NCBI RefSeq assembly: GCF_017104565.1
Contig: NZ_JAAGPD010000032.1
Location: forward strand, 1-64,000
Direction of reading: 5' to 3'
Origin: Paraburkholderia sp. Tr-20389
Lineage (GTDB): Bacteria > Pseudomonadota > Gammaproteobacteria > Burkholderiales > Burkholderiaceae
DNA: 64,000 nucleotides
Below the pieces are notes generated by a model. The model had not been told where the DNA came from. It was given only the letters and a program-made list of their open reading frames with translations, and did not search any database. Both the position numbers and the translations under genes were made by a program. This document shows, piece after piece, positions 1 through 64,000 of this stretch. Each line of letters opens with the position of its first letter. The stretch's first letter is position 1.

Positions 1-165
1 TCACCGCCAGCGCCTGCACCGCCAGCACCCGCACTGCCAGCACCCGCACTGCCAGCACCCGCACTGCCAGCACCCGCACCACCCGCACCCGCACCGCCAG
101 CGCCTGCGCCACCAGCACCCGCGCCACCCGCACCCGCGCCGGCTGCGCCGGCACCCGCACCGCCC
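1..165. repeat. GC-rich tandem repeat (15-nt and shorter units)
   Basis: Copies of a 15-nt unit (GCCAGCACCCGCACT) follow each other from about 25 to 80, flanked by related degenerate units to about 165. On the minus strand the units encode GAGSA/GAGGA repeats inside the Gly/Ala-rich gene. Such tracts commonly vary in copy number. Confidence 0.85.
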
Positions 166-902
166 ACACCAGAACCACCTCCGCTACGACCGCCTACAGG
201 CTGTCCTTCAGCGAACTGCAGTGCAGCAGAATTCGGAGAAGCTGCACCGCGTTGATCGAACGAAGCTGAACCCACTGGAGGGGTGAGCCCCGCACTGCCA
301 ATTGAAGTTCCCCGGGCAGGAGGTGACGATGATCTCGCGACAGGAGCGGACGAAGGCGCCTGTTGCGTTGGCAATATGGATCTGGGGATCACGGGCGCAT
401 GCCGGGCGACTACTCGCGCGTGCGGCGCCGGATGGTGACGATTCTGTGTAGCGGTATAGCCTGCTTGCCCCGCCGGGGTTCGTGTAGCCGACTGCGGTGC
501 AGCAGAATCCGGAGTCGGTCCAGCGCGGTGATCGGACGGAGTGGACGGCACAGGCGGGGCGGGTTCACCATTGGCAACCGCAGTTCCGCGAGCGGGAGGC
601 GGCGATGGTTGCGCGACGTCACCGGACCAGGACGTGTGTTGCGGTGGCGACGTAGAGCCGATGATCCCAGGCGCCTGATCATGGTTGAACCGATCGCCGA
701 ACGCGATGACACCCATGACCCCGACAGCCAACGATGCGCTTGCCCACGCAACCCAAAGCGCAAGGCTTTTGCCCCGCACAGACAGTGCGGCCTTGATACC
801 AGCATCCGACTTACCTGCATACGAATGCGCAAGCTCGGCCTGGCTGGACATTACACCATGCTTCGGACCGTTTCGTCTGATCCTTCCATTCGCTACATTC
901 AT
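1..902 (-). CDS. Gly/Ala-repeat membrane-anchored protein, C-terminus cut by window edge
   Basis: The minus strand reads open without a stop from an ATG at 902 to base 1, giving 300 codons, so the 3' end lies outside the window. An AAGGGG ribosome site precedes the ATG. Residues about 42-65 form one hydrophobic segment (LALWVAWASASLAVGVMGVI) followed by GDRF. A Pro/Ser/Ala-rich stretch follows to about residue 240, then an almost pure Gly/Ala/Ser tract (GAGSAGAGS units). The TM segment, the GDRF motif and a later SASFDQRG motif closely resemble the protein at 10332-11492, so the two are diverged paralogues. This copy lacks the N-terminal multi-TM domain of its relative. Function is unknown; a surface or periplasm-spanning low-complexity protein is an inference. 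Confidence 0.75.
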   Translation of the reverse strand, partial: MNVANGRIRRNGPKHGVMSSQAELAHSYAGKSDAGIKAALSVRGKSLALWVAWASASLAVGVMGVIAFGDRFNHDQAPGIIGSTSPPQHTSWSGDVAQPSPPPARGTAVANGEPAPPVPSTPSDHRAGPTPDSAAPQSATRTPAGQAGYTATQNRHHPAPHARVVARHAPVIPRSILPTQQAPSSAPVARSSSPPARGTSIGSAGLTPPVGSASFDQRGAASPNSAALQFAEGQPVGGRSGGGSGVGGAGAGAAGAGAGGAGAGGAGAGGAGAGGAGAGSAGAGSAGAGSAGAGGAGAGG

Positions 903-1580
903 GTGCCGTCCCCTTGCGGAGTGCTCATCGACATGCGCCGCGGGACCGTTCTGCGTGTTCGACCCTGGTTCCGCCACGACAATGGGAGCCGTCAACCAGG
1001 TGTTCTATCGTAAGTCTTCCAGCTATGAACGCGCTCGCCATCTTCGTGGCCGATCTGGACGGATGGCTAGTGTCGCCGCCCCGTGGGCTTTCCGCGATGA
1101 CCCACAGTCGGCGACGAAACCATGCAAGTGAAGCATCCGCTGTGCCCGTTAGTCCGAATCCAAAATTGAATTGGGGCGGCGTGGACATAGCGCGGGGATA
1201 CACGACCCAACAGGTTCCGCGCGAAATTTATTGGGTCGATCCATGTCGCGCAACGCCCGGATTGAGCTGACCTGATTTCGGAATGTCTAGACCCTTCGAT
1301 CGTATTGCGATCAAGAAACGGGCTTACCCGAACCTGCTTTACGCTCAGTCTGAAGATAGGCCGGTCATCATTCAAATTTGCAGGTACCCGGTGCCGCGTC
1401 GCACCTCACTGTTGAGGAACAGACAACATTCAAGTGCGCTTTTTCTATTTCTTCCGTATGAGCCGTCTTTACTAGTGGATGGCTCCGCACGACGGCCAGG
1501 TAATCAGATTGATGCCATTCATCCTGTCGAAGTAGCCGCGTGCTCTGCGGCGTCGGGCAACACTTGCAACTGGATCGGCT
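903..1580. other. Intergenic region, no supported gene
   Basis: No frame on either strand reads like a conserved protein. The stretch must contain the upstream region of the minus-strand repeat gene. No recognisable RNA or mobile element was seen. Confidence 0.5.
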
Positions 1581-1952
1581 ATGGGCACACTCAACGCGTT
1601 GACCGAATGGGTGAAGCATATGTGGCCGTTGCCGCTGGTTCTGGCCGTTGTCGTGCGCGCCGTTATCGGCTACCTCGTCAACCGCCGTGCTGCCCTCGAC
1701 CGACACAAACTTGGTCTGGAAATCGCCAGGCTGCAGGGTGACGCGGATCGCGCCGAGCGCGAGAGGATCAAACTCGAACTTGAGCTTTGGAAACTGACGG
1801 CCGCTACCGAGCGTCGACAGTCGGGGAGCACAGTGGGCTGGCAGCACATCGATGCGGCGCATCGCGACGGACCTTCACTCGGTGTCGACGATGCCGCGTC
1901 CGGGCGGACTTACACATCGGATTGCTCTGGACCACCGTCACCTTCGAAGTAA
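1581..1952 (+). CDS. Small membrane protein with coiled coil
   Basis: A 123-residue protein. A hydrophobic segment lies at residues about 14-33 (WPLPLVLAVVVRAVIGYLV), followed by a highly charged heptad-like helix at about 35-72 (KLGLEIARLQGDADRAERER), then a disordered tail. This single TM plus coiled coil layout is protein-like, whereas the overlapping minus-strand frame is not. The ribosome site is weak, so the start is uncertain. No family was recognised and no operon partner is obvious. Confidence 0.45.
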   Translation: MGTLNALTEWVKHMWPLPLVLAVVVRAVIGYLVNRRAALDRHKLGLEIARLQGDADRAERERIKLELELWKLTAATERRQSGSTVGWQHIDAAHRDGPSLGVDDAASGRTYTSDCSGPPSPSK

Positions 1953-2100
1953 GACGTGTTGACGTTCTTGTCGTGCGATCGCGGGAAGCAAGCGCGTCCC
2001 TTGGCGCGAGGTCACTGTCAGCTGTCGTATAGGCCGCTGAGAACTCGTTGCCCGTGACGAAACGAGCCGAGCTTCGGGTGCTCGCTGAAGTGAGCAAAGA

Positions 2101-2946
2101 TCAGTAATAGAGCCAGCGACCATACTCCGGCGACCAGTACCATCGGCCAGCATATGCCGCCGGCTGATATCGGTCGCCCCACGCGTTGGCTGGCGCGTAG
2201 TAAGCGTAGGGACGGGGCGCCATATAGGCTGACTGCTGCGCGTAGCCATAGGCTTGCGGTGGCGGCTGCATCGGTACGGGTGGTGCCGCGTACTGCGCGC
2301 GCGGTCTTGCGTATTGTGGGCTGGTCGTATAAACCTGTGCCTCGCGCGGCATTCCACTGTCATAGGCTTCGTCTTCCGCCAGTTCTGCGCGGGACGTCGT
2401 CGCCGCTTGCTGCACGCGTCCCGTAGACCGCACGACACCGGCATTTCTTGGTTGCGCACTGGGGCGTGGGACGGGTTGCCTCGCTTGCGGCGCGTCGGAT
2501 TCCACCAGATCATCAGTTGCCACGGTTGAAGAGCGACGTGCAACAGGCTGCGGCTGCGCGACGCGGGCGGCCCTGGACGCAGAAGACTGCGTGCCTTTGT
2601 TGTCCGGCAACGGCGTCGACGTGACGGGCACCTCCTGCACGGTTTCGATATCGCTCGTCTCGCTGTAGACGTGTTTGATGTCGAGGATGGGTTTGCGAGG
2701 CGTGTCGGACACCGGCTTTTGCGCCGATATCGCGGTATCGGGCGACGCGGCGGCAACACCCTTCGTCGCGGCCTCGCGCGCGAGTTCTTCTTTCGCCGCT
2801 TTGTATCCGCGATCATAGGCGGCTTTCACTTCCCGATCCTGGGCGTCGGCATCCTCGGTCGCACTGTACGCATGCGACGCCGACGAAAACAGACAGCCTG
2901 TGGCCAGAAACGCACTCGCCAACGTATGCCTCAAGCTTTCGTCCAT
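2101..2946 (-). CDS. Secreted protein with aromatic Tyr/Trp-rich C-terminus
   Basis: 281 residues from the ATG at 2946, chosen because AAAGGGAGG sits 6 bases upstream; an in-frame extension to 2985 has no such site. A signal peptide (LASAFLATGCLFSSASHAYS) is followed by a charged helix (about residues 30-60), a long Pro/Ser/Ala-rich disordered middle, and a C-terminus rich in Tyr, Pro, Trp and Ala that ends AGRWYWSPEYGRWLYY. The conserved-looking aromatic end suggests cell-wall or surface association, but no family was recognised. It is probably monocistronic. Confidence 0.7.
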   Translation of the reverse strand: MDESLRHTLASAFLATGCLFSSASHAYSATEDADAQDREVKAAYDRGYKAAKEELAREAATKGVAAASPDTAISAQKPVSDTPRKPILDIKHVYSETSDIETVQEVPVTSTPLPDNKGTQSSASRAARVAQPQPVARRSSTVATDDLVESDAPQARQPVPRPSAQPRNAGVVRSTGRVQQAATTSRAELAEDEAYDSGMPREAQVYTTSPQYARPRAQYAAPPVPMQPPPQAYGYAQQSAYMAPRPYAYYAPANAWGDRYQPAAYAGRWYWSPEYGRWLYY

Positions 2947-3332
2947 GAGGCCTCCCTTTAGCATTATTGATGGGAAATCGTACAACGTCCTGACTGACAG
3001 TCAAACGCCATTTACCGCACACCGTGCGCTTCCCAACCGAAAGCCGCTTTGCAATCGCATGAGGACGCGCAATGCGCATTGCATCGACCGATAGTCCCTG
3101 ACACAACAAGAGCATACAACGCAGCGTAGCGGCTAAAGGAATGCCCTATTGATGACGTTAACGTGTTTGCTCGAAAACGTTACCGGGCGACTGCCGTTCT
3201 TGCGGCGCGTTTCTCATCGCACGTGGACAGGCACGCGCGCACACACATTGCCACAACAAGAATGCGATCGCATGACTGATTCAATCGATACCAGGCCATG
3301 ACGACGCCAGTCTGAATACGGGGAACCATTGA
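2947..3332. other. Intergenic region upstream of hscC-like gene
   Basis: No gene seen. A perfect inverted repeat TAACGT(N12)ACGTTA lies at 3159-3182, about 150 bases upstream of the Hsp70 start. It could be an operator, but nothing else supports that. Confidence 0.4.
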
Positions 3333-5042
3333 ATGTCTCAAATCGTTGGAATCGACCTCGGCACGACGAACAGTTTGATTGCCGTTTGGCGAGAAGACAA
3401 AGCCGAGCTTATTCCGAATGCGCTTGGCGACTTTTTGACGCCATCGTGTGTATCGATCGATGCCGATGGTGCTGTGCTGGTCGGTCGACCCGCACTCGAA
3501 CGAAGCAGTACCCATCCTGATCGAACCGCTGCCAGCTTCAAGCGTTACATGGGCACGGATCGGAAACTGCATCTCGCCGACCGTTTCTTTCGGCCGGAAG
3601 AGTTATCGTCACTCGTTCTGAAATCGCTAAAGGCCGATGCCGAGGCATGGTTGCGCGAACCCGTGACCGACGCCGTGATTGCTGTTCCAGCGTACTTCAA
3701 CGACGCCCAAAGAAGAGCGACGCGGGTGGCCGGCGAACTCGCCGGACTCAAGGTATTGCGGTTGATCAACGAACCGACGGCGGCAGCGCTTGCGTACAGC
3801 GTGCATCAGCGGGAAGGCGAACGTAAGTTCCTGATCTTCGATCTGGGCGGCGGAACGTTCGACGTGTCGGTCCTCGACTTTTTCGAGGGCGTAATGGAAG
3901 TCCGTGCGAGTACCGGCGACAACTTCCTGGGCGGTGATGATTTCACGCAGGCGCTGTGCGAACTGTTCTGTCGCAAACGAGGCATCGTGTTCGCTGCGCT
4001 GTCAGCAGGGGACTCGCAGCGTTTGTGGCGACAGGTCGAAATCGCCAAGCGGCGATTGACGCAAAGCGACGCCGGGTGCGTGTCGGTGGAAATGCGTATC
4101 GGCGATATCGAGCATGCCGTCGAACTCGGTTCCGATGAGATCCAGCAGCACTTGGAGCCGCTGCTGAACAAGTTGCGCAAGCCCGTCGAGCGTGCATTGC
4201 GGGACGCACGGATTCCGCTCGACACACTGGACGACGTGATTCTCGTTGGCGGTGCGACCCGCATGCCGTTGGTTCGAAAGCTCGTGTCGCGAATGTTCGG
4301 CCGCCTGCCTGCCGGCAATCTGAATCCGGACGAGGTCGTCGCACTGGGCGCGGCCGTGCAGGCCGGACTCGTCGGCCGTCACTCGGCACTCGACGAAATG
4401 GTGATGACGGACGTCGCACCCTACAGCCTCGGGATCGAAACGGCGATTCAGCTAGGCGCCAACGATTACGTCGGCGGGAATTTCGTGCCGATCATCGAAC
4501 GCAATACGGTGGTGCCCGTTAGCCGCGAGCAACGCATTCTGACGATTCGCGACCGGCAGCGTTATCTGGTCGTCAAGGTGTTCCAGGGTGAAGCTCGATT
4601 GACCCGAGACAACATCGCGCTCGGCGAACTAAAGCTCGAGGTGCCAATCAAGCCCGCCGCCGAGGCAGGCGCCGACATCCGTTTCACCTATGACGTCAGT
4701 GGCGTGCTGGAAGTGCAGGCGACAACGTTCCCCGACGGCGTGACAAAGACGATCGTGATCGAAGAGAATCCGGGCGCCATGACAGCGGAAGAGATCGCGC
4801 GTTGTATCGCGGCATTGGCGTCGTTGAAGATTCATCCGCGCGACCAGACAGAAAATCGCACCGTGCTTGCGAGGGCGGACCGGATTTACGAAGAATTGCT
4901 TGGTGAGCCACGTCGCCTGCTCGCGGTCGAGATTGCGCGATTCCAGTCCTCGCTCGAACGACAGATTGTCGACGAAATCTCGCGTACACGTCAGGAGTTG
5001 ACGGGCGTACTCGACCACATCGAAGCGCAATACACCTATTGA
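3333..5042 (+). CDS. hscC: HscC-type Hsp70 chaperone
   Basis: 569 residues, close to E. coli HscC (about 556) and shorter than DnaK. The ATPase domain opens with GIDLGTTNSLIAVW (residues 6-19) and carries the phosphate-binding DLGGGTFDVSVL (about 170) and LVGGATRMPLV (about 302). The substrate-binding domain (about residues 370-500) includes IIERNTVVPVSREQR. The C-terminal lid is short and lacks the DnaK EEVD-type tail. The next gene starts 13 bases downstream and encodes a J-like membrane protein, matching the hscC/djl gene pairing known from E. coli. It should be a specialised cytoplasmic Hsp70 working with that partner rather than the housekeeping DnaK. Confidence 0.9.
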   Translation: MSQIVGIDLGTTNSLIAVWREDKAELIPNALGDFLTPSCVSIDADGAVLVGRPALERSSTHPDRTAASFKRYMGTDRKLHLADRFFRPEELSSLVLKSLKADAEAWLREPVTDAVIAVPAYFNDAQRRATRVAGELAGLKVLRLINEPTAAALAYSVHQREGERKFLIFDLGGGTFDVSVLDFFEGVMEVRASTGDNFLGGDDFTQALCELFCRKRGIVFAALSAGDSQRLWRQVEIAKRRLTQSDAGCVSVEMRIGDIEHAVELGSDEIQQHLEPLLNKLRKPVERALRDARIPLDTLDDVILVGGATRMPLVRKLVSRMFGRLPAGNLNPDEVVALGAAVQAGLVGRHSALDEMVMTDVAPYSLGIETAIQLGANDYVGGNFVPIIERNTVVPVSREQRILTIRDRQRYLVVKVFQGEARLTRDNIALGELKLEVPIKPAAEAGADIRFTYDVSGVLEVQATTFPDGVTKTIVIEENPGAMTAEEIARCIAALASLKIHPRDQTENRTVLARADRIYEELLGEPRRLLAVEIARFQSSLERQIVDEISRTRQELTGVLDHIEAQYTY

Positions 5043-5055
5043 GTCGGGAAGACAA

Positions 5056-6810
5056 ATGAATCAATGGCCATGGAGTACGCTCGACATCGAGAGCGGCTCA
5101 GACGAACGCGCGGTTCGCCGGGCCTACGCCCGTGCATTGAAGGCGAGCCGGGCGGATGAGAATCCCGCGGAATTTCAGGCACTGCGAAGCGCATACGAGC
5201 ACGCACTCTTGCTCTCTCGCAGCGCGGCAAGCGTGAGTGAGCCTGTCGAAACGGTCGTCGCCGGCTCTTCCGATTTTCAGTCGGGTGCGAGTGAAGCCGA
5301 AACCCAGCGCGCGCACACGCAACGGGAGCTTGCGACCGTCGGTGAGGCGAACGAGGTGTCGTCTTGTTCGCCTGAGTCGTTGTTGCCTGTTACGCGGGAC
5401 CCGATTGAAACGCTAGACCCGGCAGGAGCTGCCGCCGAGATCTGGAATGCGTTCGTGGCTAATCCCGACAATGTGACGTCGCGTCGCGCGCTCAAGAATC
5501 TGTTTGAGTCGGCGGTCAGCATTGCGTTGCGCGACGAACTGGAGTGGATCGCGCTGTTGTATTGCTTGAGAGACGATATTCCCGCCGACTGTCGTGAGGA
5601 TATGGCCGACGTTCTGAAGTGGCGCGAGGAATCATCGCATTTGATTCGACGGGACGCATTAACGGCGAGGCACGCACTAACGAAGGTCTTCGCGGACGAG
5701 GAGTATCGCGAACTAAGACGTCGTTTCCCCGTGGCCGTGGACCTTATGGAGCGACCGCGTCCGCGCTTTGCAAAGGCGTTGATCCTGCTGAAGAAAGGCG
5801 TGCATTGCCGCGAAATGGAAGCGTTGCTGTTTGCATTGCACATCTCTCATCTGAATGCTCGAAACATCCGCTTCGATGTCGAGAAGATTGCATTCTGGCA
5901 AGAGGTCTGCGCTCGTCGAACGAACTTGATTCGACTATCCGCTATGGTGCCCCTGCTCGGCGCATGGGTTGGATTTCTGCTTGCCCAGGGTTTGTCCGGC
6001 GTGGACATCGTGGGCAGTGGCGGGATGCGCAGCACACAGGAGTGGGCGATCATTGCGACATCGATAGCAGCGATCATGCTGGTATATGGCGTCATCGTGT
6101 TTCGTGCGCCATCGCTTGCGGCTCGCTGGAAAAGTATCTGCGGGCAAAACGTCTACGTTCGATACGGCTGGATCGCGCTTTGGCTGGCTTCGTCCTTCGC
6201 CGTATATGCCGATAAGCGGGGCGGTGCGGTGACGGCGTCGGCACTCGTCTTGCTGGCTATCGCGACCGTGTGGACGACGGCAGTCCACGGGTGGATCCAT
6301 CCCAAAGGGTTGGCCTTCCTCTGCGCATATTCGGCTATCGGCTATGGATTCTGGGGCTATTACGTGACCATCGAGCACCGGCCGTGGTGGGTGCCCGTTG
6401 CGCAGTGCGTGTTGTATGGCGTCTTTGTCGCGCGCGTACAGACCGAACTGCGCGAGGTCATCGGAAGATGGAGAGTGGTTCGTCGCGCAGTGAGTATCGT
6501 ATGGCTCGTTGCTGCGGCAGCGACGGCGGTCATGCTGGTCGGCCCCGAACTGGCAGAGACAGGATCCGAATGGCTCGGCGTCAGTTGGGGCGTATGTGCA
6601 TTGTTGATCCCCTTGGGAGGGACGCTTGCGACAATGCGTTGGGGGCAACTGTCGAATATCGTTCCGCGACTTTTCCTCGGCTATCTGTACATGATGTGGT
6701 TTGCATTGGCGTTGTTCAAACCGTCGTTTGCTGCCTTCGTCGCGCTTTCCGTTGCGGCTTTCTGGATTGTGCAGGCGCTGTCAGGGCGGAAATACCAGGC
6801 TTGGGCTTAA
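5056..6810 (+). CDS. J-like membrane protein, partner of HscC-type Hsp70
   Basis: 584 residues; GGGAAG precedes the ATG. Residues 1-55 resemble the Djl J-domain: NQWPWSTLDIESGSDERAVR, then RRAYARALK and FQALRSAYEHA as helices II and III. The loop that should carry HPD reads SRADENP, so His and Pro are missing. A soluble middle region (about 60-290) is followed by roughly nine TM segments from about residue 295 to 575 (for example EWAIIATSIAAIMLVYGVIV). Coupling to the Hsp70 gene suggests membrane recruitment of HscC. Whether it stimulates the ATPase without HPD is open. Confidence 0.8.
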   Translation: MNQWPWSTLDIESGSDERAVRRAYARALKASRADENPAEFQALRSAYEHALLLSRSAASVSEPVETVVAGSSDFQSGASEAETQRAHTQRELATVGEANEVSSCSPESLLPVTRDPIETLDPAGAAAEIWNAFVANPDNVTSRRALKNLFESAVSIALRDELEWIALLYCLRDDIPADCREDMADVLKWREESSHLIRRDALTARHALTKVFADEEYRELRRRFPVAVDLMERPRPRFAKALILLKKGVHCREMEALLFALHISHLNARNIRFDVEKIAFWQEVCARRTNLIRLSAMVPLLGAWVGFLLAQGLSGVDIVGSGGMRSTQEWAIIATSIAAIMLVYGVIVFRAPSLAARWKSICGQNVYVRYGWIALWLASSFAVYADKRGGAVTASALVLLAIATVWTTAVHGWIHPKGLAFLCAYSAIGYGFWGYYVTIEHRPWWVPVAQCVLYGVFVARVQTELREVIGRWRVVRRAVSIVWLVAAAATAVMLVGPELAETGSEWLGVSWGVCALLIPLGGTLATMRWGQLSNIVPRLFLGYLYMMWFALALFKPSFAAFVALSVAAFWIVQALSGRKYQAWA

Positions 6811-6834
6811 GCAAAGCGATCTGCGTATCGGTAG

Positions 6835-8583
6835 TCACGCAACGGTTCGCCCGAGCGAACTTCCGATCTCAAGCGTCTCCTGATGGAAGGATACGAGCGA
6901 CTCCCGATGCGTCACGCTGACGATGGCTGCCTTAGGCAGCCGTTCGCACAGCAGCCGATAAAGATGTGCCTCATTGGCAGCGTCGAGTGCACTCGTTGCT
7001 TCGTCGAGAAAGACATAGTCGGGGCGGTGCAACAGCAGACGGGCCGCCGACATTCGCTGCTGCTCGCCGGGCGACAGATTCTGCGACCAGGCGCAGGATT
7101 CGTGCAACCGGTCGACGTAACGATCCAGCTGGCATGCCTGTAGCGCCTCGGAGCACTCGATGTCGCTGAAAGTACTGGCTGGAGCGGGATACGTGAGCAC
7201 CGCCTTCAACGTGTCATTCGGCAGATAGGCTTGCTGCGGAACGAACATGATTCGCGCGTCAACGGGCGCATGGATCGAGCCTGCACCGAACGGCCAGAGA
7301 CCGGCAATCGCGCGCAATAACGTGGTCTTGCCGGAGCCGGATGGTCCCCGCACGAGCCAGCGGGAACCGGGCCGGATGACGATGTCGCGCACGTTCGCAA
7401 GTACCTCTCTGTCAGGTAACGCGAGCGTCAGGTTACGGACTGCAAGCTGGTTCTCGTCCCCGTAGTGAATATCGATGCCGCTCTGCCCGGCCGTCTGTGC
7501 CACTGCCTCATTCATAGGCGGCCGCGTCATGACGCGCCTGAACTCCCGAAGGCGGTTGACGGTCGCGCGCCACCGCGTGAGCGTGTCGTAGCTGTTGATG
7601 AACCAGGACAGCGATCCGCTAACCGAGCCGAATGCGTCGGCGATCTGCATGAGCGTGCCGAAACTGATCGCACCCGTGAAAAAGCGAGGCGACGCAACGA
7701 CAAGCGGAAAGATGTCGGCAATCTGACCATAGACGTTGACCACGAAGCTGTAGCGCCTCGTGTACCTCATGAAGCGCCACCAGTTGTTGCGAATCTGCTC
7801 GAACAGTGTGTTGGCGTTCGACTCTTCGGCGCGCATGCCGTCCTGAAACGCAATAGGTTCGGCGTGTTCGCGAACGCGTACCAGCCCGAAGCGGAAGTCC
7901 GCCTCGACGCGCTGCAACTGGTAGTTGATCGAGATGAGCGGATGCCCGACCTTGTTGGTGAGAAACGAACCTGTAATCGCATAGGCGAGGGCCGCCCAGA
8001 ACATGTAGCCCGGGATGTCGACGGGTGTACCGTTCAACATGAAAGTCAGTGTACCTGCCGTGGTCCACAACACGATGGAGAACCAGATCAGGGTCTCTAT
8101 CGTCGAGAGCAGGTCGAGTGTGAGAGAAAGCGTCGTGTTGGCGAACGCTTCGAGGTCGACGGAGATCCGCTGGTCCGGGTTGTCGGCGAGCCGGTCGCGC
8201 TCGATGCGATAGAAGGTGTTGTCGTCCAGCCATTCGTGCAGATAGTGCGTGGTCAGCCATTGGCGCCAGCGGAAACCGAGCATCTGCCGCAGATAGCGGT
8301 TGTACACCGCGATGATCACGTATGCGAATGCAAGCGCCGTGAAAGTCAGCATCAGACGTGGGAACGCATGCACGTTCCGGCTTTCGAACGCGTTGTAGAA
8401 GTCGCGGTTCCATATGTTCAACTGCGCGTCGATGCCGACCAGAAGAAGGTCCATCAGGATGATGGCGATAAGCAGACACCACGCCAGTCGTCGTTGTTCG
8501 GACACCCAGTATGGTTTGATCAGGCTCCAGGTCGAGATGTGATCGGCTTGCGCGGATGGGGAACTGGAAGACTGATTCGTCAT
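6835..8583 (-). CDS. SbmA/YddA-type ABC transporter, fused permease and ATPase
   Basis: 582 residues from the ATG at 8583, preceded by AGGGAGG. The N-terminal half is a multi-TM permease of the SbmA/BacA-like family, with the motif LNIWNRDFYNAFESRN near residue 55 and WRQWLTTHYLHEWL near 115. The C-terminal half is an ABC ATPase: Walker A GPSGSGKTTLLRAI (about 405), signature LSPGEQQRMSAARLL and Walker [14 protein letters not shown] (about 510-540). This fused class moves peptides or cobalamin-like molecules across the inner membrane; the substrate cannot be read from sequence. It converges with the J-like gene (24-base gap) and stands alone. Confidence 0.88.
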   Translation of the reverse strand: MTNQSSSSPSAQADHISTWSLIKPYWVSEQRRLAWCLLIAIILMDLLLVGIDAQLNIWNRDFYNAFESRNVHAFPRLMLTFTALAFAYVIIAVYNRYLRQMLGFRWRQWLTTHYLHEWLDDNTFYRIERDRLADNPDQRISVDLEAFANTTLSLTLDLLSTIETLIWFSIVLWTTAGTLTFMLNGTPVDIPGYMFWAALAYAITGSFLTNKVGHPLISINYQLQRVEADFRFGLVRVREHAEPIAFQDGMRAEESNANTLFEQIRNNWWRFMRYTRRYSFVVNVYGQIADIFPLVVASPRFFTGAISFGTLMQIADAFGSVSGSLSWFINSYDTLTRWRATVNRLREFRRVMTRPPMNEAVAQTAGQSGIDIHYGDENQLAVRNLTLALPDREVLANVRDIVIRPGSRWLVRGPSGSGKTTLLRAIAGLWPFGAGSIHAPVDARIMFVPQQAYLPNDTLKAVLTYPAPASTFSDIECSEALQACQLDRYVDRLHESCAWSQNLSPGEQQRMSAARLLLHRPDYVFLDEATSALDAANEAHLYRLLCERLPKAAIVSVTHRESLVSFHQETLEIGSSLGRTVA

Positions 8584-9136
8584 ACGGCCTCCCTGGAATG
8601 CGCCCGTTGTGCGCATTTCCGAAATAATCGTTCGCTTCGTACATCACGCGAGTGTGGGAACGCGCTACCCGCTTCGCAATTGTCAAATTGCAGCCTGGAC
8701 GAGCCGATAGTGCCTCACCGCTGACTGCATGCTTGAGCGTAGCCCTTGAGGCGCCGCACAGGCGCATCTCATTGCGATATTCGAAAGCATCAGGTGAGAA
8801 TCGGCTGTTGATAGCTGGGGGCACGGAAACGCGTTGCTTGCCACGTCGGGATTTGGGTCATTACAACAAGCTTCCAGACGGGTCTGCCCCACATCATCAT
8901 CGGCCAACACGTCTGTCAAATTGGCTTGCAAGTCTGACCCGGAATAAAATGCGCCTGTCTCACAGACACGACTGCGAGCCGATGGGCGAGCGTCGTAGGG
9001 AAAAAGCAAGGTACGCTCGACGAGCAACGACTTGCTTTTCGGGGAAGTGATTCCGGAAGCGTCACTGATAACGCCTGTGCACCGGCCTGCGGCGTTCCTG
9101 ACCGACGGGCGGAGGCCAACAACATAATGCAGACCA
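8584..9136. other. Intergenic region between exporter and diguanylate cyclase
   Basis: No conserved coding sequence. GGAGG at about 9112 lies upstream of a seven-codon ATG reading frame (9127-9150, MQTNVQH) that overlaps the cyclase start at 9137 in another frame. It might be a leader peptide or chance. Confidence 0.35.
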
Positions 9137-10300
9137 ATGTCCAGCACTGACGTCCTTCTTGTCGTCGCCATGGTGTCATGCATCGCAAGCGCTGGCGTGC
9201 TCGGCAGCCTCATGCGTCATCGCATTGCAGGTCTTGATCAATGGCTTGCCGCGCATTGCATGCTCTTTGTGGCATTCGGCGCACTCGTTTCGAGGCACGG
9301 CAATTACTCGCCACTGATCGTACTGGCTGCGTGTTCGTGCGTCCTTACGGCCGCCGTCCTGATCCTGCAAGGCTGTCGTCGCTATGCCGGCCGCCCCGTC
9401 ATTTGTCTGTACGAGTGCCTTGGTCTGGCTGCGTCGGTCTGCGCCGTAGTGTATTGGACCGTGTTTGCGCCCAATGAGAATGCTCGGGCGGCCATGATGT
9501 CGGGCGTACTCGCCTATACACGAATGGCCGTGGGCTGGACCATCTGGAATTCCCGCACGTTTCGTCAGCGTCAGTACGGTCACTGGCTGGTCATCCTGGC
9601 GGCGACTGCAGGTACGGCGTTACATGCGGCGCGAGTGATTCAGTGCATTTTTTTCGCCAGCCCGACGGCGAGGGCACTCGAGCCGACGGCATTGAATATC
9701 GGGTTCGTTTCAGCAGGCATTCTTTCGCTGCTCCTGCTCTCGATCGGCCTTGTCATGCTGGTGAACGCCAGTCTCGTGGACCATGCCCAGCACCTCGCAA
9801 CGGTAGACGAACTGACAGGTCTGCTCGCAAGACGCGAGCTTCTGATCCGCGGGGAAAAGTTGCTGAATTCCGCGCGTTCATCCCGGCGTGCGCTCTCGGT
9901 CGCCATCATTGATCTCGATGACTTCAAGGTCGTCAACGACCGGTACGGGCATCCTGCCGGTGACCGCGTGCTGCAGAACTTTGCCATCGATGTGTCCCGG
10001 CAGCTTCGACGTACCGACGTTTTCGGGCGACTCGGCGGCGAAGAGTTTGCAATATTCTTCCCCGAAACAGTGAAGGAGCAGGCGGCCCGACTGATGGAAG
10101 CCATTCTTTCGTCAGCCGGTGTCAGTAAAGCAAACGCAGATCAACCCGCCTGCACCTTCAGTGCGGGTATCGACGAATGCAGTTTCGACGACACCCTCGG
10201 CGATCTGATAAGTCGCGCTGACGCGGCGTTGTATCTGGCGAAGCAGAATGGAAAAGGGCGCGTGGAACTGGCCAGTTCGGATTCGCTAACTGCCGCGTGA
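9137..10300 (+). CDS. Membrane diguanylate cyclase (GGDEF)
   Basis: 387 residues. Residues 1-205 hold about six TM segments and act as the sensor part. The GGDEF domain runs from about 215 to 375: DELTGLLARRELL, IDLDDFKVVNDRYGHPAGD, and the active-site GGEEF at about 302. An RRTD motif lies exactly five residues before GGEEF, so the inhibitory c-di-GMP I-site is intact. All catalytic signatures are present, so it should make c-di-GMP and be feedback-inhibited. No EAL domain is present. It appears monocistronic and converges on the gene ending at 10332. Confidence 0.92.
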   Translation: MSSTDVLLVVAMVSCIASAGVLGSLMRHRIAGLDQWLAAHCMLFVAFGALVSRHGNYSPLIVLAACSCVLTAAVLILQGCRRYAGRPVICLYECLGLAASVCAVVYWTVFAPNENARAAMMSGVLAYTRMAVGWTIWNSRTFRQRQYGHWLVILAATAGTALHAARVIQCIFFASPTARALEPTALNIGFVSAGILSLLLLSIGLVMLVNASLVDHAQHLATVDELTGLLARRELLIRGEKLLNSARSSRRALSVAIIDLDDFKVVNDRYGHPAGDRVLQNFAIDVSRQLRRTDVFGRLGGEEFAIFFPETVKEQAARLMEAILSSAGVSKANADQPACTFSAGIDECSFDDTLGDLISRADAALYLAKQNGKGRVELASSDSLTAA

Positions 10301-10333
10301 CAGCGAACCTGCAATCGCTCACGCGCGGCAGTT
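10288..10333. terminator. Bidirectional hairpin between convergent genes
   Basis: Arms AACTGCCGCGTGA (10288-10300) and TCACGCGCGGCAGTT (10319-10333) pair over 13 bases with a 2-base bulge and an 18-base loop. The left arm contains the stop codon of the cyclase and the right arm reaches the stop of the minus-strand gene, so one hairpin can serve both. There is no strong T-run. Confidence 0.6.
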
Positions 10334-11492
10334 ACTCCTCGTCATCGTCGCGGTGACGCTGTTTCCAGCCTCTGTGCCAGCCGTTGTCGTGCCAGCGGCG
10401 GCGGTTCCAGTCTTCGCCTTCATAGCCGTATCCGTGCGCAGCTTGCACCGGTACGTAAGCGAGCGGTACCTCCTGATAAACCACCAGAGGCGCCTCGTAG
10501 ATCATGGGTGGCGGCGGTTTATAGACCGGAATGTGCTGCGCGAGTTGAGGGTGGTTTTGCCTGGCGAAATAGCTTGAGTCACTGGGCTGCCCTCCAGCTA
10601 CCTGGGTCGAAGCAGAATACGGAGAAGGCGCAGCGCGGCGATCAAACGAAGCGGAAGACACAAGTGGAGTGAGTTCGGCACTGGCGACCGCTGCTCCCCG
10701 AGCAGAAGGTGGCCTCGGAACCTGCTTGGACATAGGCGCTTGCGTCGCTATCCCGATTGATCGGGCTGCCTCGGGCGGCTGACGCCTATGGGCCGTCATC
10801 TGTGACGCCGGAACGCGGCGGTGCTGTGTCGCGGAATAGCGTGTTTGCACCGGCCGTCGCGCGGCCAGGTGCGGCGCGGAGAGGGGCGCAGAATGCACTG
10901 CGCGGTGCTGTGCCGAAGTCGAAGAAACAGATGCGGCGAGCTGAGCATTGACAAGCTTGCTCGCGCGGGAAGACGACGATGGCGCGGCCCGACCGGGCGA
11001 AGGCGTTTGATGGGGTGACGCTGGTTCGATGGTCCCGGATACTTCTTGCTGGCTTTCCGTCGCCGTGGAGGGGCGCTGATTCTGGTCGAATCGATCGCCG
11101 TACGCGACCATGCACGCGAGAGCCACGGCAAGAGCACTCGCCGACCCAACCCAAACCGCGACCCGTCGGCTGCCCTTCAGCACGTTCACAAATGTTCGAA
11201 CCTGCCGGAAGCGACGCGCAATAATAATGAAAGACACGACGAAACACATCAGCGTGTTCGCCAGATTCAGCCAGAACATCTGGTTCGGGATACCGCGACT
11301 CATTTCGAGGAGCATCAGTGCGAACGTGCCATTGCTCAGAGTCCAGCTACACCAGCTCAACAGGCTGTGACTGCGTATGTCGGCTTCCTTCGCGAGGAGC
11401 TTACCGATGGTCGGGATGTACGTAAGGATGCGCGCCCCATTCCAGAACAGGAACATCGCGCTAAGTGCACGGATGTAGAACTCGTGAGACAT
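10332..11492 (-). CDS. PQ-loop-like membrane protein with long disordered tail
   Basis: 386 residues. The first 100 or so form three or four TM helices with a WCSWTLSNGTF motif, resembling small PQ-loop/SemiSWEET-like domains. A further TM segment at about 108-130 (VAVWVGSASALAVALACMVA) leads into GDRF and a Ser/Pro/Ala/Arg-rich disordered region. The C-terminus (about 320-386) is Pro/Tyr-rich and ends in a charged WHDNGWHRGWKQRHRDDDEE tail. Its TM-GDRF part and the SASFDRRAAPSPYSAS segment match the partial gene at 1-902. Function is unknown; the PQ-loop resemblance is tentative. Confidence 0.75.
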   Translation of the reverse strand: MSHEFYIRALSAMFLFWNGARILTYIPTIGKLLAKEADIRSHSLLSWCSWTLSNGTFALMLLEMSRGIPNQMFWLNLANTLMCFVVSFIIIARRFRQVRTFVNVLKGSRRVAVWVGSASALAVALACMVAYGDRFDQNQRPSTATESQQEVSGTIEPASPHQTPSPGRAAPSSSSRASKLVNAQLAASVSSTSAQHRAVHSAPLSAPHLAARRPVQTRYSATQHRRVPASQMTAHRRQPPEAARSIGIATQAPMSKQVPRPPSARGAAVASAELTPLVSSASFDRRAAPSPYSASTQVAGGQPSDSSYFARQNHPQLAQHIPVYKPPPPMIYEAPLVVYQEVPLAYVPVQAAHGYGYEGEDWNRRRWHDNGWHRGWKQRHRDDDEE

Positions 11493-11829
11493 CCTGAATC
11501 CTTTACCCTGCGTGACCGTGTCGCGGCGTCATTGCCGCGCAACGAGGCACGAAGCAAATGCCTTGAGGTGTACCCATCGCGCAGCGGCGACCAATCCTCC
11601 GATGACAACGTCCGGAAGCTCCGACCATGTGTTCAGTAAAGTCGCGTTCCGCGGGCCATTCAAGCCGATTTGTAAAGTCATGAAGTAAGCGGCGTGCGTA
11701 TTGGCCTTGATCCCGTGCCCTAACAGGTCCGCGGCAAGTGCGGCGAGCGCGGCGATTGCCGTTCTGCCGGCAGGATCGGGAACGCGGAATGCGGCGGTGA
11801 CGGGGATTCAACCACTGGAGCGCATACTC

Positions 11830-12048
11830 ATGTCCCATCGACTCAAAACAGGCGATCGCGTCACGTGGAACACCCCGCAAGGCATGACGACAGGCACGGT
11901 CGTCCGCAGGATCATCAGGGATACGGAACTGGACGGTCTGACTGTCACCGCGTCGAAGGACGACCCGCATTACGAGGTCGAAAGCGAGAAGAGTGGCGAG
12001 CACGCGGTCCATCGCGCGGACGGACTGGAGAAAGTACACAGCCACTGA
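11830..12048 (+). CDS. DUF2945 (hypervirulence-associated, Tudor-like) small protein
   Basis: 72 residues from the ATG at 11830, with GGAG 9 bases upstream; a longer in-frame reading to 11701 has non-coding composition. LKTGDRVTWNTPQGMTTGTV followed by a short hydrophilic beta-rich domain ending HAVHRADGLEKV matches the DUF2945 pattern. These are small SH3/Tudor-like proteins of unproven role, common in Burkholderia and fungi. It stands alone. Confidence 0.75.
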   Translation: MSHRLKTGDRVTWNTPQGMTTGTVVRRIIRDTELDGLTVTASKDDPHYEVESEKSGEHAVHRADGLEKVHSH

Positions 12049-12128
12049 TCTGCGCAGGGCGTTACCGGGACCACCGGCCTGCCTGCTTCGGCAAGCAACG
12101 CCATCAAACCGGCGCAGAGAGGACACGC

Positions 12129-12399
12129 CACTTCCCGGTCCTTCATGATGGCAATGCGTGAGCCGAGTTTCATGGCCTCATCGATATCATGGATGATGAA
12201 GATGATGGTTTTCTTCAACTCCGTCTGCAATTCGAGCAATAGGTCCTGAAGATCGCAGCGGATGAGCGGGTCTAGCGCGGAAAACGCCTCGTCCATCGAC
12301 AGCACGTCGGCGTTCTTCATCAGCGCACGCGCCAGGCCGACACGCATGGCGCATGCCGCCCGACAGTTCGTCGGGAAATTTGTCGCCATAGCCTTTCAG
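12129..12399 (-). pseudogene. Fragment of ProV/OpuA-type ABC ATPase with frameshift
   Basis: Read on the minus strand, LKGYGDKFPDELSGGMR joins, after one extra T at about 12347, VGLARALMKNADVLSMDEAF and then SALDPLIRCDLQDLLLELQ, KKTIIFIIHDIDEAMKLGSR and IAIMKD. This is the signature-to-D-loop part of a glycine betaine/proline importer ATPase. The extra base lies in the ABC signature, where GMRQRVGL is expected. The Walker A half is absent and homology stops after MKDREV. It is a dead remnant of about 90 codons with no transporter genes beside it. Confidence 0.85.
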
Positions 12400-12676
12400 C
12401 CCAATTTATATTTGGCGTCAGTCATATTGACTCGACCAAACGGACCGCGCGATGCACGGCGTCGCGGTGACTTTTTGTGGTTACCGCTCTGCGATATCCT
12501 TCAGTTCGGAATCTACGCGGCGAATTTCGCGTCGTCGTGCATGTTGTGTGTGTGGCGCTTGGAACGCTGCGATGTTGACGAGGACGGTATATTGTCGGCT
12601 CGTATCCAGCGTGACGCGAGCCTGCAATGACTGTCCATGCGACGATGACCCCTCATTTTGAACAGGCCACATCCAG

Positions 12677-13687
12677 ATGAAATACCTCGGGTCGGTTGCC
12701 GCCTTGCTTGGGCTGATGACTGCAGGCTGGCTAATCTGGCGAGAAGATCCTGCCGCGATCCTGCATCTGCTGGAGTCCGCCGGCTGGGGCCTGGTGCTGG
12801 CTGCTCTCGTACATGTACTTTCCATGATTCCGAACGCATGGGATTGGCGCCTGCTCATACGCGACGCAGAGCGCCCCTCCTTTGCGACCATGCTCAAGCT
12901 CGTCTGGATTCGCGAGTCGATCAACGGACTGCTGCCTGTCGCGCGAATCGGCGGGGAGATCGTGTCGTTTCGCCTGCTCACACGTGTCGGCGTGCGCCCG
13001 GCAACCGCCGTGGCCGGTCTTGTCGTGGATATGCAGCTCACGCTCATCAGCCAGGTCGTGTTCGCACTGGTGGCCGTCGGGTACGTGGCAGAGCTGGCCT
13101 CGTCGGATTCCGTGCGCCTTGCGGGAAGATTCGCGTGGGGCCTCGCCGGCATCGTGCCCGTCCTCCTGCTCTTCGCGCTGGTGCAACATGCACGGCCGTT
13201 TGAACGCGCAGCGCGCACGATTAACCGGGTCACCAGTGGGAAGGTCTATGCCCTTGTTGGAAAGTCGGCGCGCATCGATCAGTCAATCAAGCTGATCTGG
13301 CGGCAGACGGGTATCGTGGTGCGCTATCTGTTCATCTGGCAAACGCTGCAGTGCCTTGGCCTGGCACTTGAGCTATGGGTTGCGTTGCACGTGCTTGGGT
13401 CGGATACGACCTTCGCAGCCGCATTCGTACTCGAGGCGCTGATTCAGCTCGTGAGCAGTTTTGCTTTTTTCGTGCCGGGTAACATTGGCGTGCAAGAGGG
13501 CAGCTTCGTTGTGATCGGCGGCATCCTGGGTATCGATGCGCCCACGTGCCTCGCGCTGGCAGGCGCACGGCGAGTGCGAGATCTGCTGTTCTTCGTGCCA
13601 GGGCTCATTTTCTGGCAATTGGCCGAGCGTTCGTTTGGCCCTCGGCGCTCACCCGCATTAAAGCCCGGCAACGCAAACGCCAAGTAA
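12677..13687 (+). CDS. hpnL: HpnL-family membrane protein (hopanoid-associated)
   Basis: 336 residues with about eight TM segments, of the lysylphosphatidylglycerol-synthase-like TM family. The family core is clear: KLVWIRESINGLLPVARIGG (about 75-94), then GLVVDMQLTLISQV, and near the C-terminus FFVPGNIGVQEGSFVVIGG (about 266-284). HpnL proteins occur with hopanoid tailoring genes and are thought to help hopanoid transport or placement. The hopanoid link is supported by hpnJ 1.9 kb downstream. No clear ribosome site is seen before the ATG. Confidence 0.8.
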   Translation: MKYLGSVAALLGLMTAGWLIWREDPAAILHLLESAGWGLVLAALVHVLSMIPNAWDWRLLIRDAERPSFATMLKLVWIRESINGLLPVARIGGEIVSFRLLTRVGVRPATAVAGLVVDMQLTLISQVVFALVAVGYVAELASSDSVRLAGRFAWGLAGIVPVLLLFALVQHARPFERAARTINRVTSGKVYALVGKSARIDQSIKLIWRQTGIVVRYLFIWQTLQCLGLALELWVALHVLGSDTTFAAAFVLEALIQLVSSFAFFVPGNIGVQEGSFVVIGGILGIDAPTCLALAGARRVRDLLFFVPGLIFWQLAERSFGPRRSPALKPGNANAK

Positions 13688-13811
13688 TCTGGTGAATACG
13701 AAATTGTAAGTTGTGGTTGAATCGAAGCGATAAGCGCAGACGTCAGATCCCGTCACTTGACGATGGGATCGCACACTTTTGCAACGCTGCATTCATCTGG
13801 GCGCTTCCAGC

Positions 13812-14807
13812 ATGAACGAACCTTCCCTCGACGGGTTTGCTGTCGAACAGCTGATTCAAGGCTTTCGCTCACCTGAACTGCCGCAACTCAAGCCCGACCA
13901 GGCAACCATCGAAGCCGCAGACCGCAAGGTCCGGCATTGGACGAGCGAAGTTGCCGGTACGTTGAAACCAGGCTCCGATGTGCATCGGAGCGAGATGTGC
14001 CGGATGTTTCGCGAGACGTTCAGTCCGTACCGCCCGTCGGTCCTCGATTGGCCACAGCTGGCGCCTGACGCACTCGGGCGGATCGTTGCTCTGCCGATCT
14101 GGGACATCGCCGTGCAGACGGAGGGCAGGGCCCGGCTGCGCATGGCGGCGTACGCAGGCACCATCAGCGAGCCGGACGTACGGGACGCACTTGCGCTCAA
14201 TGCATGGGAAGAGAGCCGCCACAAGGAGGTGCTTTCGCGGATGGTGGCTGCATACGGCATTCCGCTCGCGAGCGAAGCACCGTACACATATCCAAAGGAT
14301 GCTGAATGGGCTTACCTGGTCACGGGTTACAGCGAGTGTATCGACAGTTTCTTCGCATTCGGCCTATTCGAAGTTGCCAGACGCTCGGGGCTGTTCCCAC
14401 CTGAACTCGTCGAAACTTTCGAACCAGTAATACAAGAGGAATGTCGCCATATCCTGCTCTTTGCAAACTGGGCGGCATGGCATCGGGCGAAGCTCTCCTG
14501 GTCGCGGCGCATTCGCTTCGAGTTAAAGGTGGCCGCCGTGTGGGCGTTTCTGGTGTGGGAACGATTGCGGCTTGCTCAAACACTCGATGCCGATGGCAAG
14601 GAGCACAAGCAGGATAACAACTTCACCATAAACGGTGCGCAGTCTTTGTCATCCGTGAAGGTGGATTTGCGCGAACTCATGGCGTTGTGCCTTGCCGAGA
14701 ATGAGCGCCGTTTTTCCGGCTATGACCCGCGATTGCTGCGTCCCGAAACGATCCCGAAGATCGTTGGATTTGCGCTGCGTTTCATGCGCTCAGAAAAGAC
14801 TAGCTGA
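13812..14807 (+). CDS. Ferritin-like diiron protein between hopanoid genes
   Basis: 331 residues from the ATG at 13812; a TTG 33 bases upstream is less likely. Two EExxH motifs, EESRH (about residue 136) and EECRH (about 215), lie on predicted helices about 80 residues apart. This is the spacing of ferritin-like or diiron oxidase four-helix bundles. No signal peptide is present; a hydrophobic helix follows the second motif (KVAAVWAFLVWERL). It sits between hpnL and hpnJ on the same strand, so it may act on hopanoids or membrane lipids, but this is inference and no named enzyme was recognised. Confidence 0.75.
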   Translation: MNEPSLDGFAVEQLIQGFRSPELPQLKPDQATIEAADRKVRHWTSEVAGTLKPGSDVHRSEMCRMFRETFSPYRPSVLDWPQLAPDALGRIVALPIWDIAVQTEGRARLRMAAYAGTISEPDVRDALALNAWEESRHKEVLSRMVAAYGIPLASEAPYTYPKDAEWAYLVTGYSECIDSFFAFGLFEVARRSGLFPPELVETFEPVIQEECRHILLFANWAAWHRAKLSWSRRIRFELKVAAVWAFLVWERLRLAQTLDADGKEHKQDNNFTINGAQSLSSVKVDLRELMALCLAENERRFSGYDPRLLRPETIPKIVGFALRFMRSEKTS

Positions 14808-14832
14808 CACTTTGTCGAATGCCACGTGGCCT

Positions 14833-15174
14833 TCAAGCGTCTTCTTCTATGAGTACGCCGGCGTTGCGAATCACTCGCAGGTAATTGGCCGTATCACCAA
14901 CTGCAGCGGTGGCCTGCTCTGCCAGTTTCTGTATGCGAGAAGACTTTTCGGCGTTTGCCATCATCGCCTGCAGGACATCTGACTGGGTAAACCCACGCGC
15001 ACTCGCCACCTCGAGGACCGCGACCAATATGCGCCGTGCCGCTGCGCGCGCCTCCTCCGAAGCCGCAGGTGCGCGATACGCAAGAAAGCCTGCCATCAAC
15101 AGAAACTCGGTCGGACTGATGCGCTGGCCATTTCCAACGGGCACACCCGCGGTAATGCCTGGACTTTGCGTCAT
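14833..15174 (-). CDS. Small helical protein of unknown function
   Basis: 113 residues from the ATG at 15174, preceded by AGGAGGGG; the longer in-frame start at 15222 has no comparable site. The sequence is mostly helical and hydrophilic, with EEARAAARRILVAVLEVASA and FTQSDVLQAMMANAEKSSR. It has no signal peptide or TM segment. It converges with the diiron gene (26-base gap). No family was recognised. Confidence 0.6.
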   Translation of the reverse strand: MTQSPGITAGVPVGNGQRISPTEFLLMAGFLAYRAPAASEEARAAARRILVAVLEVASARGFTQSDVLQAMMANAEKSSRIQKLAEQATAAVGDTANYLRVIRNAGVLIEEDA

Positions 15175-15536
15175 TGATCCCCTCCTGGCTTCGAACAGGG
15201 CGGCGCGATCAGTATGCGTCAAGCCGCCTGCGAAGTCGACAATGAAGCAATCGTCCCGGTTTCGATACGCTAGTCGGCCGCATTAGTCACCTCAGCGTAA
15301 TGATTCTTCGGCGCGAGAAGAAAAAGGTTCACATTAAAAGACGTGTGAGTCGTAGTATTCTTTAGCGGGCCCCAGTTGAGATCCAGGGCGTCCTCATCGC
15401 AGCGGTTACGTCAGCGTCGCTGTCCAGTGACCGCTGGACTGTTTGAAGCCCTGATTTCATTGCTCAATATCGCCGAAGGCGGCGGCCGTGTGTGCAACGC
15501 ATTCATGAAAGTGGACCGTTATCCTAGAGGGCATTT
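15175..15536. other. Intergenic region upstream of hpnJ
   Basis: Divergent upstream region of the small helical gene and hpnJ. It contains an A/T-richer patch at about 15310-15360, plausible for promoters, but no convincing -35/-10 pair or operator was found. Confidence 0.35.
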
Positions 15537-16958
15537 ATGAAAACGCTGTTTCTACAGGCACCTTCGTACGACGGATTCGATGGCGGAGCGGGCTCGCGTT
15601 TCCAGACGAGACGCGAGATCCGGTCATTCTGGTACCCGACATGGCTCGTCCAGCCTGCCGCGCTGGTTGAGGATAGCCGGGTCGTGGACGCACCGGCAGA
15701 TGGCCTGTCGCTGGATGCAACGCTGGATATTGCTAAGGATTACGAGCTTGTAATCATCCACACCAGCTCGCCATCGTTCGCGAGCGATGTGCAGTTTGCG
15801 GAGCATCTGAAACGGCGCAACTCGAGCATCCTGATCGGGATGATAGGCGCAAAGGTTGCCGTCGATCCTCACGGCTCGCTGGTCGCGAGCGACTCGATCG
15901 ATTTCGTGTGCCGCGAAGAGTTCGACTTCACGTGTCGCGACATTGCACAGGGGCTTCCGTTCGAGTCGATCCTCGGTCTGAGCTACCGTTTGCCGGACGG
16001 CGGGATCATGCACAACGAAGCCCGGCCGATTCTGGAAGACATGGACCAGTTGCCGTTCGTTGCGCCGATCTACAAGCGCGACCTCACGTCGACGAATTAC
16101 TTCAGCGGCTACCTCAAGCATCCGTATGTCTCGTTGTACACGGGCCGGGGCTGCAAGTCGCGATGCACCTTCTGCCTCTGGCCGCACACGGTCGGCGGGC
16201 ATCGCTATCGCACGCGGTCGGTCGAGCACGTCCTCGAAGAGGTGAAGTGGATCAGGGACAACATGCCCGAAATCAAGGAGATCATGTTCGACGACGATAC
16301 CTTTACCGATCTGAGACCGCGAGCCGAGGAGATTGCGCGCGGTCTTGGCAAACTGGGGGTGACGTGGTCGTGCAACGCGAAAGCGAACGTACCTTATTCG
16401 ACGCTGAAGGTGATGAAAGAGAATGGGTTGCGGCTATTGCTCGTAGGCTACGAATCCGGCGACGACCAGATTCTCGTGAATGTCAAAAAGGGGCTGCGCA
16501 CCGATATGGCACGGCGCTTCAGCGATGATTGCCGCCAGCTCGGTATCAAGATTCACGGCACATTCATTCTGGGTCTTCCAGGGGAAACACACGAGACGAT
16601 ACAAAAGACGATCCAGTATGCCAAAGAGATCAACCCGCATACGATCCAGGTGTCGCTCGCCGCACCTTATCCGGGGACGGTCCTTCACAAGCAGGCTCTC
16701 GACAATGGCTGGCTGGAAGAAACCAAGGTCATCACGCTCGTCAATTCCGCGGGTACCCAGCTTTCGACTATCGGCTATCCACACCTGTCGCGCGAAGAGA
16801 TCTTTCTCGGTGTCGAGGAGTTCTACAAACGCTTCTATTTCAGACCGTCAAAGATCTGGGAAATCGTCCGCGAAATGCTGATGAGTTGGGAGATGATGAA
16901 GCGGCGACTGCAAGAGGGCGTGCAGTTCTTTAAATTCCTCCACGATCACAAAGCGTGA
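15537..16958 (+). CDS. hpnJ: Hopanoid biosynthesis radical SAM protein HpnJ
   Basis: 473 residues, the usual HpnJ length. The N-terminal domain is B12-binding-like (residues 1-170, start MKTLFLQAPSYDGFDGGAG). The radical SAM cluster motif CKSRCTFC (CxxxCxxC) lies at about residue 205, within YTGRGCKSRCTFCLWPHTVG. Later motifs include MFDDDTFTD and GTFILGLPGETHETI. HpnJ acts on glucosaminyl bacteriohopanetetrol made by HpnI and HpnK, contracting the sugar to the cyclitol ether. Neither hpnI nor hpnK is in the window. AGAGGG precedes the ATG. Confidence 0.92.
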   Translation: MKTLFLQAPSYDGFDGGAGSRFQTRREIRSFWYPTWLVQPAALVEDSRVVDAPADGLSLDATLDIAKDYELVIIHTSSPSFASDVQFAEHLKRRNSSILIGMIGAKVAVDPHGSLVASDSIDFVCREEFDFTCRDIAQGLPFESILGLSYRLPDGGIMHNEARPILEDMDQLPFVAPIYKRDLTSTNYFSGYLKHPYVSLYTGRGCKSRCTFCLWPHTVGGHRYRTRSVEHVLEEVKWIRDNMPEIKEIMFDDDTFTDLRPRAEEIARGLGKLGVTWSCNAKANVPYSTLKVMKENGLRLLLVGYESGDDQILVNVKKGLRTDMARRFSDDCRQLGIKIHGTFILGLPGETHETIQKTIQYAKEINPHTIQVSLAAPYPGTVLHKQALDNGWLEETKVITLVNSAGTQLSTIGYPHLSREEIFLGVEEFYKRFYFRPSKIWEIVREMLMSWEMMKRRLQEGVQFFKFLHDHKA

Positions 16959-16967
16959 AGCCTGATT

Positions 16968-17026
16968 CAGACCGTCACCGCGCCCGGTGACGGTCTGACA
17001 GGCGATGCAGACCGCGTCGCTTTTTT
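16968..17026 (+). terminator. Strong terminator after hpnJ
   Basis: CAGACCGTCACCG (16968-16980) and CGGTGACGGTCTG (16985-16997) form a perfect 13-bp stem with a 4-base loop, 9 bases after the hpnJ stop. A second weak GCGA/TCGC stem and six Ts follow at 17002-17026. Confidence 0.8.
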
Positions 17027-17071
17027 ACGGGATCGGCGCACGGCCCATGCGCCGTCCGATCCGTCAGCCGC

Positions 17072-18529
17072 TCACCACGGCAACGAATAGGTCTTGGTAT
17101 TGGTGAAGCTCTTCATCGCTTCCTGCACGCCTTCCTTATAGCCCAGACCGGAATCCTTCACGCCGCCGAATGGCGTGAGTTCCAGCCGGTAGCCCGGCAC
17201 TTCGCGCACGTTGACGCTGCCGACTTCCAGTTCCGAAATGAAGCGCGTGATGTAGTCGAAGCGGTTCGTGCACACCGAGGACGACAACGCATAGTCGGTG
17301 CTGTTGGACATGCTTATCGCCTCTTCGATATCGCGAAAGCGCATGATCGGCGACACCGGCCCGAACGTTTCGTTCTTCACGAGCGGCATGTCGGGCGTCA
17401 CGCGATCGACGACGGTCGGGGAATACAGCGCGCCGTCGCGCTGGTTGCCGGCAAGGAGCCGTGCCCCGCGAGCGAGCGCGTCGTCGACCTGGCGCTCGCA
17501 GAAGCGCGCCGCAGCCTCGTCGATCACGGTGCCCATGTCGACGGACGAATCCGCTGGGTTGCCGTATTTCCACGCACGCGTCTTGTCGACGACGAGATCG
17601 GTGAAGCGGTCAGCGACGGCTTCGTGCACCAGCATCCGCTTGATCGCGGTGCAGCGCTGGCCCGAGTTCTTGTATGAACCGGATACGGCGAGCGTGCTCG
17701 CTTCGTCGAGATCGGCATCCTCCATCACGATGATGGGATCGTTGCCGCCCAGTTCGAGCACCGCGCGCCGATAGCCCATGCGCGACGCAATCGATTTGCC
17801 GATCGACACGCCACCCGTGAAAGTGATCAGATCGATTGCGCGGTTGGTGATCAGTTCGTCGGCGATCACGGCGGGGTCGCCCGTCACCACCTGCAGCATC
17901 TGCACGGGCAGCCCTGCTTCGTACAGGATGTCGGCGAGCAGGTAACACGACAGCGGCACTTTCTCGGACGGCTTCACGACGATCCGGTTGTTGGTCGCAA
18001 TGGACGGCACGATCTTGTGCGCGACCTGGTTCATCGGATGATTGAATGGCGTGATGGCCGAAATCACGCCGAGCAGGGGATCGCGCTGCGTGTAGACGCG
18101 GCGTTTCTTGCCGTGCGGCGTGAGATCGCACGAAAAGATCTGGCCGTCGTCCTTCAGCACTTCGCCGGCGCCGAATACCAGCACATCAGCGACGCGGCCC
18201 GCTTCATAGGTCGAATCCTTGATGCAGAGTCCGGCTTCCGCCGTGATGAGCGCGGCGATTTCCTGCGTGCGCGCGCGCACGGCATCGGCGGCGCGCCGCA
18301 AGATCGCGGCGCGCTCATAGCGCGTAAGCGACGGGCGATAAGCGCGCGCCACAGCGAAGGCGCGGCGCACGTCGTCGAGCGTCGCCTTCGGCACGGTGCC
18401 GACCAGTGCGCCATCGTACGGGTTGCGTACTTCGATGACTTCGTCGCGATAGATCTTTTCGCCGTCGATGCGCAACGCTTCGTGGCGAACCTGTGCTTGT
18501 GCTTTCGTCGTGTCTGCAATCGCGTTCAT
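17072..18529 (-). CDS. phnY: Phosphonoacetaldehyde dehydrogenase PhnY
   Basis: 485 residues from the ATG at 18529 (AAGGACA upstream); the longer in-frame reading to 19147 overlaps phnA and is an artefact. It is an NAD(P)-dependent aldehyde dehydrogenase: substrate/cofactor region SAITPFNHPMNQVAHK (about 165), catalytic-base segment LELGGNDPI (about 264) and the catalytic Cys in NSGQRCTAIKR (about 297). PhnY oxidises phosphonoacetaldehyde to phosphonoacetate. It starts 11 bases after phnA ends, so the two form an operon and supply the last two steps of AEP breakdown. HNHP-type variations from generic ALDHs fit the phosphonate subfamily. Confidence 0.9.
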   Translation of the reverse strand: MNAIADTTKAQAQVRHEALRIDGEKIYRDEVIEVRNPYDGALVGTVPKATLDDVRRAFAVARAYRPSLTRYERAAILRRAADAVRARTQEIAALITAEAGLCIKDSTYEAGRVADVLVFGAGEVLKDDGQIFSCDLTPHGKKRRVYTQRDPLLGVISAITPFNHPMNQVAHKIVPSIATNNRIVVKPSEKVPLSCYLLADILYEAGLPVQMLQVVTGDPAVIADELITNRAIDLITFTGGVSIGKSIASRMGYRRAVLELGGNDPIIVMEDADLDEASTLAVSGSYKNSGQRCTAIKRMLVHEAVADRFTDLVVDKTRAWKYGNPADSSVDMGTVIDEAAARFCERQVDDALARGARLLAGNQRDGALYSPTVVDRVTPDMPLVKNETFGPVSPIMRFRDIEEAISMSNSTDYALSSSVCTNRFDYITRFISELEVGSVNVREVPGYRLELTPFGGVKDSGLGYKEGVQEAMKSFTNTKTYSLPW

Positions 18530-18540
18530 GAGCGTGTCCT

Positions 18541-21047
<2,507 letters not shown>

Positions 21048-21161
21048 CGGCGGGTTTCGCGTGAGGCGCGCGGCACGCGCGCTTCCATCGATGCGGCGGC
21101 GCGGCGCATGGCGCAGGCTTGTTGCCGCGACGCACACTGGCAAGCGAAGGCGGAGGATCAG

Positions 21162-22253
21162 ATGACAGCGTATTTGAGCGTGCAGCAGGTTTCGAAGCGG
21201 TTCAACGACACGCCCGTTCTAAAGGATATCGATCTGGGTGTGAAGAAGGGCGAGATGCTTTGTTTTCTGGGACCGTCCGGATGCGGCAAGACGACGTTGC
21301 TGCGCATCATCGCCGGCCTCGAGACGCAGAGCACGGGGCGCATCATGCAAGACGGCCGCGACATCTCGCGTCTGCCGCCGCAACTGCGCGACTACGGCAT
21401 CGTGTTCCAGTCGTATGCGCTGTTTCCGAATCTGACCATTTTCGACAACGTCGCATATGGTCTCGTGAATCGCAAGATGAAGCGCGCGGCCATCGCTGAG
21501 CGTGTGCACGAACTGCTGGCGCTGGTGGGCTTGCCGGATTCGCATCGCAAGCATCCGAACCAGTTGTCGGGCGGTCAGCAGCAGCGTATTGCGCTCGCGC
21601 GGGCGCTCGCTACATCGCCGGGCCTGTTGTTGCTCGACGAGCCGCTGTCGGCACTCGATGCGCGCGTGCGGGTGCGTCTGCGCCAGGAGATCCGTCAGTT
21701 GCAGCAGCGGCTCGGCGTCACCACGATCATGGTGACGCATGACCAGGAGGAGGCGCTGTCGATGGCCGATCGCATCGTCGTGATGAATCACGGCGTGATC
21801 GAGCAGATCGGCTCGCCGCATGAAATCTATCGCGAGCCGGCGTCGCCGTTCGTCGCGGATTTCATCGGCAAGGTCAACATGATTCCCGCCGAAGTCATGC
21901 GGGACGGCACGCTGAAGGCGGGCGAGATCGGCCTCGTCTATGGCTGCGGCGCCGCGCAGCCCGCTGCGGGTTCGCAGGTGTCCGCCTTCGTGCGACCCGA
22001 GGATATCCACATCGGCGTGCCCGGCAATGTGTCCGACAACCGGCTCGCCGCACGCGTCGAAAAGCTGGAGTTTCTCGGCGCGTTCTGCCGGGTCAGCTTC
22101 AAGGTCGACGGACTGGCGGGGCAGGAGATCGTCGCGGACCTGTCGTTTCATGAGATGCGCCGAACGGGCCTGCAAGCGGGCGCGCGTTTCGACCTTGTCG
22201 TACAGCGCGAGAACGTGTGCGTGTTCACGTCCGCGAAGGAGCGTCTGCAATGA
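21162..22253 (+). CDS. aepV: 2-Aminoethylphosphonate ABC transporter, ATPase
   Basis: 363 residues from the ATG at 21162 with GGAGG upstream. Walker A GPSGCGKTT (37-45), Q-loop VFQSYALFPNLTIF, signature [15 protein letters not shown], Walker B LLLLDEPLSALD and switch His in MVTHDQEEALSMA are all intact. A C-terminal TOBE-like regulatory domain follows (about 250-363). It energises import with the neighbouring permease, whose start codon overlaps its stop (ATGA), so the two are translationally coupled. Confidence 0.9.
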   Translation: MTAYLSVQQVSKRFNDTPVLKDIDLGVKKGEMLCFLGPSGCGKTTLLRIIAGLETQSTGRIMQDGRDISRLPPQLRDYGIVFQSYALFPNLTIFDNVAYGLVNRKMKRAAIAERVHELLALVGLPDSHRKHPNQLSGGQQQRIALARALATSPGLLLLDEPLSALDARVRVRLRQEIRQLQQRLGVTTIMVTHDQEEALSMADRIVVMNHGVIEQIGSPHEIYREPASPFVADFIGKVNMIPAEVMRDGTLKAGEIGLVYGCGAAQPAAGSQVSAFVRPEDIHIGVPGNVSDNRLAARVEKLEFLGAFCRVSFKVDGLAGQEIVADLSFHEMRRTGLQAGARFDLVVQRENVCVFTSAKERLQ

Positions 22254-23977
22254 GCGCCGTATTGATCGAACGCCGCAGCGGCGAAGAAGCGCACGCCGAA
22301 GTGCGGCAAATCACGCATTGGCACGACCGGATCGCGCAGCTTGCGCTCGTGCTGATGTCCTTGCTGCTGGCGGTCTTTCTGCTGGTTCCGCTCGCGCTCG
22401 TGATCGGCAAGTGCTTCGTCGATGCGGACGGACATTTCATCGGACTCGCGAACTTCAGCGGTTATCTGGCCAACACTGCCGTCCTGACGTCGGCGCTTCA
22501 TTCCGTGGCCGTCGCTTGCACGGTGACGGCAATCGTGATCCCGATGGCTTTCACGTTCGCTTACGCGCTCACGCGTTCGTGCATGCCGATGAAGAATGCG
22601 GTCCGCACGGTGGCGCTTCTGCCGTTGCTCGCCCCCACGTTATTGTCCGCGGTGTCGTTCATCTACTGGTTCGGCAATTCGGGGCTTCTCAAGCCGCTGT
22701 TGCATGGACATTCGATCTACGGCTTCACGGGCATCGTTTGCAGCCTCGTGTATGCGTCCTTTCCGCATGTGCTGATGATTCTCGTGACGGCCTTGTCGCT
22801 CTCGGACGGTCGCCTCTATGAAGCCGCCGATGCGATGGGTACGAGCAGTCTGCGCAAGTTCGTGACGATCACGCTGCCCGGCGCGAAGTACGGTCTCATC
22901 AGCGCGACGATGGTCTCGTTCACGATCTGCATCAACGATTTCGGGGTGCCCGTGGTGATCGGCGGGCCGTACACGGTGCTGTCGACCGACATCTACAAGC
23001 TGATCATCGGCTTGCAGGATTTCAATCGCAGCGCGGTGGTCAGCCTGTTGCTGCTGTGTCCCGCACTGGTCGCCTTCGCCGTCGACTTCATGATTCGCCG
23101 CAAGCAGCAGTCGCAACTCGGCGCGCGCTCCACGCCGTTCCAGCCGAAGCCGTCGCGCGGCTTCGATATGGCGATGCTCGTGTACTGTGCGGTCGTCTGT
23201 CTGCTGATGATCGCCGTGGTGGGCATTTCGGTGTTCGCTTCGTTCGTGAAGTTCTGGCCGTATCAGATGAGCCTCGGCTTGCAGCACTACAAGATGGGCC
23301 TGATCGCAGCGGGCATTTTCGATGCGTACAAGAACAGCTTGCAGATGGCGGCATGCGTCGCGGTCGGCGGCACGGCGATCGTGTTCGGCGGCGCGTATCT
23401 GGTCGAGAAGACGCGCGGGCCGCGCTGGTTGCGCGGCTTCATCAACCTTTGCGCGATCCTGCCGATGGGCGTGCCGGGTCTCGTGCTAGGCATCAGCTAT
23501 ATCTTTCTGTTCAACGCGCCCGCCAATCCGCTCAATGGTCTCTACGGCACGCTTGCGCTGCTCGCGGTCGTCACGGTGGTTCACTACTACTCGTCGAGTC
23601 ATCTGACGGCCGTCACCGCGTTGCGGCAGATCGACAACGAATTCGAAGCGGTGTCCGCGTCGCTGAAAGTGCCGTTCTACAAGACGTTCTGGCGCGTCAC
23701 AGTGCCCGTGTGCCTGCCGTCCATCTTGCAGATTGCACGCTATCTGTTCGTCAACGGCATGACGACGGTGTCGGCCGTTGCGTTTCTTTACTCACCCGAT
23801 ACACAGCCCGCTTCGGTAGCGATCCTCAACCTCGACGACGCAGGTCAGATCGGACCGGCTGCCGCGATGGCGACGCTCGTCCTCGTCACCGCGGGGTTTG
23901 CGTGTGTGCTGTTTGCCGGCGTATCGCACGGCGTGTTGCGTCGAACCCAGGCATGGCGCACTCCGCGCCGTGGCTGA
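22250..23977 (+). CDS. aepW: 2-Aminoethylphosphonate ABC transporter, fused double permease
   Basis: 575 residues, a single chain carrying two permease domains of about six TM each. The EAA-type loops are [20 protein letters not shown] (about residue 190) and [19 protein letters not shown] (about 465). A hydrophilic linker at about 280-305 joins the halves. Fused permeases of this length are typical of the PhnU2/AepW type. The ATG at 22250 overlaps the upstream stop. The long in-frame upstream extension is not used. Confidence 0.9.
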
Positions 23978-24011
23978 ACCCAACTTTCATCGTGTCCATC
24001 AAGGAGATACC

Positions 24012-25142
24012 GTGAATCAGCCCCGTCAACCGATTCTGCTCACTCCCGGTCCGCTCACCACCTCCGACCGCACGCGCGAAGCGATGCTGCGCGACTGGGG
24101 ATCGTGGGATGGCGACTTCAACCAGATCACCGCGCGCATTCGCCGCGAGACGCTGCGCATCGTACATGGTGAAGAGACGCACGAATGTGTGCCTTTGCAG
24201 GGCAGCGGCACGTTCTCGGTCGAAGCGGCCATCGGCACGCTCGTGCCGCGCGACGGCCATGTGCTGGTGCCGAACAACGGCGCCTATTGCCAGCGCATCG
24301 TGAAGATCTGCCGGGCACTCGGTCGCCGTCATGCGAGCATCGATTATCCCGAGGACACGCAGGTCAAGGCGGCCGACATCGACCGCGCGCTCGCAGCCGA
24401 CGCGAGCATCACGCACGTCGCGCTGGTTCATTGCGAAACGGGCGCGGGCGTGCTCAATCCGCTGCACGACATCGCGATGGTCGTCGCGAAGCACGGACGC
24501 AGCCTGATCGTCGACGCGATGAGTTCGTTCGGCGCGATCGATATCGATGCACGGCAGACGCCGTTCGATGCCGTGGTCGCGGCGTCGGGCAAGTGTCTCG
24601 AGGGCGTGCCCGGCATGGGGTTCGTGATCGTCCGGCGCAGCACGCTCGAGCGCTGCGAAGGCAACAGCCATTCGCTCGCGATGGATCTCTACGACCAGTG
24701 GGTCTACATGAACCGCACGATGCAATGGCGCTTCACACCGCCGACTCATGTCGTCGCGGCACTCGATCAGGCCATCGCGCAGTATGTCGACGAAGGCGGT
24801 CTCGAAGCACGCGGCGCGCGTTATGCACGCAACTGCCGTGCGCTGATCGACGGCATGGCGAAGCTGGGTTTCAGGCCGTTTCTCGACCAGTCGATCCAGG
24901 CGCCGATCATCGTCACGTTTCATGCGCCCGACGATCCCGCGTACGACTTCAAGACCTTCTATCAGGAAGTGAAGAAGCGCGGGTACATCCTTTATCCGGG
25001 CAAGCTCACGCAAATCGAAACGTTCCGCGTGGGGTGCATCGGGCACTTCGGCGAGGCGGGCATTCCGGGCGCCGTAGCGGCGATTGCCGAAACGCTGCAG
25101 GCGATGGGGATTTCGCAGGTATCGCCGGGCGCGCTCGCGTAA
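24012..25142 (+). CDS. phnW: 2-Aminoethylphosphonate:pyruvate transaminase PhnW
   Basis: 376 residues from a GTG at 24012, chosen because AAGGAGAT lies 3 bases upstream. Fold-type I aminotransferase: [21 protein letters not shown] at the N-terminus, substrate region [15 protein letters not shown], cofactor Asp in [13 protein letters not shown] and the PLP lysine in [15 protein letters not shown]. PhnW moves the amino group of AEP to pyruvate, giving phosphonoacetaldehyde and alanine. It lies 34 bases after the permease and starts the catabolic route completed by PhnY and PhnA. Confidence 0.93.
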
Positions 25143-25245
25143 ATGGCATTGCGGTCCTCAGGCACTCGCGCGCCTGTTTGTGCATGCGCGCGAGTGCAAG
25201 GGGACATCGGCATCTATCGCAGTACAACCTGACCCGCGAGCAACC

Positions 25246-26634
25246 ATGCGTCCCTTCTGGATCGAACAGGCTCTTTTCTCCGATGGCGAACTGTCCCCGG
25301 CTTTGCAAGGCAGCATCACCGCTGACGTGTGCATCGTCGGAGGCGGTTACACGGGACTTTGGACGGCTATTCAGACGAAGCTGCTCAAGCCCGACATCGA
25401 TATCGTGATCGTCGAAAGCGATCTGTGCGGTGCGGGTGCGAGCGGGCGCAACGGCGGATGCATGCTCACCTGGTCCGCGAAGTTCTTCACGTTGCGGCGC
25501 CTGTTCGGCGAAGCGGAAGCGCTGCGGCTCGTGAAGGCATCCGAAGACGCCGTGCACCGCATCCGCGATTTCTGCGCGACGCATCGTATCGACGCCGAAC
25601 TGCGCATGGACGGCACGCTCTATACCGCGACATCGCGTGCACAAGTGGGCGCGTTGGACCCTGTTATCGCGGCGCTGCGCGAGCATGGCATTCATTCGTA
25701 CCAGCACGTTTCGCCGGAGGAGGTGGCGCGCCGCTCCGGTTCCGCGCGCAACCTGGGCGGCGTGTTCTCTCCGACTGCGGCGACCGTGCATCCGGGCAAG
25801 CTCGTGCGCGGCCTGCGTCGCGTCGCGATCGAGATGGGCATACGGATCTACGAGCGCACGCCGATGCTCGACTTCACGGGCGGCGAGTGCGTGACGGTGC
25901 GCACGCCGGCGGGGAGCGTGACGGCCGGCAAGCTCGTGCTCGCGATCAACGCGTGGATGGCAAGCCGCTTCAAACAATTCGAACGGACGCTCGCGATCGT
26001 CTCCAGTGACATGATCGTCACGGAGAAATGCCCGGAACTTCTGGCGCGCAGCGGACTGACGGACGGCGTATCGGTGCTCGATTCGCGCATCTTCGTCTAC
26101 TACTATCGCAGCACGCCTGATGGGCGTCTGATGCTGGGCAAGGGCGGCAATACGTTTGCGTGGCGCGGACGGCTTGCGCCTGTGTTCGATCAGCGCTCGC
26201 CTTACGAAGCCGAGCTGACGCGGGGCTTGCACTCATTCTTTCCCGCGTTGCGCGAGGTGCCCGTGACAGCGAGCTGGAACGGCCCATCGGATCGTTCGGT
26301 GACGGGGATTCCGTTTTTCGGCAGACTCGATGACGCACCCAACGTGTTCTATGGGTTCGGCTATTCGGGCAACGGTGTGGGGCCGACCTATATGGGCGGA
26401 CAAATTCTCTCGTCGTTCGTGCTGGGACTCGACAACGCGTGGACCCGCAGCCCGTTGACGCGCGGACCGCTGGGCCGCTTTCCGCCCGAGCCGATACGGT
26501 ATGTCGGCTCGATTACGGTGCGCAATGCGATACGGCGTAAGGAGCGTGCCGAAGACGAGAACCGCCGGCCGTGGCTAGTCGATCAGTGGCTGAGCCGCTT
26601 TGCGAGCGCGGCAGGTAAATCGGACAAGGCGTAG
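25246..26634 (+). CDS. FAD-dependent amine oxidoreductase linked to phosphonate use
   Basis: 462 residues of the DadA-like FAD oxidoreductase family. The dinucleotide-binding motif is VCIVGGGYTGLWTA (about 28-41), followed by GAGASGRNGGCML and the C-terminal FAD contact FYGFGYSGNGVGPTYMGG (about 370). It lies 103 bases after phnW in the same direction. Related oxidoreductases in phosphonate clusters oxidise N-alkylated AEP to phosphonoacetaldehyde, so it may widen the substrate range to N-methyl-AEP; this is inference. A general secondary-amine oxidase is the alternative. Its stop is 3 bases from the convergent regulator stop. Confidence 0.82.
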   Translation: MRPFWIEQALFSDGELSPALQGSITADVCIVGGGYTGLWTAIQTKLLKPDIDIVIVESDLCGAGASGRNGGCMLTWSAKFFTLRRLFGEAEALRLVKASEDAVHRIRDFCATHRIDAELRMDGTLYTATSRAQVGALDPVIAALREHGIHSYQHVSPEEVARRSGSARNLGGVFSPTAATVHPGKLVRGLRRVAIEMGIRIYERTPMLDFTGGECVTVRTPAGSVTAGKLVLAINAWMASRFKQFERTLAIVSSDMIVTEKCPELLARSGLTDGVSVLDSRIFVYYYRSTPDGRLMLGKGGNTFAWRGRLAPVFDQRSPYEAELTRGLHSFFPALREVPVTASWNGPSDRSVTGIPFFGRLDDAPNVFYGFGYSGNGVGPTYMGGQILSSFVLGLDNAWTRSPLTRGPLGRFPPEPIRYVGSITVRNAIRRKERAEDENRRPWLVDQWLSRFASAAGKSDKA

Positions 26635-26637
26635 GCT

Positions 26638-27366
26638 TCACGCCCCGGCGACTGCCGCTCCATCGGGGCTGGCTGCTTCGACCCAACGCTCGTGCGCCAG
26701 CCGCATCCTGGCGATGCCGTGAGCGACATGCTCGCGCACGAGCGCGACGGCGCGATCTTCATCGCCGCTCGCGAGCGCGTTCACTATCTTCTCGTGCTCG
26801 GCGACCGACTCGCTCAATGCACCGTGTTCCGTTTCGATCGCGGCCTGACGCAACAGCCCGAGTTGCAGCACGAGCTGACGATATGTCGCAATCAGATGTT
26901 GGTTGCCGACGCCGGCGATCATCGCTTCGTGCAACTGCACGTTCAGTTCCGTATAGCGCGCGAGGTCGCGTGTTTTCTTCGCAGACTTCATCGCTGCGAT
27001 GATCGCTTTTAACGTGTCGAGCGTCTGGGGCGGCATATCGTTCGCCAGCTTCCTCGCGACCGATTCGTCGAGCATGGCTCGCACTTCATAGATTTCTTCG
27101 GCTTCTCGCAGCGAAACGACACGTACCATCACGCCGCGGTTCTTTTCCGTTTTGAGGAGACCCGACGCTTCCAGAGCGCGGAATGCTTCGCGCACAGGAC
27201 CACGCGATACTCGCAGGCGTGTGGCGATCTCGGCCTCATTGAGCTTTTCGCCTGGCGCAAATTCGCCGGAAAGGATGCTTCGGTGAAGACTTTCTTGCAC
27301 CAGCATTGCCAGCGATTGTCGTCGCAGGAGTTCGAAGGCAACGGGCAGGTTGTTGTTGTCGTTCAT
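26638..27366 (-). CDS. phnR: GntR-family regulator of phosphonate utilisation
   Basis: 242 residues, FadR/FCD subfamily. Winged helix at about 15-85 (LNEAEIATRLRVSRGPVREA, then LEASGLLKTEKNRGVMV). The all-helical FCD ligand domain follows, with putative metal ligands in ELNVQLHEAMIAG, SVAEHEKIVNAL and VREHVAHGIARM. Its position at the end of the AEP island matches the phosphonate-associated GntR regulators of Burkholderia. A palindrome at 27433 upstream of this gene also occurs across the phnAY/transporter promoters, suggesting autoregulation and control of both operons. The inducer could be AEP or phosphonoacetate. Confidence 0.85.
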   Translation of the reverse strand: MNDNNNLPVAFELLRRQSLAMLVQESLHRSILSGEFAPGEKLNEAEIATRLRVSRGPVREAFRALEASGLLKTEKNRGVMVRVVSLREAEEIYEVRAMLDESVARKLANDMPPQTLDTLKAIIAAMKSAKKTRDLARYTELNVQLHEAMIAGVGNQHLIATYRQLVLQLGLLRQAAIETEHGALSESVAEHEKIVNALASGDEDRAVALVREHVAHGIARMRLAHERWVEAASPDGAAVAGA

Positions 27367-27432
27367 TGAGATCGATCCCGAAGTGTCAGCGGACGCGGCT
27401 TAACTCTGCAAACATTGCGGCACGGCATGTTT

Positions 27433-27444
27433 ATTGTCAACAAT
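27433..27444. promoter_or_regulatory. Putative GntR operator upstream of phnR
   Basis: ATTGTCAACAAT is an ATTGT/ACAAT inverted repeat with a 2-base centre. It lies 67 bases upstream of the phnR ATG and contains a minus-strand TTGACA -35 (27440-27435); no good -10 follows. Eleven bases are identical to 19873-19883. Confidence 0.65.
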
Positions 27445-27494
27445 GAACACGGCGGTTGAAGCGAAAGTGAGCATCGCATGGCTCACAGGCCTGC

Positions 27495-30400
27495 TCAGAA
27501 AAGTGCTTCATCGATAGCGCGCAAGAAGCCGCTGAAGCCTGCGGCGGCGACGGCTGTGCGCACACGTTCGAGTTCGCAGCGCGCGCCGCCGGACGCAGGA
27601 TCCTGTTGTATCGCCGCGAGTGCGCGGCCACGTGCCGCAAACAGTTGCGCCCACGGCAGCGGTTCCGCTTGCGTATAGCGTTCCAGTGCTTCGACATGGC
27701 GCAACACGCCGTCCGGATCGCGGACCCATAGCATTGCCTCGATCGCATCGCGGTAAAACCACAGATGGTTGTGTCCCACCGCACCGAGGCGCAGCAATTC
27801 GGCGCCCTCGGCGAGCAGCTGCAAGCGCTCGGCGTCGTCATCGACAGCGCGGCTCAGCGCGCTCAGCGCCTTCGGGGCGCTGAACTGCATGCCGACCTCG
27901 CGACATAACTGGAGCGCGTCCCGCAACATCTGCGCGGCTTCCGTCCGTCGACCGGTTTCGAGCAACAGGCGCCCCTCGATCTCGATGTTCTGCGCCTCGA
28001 AGCGGCGCGCGCCGAGTTGCCGGATCAGCCGCCGTTCCTGTTCGAGATGCACGCGTGTCGCTTCGATGTCGCCCATTTCGCAGCATGCAAAAGCGCCGAG
28101 CGTTTCGCACAGCATCTGGGCACGAGGCTGCCCGACGAGCGCGGCCTCGCGCGATGCGTCGACGGCATCGTCACGCGCCTCTCGCGCCTCGTTGAGGTAG
28201 ATGCGGCTGAAACCCTGCATGGAACGATTGGCCACTTCGATGCGGCCAAATCCGTGTTCGCGGCTGAGCGCGACGCAACGGCTGAAGTATTCGAACGCGG
28301 AGCGCATCCGGCCTTGTGCGTAGGCCGCATCCGCCAGGCCGCCCAGCGCGCGTGCTTCCGCTTCCGGCAACCCCAGACTGCGAGCATGTGCGAGCCCGCG
28401 CTCATGCTCGACGCGGCAATCGTCGATGCGGCCGAGCGGAAAGAGAATGTTGCCGCGCAGATGATGCAGCCGCGCCAGTTCGCTGATCAGGTTCTCGCGT
28501 TCGGCTGTCTGCTGTGCCGCGTCCAGCAGCGCGAGCGCTTCCGTCAGGCCCTCGTTGACGCGCAGCCCCTCCGCGAGCCCGAGTTGCGCGGTACACAGGG
28601 TGGCGTCGTCGGGCGCGATGGCGGCGGCATCGCGGTACGTCGCAATCGATGCCTCGATGTCGCCCAGATCGCGCTGCAACTCGCCCTTGAAGCACGTCAG
28701 CGCGTGCCGGTCGAGGGGCGTTTGTGCAATCTCCAGACCCCGCTCGACCAGTCGCAATGCCGACTCGGTGAAACGGGCCGCGCGTTGTGTCATCGCCGCG
28801 ACGAGACAGGCATGCGCGGCGCGCTCGTCCTCCGCCCGATCCAGATGCTGCGCGTGAAGCACGGCATCGGTGTGGGCAAACCATTCGGCGGCGCGCCGGT
28901 GCAGCTCGCGTCGCCGCGTGTGCAACAGCGTCGAATAGGCACTCTCCTGGATCAGTGCATGGGCGAATAAAAAGTCTTCGCCTTCGGGAAGCACGAGTGC
29001 GTTTTCGACGAGCTTTTTGCAGTCGTAGTCTGGCTCGACGATCAGATGCCTCAACAGAGCAACGCCAAAGCGTTGGCCAATCACTGACGCTGCCTGAAAC
29101 GCCAGCCGGTCGCGCGGCGCGAGTCGGTCCATGCGTGCGAGCACGAGGCTCTGGATCGACGCAGGCACCGCCTCGCTGCTGCCTTCCTCGGCGTTGTGCA
29201 GCAGTTGTTCGAGGAACAGTGGATTGCCGTCCGCCCGTTCGATGCAGGCGAGCGCGACACGCTGCGTTGCATCGATGAAATTGCCTGCCAGGGTCAGCGC
29301 TTCGTCGCGCCGCAGCGGACCGAGATCGATCGTCGCGAGCGGCATGTCTCGCAGACGCGCGCGCCACGCGGCATCGAGCGGATCGCCTTCGGCACGCGAG
29401 GTCAGCACCAGCAGCCCGGCGCCACCCGCCATGCCCGACGCGAAAGCCGCGAGATAGCCGAGCACCTGCCCATCCGCCCAATGCAGGTCTTCGACGAGCA
29501 GCATGATCGACCTGCGCCGGCACGCATTGGCCGTCAGCGCCGCCACGACGGACTGCTTGCCGCGCTTGCGCGCCGTATGATCCATCGCGTCATGGAGGGT
29601 GCGCCATTCTCCCGTTTGCGGCAGATCGAGCAGGTCGTGCAGAAACACGCGCTCCTCGCTGCTGATGACACGTTCTTGCACCAGGCGTTCGGCCGCTTCA
29701 AGTCGCTCGTCGAGCATGGACGACGCGGACAGGCCGAGCAGGCTGTCGATGATCGCGCGCACAGGGTCCTGTCCTTTGCCGACACCGAAGTCGAGCACGA
29801 GCCCTCGATGTACCGCAAAACCCTGCGCCTGCGCGAAGACGCGCATCTCATTGACGAGACGCGTCTTGCCGATGCCCGCATCGCCGCGCACATAGACGAC
29901 GTGGCCCGCGCATTGTTCGACACAGGTTCGGACGATGCCGTGGAACTGTTCCAGTTCGGCTTTCCGTCCGACAAATTGGCTGCGGCTCGCGCGGATCGGT
30001 TCACGCGCCACGCTGCACAATCTCCAGACACGCACGGGCGCGCTGATGCCCTTGAAGCGCATCTCGCCCAACGATTCGCAGATGGCGTTTTCGCCCAGCG
30101 CGCGCTGTACGCCATCCGACAGCAATGTCTGCCCCGCAGTCGCGGCCGCGACGAGCCGCGCCGCCAGGTTCACGGAATCGCCATGCACCGTGTAGTCCAG
30201 CGCATCGGCACGGCCGACGGCGCCCGCTACCACTTCGCCGCTCGCAATGCCGATATGGGCTTGCAACGGGTGGGCGCTCTTTGCGCTGAGCTGCGCGAGC
30301 GCGTCGTGGATGTCGAGCGCGGCGCGAGCGGCACGCAGCGTATCGGTCTCATGTGCGCGCGGCGCGCCGAACAGCGCCATCACGGCGTCGCCGATGTGTT

Positions 30401-30785
30401 TGTCGACCGTGCCGCCATAGGCAAGCAAGATGCCGTCGACCAGCGATATGAAGCGGCCGATTACCTCGCGCAACTCTTCGGGATCGAGCCTTTGAGAAAG
30501 CGCCGTGTAGCCGCACAGATCGGCGAACAGAATGGTGACCTGTCTGCGATCGTCGACGGGCGAGGGGACAAGCGGCGGTGGGTTCGCGTTCGACGTCGAG
30601 GCGGTTCGTTCGGCAATCGCTGCCAGCAGCCGCTTGCGATGCCCCAGCGACCGGACGCCGAGTTCCTTCAGATCCGCGTCGGTCAGTTCGGGCAGCATCG
30701 CAAGCTCGATGTCGTTATCGACGAACGCCTGCGCGTATTGATCGAGGCCAAGTCCGCCCAGCCATTGTTCGATATCCATTGCCAT
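27495..30785 (-). CDS. SAM-class III cyclase-ATPase-TPR signalling protein
   Basis: 1096 residues. Order: SAM domain (about 4-62, IEQWLGGLGLDQYAQAFVDN), class III nucleotidyl cyclase (about 80-240), AAA/STAND-type ATPase (about 268-560), then TPR-like helical repeats to the C-terminus. The cyclase has the metal Asp in ILFADLCGYTALS, then KHIGDAVMALFG and DYTVHGDSVNLAARL, so catalytic residues appear present. The ATPase has Walker A GDAGIGKTR and Walker B IMLLVEDLHWAD. It is cytoplasmic with no TM segment. It probably couples a protein or ligand signal to cAMP synthesis. It stands alone and is unlikely to be part of the phosphonate operons. Confidence 0.88.
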   Translation of the reverse strand: MAMDIEQWLGGLGLDQYAQAFVDNDIELAMLPELTDADLKELGVRSLGHRKRLLAAIAERTASTSNANPPPLVPSPVDDRRQVTILFADLCGYTALSQRLDPEELREVIGRFISLVDGILLAYGGTVDKHIGDAVMALFGAPRAHETDTLRAARAALDIHDALAQLSAKSAHPLQAHIGIASGEVVAGAVGRADALDYTVHGDSVNLAARLVAAATAGQTLLSDGVQRALGENAICESLGEMRFKGISAPVRVWRLCSVAREPIRASRSQFVGRKAELEQFHGIVRTCVEQCAGHVVYVRGDAGIGKTRLVNEMRVFAQAQGFAVHRGLVLDFGVGKGQDPVRAIIDSLLGLSASSMLDERLEAAERLVQERVISSEERVFLHDLLDLPQTGEWRTLHDAMDHTARKRGKQSVVAALTANACRRRSIMLLVEDLHWADGQVLGYLAAFASGMAGGAGLLVLTSRAEGDPLDAAWRARLRDMPLATIDLGPLRRDEALTLAGNFIDATQRVALACIERADGNPLFLEQLLHNAEEGSSEAVPASIQSLVLARMDRLAPRDRLAFQAASVIGQRFGVALLRHLIVEPDYDCKKLVENALVLPEGEDFLFAHALIQESAYSTLLHTRRRELHRRAAEWFAHTDAVLHAQHLDRAEDERAAHACLVAAMTQRAARFTESALRLVERGLEIAQTPLDRHALTCFKGELQRDLGDIEASIATYRDAAAIAPDDATLCTAQLGLAEGLRVNEGLTEALALLDAAQQTAERENLISELARLHHLRGNILFPLGRIDDCRVEHERGLAHARSLGLPEAEARALGGLADAAYAQGRMRSAFEYFSRCVALSREHGFGRIEVANRSMQGFSRIYLNEAREARDDAVDASREAALVGQPRAQMLCETLGAFACCEMGDIEATRVHLEQERRLIRQLGARRFEAQNIEIEGRLLLETGRRTEAAQMLRDALQLCREVGMQFSAPKALSALSRAVDDDAERLQLLAEGAELLRLGAVGHNHLWFYRDAIEAMLWVRDPDGVLRHVEALERYTQAEPLPWAQLFAARGRALAAIQQDPASGGARCELERVRTAVAAAGFSGFLRAIDEALF

Positions 30786-30942
30786 TGCCGGAAGCCCTGG
30801 AGCTATTTTTCGCTATCCCGATTCGTAGTGTAGGCGCTGATCGGGATAACGGCCTTCAGGCCGGATCGTCAATTGAAAGGTTTCAGGCGTTTTGGCATTG
30901 GCGCGAAGTGCGGTTCGGCGGACTTCCGAAATGGCCGCGTGC

Positions 30943-31224
30943 TCAACTTCCCTGGTAAATGTCGCACGACAATCCGACGACGCATGGCGCACCGCTTCTC
31001 GCTCGCCCGCTGCCGCTCGATCCGCCGGGCTGCGGCCCACTCGAATCATAGTCGTAACGGTTCATCGAACCGGCCGGTTGTGCCATTTGCGGCGGCGATG
31101 TCGTCGCGCTTTGAGGCATCGGCTGATCGGCATTTCCTGAAGGCTGCCATGTCTGTGAATACGCGACACTCGAGACAGCGGACAGGGCGGTTGCAACGAG
31201 TAATACAGAAAGATGAAGTCTCAT
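30943..31224 (-). CDS. Small secreted Ser/Gly/Pro-rich protein
   Basis: 93 residues from the ATG at 31224 with AGGTGAAA upstream. The signal peptide MRLHLSVLLVATALSAVSSV ends at VAYSQ, and the mature part is Pro/Ser/Gly/Gln-rich with two Cys near the end (APCVVGLSCDIYQGS), which could form a disulfide. No family was recognised. It is typical of small exported proteins of Burkholderiaceae. Confidence 0.65.
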   Translation of the reverse strand: MRLHLSVLLVATALSAVSSVAYSQTWQPSGNADQPMPQSATTSPPQMAQPAGSMNRYDYDSSGPQPGGSSGSGRARSGAPCVVGLSCDIYQGS

Positions 31225-31936
31225 TTTTTCACCTGCACTGGAGAATTCGATATTCAAATATAAAATAAGGATGCCAAACCAAACACATCGATTGCATGTG
31301 TTGGGTAGAGCACGCCACAAAGATTGATTCTATCGAGTTTGGAAACTGCGTGCCGATCGCAGGAAAGGAGTCCTGTCGCGGCGAGGCTCGCAATGCGCTA
31401 CCTCATGCGACCAGCCGAAAGAGCGTTGAAAGGCTGGCGCGCATGTAATAACAATCCAGGTTCTTCTTGTTGAAGTCACTCCCGAAACCAGCCGGGAATA
31501 ATGGGCGTTCCGGGGAGGCGCTTTTGTTCTTTATAGACCCGTCGACATCGGAAAGCCAGCGTCAAGGCAATTGGAAACGCTATAGGCGTCGCGTTCGCGC
31601 GATAAAACTTCGTATCCGACTTTGCGATTATTTCCGCAACCGGACAACCGCCTTTCACGCATGACAAGTCAGTAAGAAAGTGATCATGCGCGTCGCGCAA
31701 GCACGCGTCGAATTCGCTCGGCTCAGGACGAACCGCGCCGGTTTCGTGCATGAATATCGTGTTCAAACATGCGATTTCCTTGGCCTGTGATCGTCTTTCA
31801 TATACGCCAGGCGTCGCGTGTTACCAGCGCTCACGGTTGTATCGAAGTTGAAGGCTTGGGCGCCTAGACTTCGGTTGCCAGTGATCGAGCCATGCATGCG
31901 TATTACGCGACCCTGGCATCCACAAGGAGGTCCCCC
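31225..31936. other. Intergenic region with one doubtful small ORF
   Basis: Mostly without recognisable content and less GC-rich than the surroundings. A minus-strand frame from 31766 to 31476 (96 codons from a TTG) has a moderately protein-like stretch (SEFDACLRDAHDHFLTDL) but an unconvincing start and no known family. It may be a remnant. Confidence 0.4.
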
Positions 31937-32260
31937 ATGAGATCAATTGCTATGGCGATCGCCGCGGTGTCTGCGCTTGCGTTGCCAGTCGCCGCATTCT
32001 CTCAGACAGATGCGTCGCCCACGCGTGCGCAGGTACGCGCTGAGCTACAGCAACTGGAGCAAGCCGGCTATGACCCAGCCAAAGGAGAAAATCCGAATTA
32101 TCCGGCGGATATCCAGGCAGCGGAGGCGCGCGTATCGAGCCAAAGCGGCGCAACGGCTTATGGCGGAGTGACGTCGGGCACATCGGCATCCGGCTCTCAC
32201 GCTATCAGCCGCCCAGCTACTAACGAGGAAATGAAGCAACTCTATTTCGGAGGTGATTAG
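31937..32260 (+). CDS. DUF4148 exported protein
   Basis: 107 residues from the ATG at 31937, with AAGGAGG upstream. The signal peptide (MRSIAMAIAAVSALALPVAA) ends near AFSQ. The DUF4148 core follows: TRAQVRAELQQLEQAGYDPA, then NPNYPADIQAAEARV. These small periplasmic proteins are very numerous in Burkholderiaceae, and their role is unknown. Monocistronic. Confidence 0.88.
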   Translation: MRSIAMAIAAVSALALPVAAFSQTDASPTRAQVRAELQQLEQAGYDPAKGENPNYPADIQAAEARVSSQSGATAYGGVTSGTSASGSHAISRPATNEEMKQLYFGGD

Positions 32261-32459
32261 CGGGTTCTATTTCTCTGACCGTGCGTCGAAGACCGTCGAG
32301 GCTTCAACGCACGGCGTCGGCGAAGACAACCGATAGGCTCCGCCAGAGAAGCACGAGTTATATAGCGTATTACCTGAATCAGGTGTCGATGGAAATCGAT
32401 ATGGGCGAGCAAGGCGCGAGTTCGCTGATAAGGGATTCGGGGCCGCGCCCAAGCCCGAT

Positions 32460-32777
32460 TCAGATAGGTAGAGCCAGTCCCTTCACCGCCTTGTCGCCGG
32501 CTTTCTTCGCGCCATGCAGCGCGAGGCCCACGAAATCGAAATTGGCTGCGTCCGGTGGCGTCCTCATACGGCTCGCCCAGCGTGCGCCCGCAGCACTTCG
32601 ATACCCGTCTCCGGATCACGCCGCGCGACGCTCGTTGAACACGGTTGCGTCTGTCATCGCTTGCTCCGGTGGTGTCGGCATCTTGCCTTGGCGCACATGG
32701 TAGTCGATCAGGCGGAACGCGACCCGTGAGCCGTCATTCGCCAATCGATTGCCGGGACGTTCAAGCGGAAATTCCGC
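32460..32777 (-). pseudogene. Possible decayed coding remnant
   Basis: Successive minus-strand frames carry protein-like pieces: EFPLERPGNRLANDGSRVAF with VRQGKMPTPPEQAMTDATVF (32777-32616), then DPETGIEVLRAHAGRAV in another frame, then ANFDFVGLALHGAKKAGDKA ending at 32460. No single frame spans them. This suggests an old gene broken by indels, of unrecognised family. The rest of 32261-33018 shows no gene. Confidence 0.3.
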
Positions 32778-32976
32778 TCAGAAGCGGCTGTTCGATCCGG
32801 GAGCGGTTGCTGACATTGTCGATCTGGCTGCACACGGAAACGGGTTAACCCAGCCCCCTTCACTGAGGGGGCCGGGCCGCGGCGAGCCTGCGTACGCTGT
32901 GAAAATGGAGGCACGGTCTGGTGGCCCCATGGGGCAGCGGCCTGCCACGCAAATGCGGGCCGCTTCCCGAGAGTAC

Positions 32977-32991
32977 GTTCGAGACTCGAAC
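32977..32991. promoter_or_regulatory. Palindrome upstream of asparaginase operon
   Basis: GTTCGAG-A-CTCGAAC is a perfect 7-base inverted repeat around one base, 27 bases upstream of the asparaginase ATG. It looks like an operator; no dedicated regulator gene is adjacent. Confidence 0.5.
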
Positions 32992-33018
32992 CCAAAAAGC
33001 TGCAGTGTTGGAGAAACG

Positions 33019-34032
33019 ATGAAGTTCAACCATGAGCCACTCGCCACAGCGAGACGTAATGGTCAGATCGAATGCATTTACAACGGCTCCGCTGCGGTTG
33101 TCGATTCGACGGGCAGGTTGATTGCCTATGTTGGCGATCCAGCATGCCATATCTGGTCGCGCTCGTCCCTGAAGCCGTTTCAGGCGCTTCCATTCGCACT
33201 CGCCGGCGGCATGGACGCTTTTGACTTCAGCGAAGCGCAGACTGCGCTGACCTGTGCCAGCCATTCGGCAGAGGATAGTCACATCGCCGCGGTTTCCGAC
33301 ATGCTTCGCAAAATCGATTGTACGGAGCATGACCTCGGTTGCGGTTGCCATCTCCCTGAGCGGTTTCAGAAAGGGGAGATGCCTCCGGCTGGTTTCGTCC
33401 TGGACCAGCGGCACAACAACTGTTCCGGCAAGCACGCGGGGTTCCTTGCCTATTGCCGGATGGCGGGCCTTTCAATTCGGGACTACCTCGATCCTTCCCA
33501 TCCCCTGCAACGCGAGATCGTGAAGGTCGTTTGCGACCTCGCAGACATGAAGGCGACTGATCTCTGGTACGGCACAGACGGCTGCAATGCACCGAATATC
33601 GGATTGCCGCTATCCCAATTGGCGAGGATGTGGGCCCGGTTCGGCGCCGCCCGGCACGACGGCGACGAATACCAGCGCGCCATGTCGCGGTTAAGTGCTG
33701 CCATGATCCGCCACCCCGGGATGTATTCGGGAAGCGGCCGTGCCGACAACGCCTTGACCCGCGCAGGAAAGGGCGCGTGGGTCAGTAAGACGGGTGCCGA
33801 AGGCGTCCGCTGTGTGGGTATCCGGACCCACGGTTTGGGCGTCGCGCTAAAGATCGGCGATGGCAATTATCCGGCGGCTTACGCGGTCACGGTCGAGGTC
33901 ATGCGTCAACTCGGAATCCTGGACGACCGCGCAGCGGGCGACCTTCGCGAATGGTCGCAGCCGGTGTTTCGCAATTGCATCGGCCGCGATGTCGGCGATC
34001 TGATCTGTGATTTTGAACTGAAGTTCATCTAG
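33019..34032 (+). CDS. L-asparaginase of the AnsA (Rhizobium) type
   Basis: 337 residues from the ATG at 33019; the in-frame extension to 32749 is non-coding in composition. It belongs to the asparaginase family typified by Rhizobium etli AnsA, unrelated to E. coli AnsB. Motifs include SRSSLKPFQALPFALAGG, TCASHSAEDSHIA, NNCSGKHAGFLAYC and TDGCNAPNIGLPLSQLA. The conserved Ser-Lys and Cys-Gly-Lys-His features are present. It converts asparagine to aspartate and ammonia. No signal peptide is present, so it is cytoplasmic. It is first in an apparent operon with a complete polar amino-acid importer 24 bases downstream, implying uptake and use of asparagine or related amino acids. Confidence 0.85.
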   Translation: MKFNHEPLATARRNGQIECIYNGSAAVVDSTGRLIAYVGDPACHIWSRSSLKPFQALPFALAGGMDAFDFSEAQTALTCASHSAEDSHIAAVSDMLRKIDCTEHDLGCGCHLPERFQKGEMPPAGFVLDQRHNNCSGKHAGFLAYCRMAGLSIRDYLDPSHPLQREIVKVVCDLADMKATDLWYGTDGCNAPNIGLPLSQLARMWARFGAARHDGDEYQRAMSRLSAAMIRHPGMYSGSGRADNALTRAGKGAWVSKTGAEGVRCVGIRTHGLGVALKIGDGNYPAAYAVTVEVMRQLGILDDRAAGDLREWSQPVFRNCIGRDVGDLICDFELKFI

Positions 34033-34056
34033 GCCGCCAGGGCGGAGGACGGGGAC

Positions 34057-34809
34057 ATGGCAACGCGAAGGGATACGCCGCTGATTTCAATCGAAGGCGT
34101 GAACAAGTTTTTTGGGCCAAAGCAGGTTCTACATGACATCAATCTGCACGTCATGCCCGGCGAGGTGGTTGTTGTCGTCGGACCTTCGGGGTCCGGCAAG
34201 TCCACCCTGTGCAGATGTATCAACAGACTCGAAACTATCAGCAGCGGCGAGATTGCCGTGGCCGGCATGCTCCAGCCCGCAGAAGGGCGACCGCTGGCCA
34301 GGTATCGTTCCGAGGTGGGCATGGTTTTCCAGTCGTTCAATCTGTTTTCCCATTTGACGGTCCTTCAGAACATCACGATAGGTCCCGTCAAGGTTATGAA
34401 GCGGCCCCGGGAACAGGCCGAAGCCGACGCGCGCGAATTACTCAGGCGCGTAGGCATTGCTGAGAAGGAAAACGCGTTCCCGGCGCAACTTTCTGGCGGT
34501 CAACAGCAGCGAGTGGCGTTGGCCCGCTCGCTGGCCATGAAGCCAAAAGTGATGCTCTTTGACGAACCGACATCAGCGCTGGATCCCGAGATGGTCTCGG
34601 AGGTGTTGTCGGTCATGGTGGACCTGGCAGCGAACGGTATGACCATGATTGTCGTCACCCACGAGATGGGGTTTGCAAACAAGGCCGCGGACAGGGTCGT
34701 CTTCATGGACGGCGGCAGGATTGTTGAGGAAGCGCCTCCCGGCGCGTTCTTCAACGCACCTCGAACGGACCGTGCCCGCGATTTCCTGTCCAAGGTGTTG
34801 GATCACTGA
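34057..34809 (+). CDS. Polar amino-acid ABC transporter ATPase
   Basis: 250 residues, GlnQ/GltL family. Walker [15 protein letters not shown] (about 42), Q-loop [16 protein letters not shown], signature [15 protein letters not shown], Walker [16 protein letters not shown] and switch His [15 protein letters not shown] are complete. GGAGG precedes the ATG. It is the second gene of the asparaginase operon and pairs with the two permeases at 35782-37223. Confidence 0.9.
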
Positions 34810-34891
34810 TTGACGTAATGGAGGTAGAACGATTCTGAACAGAACATAACTTCGCAGTACAGAAAATGATTTTATAGATTGGAGACATCGG

Positions 34892-35722
34892 ATGAAAATC
34901 GCAAAACTAAAAGTTATCGTGGCATCGCTGGTCGTTGGGCTGGCTTTTGCGGGAATCGCATCTGCTGAGACATTTCCCGCCGGCTCGACCATGGAGGCAA
35001 TCCAGAAAAAGGGCAAGGTGGTAGTGGGAACCTCGCTCGACGGTCCCGGCTTCTCGTTGCTCAATCCGACCACCAACAAGGCGGAAGGCTTTGAGATCGA
35101 TATTGCTCGACACCTGGCAAAGCGGCTGACAGGTTCCGAGAGCAATGTCGAATTCGTTCCTGTGCTGAGCGCAAACCGCTTTGCCTTCGTTCAGACGGGC
35201 CGGGTCGACATCTCCCTGGCGACGGCGACGATCAATGACGAGCGCAAAAAGATCATCGGCTTCGCGGGTCCATACTACCTTGCGGGTCAGGACGTTCTGG
35301 TCGGAAAAAACAGCAATATCCAGACGTTGAGCGACTTGAATGGCAAATCGGTCTGCGTGGTAACGGGAACTGATTCGGCCGCCAATCTCTTGAAGGTTGC
35401 TCCACGGGCAGAGATTCACTCGTTGGCGGACGAGAAAAGCTGTGCCGAGGCTGTCGCCGATGGCCGCTTTGCGGCCCTTACCGACGATGGCGCAGTGCTG
35501 GTTCCCTTCGTCAAACTGCAGCCGGACCGCGTAAGGATGCTTGGCAAGCCATTCACCAAGGAACCTTATGGCATCGTCGTCAAGCATGACGATGTCGAGT
35601 TCAGAAACTGGATCAACACGGAACTGGACACCATGATCAAGAATGGCGAGTGGCAGCGTCTCTATGATAAGGATCTGAAGGAATTCGGAGCCGCTCAGAT
35701 TCCGACCGTGGAACGTTACTAA
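34892..35722 (+). CDS. Polar amino-acid ABC transporter, binding protein
   Basis: 276 residues. Signal peptide with cleavage near residue 25 (AGIASAETFPAGS). Solute-binding family 3 fold: GKVVVGTSLDGPGFS, then GFEIDIARHLAKRL, ATINDERKKIIGFAGPYY and NGKSVCVVTGTDSAANL. It resembles glutamate/aspartate/asparagine binders (GluB/Peb1 type), which fits the asparaginase upstream. Two Cys (about 151 and 181) may form a disulfide. GGAG precedes the ATG. Confidence 0.88.
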   Translation: MKIAKLKVIVASLVVGLAFAGIASAETFPAGSTMEAIQKKGKVVVGTSLDGPGFSLLNPTTNKAEGFEIDIARHLAKRLTGSESNVEFVPVLSANRFAFVQTGRVDISLATATINDERKKIIGFAGPYYLAGQDVLVGKNSNIQTLSDLNGKSVCVVTGTDSAANLLKVAPRAEIHSLADEKSCAEAVADGRFAALTDDGAVLVPFVKLQPDRVRMLGKPFTKEPYGIVVKHDDVEFRNWINTELDTMIKNGEWQRLYDKDLKEFGAAQIPTVERY

Positions 35723-35738
35723 TCGTGCTGGATGATCT

Positions 35739-35759
35739 GGCCGCCCGCTCCGGGCGGCC
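35739..35759 (+). terminator. GC-rich hairpin between binding protein and permease
   Basis: GGCCGCCCG-CTC-CGGGCGGCC: a perfect 9-bp stem with a 3-base loop starting 16 bases after the binding-protein stop. It has no T-run, so it more likely stabilises the upstream mRNA or partly attenuates, giving more binding protein than permease. Confidence 0.7.
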
Positions 35760-35781
35760 GATTCGATAAAGAAGGTCGGAA

Positions 35782-36417
35782 ATGTTCTGGGACTATGTTT
35801 TCCGTTTCGTGCAAGGGATGGGCGTCACGCTGGAGTTATCTTTCTGCTCGATAGTGCTGGCTCTGCTGGCCGGAATATTGTTGGCGGTGATGCGAATATG
35901 TCCTTCTTCCCCGTTGCGGTTTTTCTCGTGGTGTTACGTCGAAGCGATGCGTGCCACCCCGGTGCTCGCGCTGTTGATCATGGTCGTCTGGGGTCTGCCA
36001 AAACTGGGCTTCATGTATTCCGAGTTTGCGTCCTCTGTACTGGCGCTGGGTCTCTACACCGCTGCGTGGGTGTCTGAAGCAATCCGCGCAGGCGTTGCCT
36101 CGGTTCCCGTCGGACAGGTGGAAGCAGCGCGCAGTATCGGGATGTCGTTTGGGAGAATACTGCACTCAATCGTGATTCCGCAGGCTATTCGCACCGTGAT
36201 TCCGTCTCTGAGCGGCATCGTTATCGTTCATATCAAGACGACTTCGGTCGCGGCGGTTGCCGGTGTTCTGGAGATTACCGGGACGTCACAAATTATCAAT
36301 GTCGAGAGCGCTCAGTGGTTGTGGTTTCTGGGGGCCGCGGCCTCATACCTGATTCTGACCGTCCCCACTGGATGGATGTTTAGAGCAATTGAACGGAAAG
36401 TGGTGTTCGTACGATGA
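35782..36417 (+). CDS. Polar amino-acid ABC transporter permease 1
   Basis: 211 residues, HisMQ/GltJK family with about five TM segments. The N-terminus is FVQGMGVTLELSFCSIVLAL and the cytoplasmic EAA loop is VEAARSIGMSFGRILHSIVI (about 113-132). AAGGTCGGAA precedes the ATG. Its stop overlaps the next permease start (ATGA), so both are co-translated as a heterodimer. Confidence 0.9.
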   Translation: MFWDYVFRFVQGMGVTLELSFCSIVLALLAGILLAVMRICPSSPLRFFSWCYVEAMRATPVLALLIMVVWGLPKLGFMYSEFASSVLALGLYTAAWVSEAIRAGVASVPVGQVEAARSIGMSFGRILHSIVIPQAIRTVIPSLSGIVIVHIKTTSVAAVAGVLEITGTSQIINVESAQWLWFLGAAASYLILTVPTGWMFRAIERKVVFVR

Positions 36418-37223
36418 GCGAAAATGTTCTGCTATATGAGCAGCCCGGCCCGGTCGGATTGCTGAAAAACCGTGTCTATGCCGTTGTGGGCGGCGCATTC
36501 GTGCTGACACTGTTTTGCACTGTGCTATACAGATTTTATCAGCGTGGACAATTCGACCATGATAGATGGTCTGTGTTCCTGAATACGCAGGTTTGGGGCT
36601 TTCTGTTGAATGGCCTGTATGCCACGATGCTGGTCGCTGCAATCAGCGGCGCAATTTCATTCGTCGCCTCAGTTCCGATTGCGCTGGCGCGCATCTCCGA
36701 AAACCGTCCGATCAGAAAAGTCGCGGAAGTCTATATATCTGCATTCAGGGCGGTTCCGCTTTTGCTGTTAGTTCTGTTCATGGCGGTCCTGCTACCTACC
36801 GTTGGCTTCGCCTGGCCGGCGATGGCCTTCCTCGTGGTGGCGTTGACACTCCATCATTCGGCATTGCTGGCTGAGATCGTGAGATCGGGGATCATGTCGC
36901 TTGAGCGAGGGCAAGGGGAGGCTGCTCTTTCAATCGGTATGACCGGATTTCAGTCGATGTGCCACGTCGTTCTGCCTCAGGCCATTCGAAGAATGATGCC
37001 GGCACTAATCGGGCAATTGCTGGCGATTGTTCAAGATACCTCCCTGGGGTACATCATTCCCTACAATGAGTTGTTGCGTTGCTCGCAATTGATCTCGACG
37101 TACGCACCGCAATCGCTGTTGCAGGCGGCGTTTGTTTCTACGCTCCTGTACGGGATGATCAGCGCCTTGCTGATGGTCGTTCAATATAAGGTTAAGACCC
37201 GCGACCGCTCTGTCGGCAAGTAA
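36414..37223 (+). CDS. Polar amino-acid ABC transporter permease 2
   Basis: 269 residues. An extra N-terminal TM and loop (residues 1-60) precede the HisMQ domain. Family motifs are YISAFRAVPLLLLVLFMAVL and the EAA-type loop GEAALSIGMTGFQSMCHVVL (about 170). The longer N-terminus resembles GltK/GltJ-type partners. It is last in the operon; codon use is more A/T-rich than in most of the window. Confidence 0.88.
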   Translation: MSENVLLYEQPGPVGLLKNRVYAVVGGAFVLTLFCTVLYRFYQRGQFDHDRWSVFLNTQVWGFLLNGLYATMLVAAISGAISFVASVPIALARISENRPIRKVAEVYISAFRAVPLLLLVLFMAVLLPTVGFAWPAMAFLVVALTLHHSALLAEIVRSGIMSLERGQGEAALSIGMTGFQSMCHVVLPQAIRRMMPALIGQLLAIVQDTSLGYIIPYNELLRCSQLISTYAPQSLLQAAFVSTLLYGMISALLMVVQYKVKTRDRSVGK

Positions 37224-37494
37224 TGTAACGATCTTCTGCCGATCATTGAAGCGGCTTCGGCGTGGCTGGGCACGAGTCGCAACAAATACTCATCGCCGCA
37301 CGTGAAATGCTGGCTGACGGTACGTTGCAGGCTATTTGTCGTCCTGACCGGATGCCGCTCCGGGTCCGAACAGCGCCCGTCGACGGCGTTTGTGTGAAGC
37401 TCCAGCCCCCGATGCCGTCTAACATGATGACTGGCATCCGGACGAGTTGCACATCGAACCGGGCGATCCGATCGACATAGGGGCGAGGCCGTGA
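37224..37494 (+). pseudogene. Possible remnant upstream of ModA-like gene
   Basis: The last 70 bases read DDWHPDELHIEPGDPIDIGARP and stop at 37494. The TGA overlaps the GTG start of the next gene (GTGA), a normal operon signature. Upstream of HDDW the frame hits a TAA (at about 37420), so the coupled upstream gene seems to be lost except for its tail. Its family is unknown. Confidence 0.35.
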
Positions 37495-38288
37495 CCATCC
37501 GCAAGCTGAGTCTTCGCGCACTCGCGCTCTGCATAGCGGCCGCGTTGCTGGGCAGCGGGGCCGCATTGGCAGACGAAGTCAAGGTCATGATTTCGGGCGG
37601 TTTTGCGGCGGCCTGGCGCGAACTGGGCCCGCAATTCGAGGCGGCGACCGGCCGTAAGCTGATCACCGTCTGGGGACCCGCGGTGGGTACGGCCGCGAAT
37701 GCGATTCCTATGCGGCTAGCGCGCGGGGAGTGGGCCGACGTGCTGATTGTGGTTGAGTACGCGCTCGACGAGCAGATCGACGCCGGCAAGATATTGCCTG
37801 ACAGCAAGACGGACCTGGCACGCTCGGCAATTGGCTTGGTGGTTCGCGAGGGGCGGCCGAAGCCGGATATCGGCTCGGCCGACGCATTACGGCAAGTGCT
37901 GCTCGCAGCGAAGTCGATCGTCTATCCGGATAGCCCAAGTGGCGTGTATGTCGGCAGAGAACTGTTCGTGCGTCTCGGGATCGCGGGACCGATGGAGAGC
38001 AGGAGTCGCATGATTCCGGTCGCGCGGGTAGCCGATGCCGTCGCGAATGGAGAAGCTGAGATCGGACTTCAGCAGGTCGTCGAACTGTTGCCGGTGAAAG
38101 GGGTGACGCTGGTCGGCAGTATTCCCGCGGAACTTCAGCGGTACACGGTGTTCTCCGTGGGCATCGCCACCAATGCGAAGAATCCCGCTGGCGCAGTGGC
38201 GCTGATCCAGTTTCTGTCGTCGCCGGACGCGGCGCCTGCGATTTCAAGGACCGGTCTCGAGCCGCTTTCGGCCGCGCCTGCGAAGTGA
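37491..38288 (+). CDS. ModA-like periplasmic substrate-binding protein
   Basis: 265 residues from a GTG. Signal peptide (LALCIAAALLGSGAALADE), then VKVMISGGFAAAWRELGPQF, GEWADVLIVVEYALDEQI, YPDSPSGVYVGREL and a C-terminal helix ending in ALIQFLSSPDAAPAI. This is the molybdate-binding-protein-like (SBP_bac_11) fold. Orphan members often have no transporter and bind varied oxyanions or organic acids, so a molybdate role is not assured. No modBC is nearby. Confidence 0.78.
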   Translation: MTIRKLSLRALALCIAAALLGSGAALADEVKVMISGGFAAAWRELGPQFEAATGRKLITVWGPAVGTAANAIPMRLARGEWADVLIVVEYALDEQIDAGKILPDSKTDLARSAIGLVVREGRPKPDIGSADALRQVLLAAKSIVYPDSPSGVYVGRELFVRLGIAGPMESRSRMIPVARVADAVANGEAEIGLQQVVELLPVKGVTLVGSIPAELQRYTVFSVGIATNAKNPAGAVALIQFLSSPDAAPAISRTGLEPLSAAPAK

Positions 38289-38330
38289 GCGAAAACGCCG
38301 TTCGAACCTTGGAAACACAGTCGTCGAAAG

Positions 38331-39338
38331 TTAAGACTCGGTGGCCACTGGGCTCTGCGAGGCGCGTTCATCGACAAGTGCCGGCTCTGCAGGCTGCTCG
38401 ATTCGCCGCACGCTCACGCTGACGTCCATGCCGATGAAGTCCTGCGCGGAACCAAACCAGGAACCGGACACTGGCGCAGCCTGTTCAGGCTTGCGCGTGT
38501 AGGCCACGCGGATCAGGTCAGTACCGCCGACAAGTGAGTTGGTCGGGTCGTACGGCACCCAGCCAGCGCCCGGCAAGAAGACATGCAGCCATGCGTGGGT
38601 CGCGCCGGCGCCTACCACTAGCGGCTCGTCTCGACTTTCTATCTGTCGCGCGCCCTGCTGCAGTCCCGTGTTGCGTACCGCCGGCGGAGCCGGCGTGTCG
38701 AGCGCCTGGTCGTACAGATACCCCGACACGAAACGCGCGGCCAGTCCCAGTTCCCGCACCAACTCCATCATCAGCAGCGCGAAATCCCGGCAGGTGCCGC
38801 TGCGCCGGTTCAGCGTCTCGGATGGAAGTTGGGTGCCCATGGCGTCACGCGACTGATACTGGAAGTCGCTGCGGATGGCGGCGTTGATATTGGCCAGGAT
38901 GTCGCGTGTGTGGGTGGTGCCGCGACGGGGGAGAAACTGTGCTACCCAGTCGCGTAGCAGGGGCTGATCCTCCGGGTATTGCGACGGCAGGAAGGGAGCC
39001 AGGTCGAGTTGATCCTCATTGGTGTACTGGAACGGGTAGTTTTCGGCTTCGGGTGCCACCGGCAACTCCAGATTCTTGACGCCGAAGTGCTCGATCACGA
39101 AGCGCGCGCGAAGATTGAGCGTGTCGGCCGGCACCCGTGGTTCGACGATCGCGACCGAATTGGAAAAGACGTCCTGCATCCAGTACTGTGTGCTGTGCGG
39201 CGACACCGCCAGTGTGGCCGACAGCACGCGGATATCGTGCCCGGCGCGCGGCCGGAACATCACGCGGTGCGGGGAGAACTCCACGGGCTTGTGATAGCGA
39301 TAGGTTGTGACATGCTCGACTTCGAGAAAGACAGACAT
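38331..39338 (-). CDS. Transglutaminase-like cysteine protease family protein
   Basis: 335 residues from the ATG at 39338, with GGAGGT upstream; the in-frame extension to 39497 is discarded. The N-terminal beta domain starts FLEVEHVTTYRYHKPVEFSP, typical of bacterial transglutaminase-like proteins. The catalytic Cys lies in RRSGTCRDFALLMMELVREL, and His and Asp lie in GATHAWLHVFLPGAGWVPYD. The triad is complete. It is probably a peptidase or amidase rather than a true transglutaminase. The C-terminal tail is hydrophilic and unconserved. Confidence 0.88.
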   Translation of the reverse strand: MSVFLEVEHVTTYRYHKPVEFSPHRVMFRPRAGHDIRVLSATLAVSPHSTQYWMQDVFSNSVAIVEPRVPADTLNLRARFVIEHFGVKNLELPVAPEAENYPFQYTNEDQLDLAPFLPSQYPEDQPLLRDWVAQFLPRRGTTHTRDILANINAAIRSDFQYQSRDAMGTQLPSETLNRRSGTCRDFALLMMELVRELGLAARFVSGYLYDQALDTPAPPAVRNTGLQQGARQIESRDEPLVVGAGATHAWLHVFLPGAGWVPYDPTNSLVGGTDLIRVAYTRKPEQAAPVSGSWFGSAQDFIGMDVSVSVRRIEQPAEPALVDERASQSPVATES

Positions 39339-39373
39339 GTGCGACCTCCGAGCCAGTGCTGTGCGAACCGGTG

Positions 39374-39604
39374 TCACGCGCGAACGCTGTTGCCCGCGCT
39401 GTCGAACGTGCCCGCTGACACGACAATGATGCCACTGACCTCGCCATCGAGGTACACGACGCGCGCAGTCTTCCTCAGCACTTCGACCGCGTGGCATGCG
39501 TCAGAATCGATCTCCTTCGCAGGAGAGGAGGTTGATATGGAAACGCTTAATTCTTCCGGCGACGCGCGCGATATGGCTGAGGAACCCGAAGTTTGAATGC
39601 TCAT
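39374..39604 (-). CDS. Small protein upstream of transglutaminase-like gene
   Basis: 76 residues, ending 35 bases before the transglutaminase-like start on the same strand. The C-terminal half looks coding (HAVEVLRKTARVVYLDGEVS, then GIIVVSAGTFDSAG); the N-terminal half is Ser-rich. No strong ribosome site precedes the ATG at 39604. Family unknown; it could be a small co-expressed protein. Confidence 0.4.
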   Translation of the reverse strand: MSIQTSGSSAISRASPEELSVSISTSSPAKEIDSDACHAVEVLRKTARVVYLDGEVSGIIVVSAGTFDSAGNSVRA

Positions 39605-39756
39605 CGGTCGGCGAGCGGACAGCTTGCCGGTTGTGAAGAGTCATTCGCGGACACATCGACTACACTCGACATTGGACTTCGACTCTTTCTGCCCGATATG
39701 GGCAGCGGCCGGCCGCGAGCCACCCACTGTTCTGAACGACCATCGAGGAGACCGGC

Positions 39757-40200
39757 ATGAAACCTCAGCCCTTGCTCGTGGTGCCGCAAGCTTATGCGCG
39801 TGCACTGAATGTCCTCGGCGAAAAAATCACGGTTCTCGCCGACCATGCCGCCACGCAAGGCTACGAGGTCTTCCTGCAGCGCGGGCCGGAAGGCAGCGGG
39901 CCGCCTCCGCATAGCCATGACTGGGACGAATCGTTTTTCGTGATCGACGGCAGCGTCGAATTTGTGTACGGCGGCACCATGTCGGTAGCGACCGCGGGCT
40001 CGTTCGTTCATATCCCGGCCGGCACGGTTCACAGCTTCCGCTGCGGTCCCGGCGGAGTCGAGATGCTGTCGATAACCAGTCACACCAGCCAGGCGTCGAA
40101 CCTGTTTGCGGCGATCGATCGTGAAGTCACTGCGATGCCACCCGACGTCTCGAAGCTGGTCGATATCGGGACCCGATACGGTGCGCGCCTCGACGCGTGA
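39757..40200 (+). CDS. Cupin-domain protein
   Basis: 147 residues; GAGGAGA precedes the ATG. Cupin motif 1 is GPPPHSHDWDESFFVIDGSV (about 50-69: His, His, Glu) and motif 2 is FVHIPAGTVHSFRCGPGG (about 87-104: His). The metal-binding set is complete. It resembles quercetinase-like or regulatory single-cupin proteins; the substrate is unknown. It is isolated. Confidence 0.82.
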   Translation: MKPQPLLVVPQAYARALNVLGEKITVLADHAATQGYEVFLQRGPEGSGPPPHSHDWDESFFVIDGSVEFVYGGTMSVATAGSFVHIPAGTVHSFRCGPGGVEMLSITSHTSQASNLFAAIDREVTAMPPDVSKLVDIGTRYGARLDA

Positions 40201-40483
40201 CGGATACACCAGCGCGAGCGTGCCGAATCTGATTACTTTGTGAAGTCTCCCGCGCTGTCCTAGACTCGGATTGAGTAGCCTTTACCCGCGGCGATTCTTT
40301 GGCGGTGGAATTCACTGTTAGATCAACAAGCCGTCATGGTTCCCGCGACGTGCATTCGCGGCGTCGGGAACCGAAAAGGCTCCCGCATGACAGCGCTGGG
40401 AGACCAACCCCGCTGATTGTGATCGCTTGCAATCGTTGTCCGCCGCGCGGATACCCGCGCGGCAAACTGCGAGGAGGCATGTG

Positions 40484-41644
40484 ATGCTCACGCCGATTCC
40501 CCAACGCCCATACCCCCGAGAGTTGCTCGACGTTCTGATTCGCGCCGGGCTCATAGCGGTGCTCGCGGTCTTCTGCTTTCGCATCTTCGCCCCATTCCTC
40601 AATCTCATGGTCTGGGCGTTGATTCTTGCGATCACGTTGTACCCGCTTCAGGTCAAACTCCGGGGAACGCTCCCCGGCAAGGATGGCCTGATCGCGACGC
40701 TGATCATCCTCGCTGCATTTGCTGTCATTCTCGTGCCGACCTACCTTCTTGGCGTCGCGGTCGCCAATTCGATAGAGCGTGCTATGGCCGTTTTCAAAAG
40801 CGGCAGCTTCCACATTCCGCCGCCCGCCGAATCGGTGGCCGCGTGGCCGCTCGTCGGCCAACGGGTGTACGACTTCTGGGCGCAGGCCGCAAACGACATC
40901 ACGGGTCTCGCGCAGCGTTTCGCGCCCCAGCTCAAGGAAGGCGGTCTCGCGCTGCTTGGCACGGTCACGGGCCTTGGCGCGGGGCTGCTGGTGTTCTTCA
41001 TCGCCCTGATCGTCGCGGGCATCTTCATGGCGTATGGGGAGAAGGGCTATCGCAGCACGGTGCAGATTGCTTCACGCATCTCCGGACCGGAAAACGGCCA
41101 GCAGATCGCCGACCTGTGCACGGCGACCATCCGGGCCGTGGCCCAGGGCGTGGTCGGGATCGCGTTCATCCAGATGCTGCTGATCGGCATCGGCTTCGTC
41201 ATGATGGGTATTCCCGGCGCGGGTCTGCTCGCGCTCGCCGTACTGTTGATCGGCATCATGCAGCTACCCGCGACCTTGATCACGGTTCCTGTCATCGCCT
41301 ATGTGATCGTCACCGAGGGCGTGAGCACGGCCACGATCATCTTCTCGGTCTACGTTTTCGTCGCGGGACTTGCCGACAATGTGTTGAAGCCCCTGTTGCT
41401 CGGGCGTGGCGTCGCGGTGCCGATGCCCGTGGTGCTGATCGGAGCGCTTGGCGGCATGGTGACGGGCGGCGTGATAGGTCTCTTCATCGGTCCCGTCATG
41501 CTTGCTGTGGCTTACCAGCTGTTCTGGCGGTGGGTGAAAGAGCAGCCGGACCCAGCTGCGCGTGTGCAGGAAGAGCCACGGCAGTTCAGACCGCAACGGC
41601 AGCCCGGGCCGCGACAGATTCAGCATCGCCACCGGCACCCATGA
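40484..41644 (+). CDS. AI-2E family transporter (PerM-like permease)
   Basis: 386 residues from the ATG at 40484, with GAGGAGG upstream. About eight TM segments; the domain opens with LLDVLIRAGLIAVLAVFCFR and contains FIQMLLIGIGFVMMGIPGAG and FVAGLADNVLKPLLLGRGVA (about 300-319), the conserved family end. The C-terminal tail is Gln/Arg/Pro-rich. Family members export small molecules or exchange ions; the AI-2 role is proven for few. No partner genes. Confidence 0.87.
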   Translation: MLTPIPQRPYPRELLDVLIRAGLIAVLAVFCFRIFAPFLNLMVWALILAITLYPLQVKLRGTLPGKDGLIATLIILAAFAVILVPTYLLGVAVANSIERAMAVFKSGSFHIPPPAESVAAWPLVGQRVYDFWAQAANDITGLAQRFAPQLKEGGLALLGTVTGLGAGLLVFFIALIVAGIFMAYGEKGYRSTVQIASRISGPENGQQIADLCTATIRAVAQGVVGIAFIQMLLIGIGFVMMGIPGAGLLALAVLLIGIMQLPATLITVPVIAYVIVTEGVSTATIIFSVYVFVAGLADNVLKPLLLGRGVAVPMPVVLIGALGGMVTGGVIGLFIGPVMLAVAYQLFWRWVKEQPDPAARVQEEPRQFRPQRQPGPRQIQHRHRHP

Positions 41645-41773
41645 AGCCCGGTGTAGGCGAGGCCGCCCTCGCGCTGCTCGCGAAGGACGCCTGTGGTGGA
41701 GGTGGTGGTGCCTTGGCAACCTGTTGCTGGCAGCTAATGCAATGTCGCGTCGTCTACCTTGAGTCGAGGCCAT

Positions 41774-42454
41774 ATGAGCACCATCACACCCGTCGGGCAC
41801 GCTGAACGTGAACAGCGTGAACCGATTCTGAATACCGTCGATCGGGTCTGCGAATTGTGTTTTGGTCTGTTCATGGCGCTGACGTTCATCGGCGCCGTGA
41901 AGGCCGTCTCCCCCGGCGACGACGCCGGGTACAAGATGTTCTTCGCTGCACTCGGGTGCAATCTCGCCTGGGGCCTCGCCGACGCCGTGATGTATCTCGT
42001 CCGCACGCTCGCCGATCGAGGACAGCGCCTGAAACTCGTGACGACCGTGCGGCAGGCGGGAGACCCAGCCGTCGCCGTGCGTGCGCTGCGCGACGCATTG
42101 CCTGAGAGGCTGGAATCGCTTGTCGAAGACGCTGACCTCGAACGGATTCGTGCGCGCCTCGCGACCGTGCCGACGCTGCCGGCCCGAGCGAACTTCGTGC
42201 TGGATGACTTCGTCGGCGCGATCGGTATCTTTCTGCTCGTCGTGCTGGGGACGTTCCCGGTCGCGGTGCCGTTTCTCGTCATCCACGATCTGACGACGGC
42301 GCTTATCGCCTCGCGCGTGCTCACGCTCGTGATGCTGTTTATCGCGGGATTTGCACTGGGGCGCTACACCGGCGCGGGAGCGATGAAAGCAGGCTTCGCC
42401 ATGATCGCGGTTGGCATTGCGCTGACCATGGCAATCATCGCGATAGGTGGATGA
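41774..42454 (+). CDS. Four-TM membrane protein, distantly VIT-like
   Basis: 226 residues from the ATG at 41774; a TTG 15 bases upstream is possible. TM segments lie at about 31-48 (LFMALTFIGAVKAV), 57-76, 145-170 (AIGIFLLVVLGTFPVAVPFL) and 175-226 (two helices). Between them is a charged helical domain (about 78-140) with QAGDPAVAVRALRDALPERL. It resembles proteins loosely assigned to the VIT1/CCC1 group, but the metal-site residues of true VIT transporters were not seen. Function unknown. Confidence 0.65.
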   Translation: MSTITPVGHAEREQREPILNTVDRVCELCFGLFMALTFIGAVKAVSPGDDAGYKMFFAALGCNLAWGLADAVMYLVRTLADRGQRLKLVTTVRQAGDPAVAVRALRDALPERLESLVEDADLERIRARLATVPTLPARANFVLDDFVGAIGIFLLVVLGTFPVAVPFLVIHDLTTALIASRVLTLVMLFIAGFALGRYTGAGAMKAGFAMIAVGIALTMAIIAIGG

Positions 42455-42681
42455 TCGACGGGACGCCGTGCTTGAGCGTTGTACGAACCGGTCCATGCTG
42501 GCGGCGCCGTGAAGCGCTAATCCCCCTTCGTATAGCACAGAGAGTCAGCGGTTAGCCAGTCAGATGGGGAGCACCATCAGTTCATTCGCTGTTGAAGTTA
42601 CATCATCGTCCACGTCAAAAATCGATGGCCGCTCTTGGCCTGATTTACCCCCGTCATTGTGCAGACTCCTGTTGACTCGTA

Positions 42682-43824
42682 TCAGCGTCGCGAGGAGGTG
42701 AGGTCTTCCTCGATGAAACGCAGTATCGCTTCCGTCAGTGCCTCACGAGGGTAGAGGTTTTGCGTAACGAAGAGCGAGCCGACAGTCGGATGTGTCCGTG
42801 CGATCGGTACGGCAACCGCCCAGTGATCCGCATTCAGATAACCGAGCAACGTGCTGCCGGGTACTACCTGATCGTAGAAGATCATCTGGCTGTCATTGCG
42901 GGCATCGATGCGGGCCAGCTTTTCGTAGCTCGACTCGAGGATCGACGAAATGCGTTCCGGCTGCGGAAACGTCACGACCGAGTAATAGCGCAGTCCAGTC
43001 GGAAGCGGGTTTTGCGCGAGCCATGCCTTGCGCGTCGCAGGGCGGAGACTCTGCACCGCACCTCCGTCCCCTTCCTCGCAGGTTGCACCGGGAAAATACT
43101 GAAGCAACTCGGCGTGATATTGCTCGACGTCGTTGGCGAGTGGCGACCCGCCTATTGCACCGGCCGCGCTGACCATCGCCGCCACGCGGGGCCGGATTTC
43201 CGGGTACGTGACGAGCGCTTCGAGGATATCGGGTGCACCCTTCGAATAGCCGATCAGCACCAGGCGCGGTGCCCCGGGTTCCAAAGGCATGGCCATGATC
43301 GCATCGCGAATCTGTCGGGCGTTATGGGTCGTTCCGGATAGTGCATCGACGGAAAGCAGCATCGCGTCATAGCCGAACTGGCGCAGGTGCGTCACGACCG
43401 TGCCGGGCGGATTCAACCACGGCTTGAAGCATTCGTATCCGACACCGGCGACGATCGCTGCGACGAGGTGTTGCCCTGAAGGGCCCAGATCCACGGGCTG
43501 ACCCGTGCCGTCCGGCTCGGTGCCCACACGCGTCAGTGCCTCCTCGCAGGGTCGATAGTCGGGTAGCTGCGCGCCGTGGGCCTTCAGCACCGCGCAGTAG
43601 ATTTCCCGGAAGCGGCCCCTTCTGTCCTGCGCGCCTGCATAGGACGCCGGAACCAGCACGAGAGGAGGCGTATCGGTCGAGTAAGAAATCAGCGGCTTCG
43701 TGGCGCAAGCACAGAGCGCAAGACATAACGCAACCGTCATGCGGACCGGCATGGCGCGGACTGAATGCCATCTCCCGTACGCCGGACCGCACCGTGGTTC
43801 AGCGACCGGTTCGCTTGCGCTCAT
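42682..43824 (-). CDS. Lipoprotein alpha/beta hydrolase
   Basis: 380 residues from the ATG at 43824. This start has GGAGG 9 bases upstream and overlaps the preceding gene by 26 bases; a start at 43752 would place the signal peptide at the N-terminus but lacks a ribosome site. A lipobox follows a hydrophobic helix ([16 protein letters not shown]). The serine nucleophile lies in [13 protein letters not shown] (GxSxG), with the likely catalytic His in [11 protein letters not shown]. It is third in a lipoprotein operon after two LssY_C genes. It may be an envelope esterase or lipase. Confidence 0.78.
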
Positions 43825-45064
43825 CGTTTCCGTCCTCCACGTTGACAGCACTGCCCGGCCGCAAATACGGAACCCAGTCGAGGAACTCTACGTCCGACAG
43901 CTTCAGTGGCCGCGTCGCGACGAACAGCACGATGCGCAAACCGTCCGTGTGATATGACGCGGAATCGAGTGTCGTACGCGGGTGGGACGGCGGTGCCGGC
44001 CCGACGCCATACACGAATCCAAGCCTTTCAAGTCCGCCCGAATACATCATGTCCTGAATCAACAGATTCCTGGCCTCGTCGACATCCGCCTGAAGCGTGA
44101 GGCTTGCCCCGCTGTTCGACACGAAGCGTCCCCCGACAGGCCGCCCGATCTGTGCCACGTAGACAGGCTCCTTCCTGAACTGTATCGGTGTCAGCCACAC
44201 GCGTATCCAGGTCGCCGGCGCCCTCTTCGGCGCCTGCTTGCGCAGGACGACATCCGGACCGCGTCCATAGAGGCGCTGAGCCAGATCGAAATCCCGCTTG
44301 TTGCCGTGGTAGCCACGTCGTACGAATGCCGCGCCGATATTGTCGAGCGTGCCGACGAATACCGCATTGAGCGGATCGCCCTGGTTGGCCCCGCTTGCGT
44401 CCGTCGCGCAGCATGGCATCCGTTCGAGTGCCGTTCTCAGGGAGGCCAGGTCGTCATAGTTCGTGATGTCGGAATCGGGATAATGGAACTGCGTTTCCTC
44501 GTAGAGCGGATTGCCGGCGTCGTCGGGCACTGGCAAAAACAGAGAGAACGGAATCAACGTCCTGTCCGCAAACAGATCGATATTGCAGAGTTTCGTGCCG
44601 CGATCCGGGTTGGTGAAAAGCATTCCCGCGTGCGTCGCTCCCGGCGGAATCGGATTTTTGAAGCCGAGCTTGTCGAAATACTCATCCATGCGTTCGTTTG
44701 TCGCGCCACCGAGCATCGCGTGCATCGACCATGCGACTTCACGCGGAGAAAAGTACCGCGGGTCCGTTCCTGAACGCAGCAACCATAACGATTGGGAGGT
44801 TTCGTTCACGACCTCGATCCATACCGGCTGTATCCCGATGGCATCGAGATCGGCTCCGATCATGCGCTTGCTGTCGTCTGTGCCGAGCACTGCCGCGCTG
44901 ACGCGTACGCCATGGCTGGTCGCCGTCACTGCACGCGCGCGCAGTGGTGCATCGTCTGCGTCTGTTGGGCGCTGCCATGTCGAACAACTGGCAACGACGA
45001 ACAGGAGACCGATCCAGCACAGCGGCGATCGAAACAGACGATGCAACCGCTGCAACGCACTCAT
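43799..45064 (-). CDS. LssY_C-domain lipoprotein 2
   Basis: 421 residues. Signal peptide with lipobox LLFVVASCS (Cys about 27). The N-terminal beta-rich region includes [20 protein letters not shown], matching the paralogue upstream. The LssY_C-like domain begins near [20 protein letters not shown] with [19 protein letters not shown], then [22 protein letters not shown] and [19 protein letters not shown]. Its ATG overlaps the upstream stop (ATGA), so the two paralogues are translationally coupled. The role of the domain is unknown. Confidence 0.82.
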
Positions 45065-46350
45065 CGCCGCGCTCCTGCGCTATCGACCGCGTGAGCGCTA
45101 TCCGCGTTCCACTCGAAAACGCGGATCCCTGAGAGCGACGTAGGCTTCTGGTCGAACACGAGCACCATCCGGTATCCGTCGGTGTAGTAGGGGTCCGTCG
45201 TCAGGTTTTCCCGTGGCGCACTTTGTGGCGCAGGGGCGGTCGCCTTCACCAGCCCGATCTGCATCAGACTTTGCGAATAGGCCATGTCTTCCGTGAGCGC
45301 GCTCCGGGCCTCGTCGACATCGGGATCGATCTTGTGGGTGGTGAATGTAGGTGTGTGAGTCGTCAGTCGCGTGCCGATATCCCGACTGATCTGACCGACC
45401 CAGACAGGCTTGTCGTGATACTTCATGGGGCTTAACCAGAGCCGCAAATGATTGCGCTCGTGAATCGTGTCGCGCGCTTTCTGCAACGCAAGATCCTGTG
45501 GCCGTCCAAACAGGTAGAGGTCGCTCACCGGAGCGTTGTCGTACCGCTCTCCCGCTAGCGCGGCAGTCACCATCTTCATGATGGCGCCCGACCATTTTTC
45601 CTCCGTCGGCGTCCATCCGCGCCGCACGAGTGCGGGAAAGGCGTCGTCCAGCCCGCCCACGACCACGAGATTGAGGGGATCGCCGTTCTTCGTACCGCCC
45701 TCATTGGTGGCGCAGCATGGCAGGGCTTCGAGTGCTGTCCGGAAGGCCGCGTCATCCGTGTAATTCACGATCGACTCGCGTGGATAGACTTCGCGCATGA
45801 ATACTTCGCTCGTCTTGTAATCGCCCTGGAAGCCCGGCACCGGTACGAAGAGCGAGAACGTCGTGGCGCGCCGGCTCGCAACCAGATCGACCTGAACCAC
45901 CTTCACGCCCTCCTGAAGGTTGGTCAGCACGAAGCCGGAGGTCGTCTGGCCGGGCAATACAGGGTTATGGAACGCAAGCTCGCGAAAGCGCTCGTCGAGT
46001 CCTGTGGGGACGTCGCGAGGGTTGCCATGGATGTAGGCCTCGGCGGCCTCAGAGGCGGGAAGAAAGTTCGGATCGACGCCGGGCGAGAGCAGGAAATAGC
46101 GGTGGTCTCCCGTATTCTGGACTTCGATCCAGACAGGCTGGATTCCCTTTCTTGCAAGTGCAACGCCGTAGAGAGCCGCGCTTTCGTCAGCGGAAAGCGC
46201 GGCAGCGGATACGCGCAAATGATCCTCGCTACGAGTGACCGTCCGGGTCCTGTAGCTGGACGCGGATGTGTTCGCCGAAGGCGCGGCGCAGCCGGCAACG
46301 GCGCACGCGACGGCTAACGCAGCAAGCAGTCGAACAAGCATTCCTTTCAT
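45061..46350 (-). CDS. LssY_C-domain lipoprotein 1
   Basis: 429 residues from the ATG at 46350; the longer in-frame reading to 46479 lacks a signal peptide at its start. Lipobox [32 protein letters not shown] is followed by the LssY_C domain: LPCCATNEGGTKNGDPLNLV, then VVGGLDDAFPALVRRGWTPT, SDLYLFGRPQDLALQKARD and HLRLWLSPMKYHDKPVWVGQ. Domain order and many motifs are shared with the next gene, so this is a tandem duplication. It is probably anchored in the outer or inner membrane facing the periplasm. Confidence 0.84.
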   Translation of the reverse strand: MKGMLVRLLAALAVACAVAGCAAPSANTSASSYRTRTVTRSEDHLRVSAAALSADESAALYGVALARKGIQPVWIEVQNTGDHRYFLLSPGVDPNFLPASEAAEAYIHGNPRDVPTGLDERFRELAFHNPVLPGQTTSGFVLTNLQEGVKVVQVDLVASRRATTFSLFVPVPGFQGDYKTSEVFMREVYPRESIVNYTDDAAFRTALEALPCCATNEGGTKNGDPLNLVVVGGLDDAFPALVRRGWTPTEEKWSGAIMKMVTAALAGERYDNAPVSDLYLFGRPQDLALQKARDTIHERNHLRLWLSPMKYHDKPVWVGQISRDIGTRLTTHTPTFTTHKIDPDVDEARSALTEDMAYSQSLMQIGLVKATAPAPQSAPRENLTTDPYYTDGYRMVLVFDQKPTSLSGIRVFEWNADSAHAVDSAGARR

Positions 46351-46582
46351 CGCCGATTCCAGGTGGTACCACCAGAATGGACCCGTCCGGAGAACCAGCG
46401 CAAGGCGCAGGTAGCGCGGTCGAAAACCTTCGACAGCCATCTGGCTGCAGGCGGCCTGGCGTGCTGAATACCGCCGCATGTCAACGGTCGAGAGCCGAAC
46501 TGATTCTCTCGGGACGCAGACAGAAACGACGCGTTGGCTGCTTCATTGCAGTTCGGGTAGTTCTACGAGTCTGCAATGCCGC

Positions 46583-46906
46583 TTACAGACAGGTGTTCAC
46601 TGAACCCGTCGCGCTTCCGCCCTCGCCACGAAATCCAACCCATGAGCCAGAGCCGTCCGGCCGTACGACAGCCGACGCACCGCCTGGCGGTTGCTGGCCG
46701 GGTACATAGACATTGAACGCGCGGTCACCTGCGAGTTCATGTTGCAGATAGACTGTCTTGCCGGAGCCATTTGCCCAATTGGTAGCAATGCACTGAGCAA
46801 CCATCGATGGCGAGTGTTGGCTCTTTCCGACGGACTGAAGGTTCTCTTGAGGTGGTGTCGCACACGCGGCAAGCGTCAGCACGGATCCGATCAGAAGATA
46901 TTTCAT
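46583..46906 (-). CDS. Small lipoprotein
   Basis: 107 residues from the ATG at 46906 with GGAGGT upstream. Lipobox MKYLLIGSVLTLAACATPP. The mature part is polar, with MVAQCIATNWANGSGKTVYL and a Gly/Ser-rich end with one Cys. It resembles small Burkholderia lipoproteins of unknown role. It starts 26 bases after the SYLF gene ends, so they probably share an mRNA. Confidence 0.72.
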   Translation of the reverse strand: MKYLLIGSVLTLAACATPPQENLQSVGKSQHSPSMVAQCIATNWANGSGKTVYLQHELAGDRAFNVYVPGQQPPGGASAVVRPDGSGSWVGFRGEGGSATGSVNTCL

Positions 46907-46932
46907 TTCGGTATTACCTCCTTCGATTGAGT

Positions 46933-47496
46933 TCACCCGTTCAATTCATCATCCTTGTAATACTTGGTTCCCTTGGCTGTGAGTTCTACTGCGAGACCTT
47001 TGTCGGTGAGCTGATAGAGCCAAACACCCGGCCCCACAGCTATCGCTCCTTCATATGAGCTTCCCTTATCGTTTGCTTTTGCCGCAGCAGTTGCCTGTCC
47101 GCCGAAAGTCCACCCTGAAGCGATAAAGTCATTCAGTGCGCTTACGTTCTCGAACACCCAGACCTGCCGGAATTTCTTGACGCCTATGCCCAACCCGGCC
47201 TGCACCTCGGCCATCTTCATGTAGGTTGCCGACTTTGTTTTGTTGTTGACGGCAATGCCTTCCCCTGTACCACTGCCTGCAAGGAGAATCTTCATTCCGA
47301 AGTTGCTGAATGCAGCGTAACCAGCCGCCGACTGCACCGCTTTGCGCGCCGAAGGTTGCGCCTTATAGAGCGCATCAAGTGTCTTGCGGACAGCGGCCTT
47401 TACCTCGGCCTGCTTTTCCGTCTTGCTTGAACCTAGCACCATGCGTGGAGCGACGAACATGGAGGTCAAAATAATCATCACCGCTCGACGGTTCAT
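46933..47496 (-). CDS. SYLF-domain (Ysc84-type) lipid-binding protein
   Basis: 187 residues from the ATG at 47496 with GGAGAG upstream. A short signal peptide (MIILTSMFVAPRMVLG) is followed by the SYLF domain: AAGYAAFSNFGMKILLAGSG, TYMKMAEVQAGLGIGVKKFR and FIASGWTFGGQATAAAKAND. SYLF domains bind phosphoinositides in eukaryotes; the bacterial role is probably membrane-related. It is followed by a small lipoprotein and, 232 bases later, the LssY_C operon on the same strand. Confidence 0.85.
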   Translation of the reverse strand: MNRRAVMIILTSMFVAPRMVLGSSKTEKQAEVKAAVRKTLDALYKAQPSARKAVQSAAGYAAFSNFGMKILLAGSGTGEGIAVNNKTKSATYMKMAEVQAGLGIGVKKFRQVWVFENVSALNDFIASGWTFGGQATAAAKANDKGSSYEGAIAVGPGVWLYQLTDKGLAVELTAKGTKYYKDDELNG

Positions 47497-48213
47497 AGTT
47501 CGTCTCTCCGCAGATCGTAAACAGTCGGCCAACCCGAAAAGACGACTTCCGGGCGTGCGGGAAGCGCACGGCCAGCTTGCGGCGCAAGCGCCGTCATGCT
47601 CGCCTCGAAGATTCCAGCGCGTGTTCCGGCAACTTCCTGACGTCCCGCTTCGAGGGTTAGTCGGGTTCGCTCGATATGACCTTTGTTACTTATTGCTCGT
47701 TCGGTGTTGTGCTGACGCGAGGTGCCTGACGACATGTCGATTGAAATCCGATCGACGCATCACGAGGGTGCTTGAAAACCCTGTTGACTGGCTCAGCCAT
47801 CCAGCGTCGTGAGCGAACGCGTGCCGAACCTCTACAACAATATAGGCCGCAGGAACACGATTTGCCACATCGTATCGATTTCCGAACGTTGAACCATTCA
47901 CCCGTCAATGACGGCCGAATGTGATGAGGTCGTTCGACCATTAGGCGGCGTTTGGAAAGATCTTGAGACAGAAAAGCGATCTTCCGGGAAACGATTGTCT
48001 GATGGCGGTTCCTTATTAGAACCTGAAGCCTCGTTGTGTCGTCCGGATTACGGACAAGTAGCTAACGGGTGGCCCAGCCAGTCCTGACCAATAGTTAGCC
48101 AAACTCGCTGTTACAACATCCGAGCGTTCGCGTGGTTGTCGTGTAGCAGAACGGCGATGTCTTCCAATCGACGTTAGCAAACAACTGACACGTGGTTAGC
48201 CGTGGGCATCCTT
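47497..48213. other. Intergenic region, possibly decayed
   Basis: No supported gene. A minus-strand frame (47901-47686, 71 codons) reads MNGSTFGNRYDVANRVPAAY and is weakly protein-like but has no family or ribosome site. Composition is less GC-rich than average, as in the following 2 kb. Confidence 0.4.
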
Positions 48214-48732
48214 TTAATAGCCGTGGCGAACGGAGAATGTCATGCCTGTGTTATGCGAGTGAAGAATGGCAACACGAGCCGTAGCGGAAAACACCCAGTC
48301 ATCAACCGTGAGAGACAACCGCCGCTGCGGTTGGGTACCAAGCGCTAGCGTAGTGTTCGCTGGTTGCAGGATGGAGAATTGCGGTGCTGTTGACGGACCT
48401 GAATGTAGGAAAGGCGCTGCTTGACGCGATGCTGTCGACTCGGACATCGATATGTTCTTGTCGGCGCCAATGTGGATGCCGTGCGTTATCTGTGCGCTGT
48501 AGAAGATCTCGCTTTGCACGTAGAACGATTTTTCCTCGCTGGTGCGGAATTCGATTTGATCACGCAAAAACTGTTGCGGCTCGGGAATGGATGGAAGAGA
48601 TTCCACGACCAACGGTGCTACGTTTGCAACCGTCATCTCTTCGTATGATTCAGTGACCAGGTCGCTCGCAAACGAATAACCACTGAGCGCAAGGAAAATA
48701 GCACCGACGACTTTTTCGTCCAGGCGTTTCAT
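48214..48732 (-). CDS. Exported protein of unknown function
   Basis: 172 residues from the ATG at 48732; GGAAG lies 7 bases upstream of this ATG but only 1 base from the alternative at 48738. Signal peptide (VVGAIFLALSGYSFASD), then a polar, Ser/Thr-rich region with no repeats and a beta-like end (RLSLTVDDWVFSATARVAIL). It is less GC-rich than its neighbours. No homologue was recognised. It may have been acquired with the surrounding decayed DNA. Confidence 0.55.
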   Translation of the reverse strand: MKRLDEKVVGAIFLALSGYSFASDLVTESYEEMTVANVAPLVVESLPSIPEPQQFLRDQIEFRTSEEKSFYVQSEIFYSAQITHGIHIGADKNISMSESTASRQAAPFLHSGPSTAPQFSILQPANTTLALGTQPQRRLSLTVDDWVFSATARVAILHSHNTGMTFSVRHGY

Positions 48733-49012
48733 GAGCATGCTTCCAATTCGGGAATCGAAACGTCACGCCACGTTGCTACCGCACAGATTACTATGTCAGA
48801 CCTGCGTATTCTCCATCATTCTAGTCAGTTTGCTACGACTTGCTACTTCGGTGTGAGCCTCGGTCGATGTGAATCTTTTAGTGAAACGAAGCGCTTTTCG
48901 ATTCTTTTGAAAATGGAATCAAGTGCATAGACTGTTCATCGAATGCGGCAAGCATTGCCCGGTTTCGTGCTTCGTACGAAGCAAAGTCCGATAGCGGCAT
49001 CAGGAGGACATC

Positions 49013-49405
49013 ATGCAACGAAGAAATCTCGTCTGGGCCATCGCAGTGTTTGCTGTGGGTGGATCTCGCTAACCGGATGCTCGACAAGTGGTGAGCCCGA
49101 CATGGCGAAGCGGCCGTCGATCAACTCCGAAGTCGATCGAACGCTTAGCCCGCTCGACACAACAGTACCGGTTACGCGAGAGCTGGCAGGAAAGGCAAAG
49201 GGAACACTGGTCTTTCCTTCCGTGGTCGAGGCGGGTCTGATCGTCGGTGGGCAACATGGCGACGGTGCCTTGCGCGTAGGCGGGCGCCAACGCGGCAATC
49301 GATACGGCAACCATCAACGCAGCCGTCGAAGCGATCGTGATGACGAATTCAGGCATCTTGGGCGATCTGTCGGTGCAAGGTACGAAAGCCAGTCGGCTGA
49401 AAATA
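49013..49405 (+). pseudogene. Decayed SYLF-domain gene
   Basis: A perfect AGGAGG lies upstream of ATG at 49013. MQRRNLVWAIAVFAVGG hits a stop after a 1-base shift; the next frame continues ISLTGCSTSGEPDMAKRPSI, then ELAGKAKGTLVFPSVVEAGL and IVGGQHGDGALRVGG (to about 49280). A third frame then gives TINAAVEAIVMTNSGILGDL and SVQGTKASRLKI. These are the beginning and the end of a Ysc84-like lipoprotein. The middle of the domain is deleted (about sixty residues, by comparison with remembered family members) and two frame changes are needed. Confidence 0.85.
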
Positions 49406-50119
49406 CGATCAGGTTCAGTCTCTGCAGCACGCAGGCTGGCAAGCCTCAATGTGCGGGAAGGCTGGCTTGATTTAGTGTCGATGAAAGTCTGGCAACCATT
49501 GAGAATGGCAGTTGGATAACGGCCTTTCGAAGAGACTTGTACTGTCCGGTCGCCGTGGTGGTTCCGGGTTCGTTGCAGCCTTCTCCATTTTCGCGGCCAT
49601 GTTCGCGAGGTAGAAGCATCGCGATCCGATTTAACATAAACGCATACTCGGTAACGGCTTGAAGTCGATCGGCGAGTAACTCTCGTTCGGCGATCGCGCG
49701 TCTTCGGTTATACCCATTCCCTAAAGGTTCTCAACGCGCGGGCTTCGTTCGCGTGTGGCTCAAGCCAGAAATATGCTTCGAAAGCCGTGGCGGTTTGCTA
49801 GAACCTGCGGTTCAAGGCTGGCTGTTCCCTTGATTTGCTGTCACTGGACCACGGGTACCCGAGTGCTGCATGCGGACCGACCGCTGCCATCCATTCGATG
49901 TGTTGTGTTGCACCAATGGCCGGGCATGCCGCACTACGCGGAACGATCTCGGGGCTTCCTCGCGCTCATGCGTGGCGGTCATGAGCCCCATGAAATCTTA
50001 TCGATTGTTCTCATCCTGTACCCGCGTCAACAATAGGTCGGACGATGCGGCGGCCTTCGCGAATGCGCCCGGCACCGGCCTTTTGCCCGGAGCAGCACTC
50101 ACCAGGAGCGCGACAATCG
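49406..50119. other. Intergenic region, no gene seen
   Basis: The SYLF remnant frame runs to a stop at 49519 without conserved sequence. The rest shows no protein-like frame, RNA gene or repeat that could be supported. It contains the upstream region of the decarboxylase gene. Confidence 0.45.
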
Positions 50120-51814
50120 ATGAACTCTTCTGACATCAACGCTCACTTCGACGACACCGGTACGACACGGCGCGCGCATCATCCTGTCGCGAATCCGACC
50201 TGTGGCGAAGCGCTCGTCACCCTGCTCGAAGGGTACGGCATCGAGTTCGTGTTCGGTATCCCCGGCGTGCATACGGTCGAACTCTACCGGGGACTTGCCG
50301 CGTCATCGATCCGGCACGTCACGCCACGCCACGAACAGGGCGCCGGTTTCATGGCAGACGGTTATGCGCGCGTGACGGGCAAGCCTGGCGTGTGCTTCGT
50401 CATCACTGGACCGGGCATGACCAACATTGCTACGGCGATGGCGCAGGCTTATGCGGATTCGGTCCCGATGCTGGTCATCTCGAGTGTGAACGCGCGACGC
50501 GATCTCGGAACGGGCGCTGGACATCTGCACGAACTGCCGTCCCAGCGCGGCGTCGTTAGCGGGTTCACAGCGTTTTCGCACACGTTGCTCGATGCTGCGG
50601 AACTGCCGCATGTTCTTGCCCGGGCATTCGCGGTTTTCGAAAGTGCGAGACCACGCCCGGTGCACATCGAAATACCGCTCGACGTCATCGTGGCACCGGC
50701 AACGGGAATCAACCTTACGCCGACCGCATTGCCGTCGAAGCCTGCCGCATGCCCGAATGCACTCGTCGCTGCTGCAGAACTGCTGGCTGAATCGCGCCGG
50801 CCACTGATTCTTGCGGGCGGTGGCGCATCGAATGCCGCGCTCGAGTTACGCGAACTGGCGGAACGACTGCAGGCCCCCGTGGCGCTGACGACGAATGCCA
50901 AAGGTCTGTTGCCCGCAAACCACCCGTTGCTTATCGGCTCGACGCAGTCGCTCGCGCCAACGCGGGCGATGATTCGCGAAGCGGATGTCGTGCTCGCGGT
51001 CGGCACGGAACTAGGGGAAACCGATTACGACGTCGTGTTCGACGGCGGGTTCGGGATCGAGGGCTTGCTGATACGCGTCGACATCGATGGGCAGCAGCTC
51101 ATGCGCAATCTGCGTCCGGACATCGCGATTGCAGGTGACGCGCGGCACGTGCTGGGCAGTCTTTCGATGCGGCTGCACGAATGCGCGATGCGCACGCCGC
51201 AGCCGGATTGGGGCAGCCCGCGCGTTGCGGCTGTGCGTGACGCCGTGCTGGCAGGCTACGACGCAGCGACGCGTTCGCAGATCCAGTTGATCGACACGAT
51301 CGTCAGCGCGCTGCCGGATGCAATCATCGCAGGCGATTCGACCAGTCCTGTCTATGCGGGCAACTTCGCGTACGACGCGCGGGCGCCGCGTTCCTGGTTC
51401 AATTCGTCGACCGGTTACGGCACGCTCGGCTATGCGCTGCCCGCCGCGATCGGCGCGAAGCTCGCCGCACCCGGGCGTCCCGTCGTGTGTCTGATCGGCG
51501 ATGGCGGCCTGCAGTTCACGCTGCCCGAGCTTGCGAGCGCCGTCGAAGCGAAGGTCCCCGCGATCGTGCTGCTGTGGAACAACTTCGGCTACGGCGAGAT
51601 CCGCAAATACATGGTGTCGCGAGGCATCGTTCCCGTCGGCGTCGACATTCACACACCGGATTTCATTGCGCTCGCGCGAGGTTTCGGATGCGCGGCGTGC
51701 CGTGCCGACAGTCCGCATGCAGTCGCAGCGCAGTTGCGCCGTGCTGTGCAGCGCGATATCCCGACATTGATCGAGGTGGACGAGGCAGACTGGTTCGCGC
51801 ATGTGCCGGCGTGA
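50120..51814 (+). CDS. ThDP-dependent 2-oxoacid decarboxylase, 5-guanidino-2-oxopentanoate type
   Basis: 564 residues from the ATG at 50120 (AGGAG upstream). N-terminal Pyr domain with EFVFGIPGVHTVELYRGLAA and catalytic Glu in PRHEQGAGFMADGYARVTGK (about 57-76). Central domain about 205-340. C-terminal PP domain with the ThDP/Mg motif GDGGLQFTLPELASA to LLWNN (about 455-490). The HTVELYRG and LHELPSQRG motifs resemble enzymes annotated as 5-guanidino-2-oxopentanoate decarboxylase (AruI), which acts on transaminated arginine. Acetolactate synthase or oxalyl-CoA decarboxylase are less likely. A polyamine-type importer follows, consistent with arginine or agmatine-like metabolism. Confidence 0.8.
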   Translation: MNSSDINAHFDDTGTTRRAHHPVANPTCGEALVTLLEGYGIEFVFGIPGVHTVELYRGLAASSIRHVTPRHEQGAGFMADGYARVTGKPGVCFVITGPGMTNIATAMAQAYADSVPMLVISSVNARRDLGTGAGHLHELPSQRGVVSGFTAFSHTLLDAAELPHVLARAFAVFESARPRPVHIEIPLDVIVAPATGINLTPTALPSKPAACPNALVAAAELLAESRRPLILAGGGASNAALELRELAERLQAPVALTTNAKGLLPANHPLLIGSTQSLAPTRAMIREADVVLAVGTELGETDYDVVFDGGFGIEGLLIRVDIDGQQLMRNLRPDIAIAGDARHVLGSLSMRLHECAMRTPQPDWGSPRVAAVRDAVLAGYDAATRSQIQLIDTIVSALPDAIIAGDSTSPVYAGNFAYDARAPRSWFNSSTGYGTLGYALPAAIGAKLAAPGRPVVCLIGDGGLQFTLPELASAVEAKVPAIVLLWNNFGYGEIRKYMVSRGIVPVGVDIHTPDFIALARGFGCAACRADSPHAVAAQLRRAVQRDIPTLIEVDEADWFAHVPA

Positions 51815-52173
51815 AAGCGAGCCGCGCATTACCTGTTTGCATGCACCACGCACGATTGCGCCATCGTGTTTCGTCAGCAGTGAAAATCTCGAACTGTGCC
51901 GGACACCGCTGGTCGTCTTGCAGACTGGCCAACGGCCCTTCGTCGACAAACTCGCCGTTTGCTTAATGCAGCGTGCGCGTGCGGTCCGTTGCTCGATATC
52001 AGGCCAGTCCTTTGAAGACCCCACACTGTTGCGCGGCAAATTCACGTGTGACGCATGAGCGCAAGTCATGACGCGCATGCAGAGATTTCGTTTGTTGCCC
52101 GATTGTGACGCACCTACAGTGGATTCGCCCACCACGCCGGAACGTGGCCACGCGATTGCAACTGGAGACGACC
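51815..52173. other. Intergenic region between decarboxylase and transporter operon
   Basis: No gene seen. GACGCATGAGCGCAAGTCATGACGCGCAT-like partial repeats (TGACGC, three copies at about 52051-52110) occur 60-120 bases before the binding-protein start and could be regulatory. Confidence 0.35.
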
Positions 52174-53271
52174 ATGCAAGAGATCAAACGGGGTAGAAGG
52201 CAGGCTATCAAGACCATTGGCGCGGCATTGGCGGCATCGACACTGCCCATGCCGTTCATCAGTACTGCGAGAGCGCAAGAAAAGAACTTCGCAGGCAAAA
52301 CGCTGCGGCTTCTGACGTGGTCCGACGATACGGGCGCTGCTGCGTTGCGTAATATCGCCAACTCCTTCAGCCAGAAGACGGGCGCCCAGGTCATTGCCGA
52401 TCGTGCGGACGGCACCTCGGGAATGGTCGCGAAGGTGAAAGCCGCCGGCGATCGGCCGACATACGACGTGATCACGCTGGCGGGAGTCGGTGCGTCGGGT
52501 CTCGCCGACGCTGGCCTGCTGATGAAGCCGGATCTCGACAAGCTGCCCAACCTCAAGGACGTCGCCCCGCAATACCGCACCGGTGCCAACGGGTTCGGTG
52601 TGGGCTATCTGCTGTGGTCGGACGGGCTGATCTACAACACGTCGACCGTGAAGACGCCGCCGGCGAGTTATGAAGCGTTGTGGGATCCGAAGTACGCGGG
52701 CCGGTTATTCCTTCCGCCGCCGGAATGGGCGGAAGCCGTCGATCTCGCGATCATCGCGGCGAAAATGTCGGGTGGCTCGCAGCAGAACATCGAGCCTGGC
52801 TTCGCGCGGCTCGCGCAGTTGAAGGACCGCGTGATGACGCTTGGAGAAAACCCGAACCAGGTCGCCGATCTGTTCCGCACGGGCTCACTCGATATTGGCG
52901 GCATCTATGCGCCGGCCTTCTTCCCCGACCAGATCCGCAAGCCGGAATACAAAATGGGCGTGACGTACGGAATGAAGGAGGGCTTCGCGACGCAATTGAT
53001 GTTCACGGTGATTCCGAAGGCACACCCCGGCGATCTCGATCTGATCCACGCGTTCATCAATCATTCGCTCGACGCAGGTGTCCAGGGGCGCATGGCCGCA
53101 GATGTACTCAACGGTCCTGTCAACTCGAAGGCTGTGATTCCGGCTCAAAGCCGTGCGTTCGTGCCGTCGCCGCAGCAGATCGCCGAAAAGGCCATCTTGC
53201 ACGACGACAAGACGCTGGCCGCTGTCCAGCCCGCATGGATCAAGCGCTATACCGCGCTTTTTGCGGCGTGA
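52174..53271 (+). CDS. Polyamine-type ABC transporter, binding protein
   Basis: 365 residues from the ATG at 52174 (GGAGACG upstream). A twin-arginine-like signal GRRQAIKTIGAALAASTLPM suggests Tat export. The mature PotD-like fold has LRLLTWSDDTGAAALRNIAN, then DVITLAGVGASGLADAGLL and YLLWSDGLIYNTSTVKTPP. It starts a four-gene importer operon (binding protein, two permeases, ATPase). The substrate may be a polyamine, agmatine or guanidino compound. Confidence 0.86.
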   Translation: MQEIKRGRRQAIKTIGAALAASTLPMPFISTARAQEKNFAGKTLRLLTWSDDTGAAALRNIANSFSQKTGAQVIADRADGTSGMVAKVKAAGDRPTYDVITLAGVGASGLADAGLLMKPDLDKLPNLKDVAPQYRTGANGFGVGYLLWSDGLIYNTSTVKTPPASYEALWDPKYAGRLFLPPPEWAEAVDLAIIAAKMSGGSQQNIEPGFARLAQLKDRVMTLGENPNQVADLFRTGSLDIGGIYAPAFFPDQIRKPEYKMGVTYGMKEGFATQLMFTVIPKAHPGDLDLIHAFINHSLDAGVQGRMAADVLNGPVNSKAVIPAQSRAFVPSPQQIAEKAILHDDKTLAAVQPAWIKRYTALFAA

Positions 53272-54203
53272 TGGATATGCCGACGCTCTCGTCACGCGAG
53301 GGGCGCAACGCGGCATCCGCGAACGAGACCGCGGGACAACGCGACGTCCCTCCGGCGTTGCCCCGCGTTCCGCCCTGGCTGCTGCTCGCGCCGATTCTCG
53401 CGTTTCTCGCGGTGCTGGTCGCGGCGTCGATCGCGGTGCTGCGCATGAGCTTCGGTGTGCAAGGCAACGAGTGGCATGCGTTCACGCTGCAGAACTATGT
53501 GGACCTGGGGGATGCGTACTTCCTGCATTCACTGTGGCTGACGCTGCGGCTCGCATTCCAGAGCATGATCTGCGCGGTCGTGCTCGCGATTCCCGTGGCG
53601 CTGGCGCTTGCGCGTACGCAATCGCGCCTGGCACGACGGCTGTTGCTTGCGGGTGTGCTGTTGCCGTTGCTGGTGAATTTGCTGCTGCAGGGTTATGGAT
53701 GGCTCGTGATGCTGGGCCCGGCGGGTCTCGTCAATCATGCGCTGCTTGCGGCCGGCGTCATTCAGCGGCCGTTGCAATGGCTGTATCGTGAGAACGGGGT
53801 GTTGCTCGGCCTGATCCAGACGGCGTTTCCGCTCGCCGTACTGCCGATCTCGAGTGCGATGCGCGCGATATCCCACTCATATGAAGAAGCGGCCGCGACG
53901 CTCGGTGCGACGCGCTGGCAGACCTTGCGTGATGTGGTGCTGCCGCTCGCGATGCCGGGGCTCGTGTCGGGTGCGCTGCTCGTGTTCGCCTATAACGCGA
54001 GCGCGTTCGCCGTGCCGTTGCTGCTCGGCGGACGCCGCGTCCCGATGCTCGCCGTACTGGTGCATGACCAGGTCGCGCCGCTGCTGAACTGGCCTGCAGC
54101 ATCGGCATCGGGTGTCGTGCTGATGCTGGCGACGCTTGCCGTGATGGCCATCTCGCAGCGGCTCGTGCGCACCCTGCAACGGCACGAGGAGACTCGTTCA
54201 TGA
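53271..54203 (+). CDS. Polyamine-type ABC transporter permease (PotB-like)
   Basis: 310 residues; its ATG shares one base with the binding-protein stop (TGATG). Six TM segments begin at about residue 35 (PWLLLAPILAFLAVLVAASI). The EAA loop is YEEAAATLGATRWQTLRDVV (about 204-223). A hydrophilic N-terminus of about 30 residues precedes TM1. It pairs with the following permease. Confidence 0.9.
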   Translation: MDMPTLSSREGRNAASANETAGQRDVPPALPRVPPWLLLAPILAFLAVLVAASIAVLRMSFGVQGNEWHAFTLQNYVDLGDAYFLHSLWLTLRLAFQSMICAVVLAIPVALALARTQSRLARRLLLAGVLLPLLVNLLLQGYGWLVMLGPAGLVNHALLAAGVIQRPLQWLYRENGVLLGLIQTAFPLAVLPISSAMRAISHSYEEAAATLGATRWQTLRDVVLPLAMPGLVSGALLVFAYNASAFAVPLLLGGRRVPMLAVLVHDQVAPLLNWPAASASGVVLMLATLAVMAISQRLVRTLQRHEETRS

Positions 54204-55042
54204 CCACCTTGCGTATTCCCGCGATCATGCCCGGCCGGCTCGGGCGACTCACAGGACTGCTCGCGACGCTCGTGCTTTTTCTTGCCGCGCTGCCGATCCT
54301 GACCATGATCACGATGTCGTTCGGCAATTCGGACACGCTCGAATTTCCGCCCCAAAGTTTCGGCCTGCACTGGTATCGCGCCGCCTGGCACGCGTTCGTA
54401 TCGCCCGACGCGGGCGATGTACTGTCGATGGGCACGGCGCTGACAACGTCCCTCGTCGTGGCAATCTCGACGATGCTGATCGCCACCGCGGTGTCGGTGC
54501 CGGCCGCGTACGCGCTGTCGCGCTACCGCTTCCGTGGCAAGGCTCTCGTCGAGCAACTGGTTGCGCTGCCGCTCGTCTATCCGCTCGTCATGCTCGGGCT
54601 TTCGCTGTTGCTCGTCTTCAATGCGTTGCCCGTTGAACTCGGCATGTTGCGGCTCATCATTGCGCACGTGATTCTCGCGTTGCCATTTACGGTGAAGAAC
54701 TGCGCGGCATCGGTTGCGTCCGTCGGTCCGGAGTTCGAGGAAGCCGCCTGTGTGATGGGCGCAAGCCCGCATCGCGCGCTCTTCGACGTGGTGCTGCCGC
54801 TGATGCGTCCAGGCATCCTGGCCGGGATGCTGTTCGCGTTCATCATCTCGTTCAATGAATTCACGGTGACGTTCTTTCTCTACGGCATCAACACGATGAC
54901 ACTGCCCGTGTGGCTGTACAGCCGTACGGTGTCGTCGCTGGATCCGACCGTGTTTTCGTTTGCCGTCGTCATTGTGATGATCGACTTCGCGCTCATCTGG
55001 CTGCTCGAAAAGCTGGTCGGCGACGAGGGCGTAGCGCTCTGA
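54200..55042 (+). CDS. Polyamine-type ABC transporter permease (PotC-like)
   Basis: 280 residues, six TM segments. Its ATG overlaps the previous stop (ATGA). The EAA loop is FEEAACVMGASPHRALFDVV (about 176-195). LFAFIISFNEFTVTFFLYGI is typical of PotC. It forms the heterodimeric channel with PotB-like. Confidence 0.9.
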   Translation: MTTLRIPAIMPGRLGRLTGLLATLVLFLAALPILTMITMSFGNSDTLEFPPQSFGLHWYRAAWHAFVSPDAGDVLSMGTALTTSLVVAISTMLIATAVSVPAAYALSRYRFRGKALVEQLVALPLVYPLVMLGLSLLLVFNALPVELGMLRLIIAHVILALPFTVKNCAASVASVGPEFEEAACVMGASPHRALFDVVLPLMRPGILAGMLFAFIISFNEFTVTFFLYGINTMTLPVWLYSRTVSSLDPTVFSFAVVIVMIDFALIWLLEKLVGDEGVAL

Positions 55043-55079
55043 TCCGAACGGCATGCTGTCACAGAGATAAGGAAAGGTC

Positions 55080-56153
55080 ATGAGCCATCTGACGCTTCAG
55101 TCCGTCACCAAGCGCTTTCACAATACATTCGCCGTCGATCATGTCGATCTGAGCGTGCCGGACGGCAAGCTGGTCTGTTTTCTCGGCCCGTCCGGTTGCG
55201 GCAAGACGACCTTGCTGCGCATGATCGCCGGACTGGAAACGCCGACCTCCGGCTCAGTCATGTTCGCAGGGCGCGATCTCACTCACGTGCCGGCGAACCG
55301 GCGCGATTTCGGCATGGTGTTCCAGTCGCTCGCGTTGTTCCCGCATATGAGCGTGGCGGAGAACGTCGCTTATCCGCTGCGGCTGCGCCGTGTCGAGCGT
55401 GGAGCGCAGGCGCGCCGTGTCGCCGAACTGCTCGACCTGATCCAGCTGCCGCATATGGCCAACCGGCCGGTGACGCAACTCTCGGGCGGACAGCGTCAGC
55501 GCGTCGCGATTGCCCGCGCAATCGCTTCGTCGCCGAAGCTGCTGTTGCTCGACGAGCCGCTCTCCGCGCTCGACGCCAAGCTGCGCGAAGCGATGCAGGT
55601 CGAGATCCGGCTGTTGCAGCAGCGTCTCGGCATCACCACGATCATGGTCACGCATGACCAGCGCGAAGCCATGACGATGGCAGACGAGATCGTCGTGATG
55701 GAAAAAGGGCGTATCGCGCAGGTCGGCAAGCCGCTCGACATCTACCGCGATCCCGTCAGCGAGTTCGTGGCGGACTTCATCGGCCTCGGCAACATCCTGC
55801 CGGTGACGGTCGGCGGCGAGGACAGGATCGAACTGCCCGGCGGCCAGCAGATAGCCGTGCACGCTGCTTCTGGCATGGCGCGCCCGGCGGGCGAAGTCCG
55901 CCTGCTGATCCGGCCGGAGGATGTATGTGTCCGGCCTATCGATGCGACACCAGGACCCAACCTACTCGCCGGCAAGGTGACGTTCGTGCGCGACGTGGGA
56001 GCGTCGATCGAGGCAACAATCGACTGCGACGGTTTCACATTGACAGCAGCCACGACGCCCCGCGAGACGCCATGCCTCTCGGTCGGCATGCCGGTGCTGG
56101 CGGAAATGCCGGCCCATGCCTGCCGGCTGATCGCGGCACGCACCGCGCATTGA
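55080..56153 (+). CDS. Polyamine-type ABC transporter ATPase (PotA-like)
   Basis: 357 residues; AGGAAAGG precedes the ATG. Walker A GPSGCGKTTLLRMI (about 37), Q-loop VFQSLALFPHMSVAEN, signature [15 protein letters not shown], Walker B LLLLDEPLSALDAKL and switch MVTHDQREAMTMADE are intact. A TOBE-like C-terminal domain spans about 250-357. It completes the four-gene importer. Confidence 0.92.
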   Translation: MSHLTLQSVTKRFHNTFAVDHVDLSVPDGKLVCFLGPSGCGKTTLLRMIAGLETPTSGSVMFAGRDLTHVPANRRDFGMVFQSLALFPHMSVAENVAYPLRLRRVERGAQARRVAELLDLIQLPHMANRPVTQLSGGQRQRVAIARAIASSPKLLLLDEPLSALDAKLREAMQVEIRLLQQRLGITTIMVTHDQREAMTMADEIVVMEKGRIAQVGKPLDIYRDPVSEFVADFIGLGNILPVTVGGEDRIELPGGQQIAVHAASGMARPAGEVRLLIRPEDVCVRPIDATPGPNLLAGKVTFVRDVGASIEATIDCDGFTLTAATTPRETPCLSVGMPVLAEMPAHACRLIAARTAH

Positions 56154-56178
56154 TCATGGCGGTGTGCAATAGACGGGC

Positions 56179-56940
56179 TTAGCTGCGCATCGATGGCTGC
56201 GACAGCGATTTCGCGGAGGCAATCAGATCGTCGAGCATCGCGGCACGCTTGCTGGGATCGGTATCGCGTCCCGTCATGAAGCACAGCGCGGCGATGGGCA
56301 GGCCCGTACGATCGCGCACAGGTGCGGCCATGCAAAGCCGGAACGACATCGAAAGGCCCTCCGTGCAGCAATAGCCCTGCTCTGCCGCATGGCGCACGTC
56401 CCGCATGAAGTCGTCGAACCCGATGCGGCGACCGTCTTCCAGCACGTAGTCTTCGTCCGGAATAAGCGCATGCACATCGTCGTCGTTCAGATGTCCGAGC
56501 AACAGGCGGCCCGTCGCCGTCCACGGAATCGGCACCTTCACGCCGATATCCGACGTGATGTTGAACGGGCGCGCGCTGTTTTCCGAGAGCACCACCGTGT
56601 ACTTGTTGCCTTCGAGCATGCACAGTTGCGTGGTCTCGTCATACTTGCGCACGAGACCGAGAATGGTCTGATGCGCGCGGCTGATGAGATCGTTGTGCAT
56701 CGCGTAATCGGCGCCGTAGTAATGCATCTCGCGCCCGAAGAACACGCTGCCGTCGGCGGCCGTTTCGAGCCAGCCCGCCTCCGTGAGTATCGTGACCAGT
56801 TCGTAGACGCTGGAGCGCGGCGCACGCGTTGCCTCGATCAGCTCGCGCATCGTCAGCGGACGCCGCGCAGTATGCAGTTCCCTGAAAATGCCGATCACGC
56901 GGTCCACTCCCCGGGCGCGTGACGATTCTGGTGCAGACAT
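56179..56940 (-). CDS. IclR-family transcriptional regulator
   Basis: 253 residues. Winged helix at about 10-75 (GVDRVIGIFRELHTARRPLT, RELIEATRAPRSSVYELVTI). The IclR effector domain follows (about 85-250) with PIPWTATGRLLLGHLNDDDV and GYCCTEGLSMSFRLCMAAPV. It is convergent with the PotA-like gene and downstream of the amino-acid importer on the same strand, so it could regulate either transporter or the decarboxylase. Confidence 0.88.
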   Translation of the reverse strand: MSAPESSRARGVDRVIGIFRELHTARRPLTMRELIEATRAPRSSVYELVTILTEAGWLETAADGSVFFGREMHYYGADYAMHNDLISRAHQTILGLVRKYDETTQLCMLEGNKYTVVLSENSARPFNITSDIGVKVPIPWTATGRLLLGHLNDDDVHALIPDEDYVLEDGRRIGFDDFMRDVRHAAEQGYCCTEGLSMSFRLCMAAPVRDRTGLPIAALCFMTGRDTDPSKRAAMLDDLIASAKSLSQPSMRS

Positions 56941-57047
56941 TCCGTAGACTCCGTCGGCGATAAGGATCGCAGTTCGTTCTCGTGTTGTTGTGGTCGTTCG
57001 TGCGTGGCCTTCGTTGCCCGCGGCGCGAGTTTAGCGGAAACAGGCCA

Positions 57048-57800
57048 TCAATGATCGAGCACGCGGTGCAGGAACTGCTTCGTCCGTTCGTTCTGCGGCG
57101 TGACGAAGATTTCCTCCGGCACACCCTGTTCCGCGATCACGCCTTTGTCCATGAACACAACACGGTCTGCCGTCTTGCGCGCGAATCCCATCTCGTGTGT
57201 GACGACGACCATCGTCATGCCGTCGCGCGCCAGTCCACGCATGACTTCCGTCACTTCGCCGACCAGTTCCGGGTCGAGCGCGGAGGTCGCTTCGTCGAAG
57301 AACATGATGCCGGGCTCGACCGCCAGCGCCCGCGCAATCGCTACCCGCTGCTGCTGGCCGCCCGACAACTGGCTCGGATAGTGTTCGGCGCGATCGGCGA
57401 GGCCCACACGGTCGAGCACGTCCATCGCGCGTTTGCGCGCGTCGGCGGGACTCATCTTGCGCGCCTTGATCAGCGCGAGCGTCACATTGCCGAGCGCGGT
57501 CTTGTGCGGAAACAGATTGAACTGCTGGAACACCATGCCGACGTGACCGCGGATTTCTTTAGCGCGGCGCGCGTCGTGCAGCGGAACTTCGTTGACCCAG
57601 ACTTCGCCGGAATCGGCCGTTTCGAGACCGGCCATAATGCGCAGCACCGTGCTCTTGCCCGAACCGGATGCGCCGATCAGCACGAGCACTTCGCCTGGGC
57701 GAACCTCGAGATTGATTTCCTTGAGTACTTTTGTTGCGCCGAACGACTTGCTCACGCCGTTCAGGTTGATGACTGGCTTGGACCCGATGGATGTGGTCAT
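57048..57800 (-). CDS. Polar amino-acid ABC transporter ATPase
   Basis: 250 residues, GlnQ/HisP family. Walker [15 protein letters not shown] (about 37), Q-loop [16 protein letters not shown], signature [15 protein letters not shown], Walker [16 protein letters not shown] (Ala replaces the usual Pro after Glu) and switch [15 protein letters not shown]. Its ATG overlaps the permease stop (57797-57800). It is last in the importer operon. Confidence 0.9.
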
Positions 57801-58444
57801 GACAACAGGCTCCTACGATCATGGTGGCGCACCCACTGCGACAGCGGGAAACACACGACGAAATACAGTACGGCGACGAGTCCATAAATCTCGACCGGCT
57901 TGCCGACGCGGTCGACGATGGCCTGTCCGCCATGCATCAGTTCGGACATGCCGATCATGCTGACAATCGACGTATCCTTGATCAGCGAAAGGTACTGACC
58001 GATCAGCGGCGGCAACACGATCTTGCCCGTCTGCGGCAATACCACCGAGAAGAACGTCTGTGTCTTGCCGAGGCCGAGAATCTGCGAGACTTCCCATTGG
58101 CCTTTGGGCACGGCTTCGATGCCCGAGCGGAACACTTCGGCGATATACGCGCCCTGGTACACGCTCAGGCCGACGACGCCCGCCGCGAACACATCGATCG
58201 CATAGCCGAAGTACGACACGCCGAAATAGATGAACATCAGCGTGATGAGCACGGGCGTGCCGCGAAACAGTTCGGTGTAGAGCTTTGCGACGCGCGCGCT
58301 GCCCCACGGTCCGAACGAGCGCAAGACGGCGGCGAGCAGGCCGATCAGCGTGCCGCCGACGATCGATGCCGCGGATAGCAGCAGGGTTGCGACCAGTCCC
58401 TGAAGCAGGATCGACAGGCTGGTCGTCAGCAGTTCGGTTGACAT
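57797..58444 (-). CDS. Polar amino-acid ABC transporter permease
   Basis: 215 residues, HisMQ family, about five TM. Motifs: [20 protein letters not shown] and the EAA-type loop [20 protein letters not shown] (about 113-132). AAGGGGAA precedes the ATG. It couples to the ATPase gene. Confidence 0.9.
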
Positions 58445-58466
58445 GAGCGGTTTCCCCTTCGATGGA

Positions 58467-59186
58467 TCAGGTGCGGTTCGCCTGACGTGGAATCAGCCAT
58501 AGCCGCCTGCGCGTGTGCTGCGTCAGCATGAGGGGCGGATGGAACACGCGCGCGCCGATCTGCTCCGCAATCCATGACAGGCAATTGCTCAGGATCAGAT
58601 ACGCGATCAGCGTGACCGAGAAGGTCTGGATATAGAGCAGGGTGCGCGCATTGATCACGGTCGCCGTGCCCGTCAGTTCCGGCAACGCAATCGCGGACAG
58701 CAGCGACGTGCCGAGCAGCAGCTGGATCAGGTTGTTGACGATCGCGGGATACACGGCGCGCGCCGCTTGCGGCAATACGACTTCGATAAAGACCTGCGAG
58801 CGCCCGAGGCCAAGAATGCCGGCCGCTTCGATCTGTCCGCGCGGCACCGACTGAATGCCGGCGCGGAAAACTTCCGCCATGTAGGCACCCACATTCACGC
58901 CGAGCGCAATCACGCCCGCTGTGTACGCACTCAGATTCAGACCCAGCGACGGCAGACCGAAGAACACGATGAAAATCTGCAGCAGCACGGGCGTATTGCG
59001 GATCAGCTCGATATAGCCGCGCGCGACGACACGCAGCGGCGTGAGATGCGAAGCGCCCGCGAGCGCCGTCAGCAGACCGAGAATCAGCGCGACGCAGAAC
59101 GCGAGCAGCGTGACCTGCAACGTGAGCCACGCGGCCTGGAAGAACTCGGGCACATAGCCCCACAGGGTCAGCCATTGATAACTCAT
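58467..59186 (-). CDS. Polar amino-acid ABC transporter permease
   Basis: 239 residues, HisMQ family. Motifs: VARGYIELIRNTPVLLQIFI and the EAA-type loop RGQIEAAGILGLGRSQVFIE (about 125-144). AAGGAACG precedes the ATG. It forms a heterodimer with the next permease, 22 bases downstream. Confidence 0.9.
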   Translation of the reverse strand: MSYQWLTLWGYVPEFFQAAWLTLQVTLLAFCVALILGLLTALAGASHLTPLRVVARGYIELIRNTPVLLQIFIVFFGLPSLGLNLSAYTAGVIALGVNVGAYMAEVFRAGIQSVPRGQIEAAGILGLGRSQVFIEVVLPQAARAVYPAIVNNLIQLLLGTSLLSAIALPELTGTATVINARTLLYIQTFSVTLIAYLILSNCLSWIAEQIGARVFHPPLMLTQHTRRRLWLIPRQANRT

Positions 59187-59241
59187 CGTCGTTCCTTCGC
59201 AAAGTCGGGCTGTCGTTCGCGTCGCGCGGTTGCTTTCGGGT

Positions 59242-60075
59242 TCAGAACTGCGGGTTCAGCGGATAGCGAGGCCCGGTGCCGAACCATTTCGTGTACAGCT
59301 GCGCGTTGAGCTTCGACGCGTTGATGTTGAACAGGAACAGGTTCAGGTAATTCAGCCACACCTGATCGCCGGCCTTCACACCGAACGCGTTGTATTCGAG
59401 CGGCACGAGGGCCTCGTTGGTGACGGTCAGCTCCGGGTCAAGCTTCGCCTGATAGGCGAGGAAGTTGTTGTCCTCGATCATCGCGTCGGCCTGGCCCTGC
59501 TTGACGGCGAGAATGGCCGCTTCCGAGCTGTCGAATTCCTGGATCTTCACTTGAATGCCCAGCGCACGCACTTCGTCGCCGTTCGTCGATCCCTTGACGG
59601 TCGCGATCGTATGGCCCGACATGTCCTTGACCGACTGAATGCCGCTGCTCTTCTTGACGAGCAGCGCCTCGCTCGCGACGACATACGGCGTCGTGAACGC
59701 GATTTCCTTTGCGCGTTCGAGATTGCGTGTGAAGTTGCAGAAGACCACGTCGACTTTGGCGGTCTGCAGATTCGGAATGCGGTTTGCACTCGTCGTGTTG
59801 ACCATTTCGAGCTTCACGCCCATCTGCTTCGCCAGTTCTTTCGCGAGGTCGACGTCGTAACCGTCTGGTTGTCCGCTCTTGTCGTAGAAGCCGAACGGCG
59901 CGAAGGTCAGGCAGTCGCCGACACGCAGCGTGCCGCGTTGCAGGACGGCCTGCAAGGTCGAACCGGTCGCGGCGTCCTGACCGGGTGTTGCGATCTTGGT
60001 GCAACCGGCGAGCGCGAGCAGGCCGACGACGGCCGACAAGCAGGCGAACCTTACGCTTTCTTTGAACAGTCTCAT
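59242..60075 (-). CDS. Polar amino-acid ABC transporter, lipid-anchored binding protein
   Basis: 277 residues. Lipobox VVGLLALAGCTK (Cys about 25). Solute-binding family 3 fold: GTLRVGDCLTFAPFGFYDKS, GYDVDLAKELAKQMG and NRIPNLQTAKVDVVFCNF, with IEDNNFLAYQAKLDPELTV near the C-terminus. The ligand is a polar or basic amino acid, not resolved. It is first in the importer operon; a palindrome lies about 95 bases upstream. Confidence 0.88.
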   Translation of the reverse strand: MRLFKESVRFACLSAVVGLLALAGCTKIATPGQDAATGSTLQAVLQRGTLRVGDCLTFAPFGFYDKSGQPDGYDVDLAKELAKQMGVKLEMVNTTSANRIPNLQTAKVDVVFCNFTRNLERAKEIAFTTPYVVASEALLVKKSSGIQSVKDMSGHTIATVKGSTNGDEVRALGIQVKIQEFDSSEAAILAVKQGQADAMIEDNNFLAYQAKLDPELTVTNEALVPLEYNAFGVKAGDQVWLNYLNLFLFNINASKLNAQLYTKWFGTGPRYPLNPQF

Positions 60076-60542
60076 TTTCGACCCTGTGAGAGGAATTCCA
60101 TCGTCGCGATCCGAGCGGTATTGGCTATGCGCAGGCGTTTCAACCGGCGGATCGCGTGCTTACCTTCTTGTCCGATATATCGGAATCGAATCCGGCACAT
60201 CAGATGAAGCCCAGTGTTTCATGGAAAAAAACGCATGACAAGCGGGTATACGAGGGCTTCGCGGGAGCCTCTGAGGACGCAGATGAAGTCTGGTGTTTCG
60301 TCGCGATGCCGCGTCCGTTGCAACTTGCGCGAGCGGAGCAACAGGCGGCATGGACGTGAGTGCGGCCTCGCAGGCAGCGTCCGCCTGGGATCACACAATC
60401 ACGATCCAAAGCTTACGAATTTGATTCGACATGCGAAATGAATGAGGGGAAATGTCGGCGCATCCGCTTTGGAACGGTTGCTTGCGCAAGTGGTCGAATC
60501 GGGTTCGCGCATGGTCCGCGATCGCGAACAATAGGAGGAGAC
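60076..60542. other. Intergenic region between amino-acid importer and secreted protein
   Basis: Divergent upstream regions. It contains the palindrome at 60171-60184. No gene was seen; short frames through it have non-coding composition. Confidence 0.45.
60171..60184. promoter_or_regulatory. Perfect 14-bp palindrome upstream of amino-acid importer
   Basis: TCCGATATATCGGA is fully self-complementary and lies 96 bases upstream of the binding-protein ATG. It is a good operator candidate; the IclR regulator encoded at the end of this operon is one possible binder. No second copy was seen in the window. Confidence 0.55.
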
Positions 60543-61205
60543 GTGAAAGCAATCGCAAAGATGCATTCCGGCTTTCTGGCAGCAGGATGCGTGTTGATGG
60601 TGGCGTGTCCCGGTTCATCGAGTTTCGCGGCCGGCACGGAGTCCATCCTTCTACCTCAGGATGCACCGCACTACAGGACGGGAGACAGTTGGACGTTTCT
60701 GCGGACGGACCTGCTATCCGGCAAGAGCAGAACCTTTACACAAACGGTTAGCTCGGTCCGTGCCGATGGGAGTGCCTCTCTCGTGATTGCTCCCGGAGGC
60801 GCGCGTGTAGAACTCACGTCGGAAGCGAATGTGATTCCCGACGGGGCCGATCAGCGTGCCTGCGGTATCGCGCTTCACTTTCCATTGCGAGCAGGCGCAC
60901 GCTATGAGGCGGATTGTCAGGCTAACGGTGCGGCGGGCGAGACCGTGTTCCGGCGAGCACAGTGCGAAGTCGAAGCCGTGGAAACGATCAGCACGAGAGC
61001 GGGTTCGTTCTCTACGATCAGGGTCAGGATGAAGGGCAACTGGTCGCCGCAATCGGGTGCCGGAGGCGGCCCGATCGACGAGACGCTGTGGTACGCCCCA
61101 ACGGTGAAGCGGGTGGTAAGGGAGGCGTATCAGGTTCGTCTTGCGGGAAAGGGTGTGCCCGCGACCACCGAAATCGACCTGGTGCGTTACGCGGTGAAAC
61201 CCTAG
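60543..61205 (+). CDS. Secreted protein of unknown function
   Basis: 220 residues from a GTG at 60543 with AGGAGGAG 4 bases upstream, the best start in the frame. A signal peptide (HSGFLAAGCVLMVACPGSSS) runs to about residue 31. The mature protein is beta-rich: HYRTGDSWTFLRTDLLSGKS, GSFSTIRVRMKGNWSPQSG and ETLWYAPTVKRVVREAYQV. The end loosely recalls DUF3108-like proteins. It could alternatively be a lipoprotein (MVAC). Monocistronic. Confidence 0.65.
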   Translation: MKAIAKMHSGFLAAGCVLMVACPGSSSFAAGTESILLPQDAPHYRTGDSWTFLRTDLLSGKSRTFTQTVSSVRADGSASLVIAPGGARVELTSEANVIPDGADQRACGIALHFPLRAGARYEADCQANGAAGETVFRRAQCEVEAVETISTRAGSFSTIRVRMKGNWSPQSGAGGGPIDETLWYAPTVKRVVREAYQVRLAGKGVPATTEIDLVRYAVKP

Positions 61206-61227
61206 TCGTGATTGCCGCGCAAACCAG

Positions 61228-62199
61228 TCAGCGCTCGCTGCGCCGTTTTCCTTCGCCGGACGATTTCCGCTCGCGTTGGAGCGAAGGCGATCGTTCGGTC
61301 AGGCGAGCCGTCTCGTCATGAGCCGGAGAGCCCGCCCCCATGAACTGCCGTCGATATTCAGCCGGTGTGGTTTGCCTCGCGGCCTTGAACTGTCGATTGA
61401 AATTGGCGACGTTCGCGAAACCCGAGCGGGCGGCGATGACGGCAACGGGCAGAGACGTGTCGGCCAGCATCCGGCACGCATGCCCGATACGAACGCGAGC
61501 GATATACCGCCCGACGCTCTCGCCAATATGCTGGACGAAGTAGCGCGTGAGCGTGCGCTCCGACAGGCTGGCCGCCGCGCAGAGTTCCGACAGCCGCAGC
61601 GGTTCGGCAAAGCGCGCGTCGATCAGTGAAAGCACGCGGTTGATACGCTCGGGCTCATGCCCCGATGGCCCCGTGTTCGTCTGATTGAAGGCGCTCGGTG
61701 ATGCGAGCGGCTGGCCGGGCGCGTCGGCGAGCGTGCACAGAATATCGAGCGCCGTGCTCAACCGTTCGCGCGCCACGTTCGAAAGCAACGAGTCCAGACG
61801 GCTGCGCATCCATTCGCCGGCGGGCAGCTCGAACGCCAGCCCGCACGCCGCTCTGCGCAACAGCTTGCGCAGCGGTTCATATTCGCGGCAGCAATCCGCC
61901 ATCCGCCGCGCCCAGTCGCCGTCGAACCAGATAACGATGGCGACCTGCGGAGAAGACGGCTCGATCGAGCGGTTCGACGCCCACGTATGCGGCAAATCCG
62001 GCGGCACGAGGACGAGATCCTCTGCTTCATAGTCGTTGACCGAGTCGCCGATGTAGCGCTTGCCATGGCTATTCATCGTCAACGTCAGCTCGTATTCCGG
62101 ATGGTGATGCCATTCGAACGGAATACGCGGAAGCTGCCGATGGTAAACCCGGACCGAACAGTCCTCGCCGAACTCGACATGCTCGTAGGCTGGTTTCAT
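61228..62199 (-). CDS. AraC-family regulator with N-terminal cupin
   Basis: 323 residues. The N-terminal cupin sensor has FEWHHHPEYELTLTMNSHGK and LVLVPPDLPHTWASN. The C-terminal double HTH (about 195-290) has LSELCAAASLSERTLTRYFV and VAVIAARSGFANVANFNRQF. The cupin suggests a sugar-like effector. It is divergent from the DUF1479 gene (94-base gap), with an inverted repeat between them. Probably regulates that gene and the sugar transporter. Confidence 0.9.
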   Translation of the reverse strand: MKPAYEHVEFGEDCSVRVYHRQLPRIPFEWHHHPEYELTLTMNSHGKRYIGDSVNDYEAEDLVLVPPDLPHTWASNRSIEPSSPQVAIVIWFDGDWARRMADCCREYEPLRKLLRRAACGLAFELPAGEWMRSRLDSLLSNVARERLSTALDILCTLADAPGQPLASPSAFNQTNTGPSGHEPERINRVLSLIDARFAEPLRLSELCAAASLSERTLTRYFVQHIGESVGRYIARVRIGHACRMLADTSLPVAVIAARSGFANVANFNRQFKAARQTTPAEYRRQFMGAGSPAHDETARLTERSPSLQRERKSSGEGKRRSER

Positions 62200-62243
62200 G
62201 GCGGAAAACGCAAATCAATTGCCTGAATAGTATCACCATGGCT

Positions 62244-62260
62244 GATATGCGCGTCATATC
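62244..62260. promoter_or_regulatory. Inverted repeat between AraC regulator and DUF1479 gene
   Basis: GATATG-N5-CATATC, a perfect 6-bp inverted repeat, lies 45 bases from the AraC start and 34 bases from the DUF1479 start. It is a candidate operator, although AraC proteins more often use direct repeats. Confidence 0.45.
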
Positions 62261-62293
62261 CTAGCGGCACGAAATTCACACACGGAGACAAAC

Positions 62294-63538
62294 ATGGCGC
62301 TGCAAATCGACGACTTGCCGGGTGCAATCCGGCAGGCAAAAAAGGAGTTGCGCGCGGCACTGCCGAATTACCGGGAAGTCTTCGCCGAAGTCGAACAGGC
62401 GATCGGCGAAGAGGCGAAGCGAATTGCCGCGCAGCGCGATCGCGGGGAAGACGTCATTCCCGAGATTCAGTATTCCGACATCGCCGGGCAACGCGTGACT
62501 GCCGAACAGATCGCGCTCGTCAAGGCACGCGGCGCATGTGTGATTCGCAATGTCTTCCCGCGCGCGCAAGTGCAAAGCTGGGATGACGAAATCGCGCACT
62601 ACGTCGAGCGAAATCGTCTCGACAAGCGCCTCGAAAACCGCGCGGAGGACAAATACTTTGGTCAGCTAGCTTCAAGCAAGCCGCAAATTTACGGCGTGTA
62701 CTGGTCGAAGCCCCAGGTGCTGGCGCGTCAGTCGGAATCGCTGACCGCGGCGCGCGTATTCCTCAACAAACTCTGGCGAAACGAGAGCGACGGACGCGTT
62801 CATTTCGATCCGGAGCATATTCCCGTTTATGCCGATCGTTTGCGTCGACGGCCGCCTGGCTCGGCGTCGCTCGGCTTGTCGGCGCATTGCGACGGCGGAT
62901 CGGTCGAACGCTGGATCGAAAGCAATTTTCGCAAGGTGTATCGCCATGTGTTTTCCGGCAACTGGCGTAATTACGATGCGTTCGACGCCGCTTTCCGTAC
63001 TGACGTGGAAGAGATCGCGTCGCCCGCTGTCTGTTCAATGTTCCGCACCTTCCAGGGCTGGACGGCGCTGACGCCGCAAGGCCCCGGCGACGGCACGCTG
63101 CAGCTCGTGCCTATCGCCAATTCGATGGTGTACATCCTGTTGCGCGCGCTTCAGGACGATGTCGCCGACGACGATCTGTGCGGCGCCATGCCTGGGCGTG
63201 CCCTCTCGATCAAAGCGGAATTTCACGCGCCCCTGTTCGAGGCGTTGTCGTCGATTCCCAAAATGGAAGCGGGCGATACCGTCTTCTGGCACAGCGACGT
63301 GATTCATGCCGTTGAAGACGAGCATAAAGGCGCGGGCTACAGCAATGTGATGTACATCGCGTCGGTGCCGGCGTGCGCGAAAAACGACGCTTATCTGAAG
63401 CGTCAGTTGCCGAGCTTCCTGAAAGGCGAAAGCCCGCCCGACTTCCCGACTGACCATTTCGAAGTGGACTTCACTGGCCGTGCAACGGCCGACGACCTGA
63501 CACCGCTTGGCAAGACACAACTCGGCTTTGATCTGTAG
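62294..63538 (+). CDS. DUF1479 protein, YbiU-like putative dioxygenase
   Basis: 414 residues, the usual YbiU/DUF1479 length. N-terminal helical region, then GACVIRNVFPRAQVQSWDDE and a double-stranded beta-helix-like core. Candidate metal ligands are His-x-Asp in LSAHCDGGSVERW (about 195) and a distal His in FWHSDVIHAVEDEH (about 332). This fits a 2-oxoglutarate/Fe(II) oxygenase fold, but activity is unproven. A sugar-type importer starts 79 bases downstream, suggesting a sugar or sugar-acid pathway. Confidence 0.85.
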   Translation: MALQIDDLPGAIRQAKKELRAALPNYREVFAEVEQAIGEEAKRIAAQRDRGEDVIPEIQYSDIAGQRVTAEQIALVKARGACVIRNVFPRAQVQSWDDEIAHYVERNRLDKRLENRAEDKYFGQLASSKPQIYGVYWSKPQVLARQSESLTAARVFLNKLWRNESDGRVHFDPEHIPVYADRLRRRPPGSASLGLSAHCDGGSVERWIESNFRKVYRHVFSGNWRNYDAFDAAFRTDVEEIASPAVCSMFRTFQGWTALTPQGPGDGTLQLVPIANSMVYILLRALQDDVADDDLCGAMPGRALSIKAEFHAPLFEALSSIPKMEAGDTVFWHSDVIHAVEDEHKGAGYSNVMYIASVPACAKNDAYLKRQLPSFLKGESPPDFPTDHFEVDFTGRATADDLTPLGKTQLGFDL

Positions 63539-63617
63539 TTGAAACGGGCACGCATGCGCGATCGTTCTGATCGTGCATGCGTCGCACCACCCATAAAGAA
63601 AAATTTCGGAGACTGCA

Positions 63618-64000
63618 ATGAAACAATCACTGACGTCGGTTGCGACGGCTGTCGCGCTGCTTATTTCAGGTACACATGCTGTTCTCGCTGCAGAACAGAT
63701 TTCCGTACTTCACTGGTGGACCTCCGGTGGCGAATCGAAAGCCATCCGGGTGCTCAAGGACGACATGAGCAAACAGGGCTACGAGTGGAAAGACTTCGCT
63801 ATCGCGGGCGGCGCGGGCGCGGCGGCCATGACGGCGCTGAAGACGCAGGTGATCTCGGGCAACGCGCCGTCGGCCGCGCAGATCAAGGGGCCGCTGATTC
63901 AGGACTGGGCGGAGCAAGGGACGCTGGTCACGGTCGATCCCGCTGCGGCCGACTGGAAAGCGCACACGCCCTCGCAAATCGATAGTGACGTGAAAGCAGG
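63618..64000 (+). CDS. Sugar ABC transporter binding protein, cut by window edge
   Basis: 127 codons are visible from the ATG at 63618 to the right edge; no stop occurs, so the 3' end is missing. The signal peptide ends near residue 27 (THAVLAAEQ). Then ISVLHWWTSGGESKAIRVLK and GAAAMTALKTQVISGNAPSA, typical of glucose/mannose-type binding proteins (solute-binding family 1). It probably begins an importer operon extending past the window. Confidence 0.85.
   Translation, partial: MKQSLTSVATAVALLISGTHAVLAAEQISVLHWWTSGGESKAIRVLKDDMSKQGYEWKDFAIAGGAGAAAMTALKTQVISGNAPSAAQIKGPLIQDWAEQGTLVTVDPAAADWKAHTPSQIDSDVKA

Follow-up and report, generated by a model that had tools for sequence, protein, structure and literature searches.

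Lif foldases serve the lipases of Burkholderia and Pseudomonas. Type VI Tle/Tli loci usually show a GxSxG hydrolase next to two lipoproteins that are paralogous to each other, and their Tle effectors are not known to carry an export signal of their own. The LssY_C domain (PF14067) occurs elsewhere fused to VTT/DedA or to VTT plus PAP2 lipid-handling domains. No functional study of this domain was found among the open-licence papers listed, where matches to the LssY terms were mostly off-topic words, papers on the Legionella lss locus and papers on DedA/PAP2. Nothing pertinent emerged there on pseudoenzyme or foldase partners of lipases. The carboxylesterase/polylactide depolymerase MGS0156 (PDB 5d8m) is described as having lipase activity and as hydrolysing PLA and PCL (PMC5341072; PMC11236915), with Ser232, Asp350 and His373 forming the catalytic triad (PMC11236915), and as belonging to no Pfam family (PMC5341072). 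In a paper on PLA enzymes that cites MGS0156, no words on LssY, an operon or the genomic context were found by term search (PMC12060274).

Arrangement and distribution of the three-gene unit

The window, i.e., the whole stretch of 64,000 nucleotides from Paraburkholderia sp. Tr-20389 that was analysed, contains three overlapping genes on the minus strand, here called A, B and H, and two further genes upstream of them. The coordinates of A, B and H were all verified.

42682-43824, minus strand: lipoprotein hydrolase H, 380 amino acids
43799-43824, minus strand: overlap of the end of B and the start of H, 26 bases here and 14 bases in most relatives
43799-45064, minus strand: LssY_C lipoprotein B, 421 amino acids
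45061-45064, minus strand: ATGA overlap of the A stop and the B start, 4 bases, present in 17/17 complete loci
45061-46350, minus strand: LssY_C lipoprotein A, 429 amino acids
46583-46906, minus strand: small lipoprotein gene, ending 232 bases short of the A start
46933-47496, minus strand: gene of a SYLF/Ysc84 protein (PF04366, E 3.8e-6)

Both overlaps had been reported in the initial annotation of this DNA and were confirmed, being kept in all 17 complete loci as a 4-base overlap of A and B and as a 14- or 26-base overlap of B and H. The ATG of H is located 13 bases before the end of the B stop codon in 14 of these loci and 25 bases before it in the other three (3/17). This pattern of a 4-base A/B overlap together with fixed H start positions in 17/17 loci exceeds chance. 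A later ATG at 43752 was rejected as the start of H, since an in-frame upstream ATG overlapping B is present in 17/17 loci. Moreover, a lipobox-like motif, as defined by a loose pattern of our own making, is found in the A, B and H proteins, in each case in 17/17 loci. The protein distances of A, B and H correlate with each other (r 0.79-0.87, 17 loci), the top value of 2000 permutations being 0.47.

The three-gene unit is conserved but patchily distributed across the genomes of the genus. Of 145 genus genomes, 32 encode full-length A, and these 32 and no others encode full-length H; the remaining 113/145 contain a full-length copy of neither. In 33/35 A loci, H follows downstream of A at a distance of up to 1.6 kb, and all seven plasmid records with H also contain A (7/7). 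Counts derived from the first-look candidates, of which at most four or five were scored per genome, are lower bounds. One genome (G1149) has B and H without A, and A-like proteins are also found without H. The concern that the gene order might be specific for this strain did not materialise, as the order is kept in relatives and the unit is also present, e.g., in Cupriavidus and Azospirillum.

The flanks differ among the loci, with various genes of membrane type in them (AI-2E, DUF2254, DUF2092, SYLF, carbonic anhydrase). The SYLF protein and the small lipoprotein had been placed upstream on the same strand by the initial annotation; their presence was verified, but their membership in the unit was not supported. 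Both were rejected as core members, as the sequence cluster of the SYLF protein occurs in only 9/22 stretches examined and the small lipoprotein gives a tblastn match in only 6/15 named loci (L031-L045), three of these six matches being oriented opposite to A. Concerning known anti-phage defence, none of the five proteins matches a PADLOC model at E values up to 1.

The LssY_C proteins A and B and the hydrolase H

Protein A consists of an N-terminal Ig-like beta-sandwich domain (about residues 37-174) and an LssY_C domain (about 195-400), the latter matching PF14067 with an E value of 3.1e-52 and 177.4 bits vs a curated cut-off of 25. The structure models of A reach a pLDDT of 77.3 and, in the case of LssY_C by itself, of 80.9. 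The residues R299, H301, R303, W305, D324, H339, D346 and R349 are kept in 17/17 A rows and in 21/21 other LssY_C domains compared, in all of which H301, D324 and H339 are invariant. Protein B matches the same profile partially (positions 73-186 of 188; E 8.4e-11, 42.3 bits vs 25), its domain being shortened by about 21 residues. It lacks H301, D324 and H339 in 14/14 rows, or 18/18 including four later rows, and in the window W, P and L stand in their place. The dN/dS values of B of 0.11-0.24 (11 pairs) indicate purifying selection. The residue comparison left out 11 of 33 loci without an A/B profile match (L118-L124, L002, L013, L014, L016), which are mostly long open frames and include the third LssY_C place of the window genome itself; L113, itself a trio, was also kept out. 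A and B are not equivalent, A being canonical and B homologous but degenerate, a contrast absent from the initial annotation. This intact/degenerate contrast in an LssY_C pair coupled to H is new.

A second tandem LssY_C pair, without H, likewise comprises one canonical and one degenerate copy. An LssY_C pair lacking H is present in the genomes G528, G738 and G802. The trees favour, but do not prove, that the two intact/degenerate pairs arose independently of each other; a single degenerate clade, a group named after inspection of the tree, was not rejected in two tests (p-AU 0.17 and 0.083).

The hydrolase H yields no match in Pfam, NCBIfam or PADLOC. It is homologous to MGS0156 (E 1e-67, 232 bits, query residues 39-376), and its residues S194 (within GYSKG), D311 and H334 align in sequence with the triad of this enzyme and are invariant in 17/17 aligned H rows, supporting the earlier description of H as a predicted GxSxG serine hydrolase. 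The question raised initially of whether H has a catalytic triad is answered in this way at the level of sequence. D318 was rejected as the triad aspartate, as the mapping onto MGS0156 gives D311. C132 and C249 of H also align with cysteines of MGS0156; these counterparts probably form the lid disulphide of MGS0156, and the pair in H appears suited to such a bond. By homology, H is a member of a biochemically characterised esterase group, an assignment absent from the initial annotation, and it is probably an MGS0156-type surface ester-cutting enzyme. The tight coupling of the genes, the lipoprotein signals and the serine hydrolase, as they had been proposed originally, are all supported. The physical complex and the cell-wall substrate that had also been suggested are putative.

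Possible roles of the module and alternative explanations

We propose, with a probability of roughly one half for the proposal as a whole, that A, B and H constitute a translationally coupled envelope module composed of an esterase, H, which would hydrolyse lipid or polyester esters at the surface or in the periplasm, a pseudo-LssY_C partner, B, and the intact LssY_C protein A. For this module we infer a location, a complex, a division of labour, a substrate and an LssY_C chemistry. H may be anchored in the outer membrane because it has a lipobox followed by a non-Asp +2 residue, and it would act as a serine esterase that is of the lid type, like others of the MGS0156 group, and cleaves acyl or polyester ester bonds. 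B might serve as a dedicated non-catalytic partner of H, i.e., as scaffold, folding aid or substrate presenter. In A, the residues H301, R303, D324, H339, D346 and R349 would act on or bind the polar portion, which probably carries phosphate, of the lipid-like substrate of H. The module presumably moves horizontally. In favour of this proposal are the triad and homology of H together with the activities of MGS0156, the joint occurrence, overlaps and correlated distances of the three genes, the contrast between intact A and degenerate B, the retention of B beside H in the genome without A, and the fusions of LssY_C to lipid-handling domains. A bolder and rather doubtful extension of this proposal is that LssY_C is a so far unrecognised enzyme domain of the envelope and likely represents a phosphoesterase of phospholipid or polyprenyl-phosphate type with the site R-x-H-x-R-x-W / D / H / D-x-x-R, which together with the lid-type lipase and the pseudoenzyme partner of this lipase would form a two-step surface lipid-dismantling machine, the intact/degenerate pairing possibly having arisen twice.

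Alternatively, LssY_C might be a lipid-binding, non-enzymatic domain, and A and B together might act as carrier or foldase for H, similar to Lif, which we regard as unlikely, if still worth weighing. The coupling of the A/B tandem to one secreted lipase-like enzyme, the maintenance of B after loss of the polar site and the binding-type Ig-like sandwich as first domain are in line with this explanation. However, the preservation of the LssY_C polar residues in 21/21 other domains and 17/17 A rows rather resembles that of a site for catalysis or for an ion, A-like proteins exist without H, and neither A nor B has a lipase-chaperone match in Pfam, where only LssY_C reaches the cut-off. The locus resembles the Lif operons in coupling a secreted lipase-like enzyme to a dedicated envelope protein but differs in that A and B derive from unrelated families, as judged by the Pfam scan.

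It is improbable that A, B and H belong to separate pathways and are merely co-transcribed as parts of mobile islands that carry envelope-type genes. The variable flanks with their assorted membrane-type genes and the LssY_C pair lacking H in three genomes would fit such a shared transcription unit, whereas the presence of full-length A and full-length H in one and the same set of 32 genomes and the lack of both at full length in 113/145, the fixed overlaps and the retention of B with H in the one genome without A argue against it. Finally, that H is a secreted lipase effector and A/B its tandem lipoprotein immunity, as the Tle/Tli-like neighbourhood of a GxSxG hydrolase adjoining two paralogous lipoproteins might suggest, is highly improbable, as H, different from type VI Tle effectors, is itself a predicted lipoprotein with its own lipobox-like signal in 17/17 loci, A and B show conservation instead of diversification, and no VgrG, PAAR or other type VI name is present among 36 annotated features of two plasmid stretches, the tables of which are incomplete and contain some hypothetical proteins.

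Comparison with PF14067 proteins and MGS0156

The A/B/H unit offers a concrete starting point for work on LssY_C, which in other proteins is joined to domains of the lipid flippase type and of the phosphatase type, and the contrast between A and B pinpoints the exact residues, H301, D324 and H339. Compared with the proteins of PF14067 (LssY_C alone, VTT-LssY_C and VTT-PAP2-LssY_C), A has the full domain and the conserved residues; unlike these proteins, A and B also possess a lipobox and, at the N-terminus, an Ig-like domain, and they form a pair of which one member is intact and the other degenerate. Moreover, the locus provides a native genetic setting for a relative of the plastic-degrading esterase MGS0156. 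H and MGS0156 are alike in their homology over residues 39-376, the triad in register, two common cysteines and their position outside Pfam families, whereas H is a predicted lipoprotein, the gene of which is coupled to the LssY_C genes A and B, and has the extra invariant cysteines C77 and C93.

A conserved set of three overlapping genes

The initial annotation described two tandem LssY_C lipoprotein genes (A and B) which overlap each other and a downstream lipoprotein serine hydrolase gene (H); this arrangement is real, conserved and not random, and the overlaps of 4 bases (A/B) and 26 bases (B/H) are present in the window. The genes and their downstream neighbours are as follows.

45061-46350, minus strand: A, LssY_C lipoprotein (Pfam LssY_C, E 3.1e-52)
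43799-45064, minus strand: B, LssY_C lipoprotein (Pfam LssY_C, partial, E 8.4e-11)
42682-43824, minus strand: H, hydrolase (homology to 5d8m)
41759-42454, opposite strand to the operon and immediately past it: VIT-family membrane protein (weak Pfam match)
40427-41644, opposite strand to the operon: AI-2E family transporter (cluster in 5 of 22 stretches, window counted)

A and B are paralogues of 37-38% identity. The Pfam scan gave zero matches for H, and none of the three proteins reached the cut-off against NCBIfam and PADLOC.

A-B-H is a conserved unit. In the named-genome scan, 15 loci with relatives of A were found, and A, B and H follow in this order at 12 of them, in Caballeronia, Paraburkholderia, Burkholderia, Cupriavidus and Azospirillum; one locus (L039) is interrupted by a contig end, and at the remaining two, in Pseudohaliea (L041) and a Planctomycetaceae MAG (L044), H is absent beside the A-like gene. 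H occurs in seven plasmid records. Eight plasmid records carry A over 80% or more of its length, and they include all seven with H; the remaining one, from Thiodictyon, has a lone A-like gene. Among the 145 Paraburkholderia genomes scanned (the genus of the window), 36 match H, 32 at full length and four by fragments only (G453, G475, G479, G558). A matches in 34 of the 145 at E up to 1e-20, its full-length set being the same 32 genomes, and in G475 and G500 the match is only a piece of the N-terminal domain. At 33 of 35 full-length A loci in the genus H lies at most 1.6 kb downstream on the same strand, with G461 and G486 having two A loci with a downstream H apiece; the other two are a second A-B pair of G528, with H absent nearby, and G023, divided between contigs. 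In the order sample, A relatives at E up to 1e-25 were found in at least 5 of 300 genomes, the window genome counted, with a full trio in G703 and a tandem pair without H in G738 and G802. In the class sample at least 7 of 369 genomes match (window counted): G1130 and G1023 have the trio, H of G1130 being truncated at a contig end, G1149 (assembly 72% complete) has B and H without A, and G1164, G891 and G920, as well as G1023 besides its trio, carry one lone A-like gene each.

Moreover, in all 17 complete loci compared (window, 12 named, 4 plasmid) the ATG of B lies in a 4-base overlap with the A stop, while H has an in-frame ATG 13 bases (14 loci) or 25 bases (3 loci) ahead of the end of the B stop. 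A lipobox-like motif (loose pattern) is present in A, B and H alike at all 17. The dN/dS values were 0.11-0.28 for A, 0.11-0.24 for B and 0.09-0.19 for H (11 pairs computed per gene, with dS about 1 or more in most pairs containing the window). The pairwise protein distances of the three correlate (r 0.79-0.87; permutation maximum 0.47), as would be expected from co-inheritance or mere shared descent, and the A and B subtrees branch largely alike. Because the flanks vary among loci, we infer that A-B-H moved as one unit.

Several observations concern the surroundings. The AI-2E family transporter gene lies just past the operon end. Upstream of A on the same strand, the SYLF protein (46933-47496) resembles phage family phrog_34572 over nearly its full length (E 3.1e-45), SYLF relatives seeming to be carried by phages, and the small lipoprotein (46583-46906) matches phrog_914 weakly (E 2.3e-4). 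In four of 22 stretches, from Paraburkholderia, Cupriavidus and Azospirillum, the trio has a DUF2092-cluster gene nearby (L046:14144-14947, L038, L040, L042; Pfam match checked for L046 only). Proteins of about 208-237 residues, with a match to the B-type N-terminal domain only and 49-61% identical to B, are encoded at L051:7884-8597, L093:7674-8300, L094:7605-8234 and L095:7465-8178; two genomes with such proteins, G500 and G475, are without full-length A. In L051 the gene adjoining upstream carries a glycine-zipper annotation; a similar-looking gene is present in L093. The B-H pair of G1149 (L158:7232-9641) directly follows ATP synthase subunit-like genes (judged by eye), and the genes after it look unrelated, which suggests that an insertion or rearrangement took place at this site.

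Intact A and degenerate B

The LssY_C alignment comprised 17 A proteins (three from lone A-like genes), 14 B proteins and 21 other LssY_C domains. R299, H301, R303, W305, G319, D324, H339, D346 and R349 (A numbering) are present in all 17 A and all 21 other domains. B retains R303, W305, D346 and R349 in 14/14 rows and lacks H301, D324 and H339 in every row, with proline at the D324 position throughout, and it is shorter by about 21 residues in this alignment. By eye, a histidine stands at 342 in eight and at 338 in three of the 14 B rows, neither being found in the window's B. H301, D324 and H339 are likewise missing from four later B rows (G703, G1130, G1023, G1149) and retained in the A rows of three later trios (G703, G1130, G1023; residue 349 is leucine in two) and in all seven lone A-like proteins examined (L041, L044, L049, L156, L157, L159, L160). 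By their sequences, A and B are not equivalent. The pair without H in G738/G802 also has one canonical copy, the other carrying Glu, Glu and Tyr at the H301, D324 and H339 sites; trees place this pair outside the A/B split, and a single origin is not rejected. The A-like proteins of the planctomycete (L044) and Thiodictyon (L049) have an additional hydrophobic stretch of about 27 residues within the N-terminal domain.

H as a probable ester hydrolase and its possible partners

Against PDB sequences (phmmer), H matches 5d8m, the metagenomic carboxylesterase MGS0156, with E 1e-67 over residues 39-376. A review gives its triad as Ser232/Asp350/His373 and describes a lid secured by a disulphide (PMC11236915). 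Ser232 was set to chain position 158 of 5d8m and the resulting offset applied to the other two, which places Asp350 in an NDG and His373 in a NADH motif, their aligned counterparts in H being D311 and H334. S194, D311, H334, C132 and C249 of H are invariant in 17 aligned rows including the window. MGS0156 is reported to have lipase activity and to hydrolyse PLA and PCL, and its describers state that it could not be placed in a known hydrolase family (PMC5341072). Relatives of H are scarce: among 398 genomes of the phylum at least 8 have one, four of them (window, G377, G059, G391) with an E value no higher than 1e-20.

Elsewhere LssY_C occurs in fusion with VTT/DedA and with VTT-PAP2 (one protein scanned per kind). 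DedA proteins are described as putative flippases of undecaprenyl phosphate, and fusions with PAP2 may remove the phosphate from the carrier (PMC10127716); LssY_C is thus placed in lipid-phosphate settings. In the trio it adjoins the lipase-type enzyme H. In one gammaproteobacterium (L061:6166-9364) the gene of an MGS0156-like lipoprotein, distantly homologous to H (29% identity within the matched part), shares 8 bases with that of a calcineurin-like phosphoesterase lipoprotein, again an ester and phosphoester pairing; the only other relative found among 79 genomes of its family had no such neighbour in the ORF list. An adjoining opposite-strand lipoprotein in L061 has endonuclease/phosphatase and acid phosphatase domains.

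The lipid-phosphate settings of LssY_C, the lipase-type H and the L061 pairing together favor a module in which H would be the ester hydrolase, B its fixed partner and A a second activity or binder, probably phosphate-directed. There is good support for H as ester hydrolase and for the gene coupling; the roles of A and B as partners and the phosphate link are what we infer from this context. As a summary, the module is built partly from known parts, and what is new is the coupled A-B-H module together with the pairing of an intact and a degenerate LssY_C protein.
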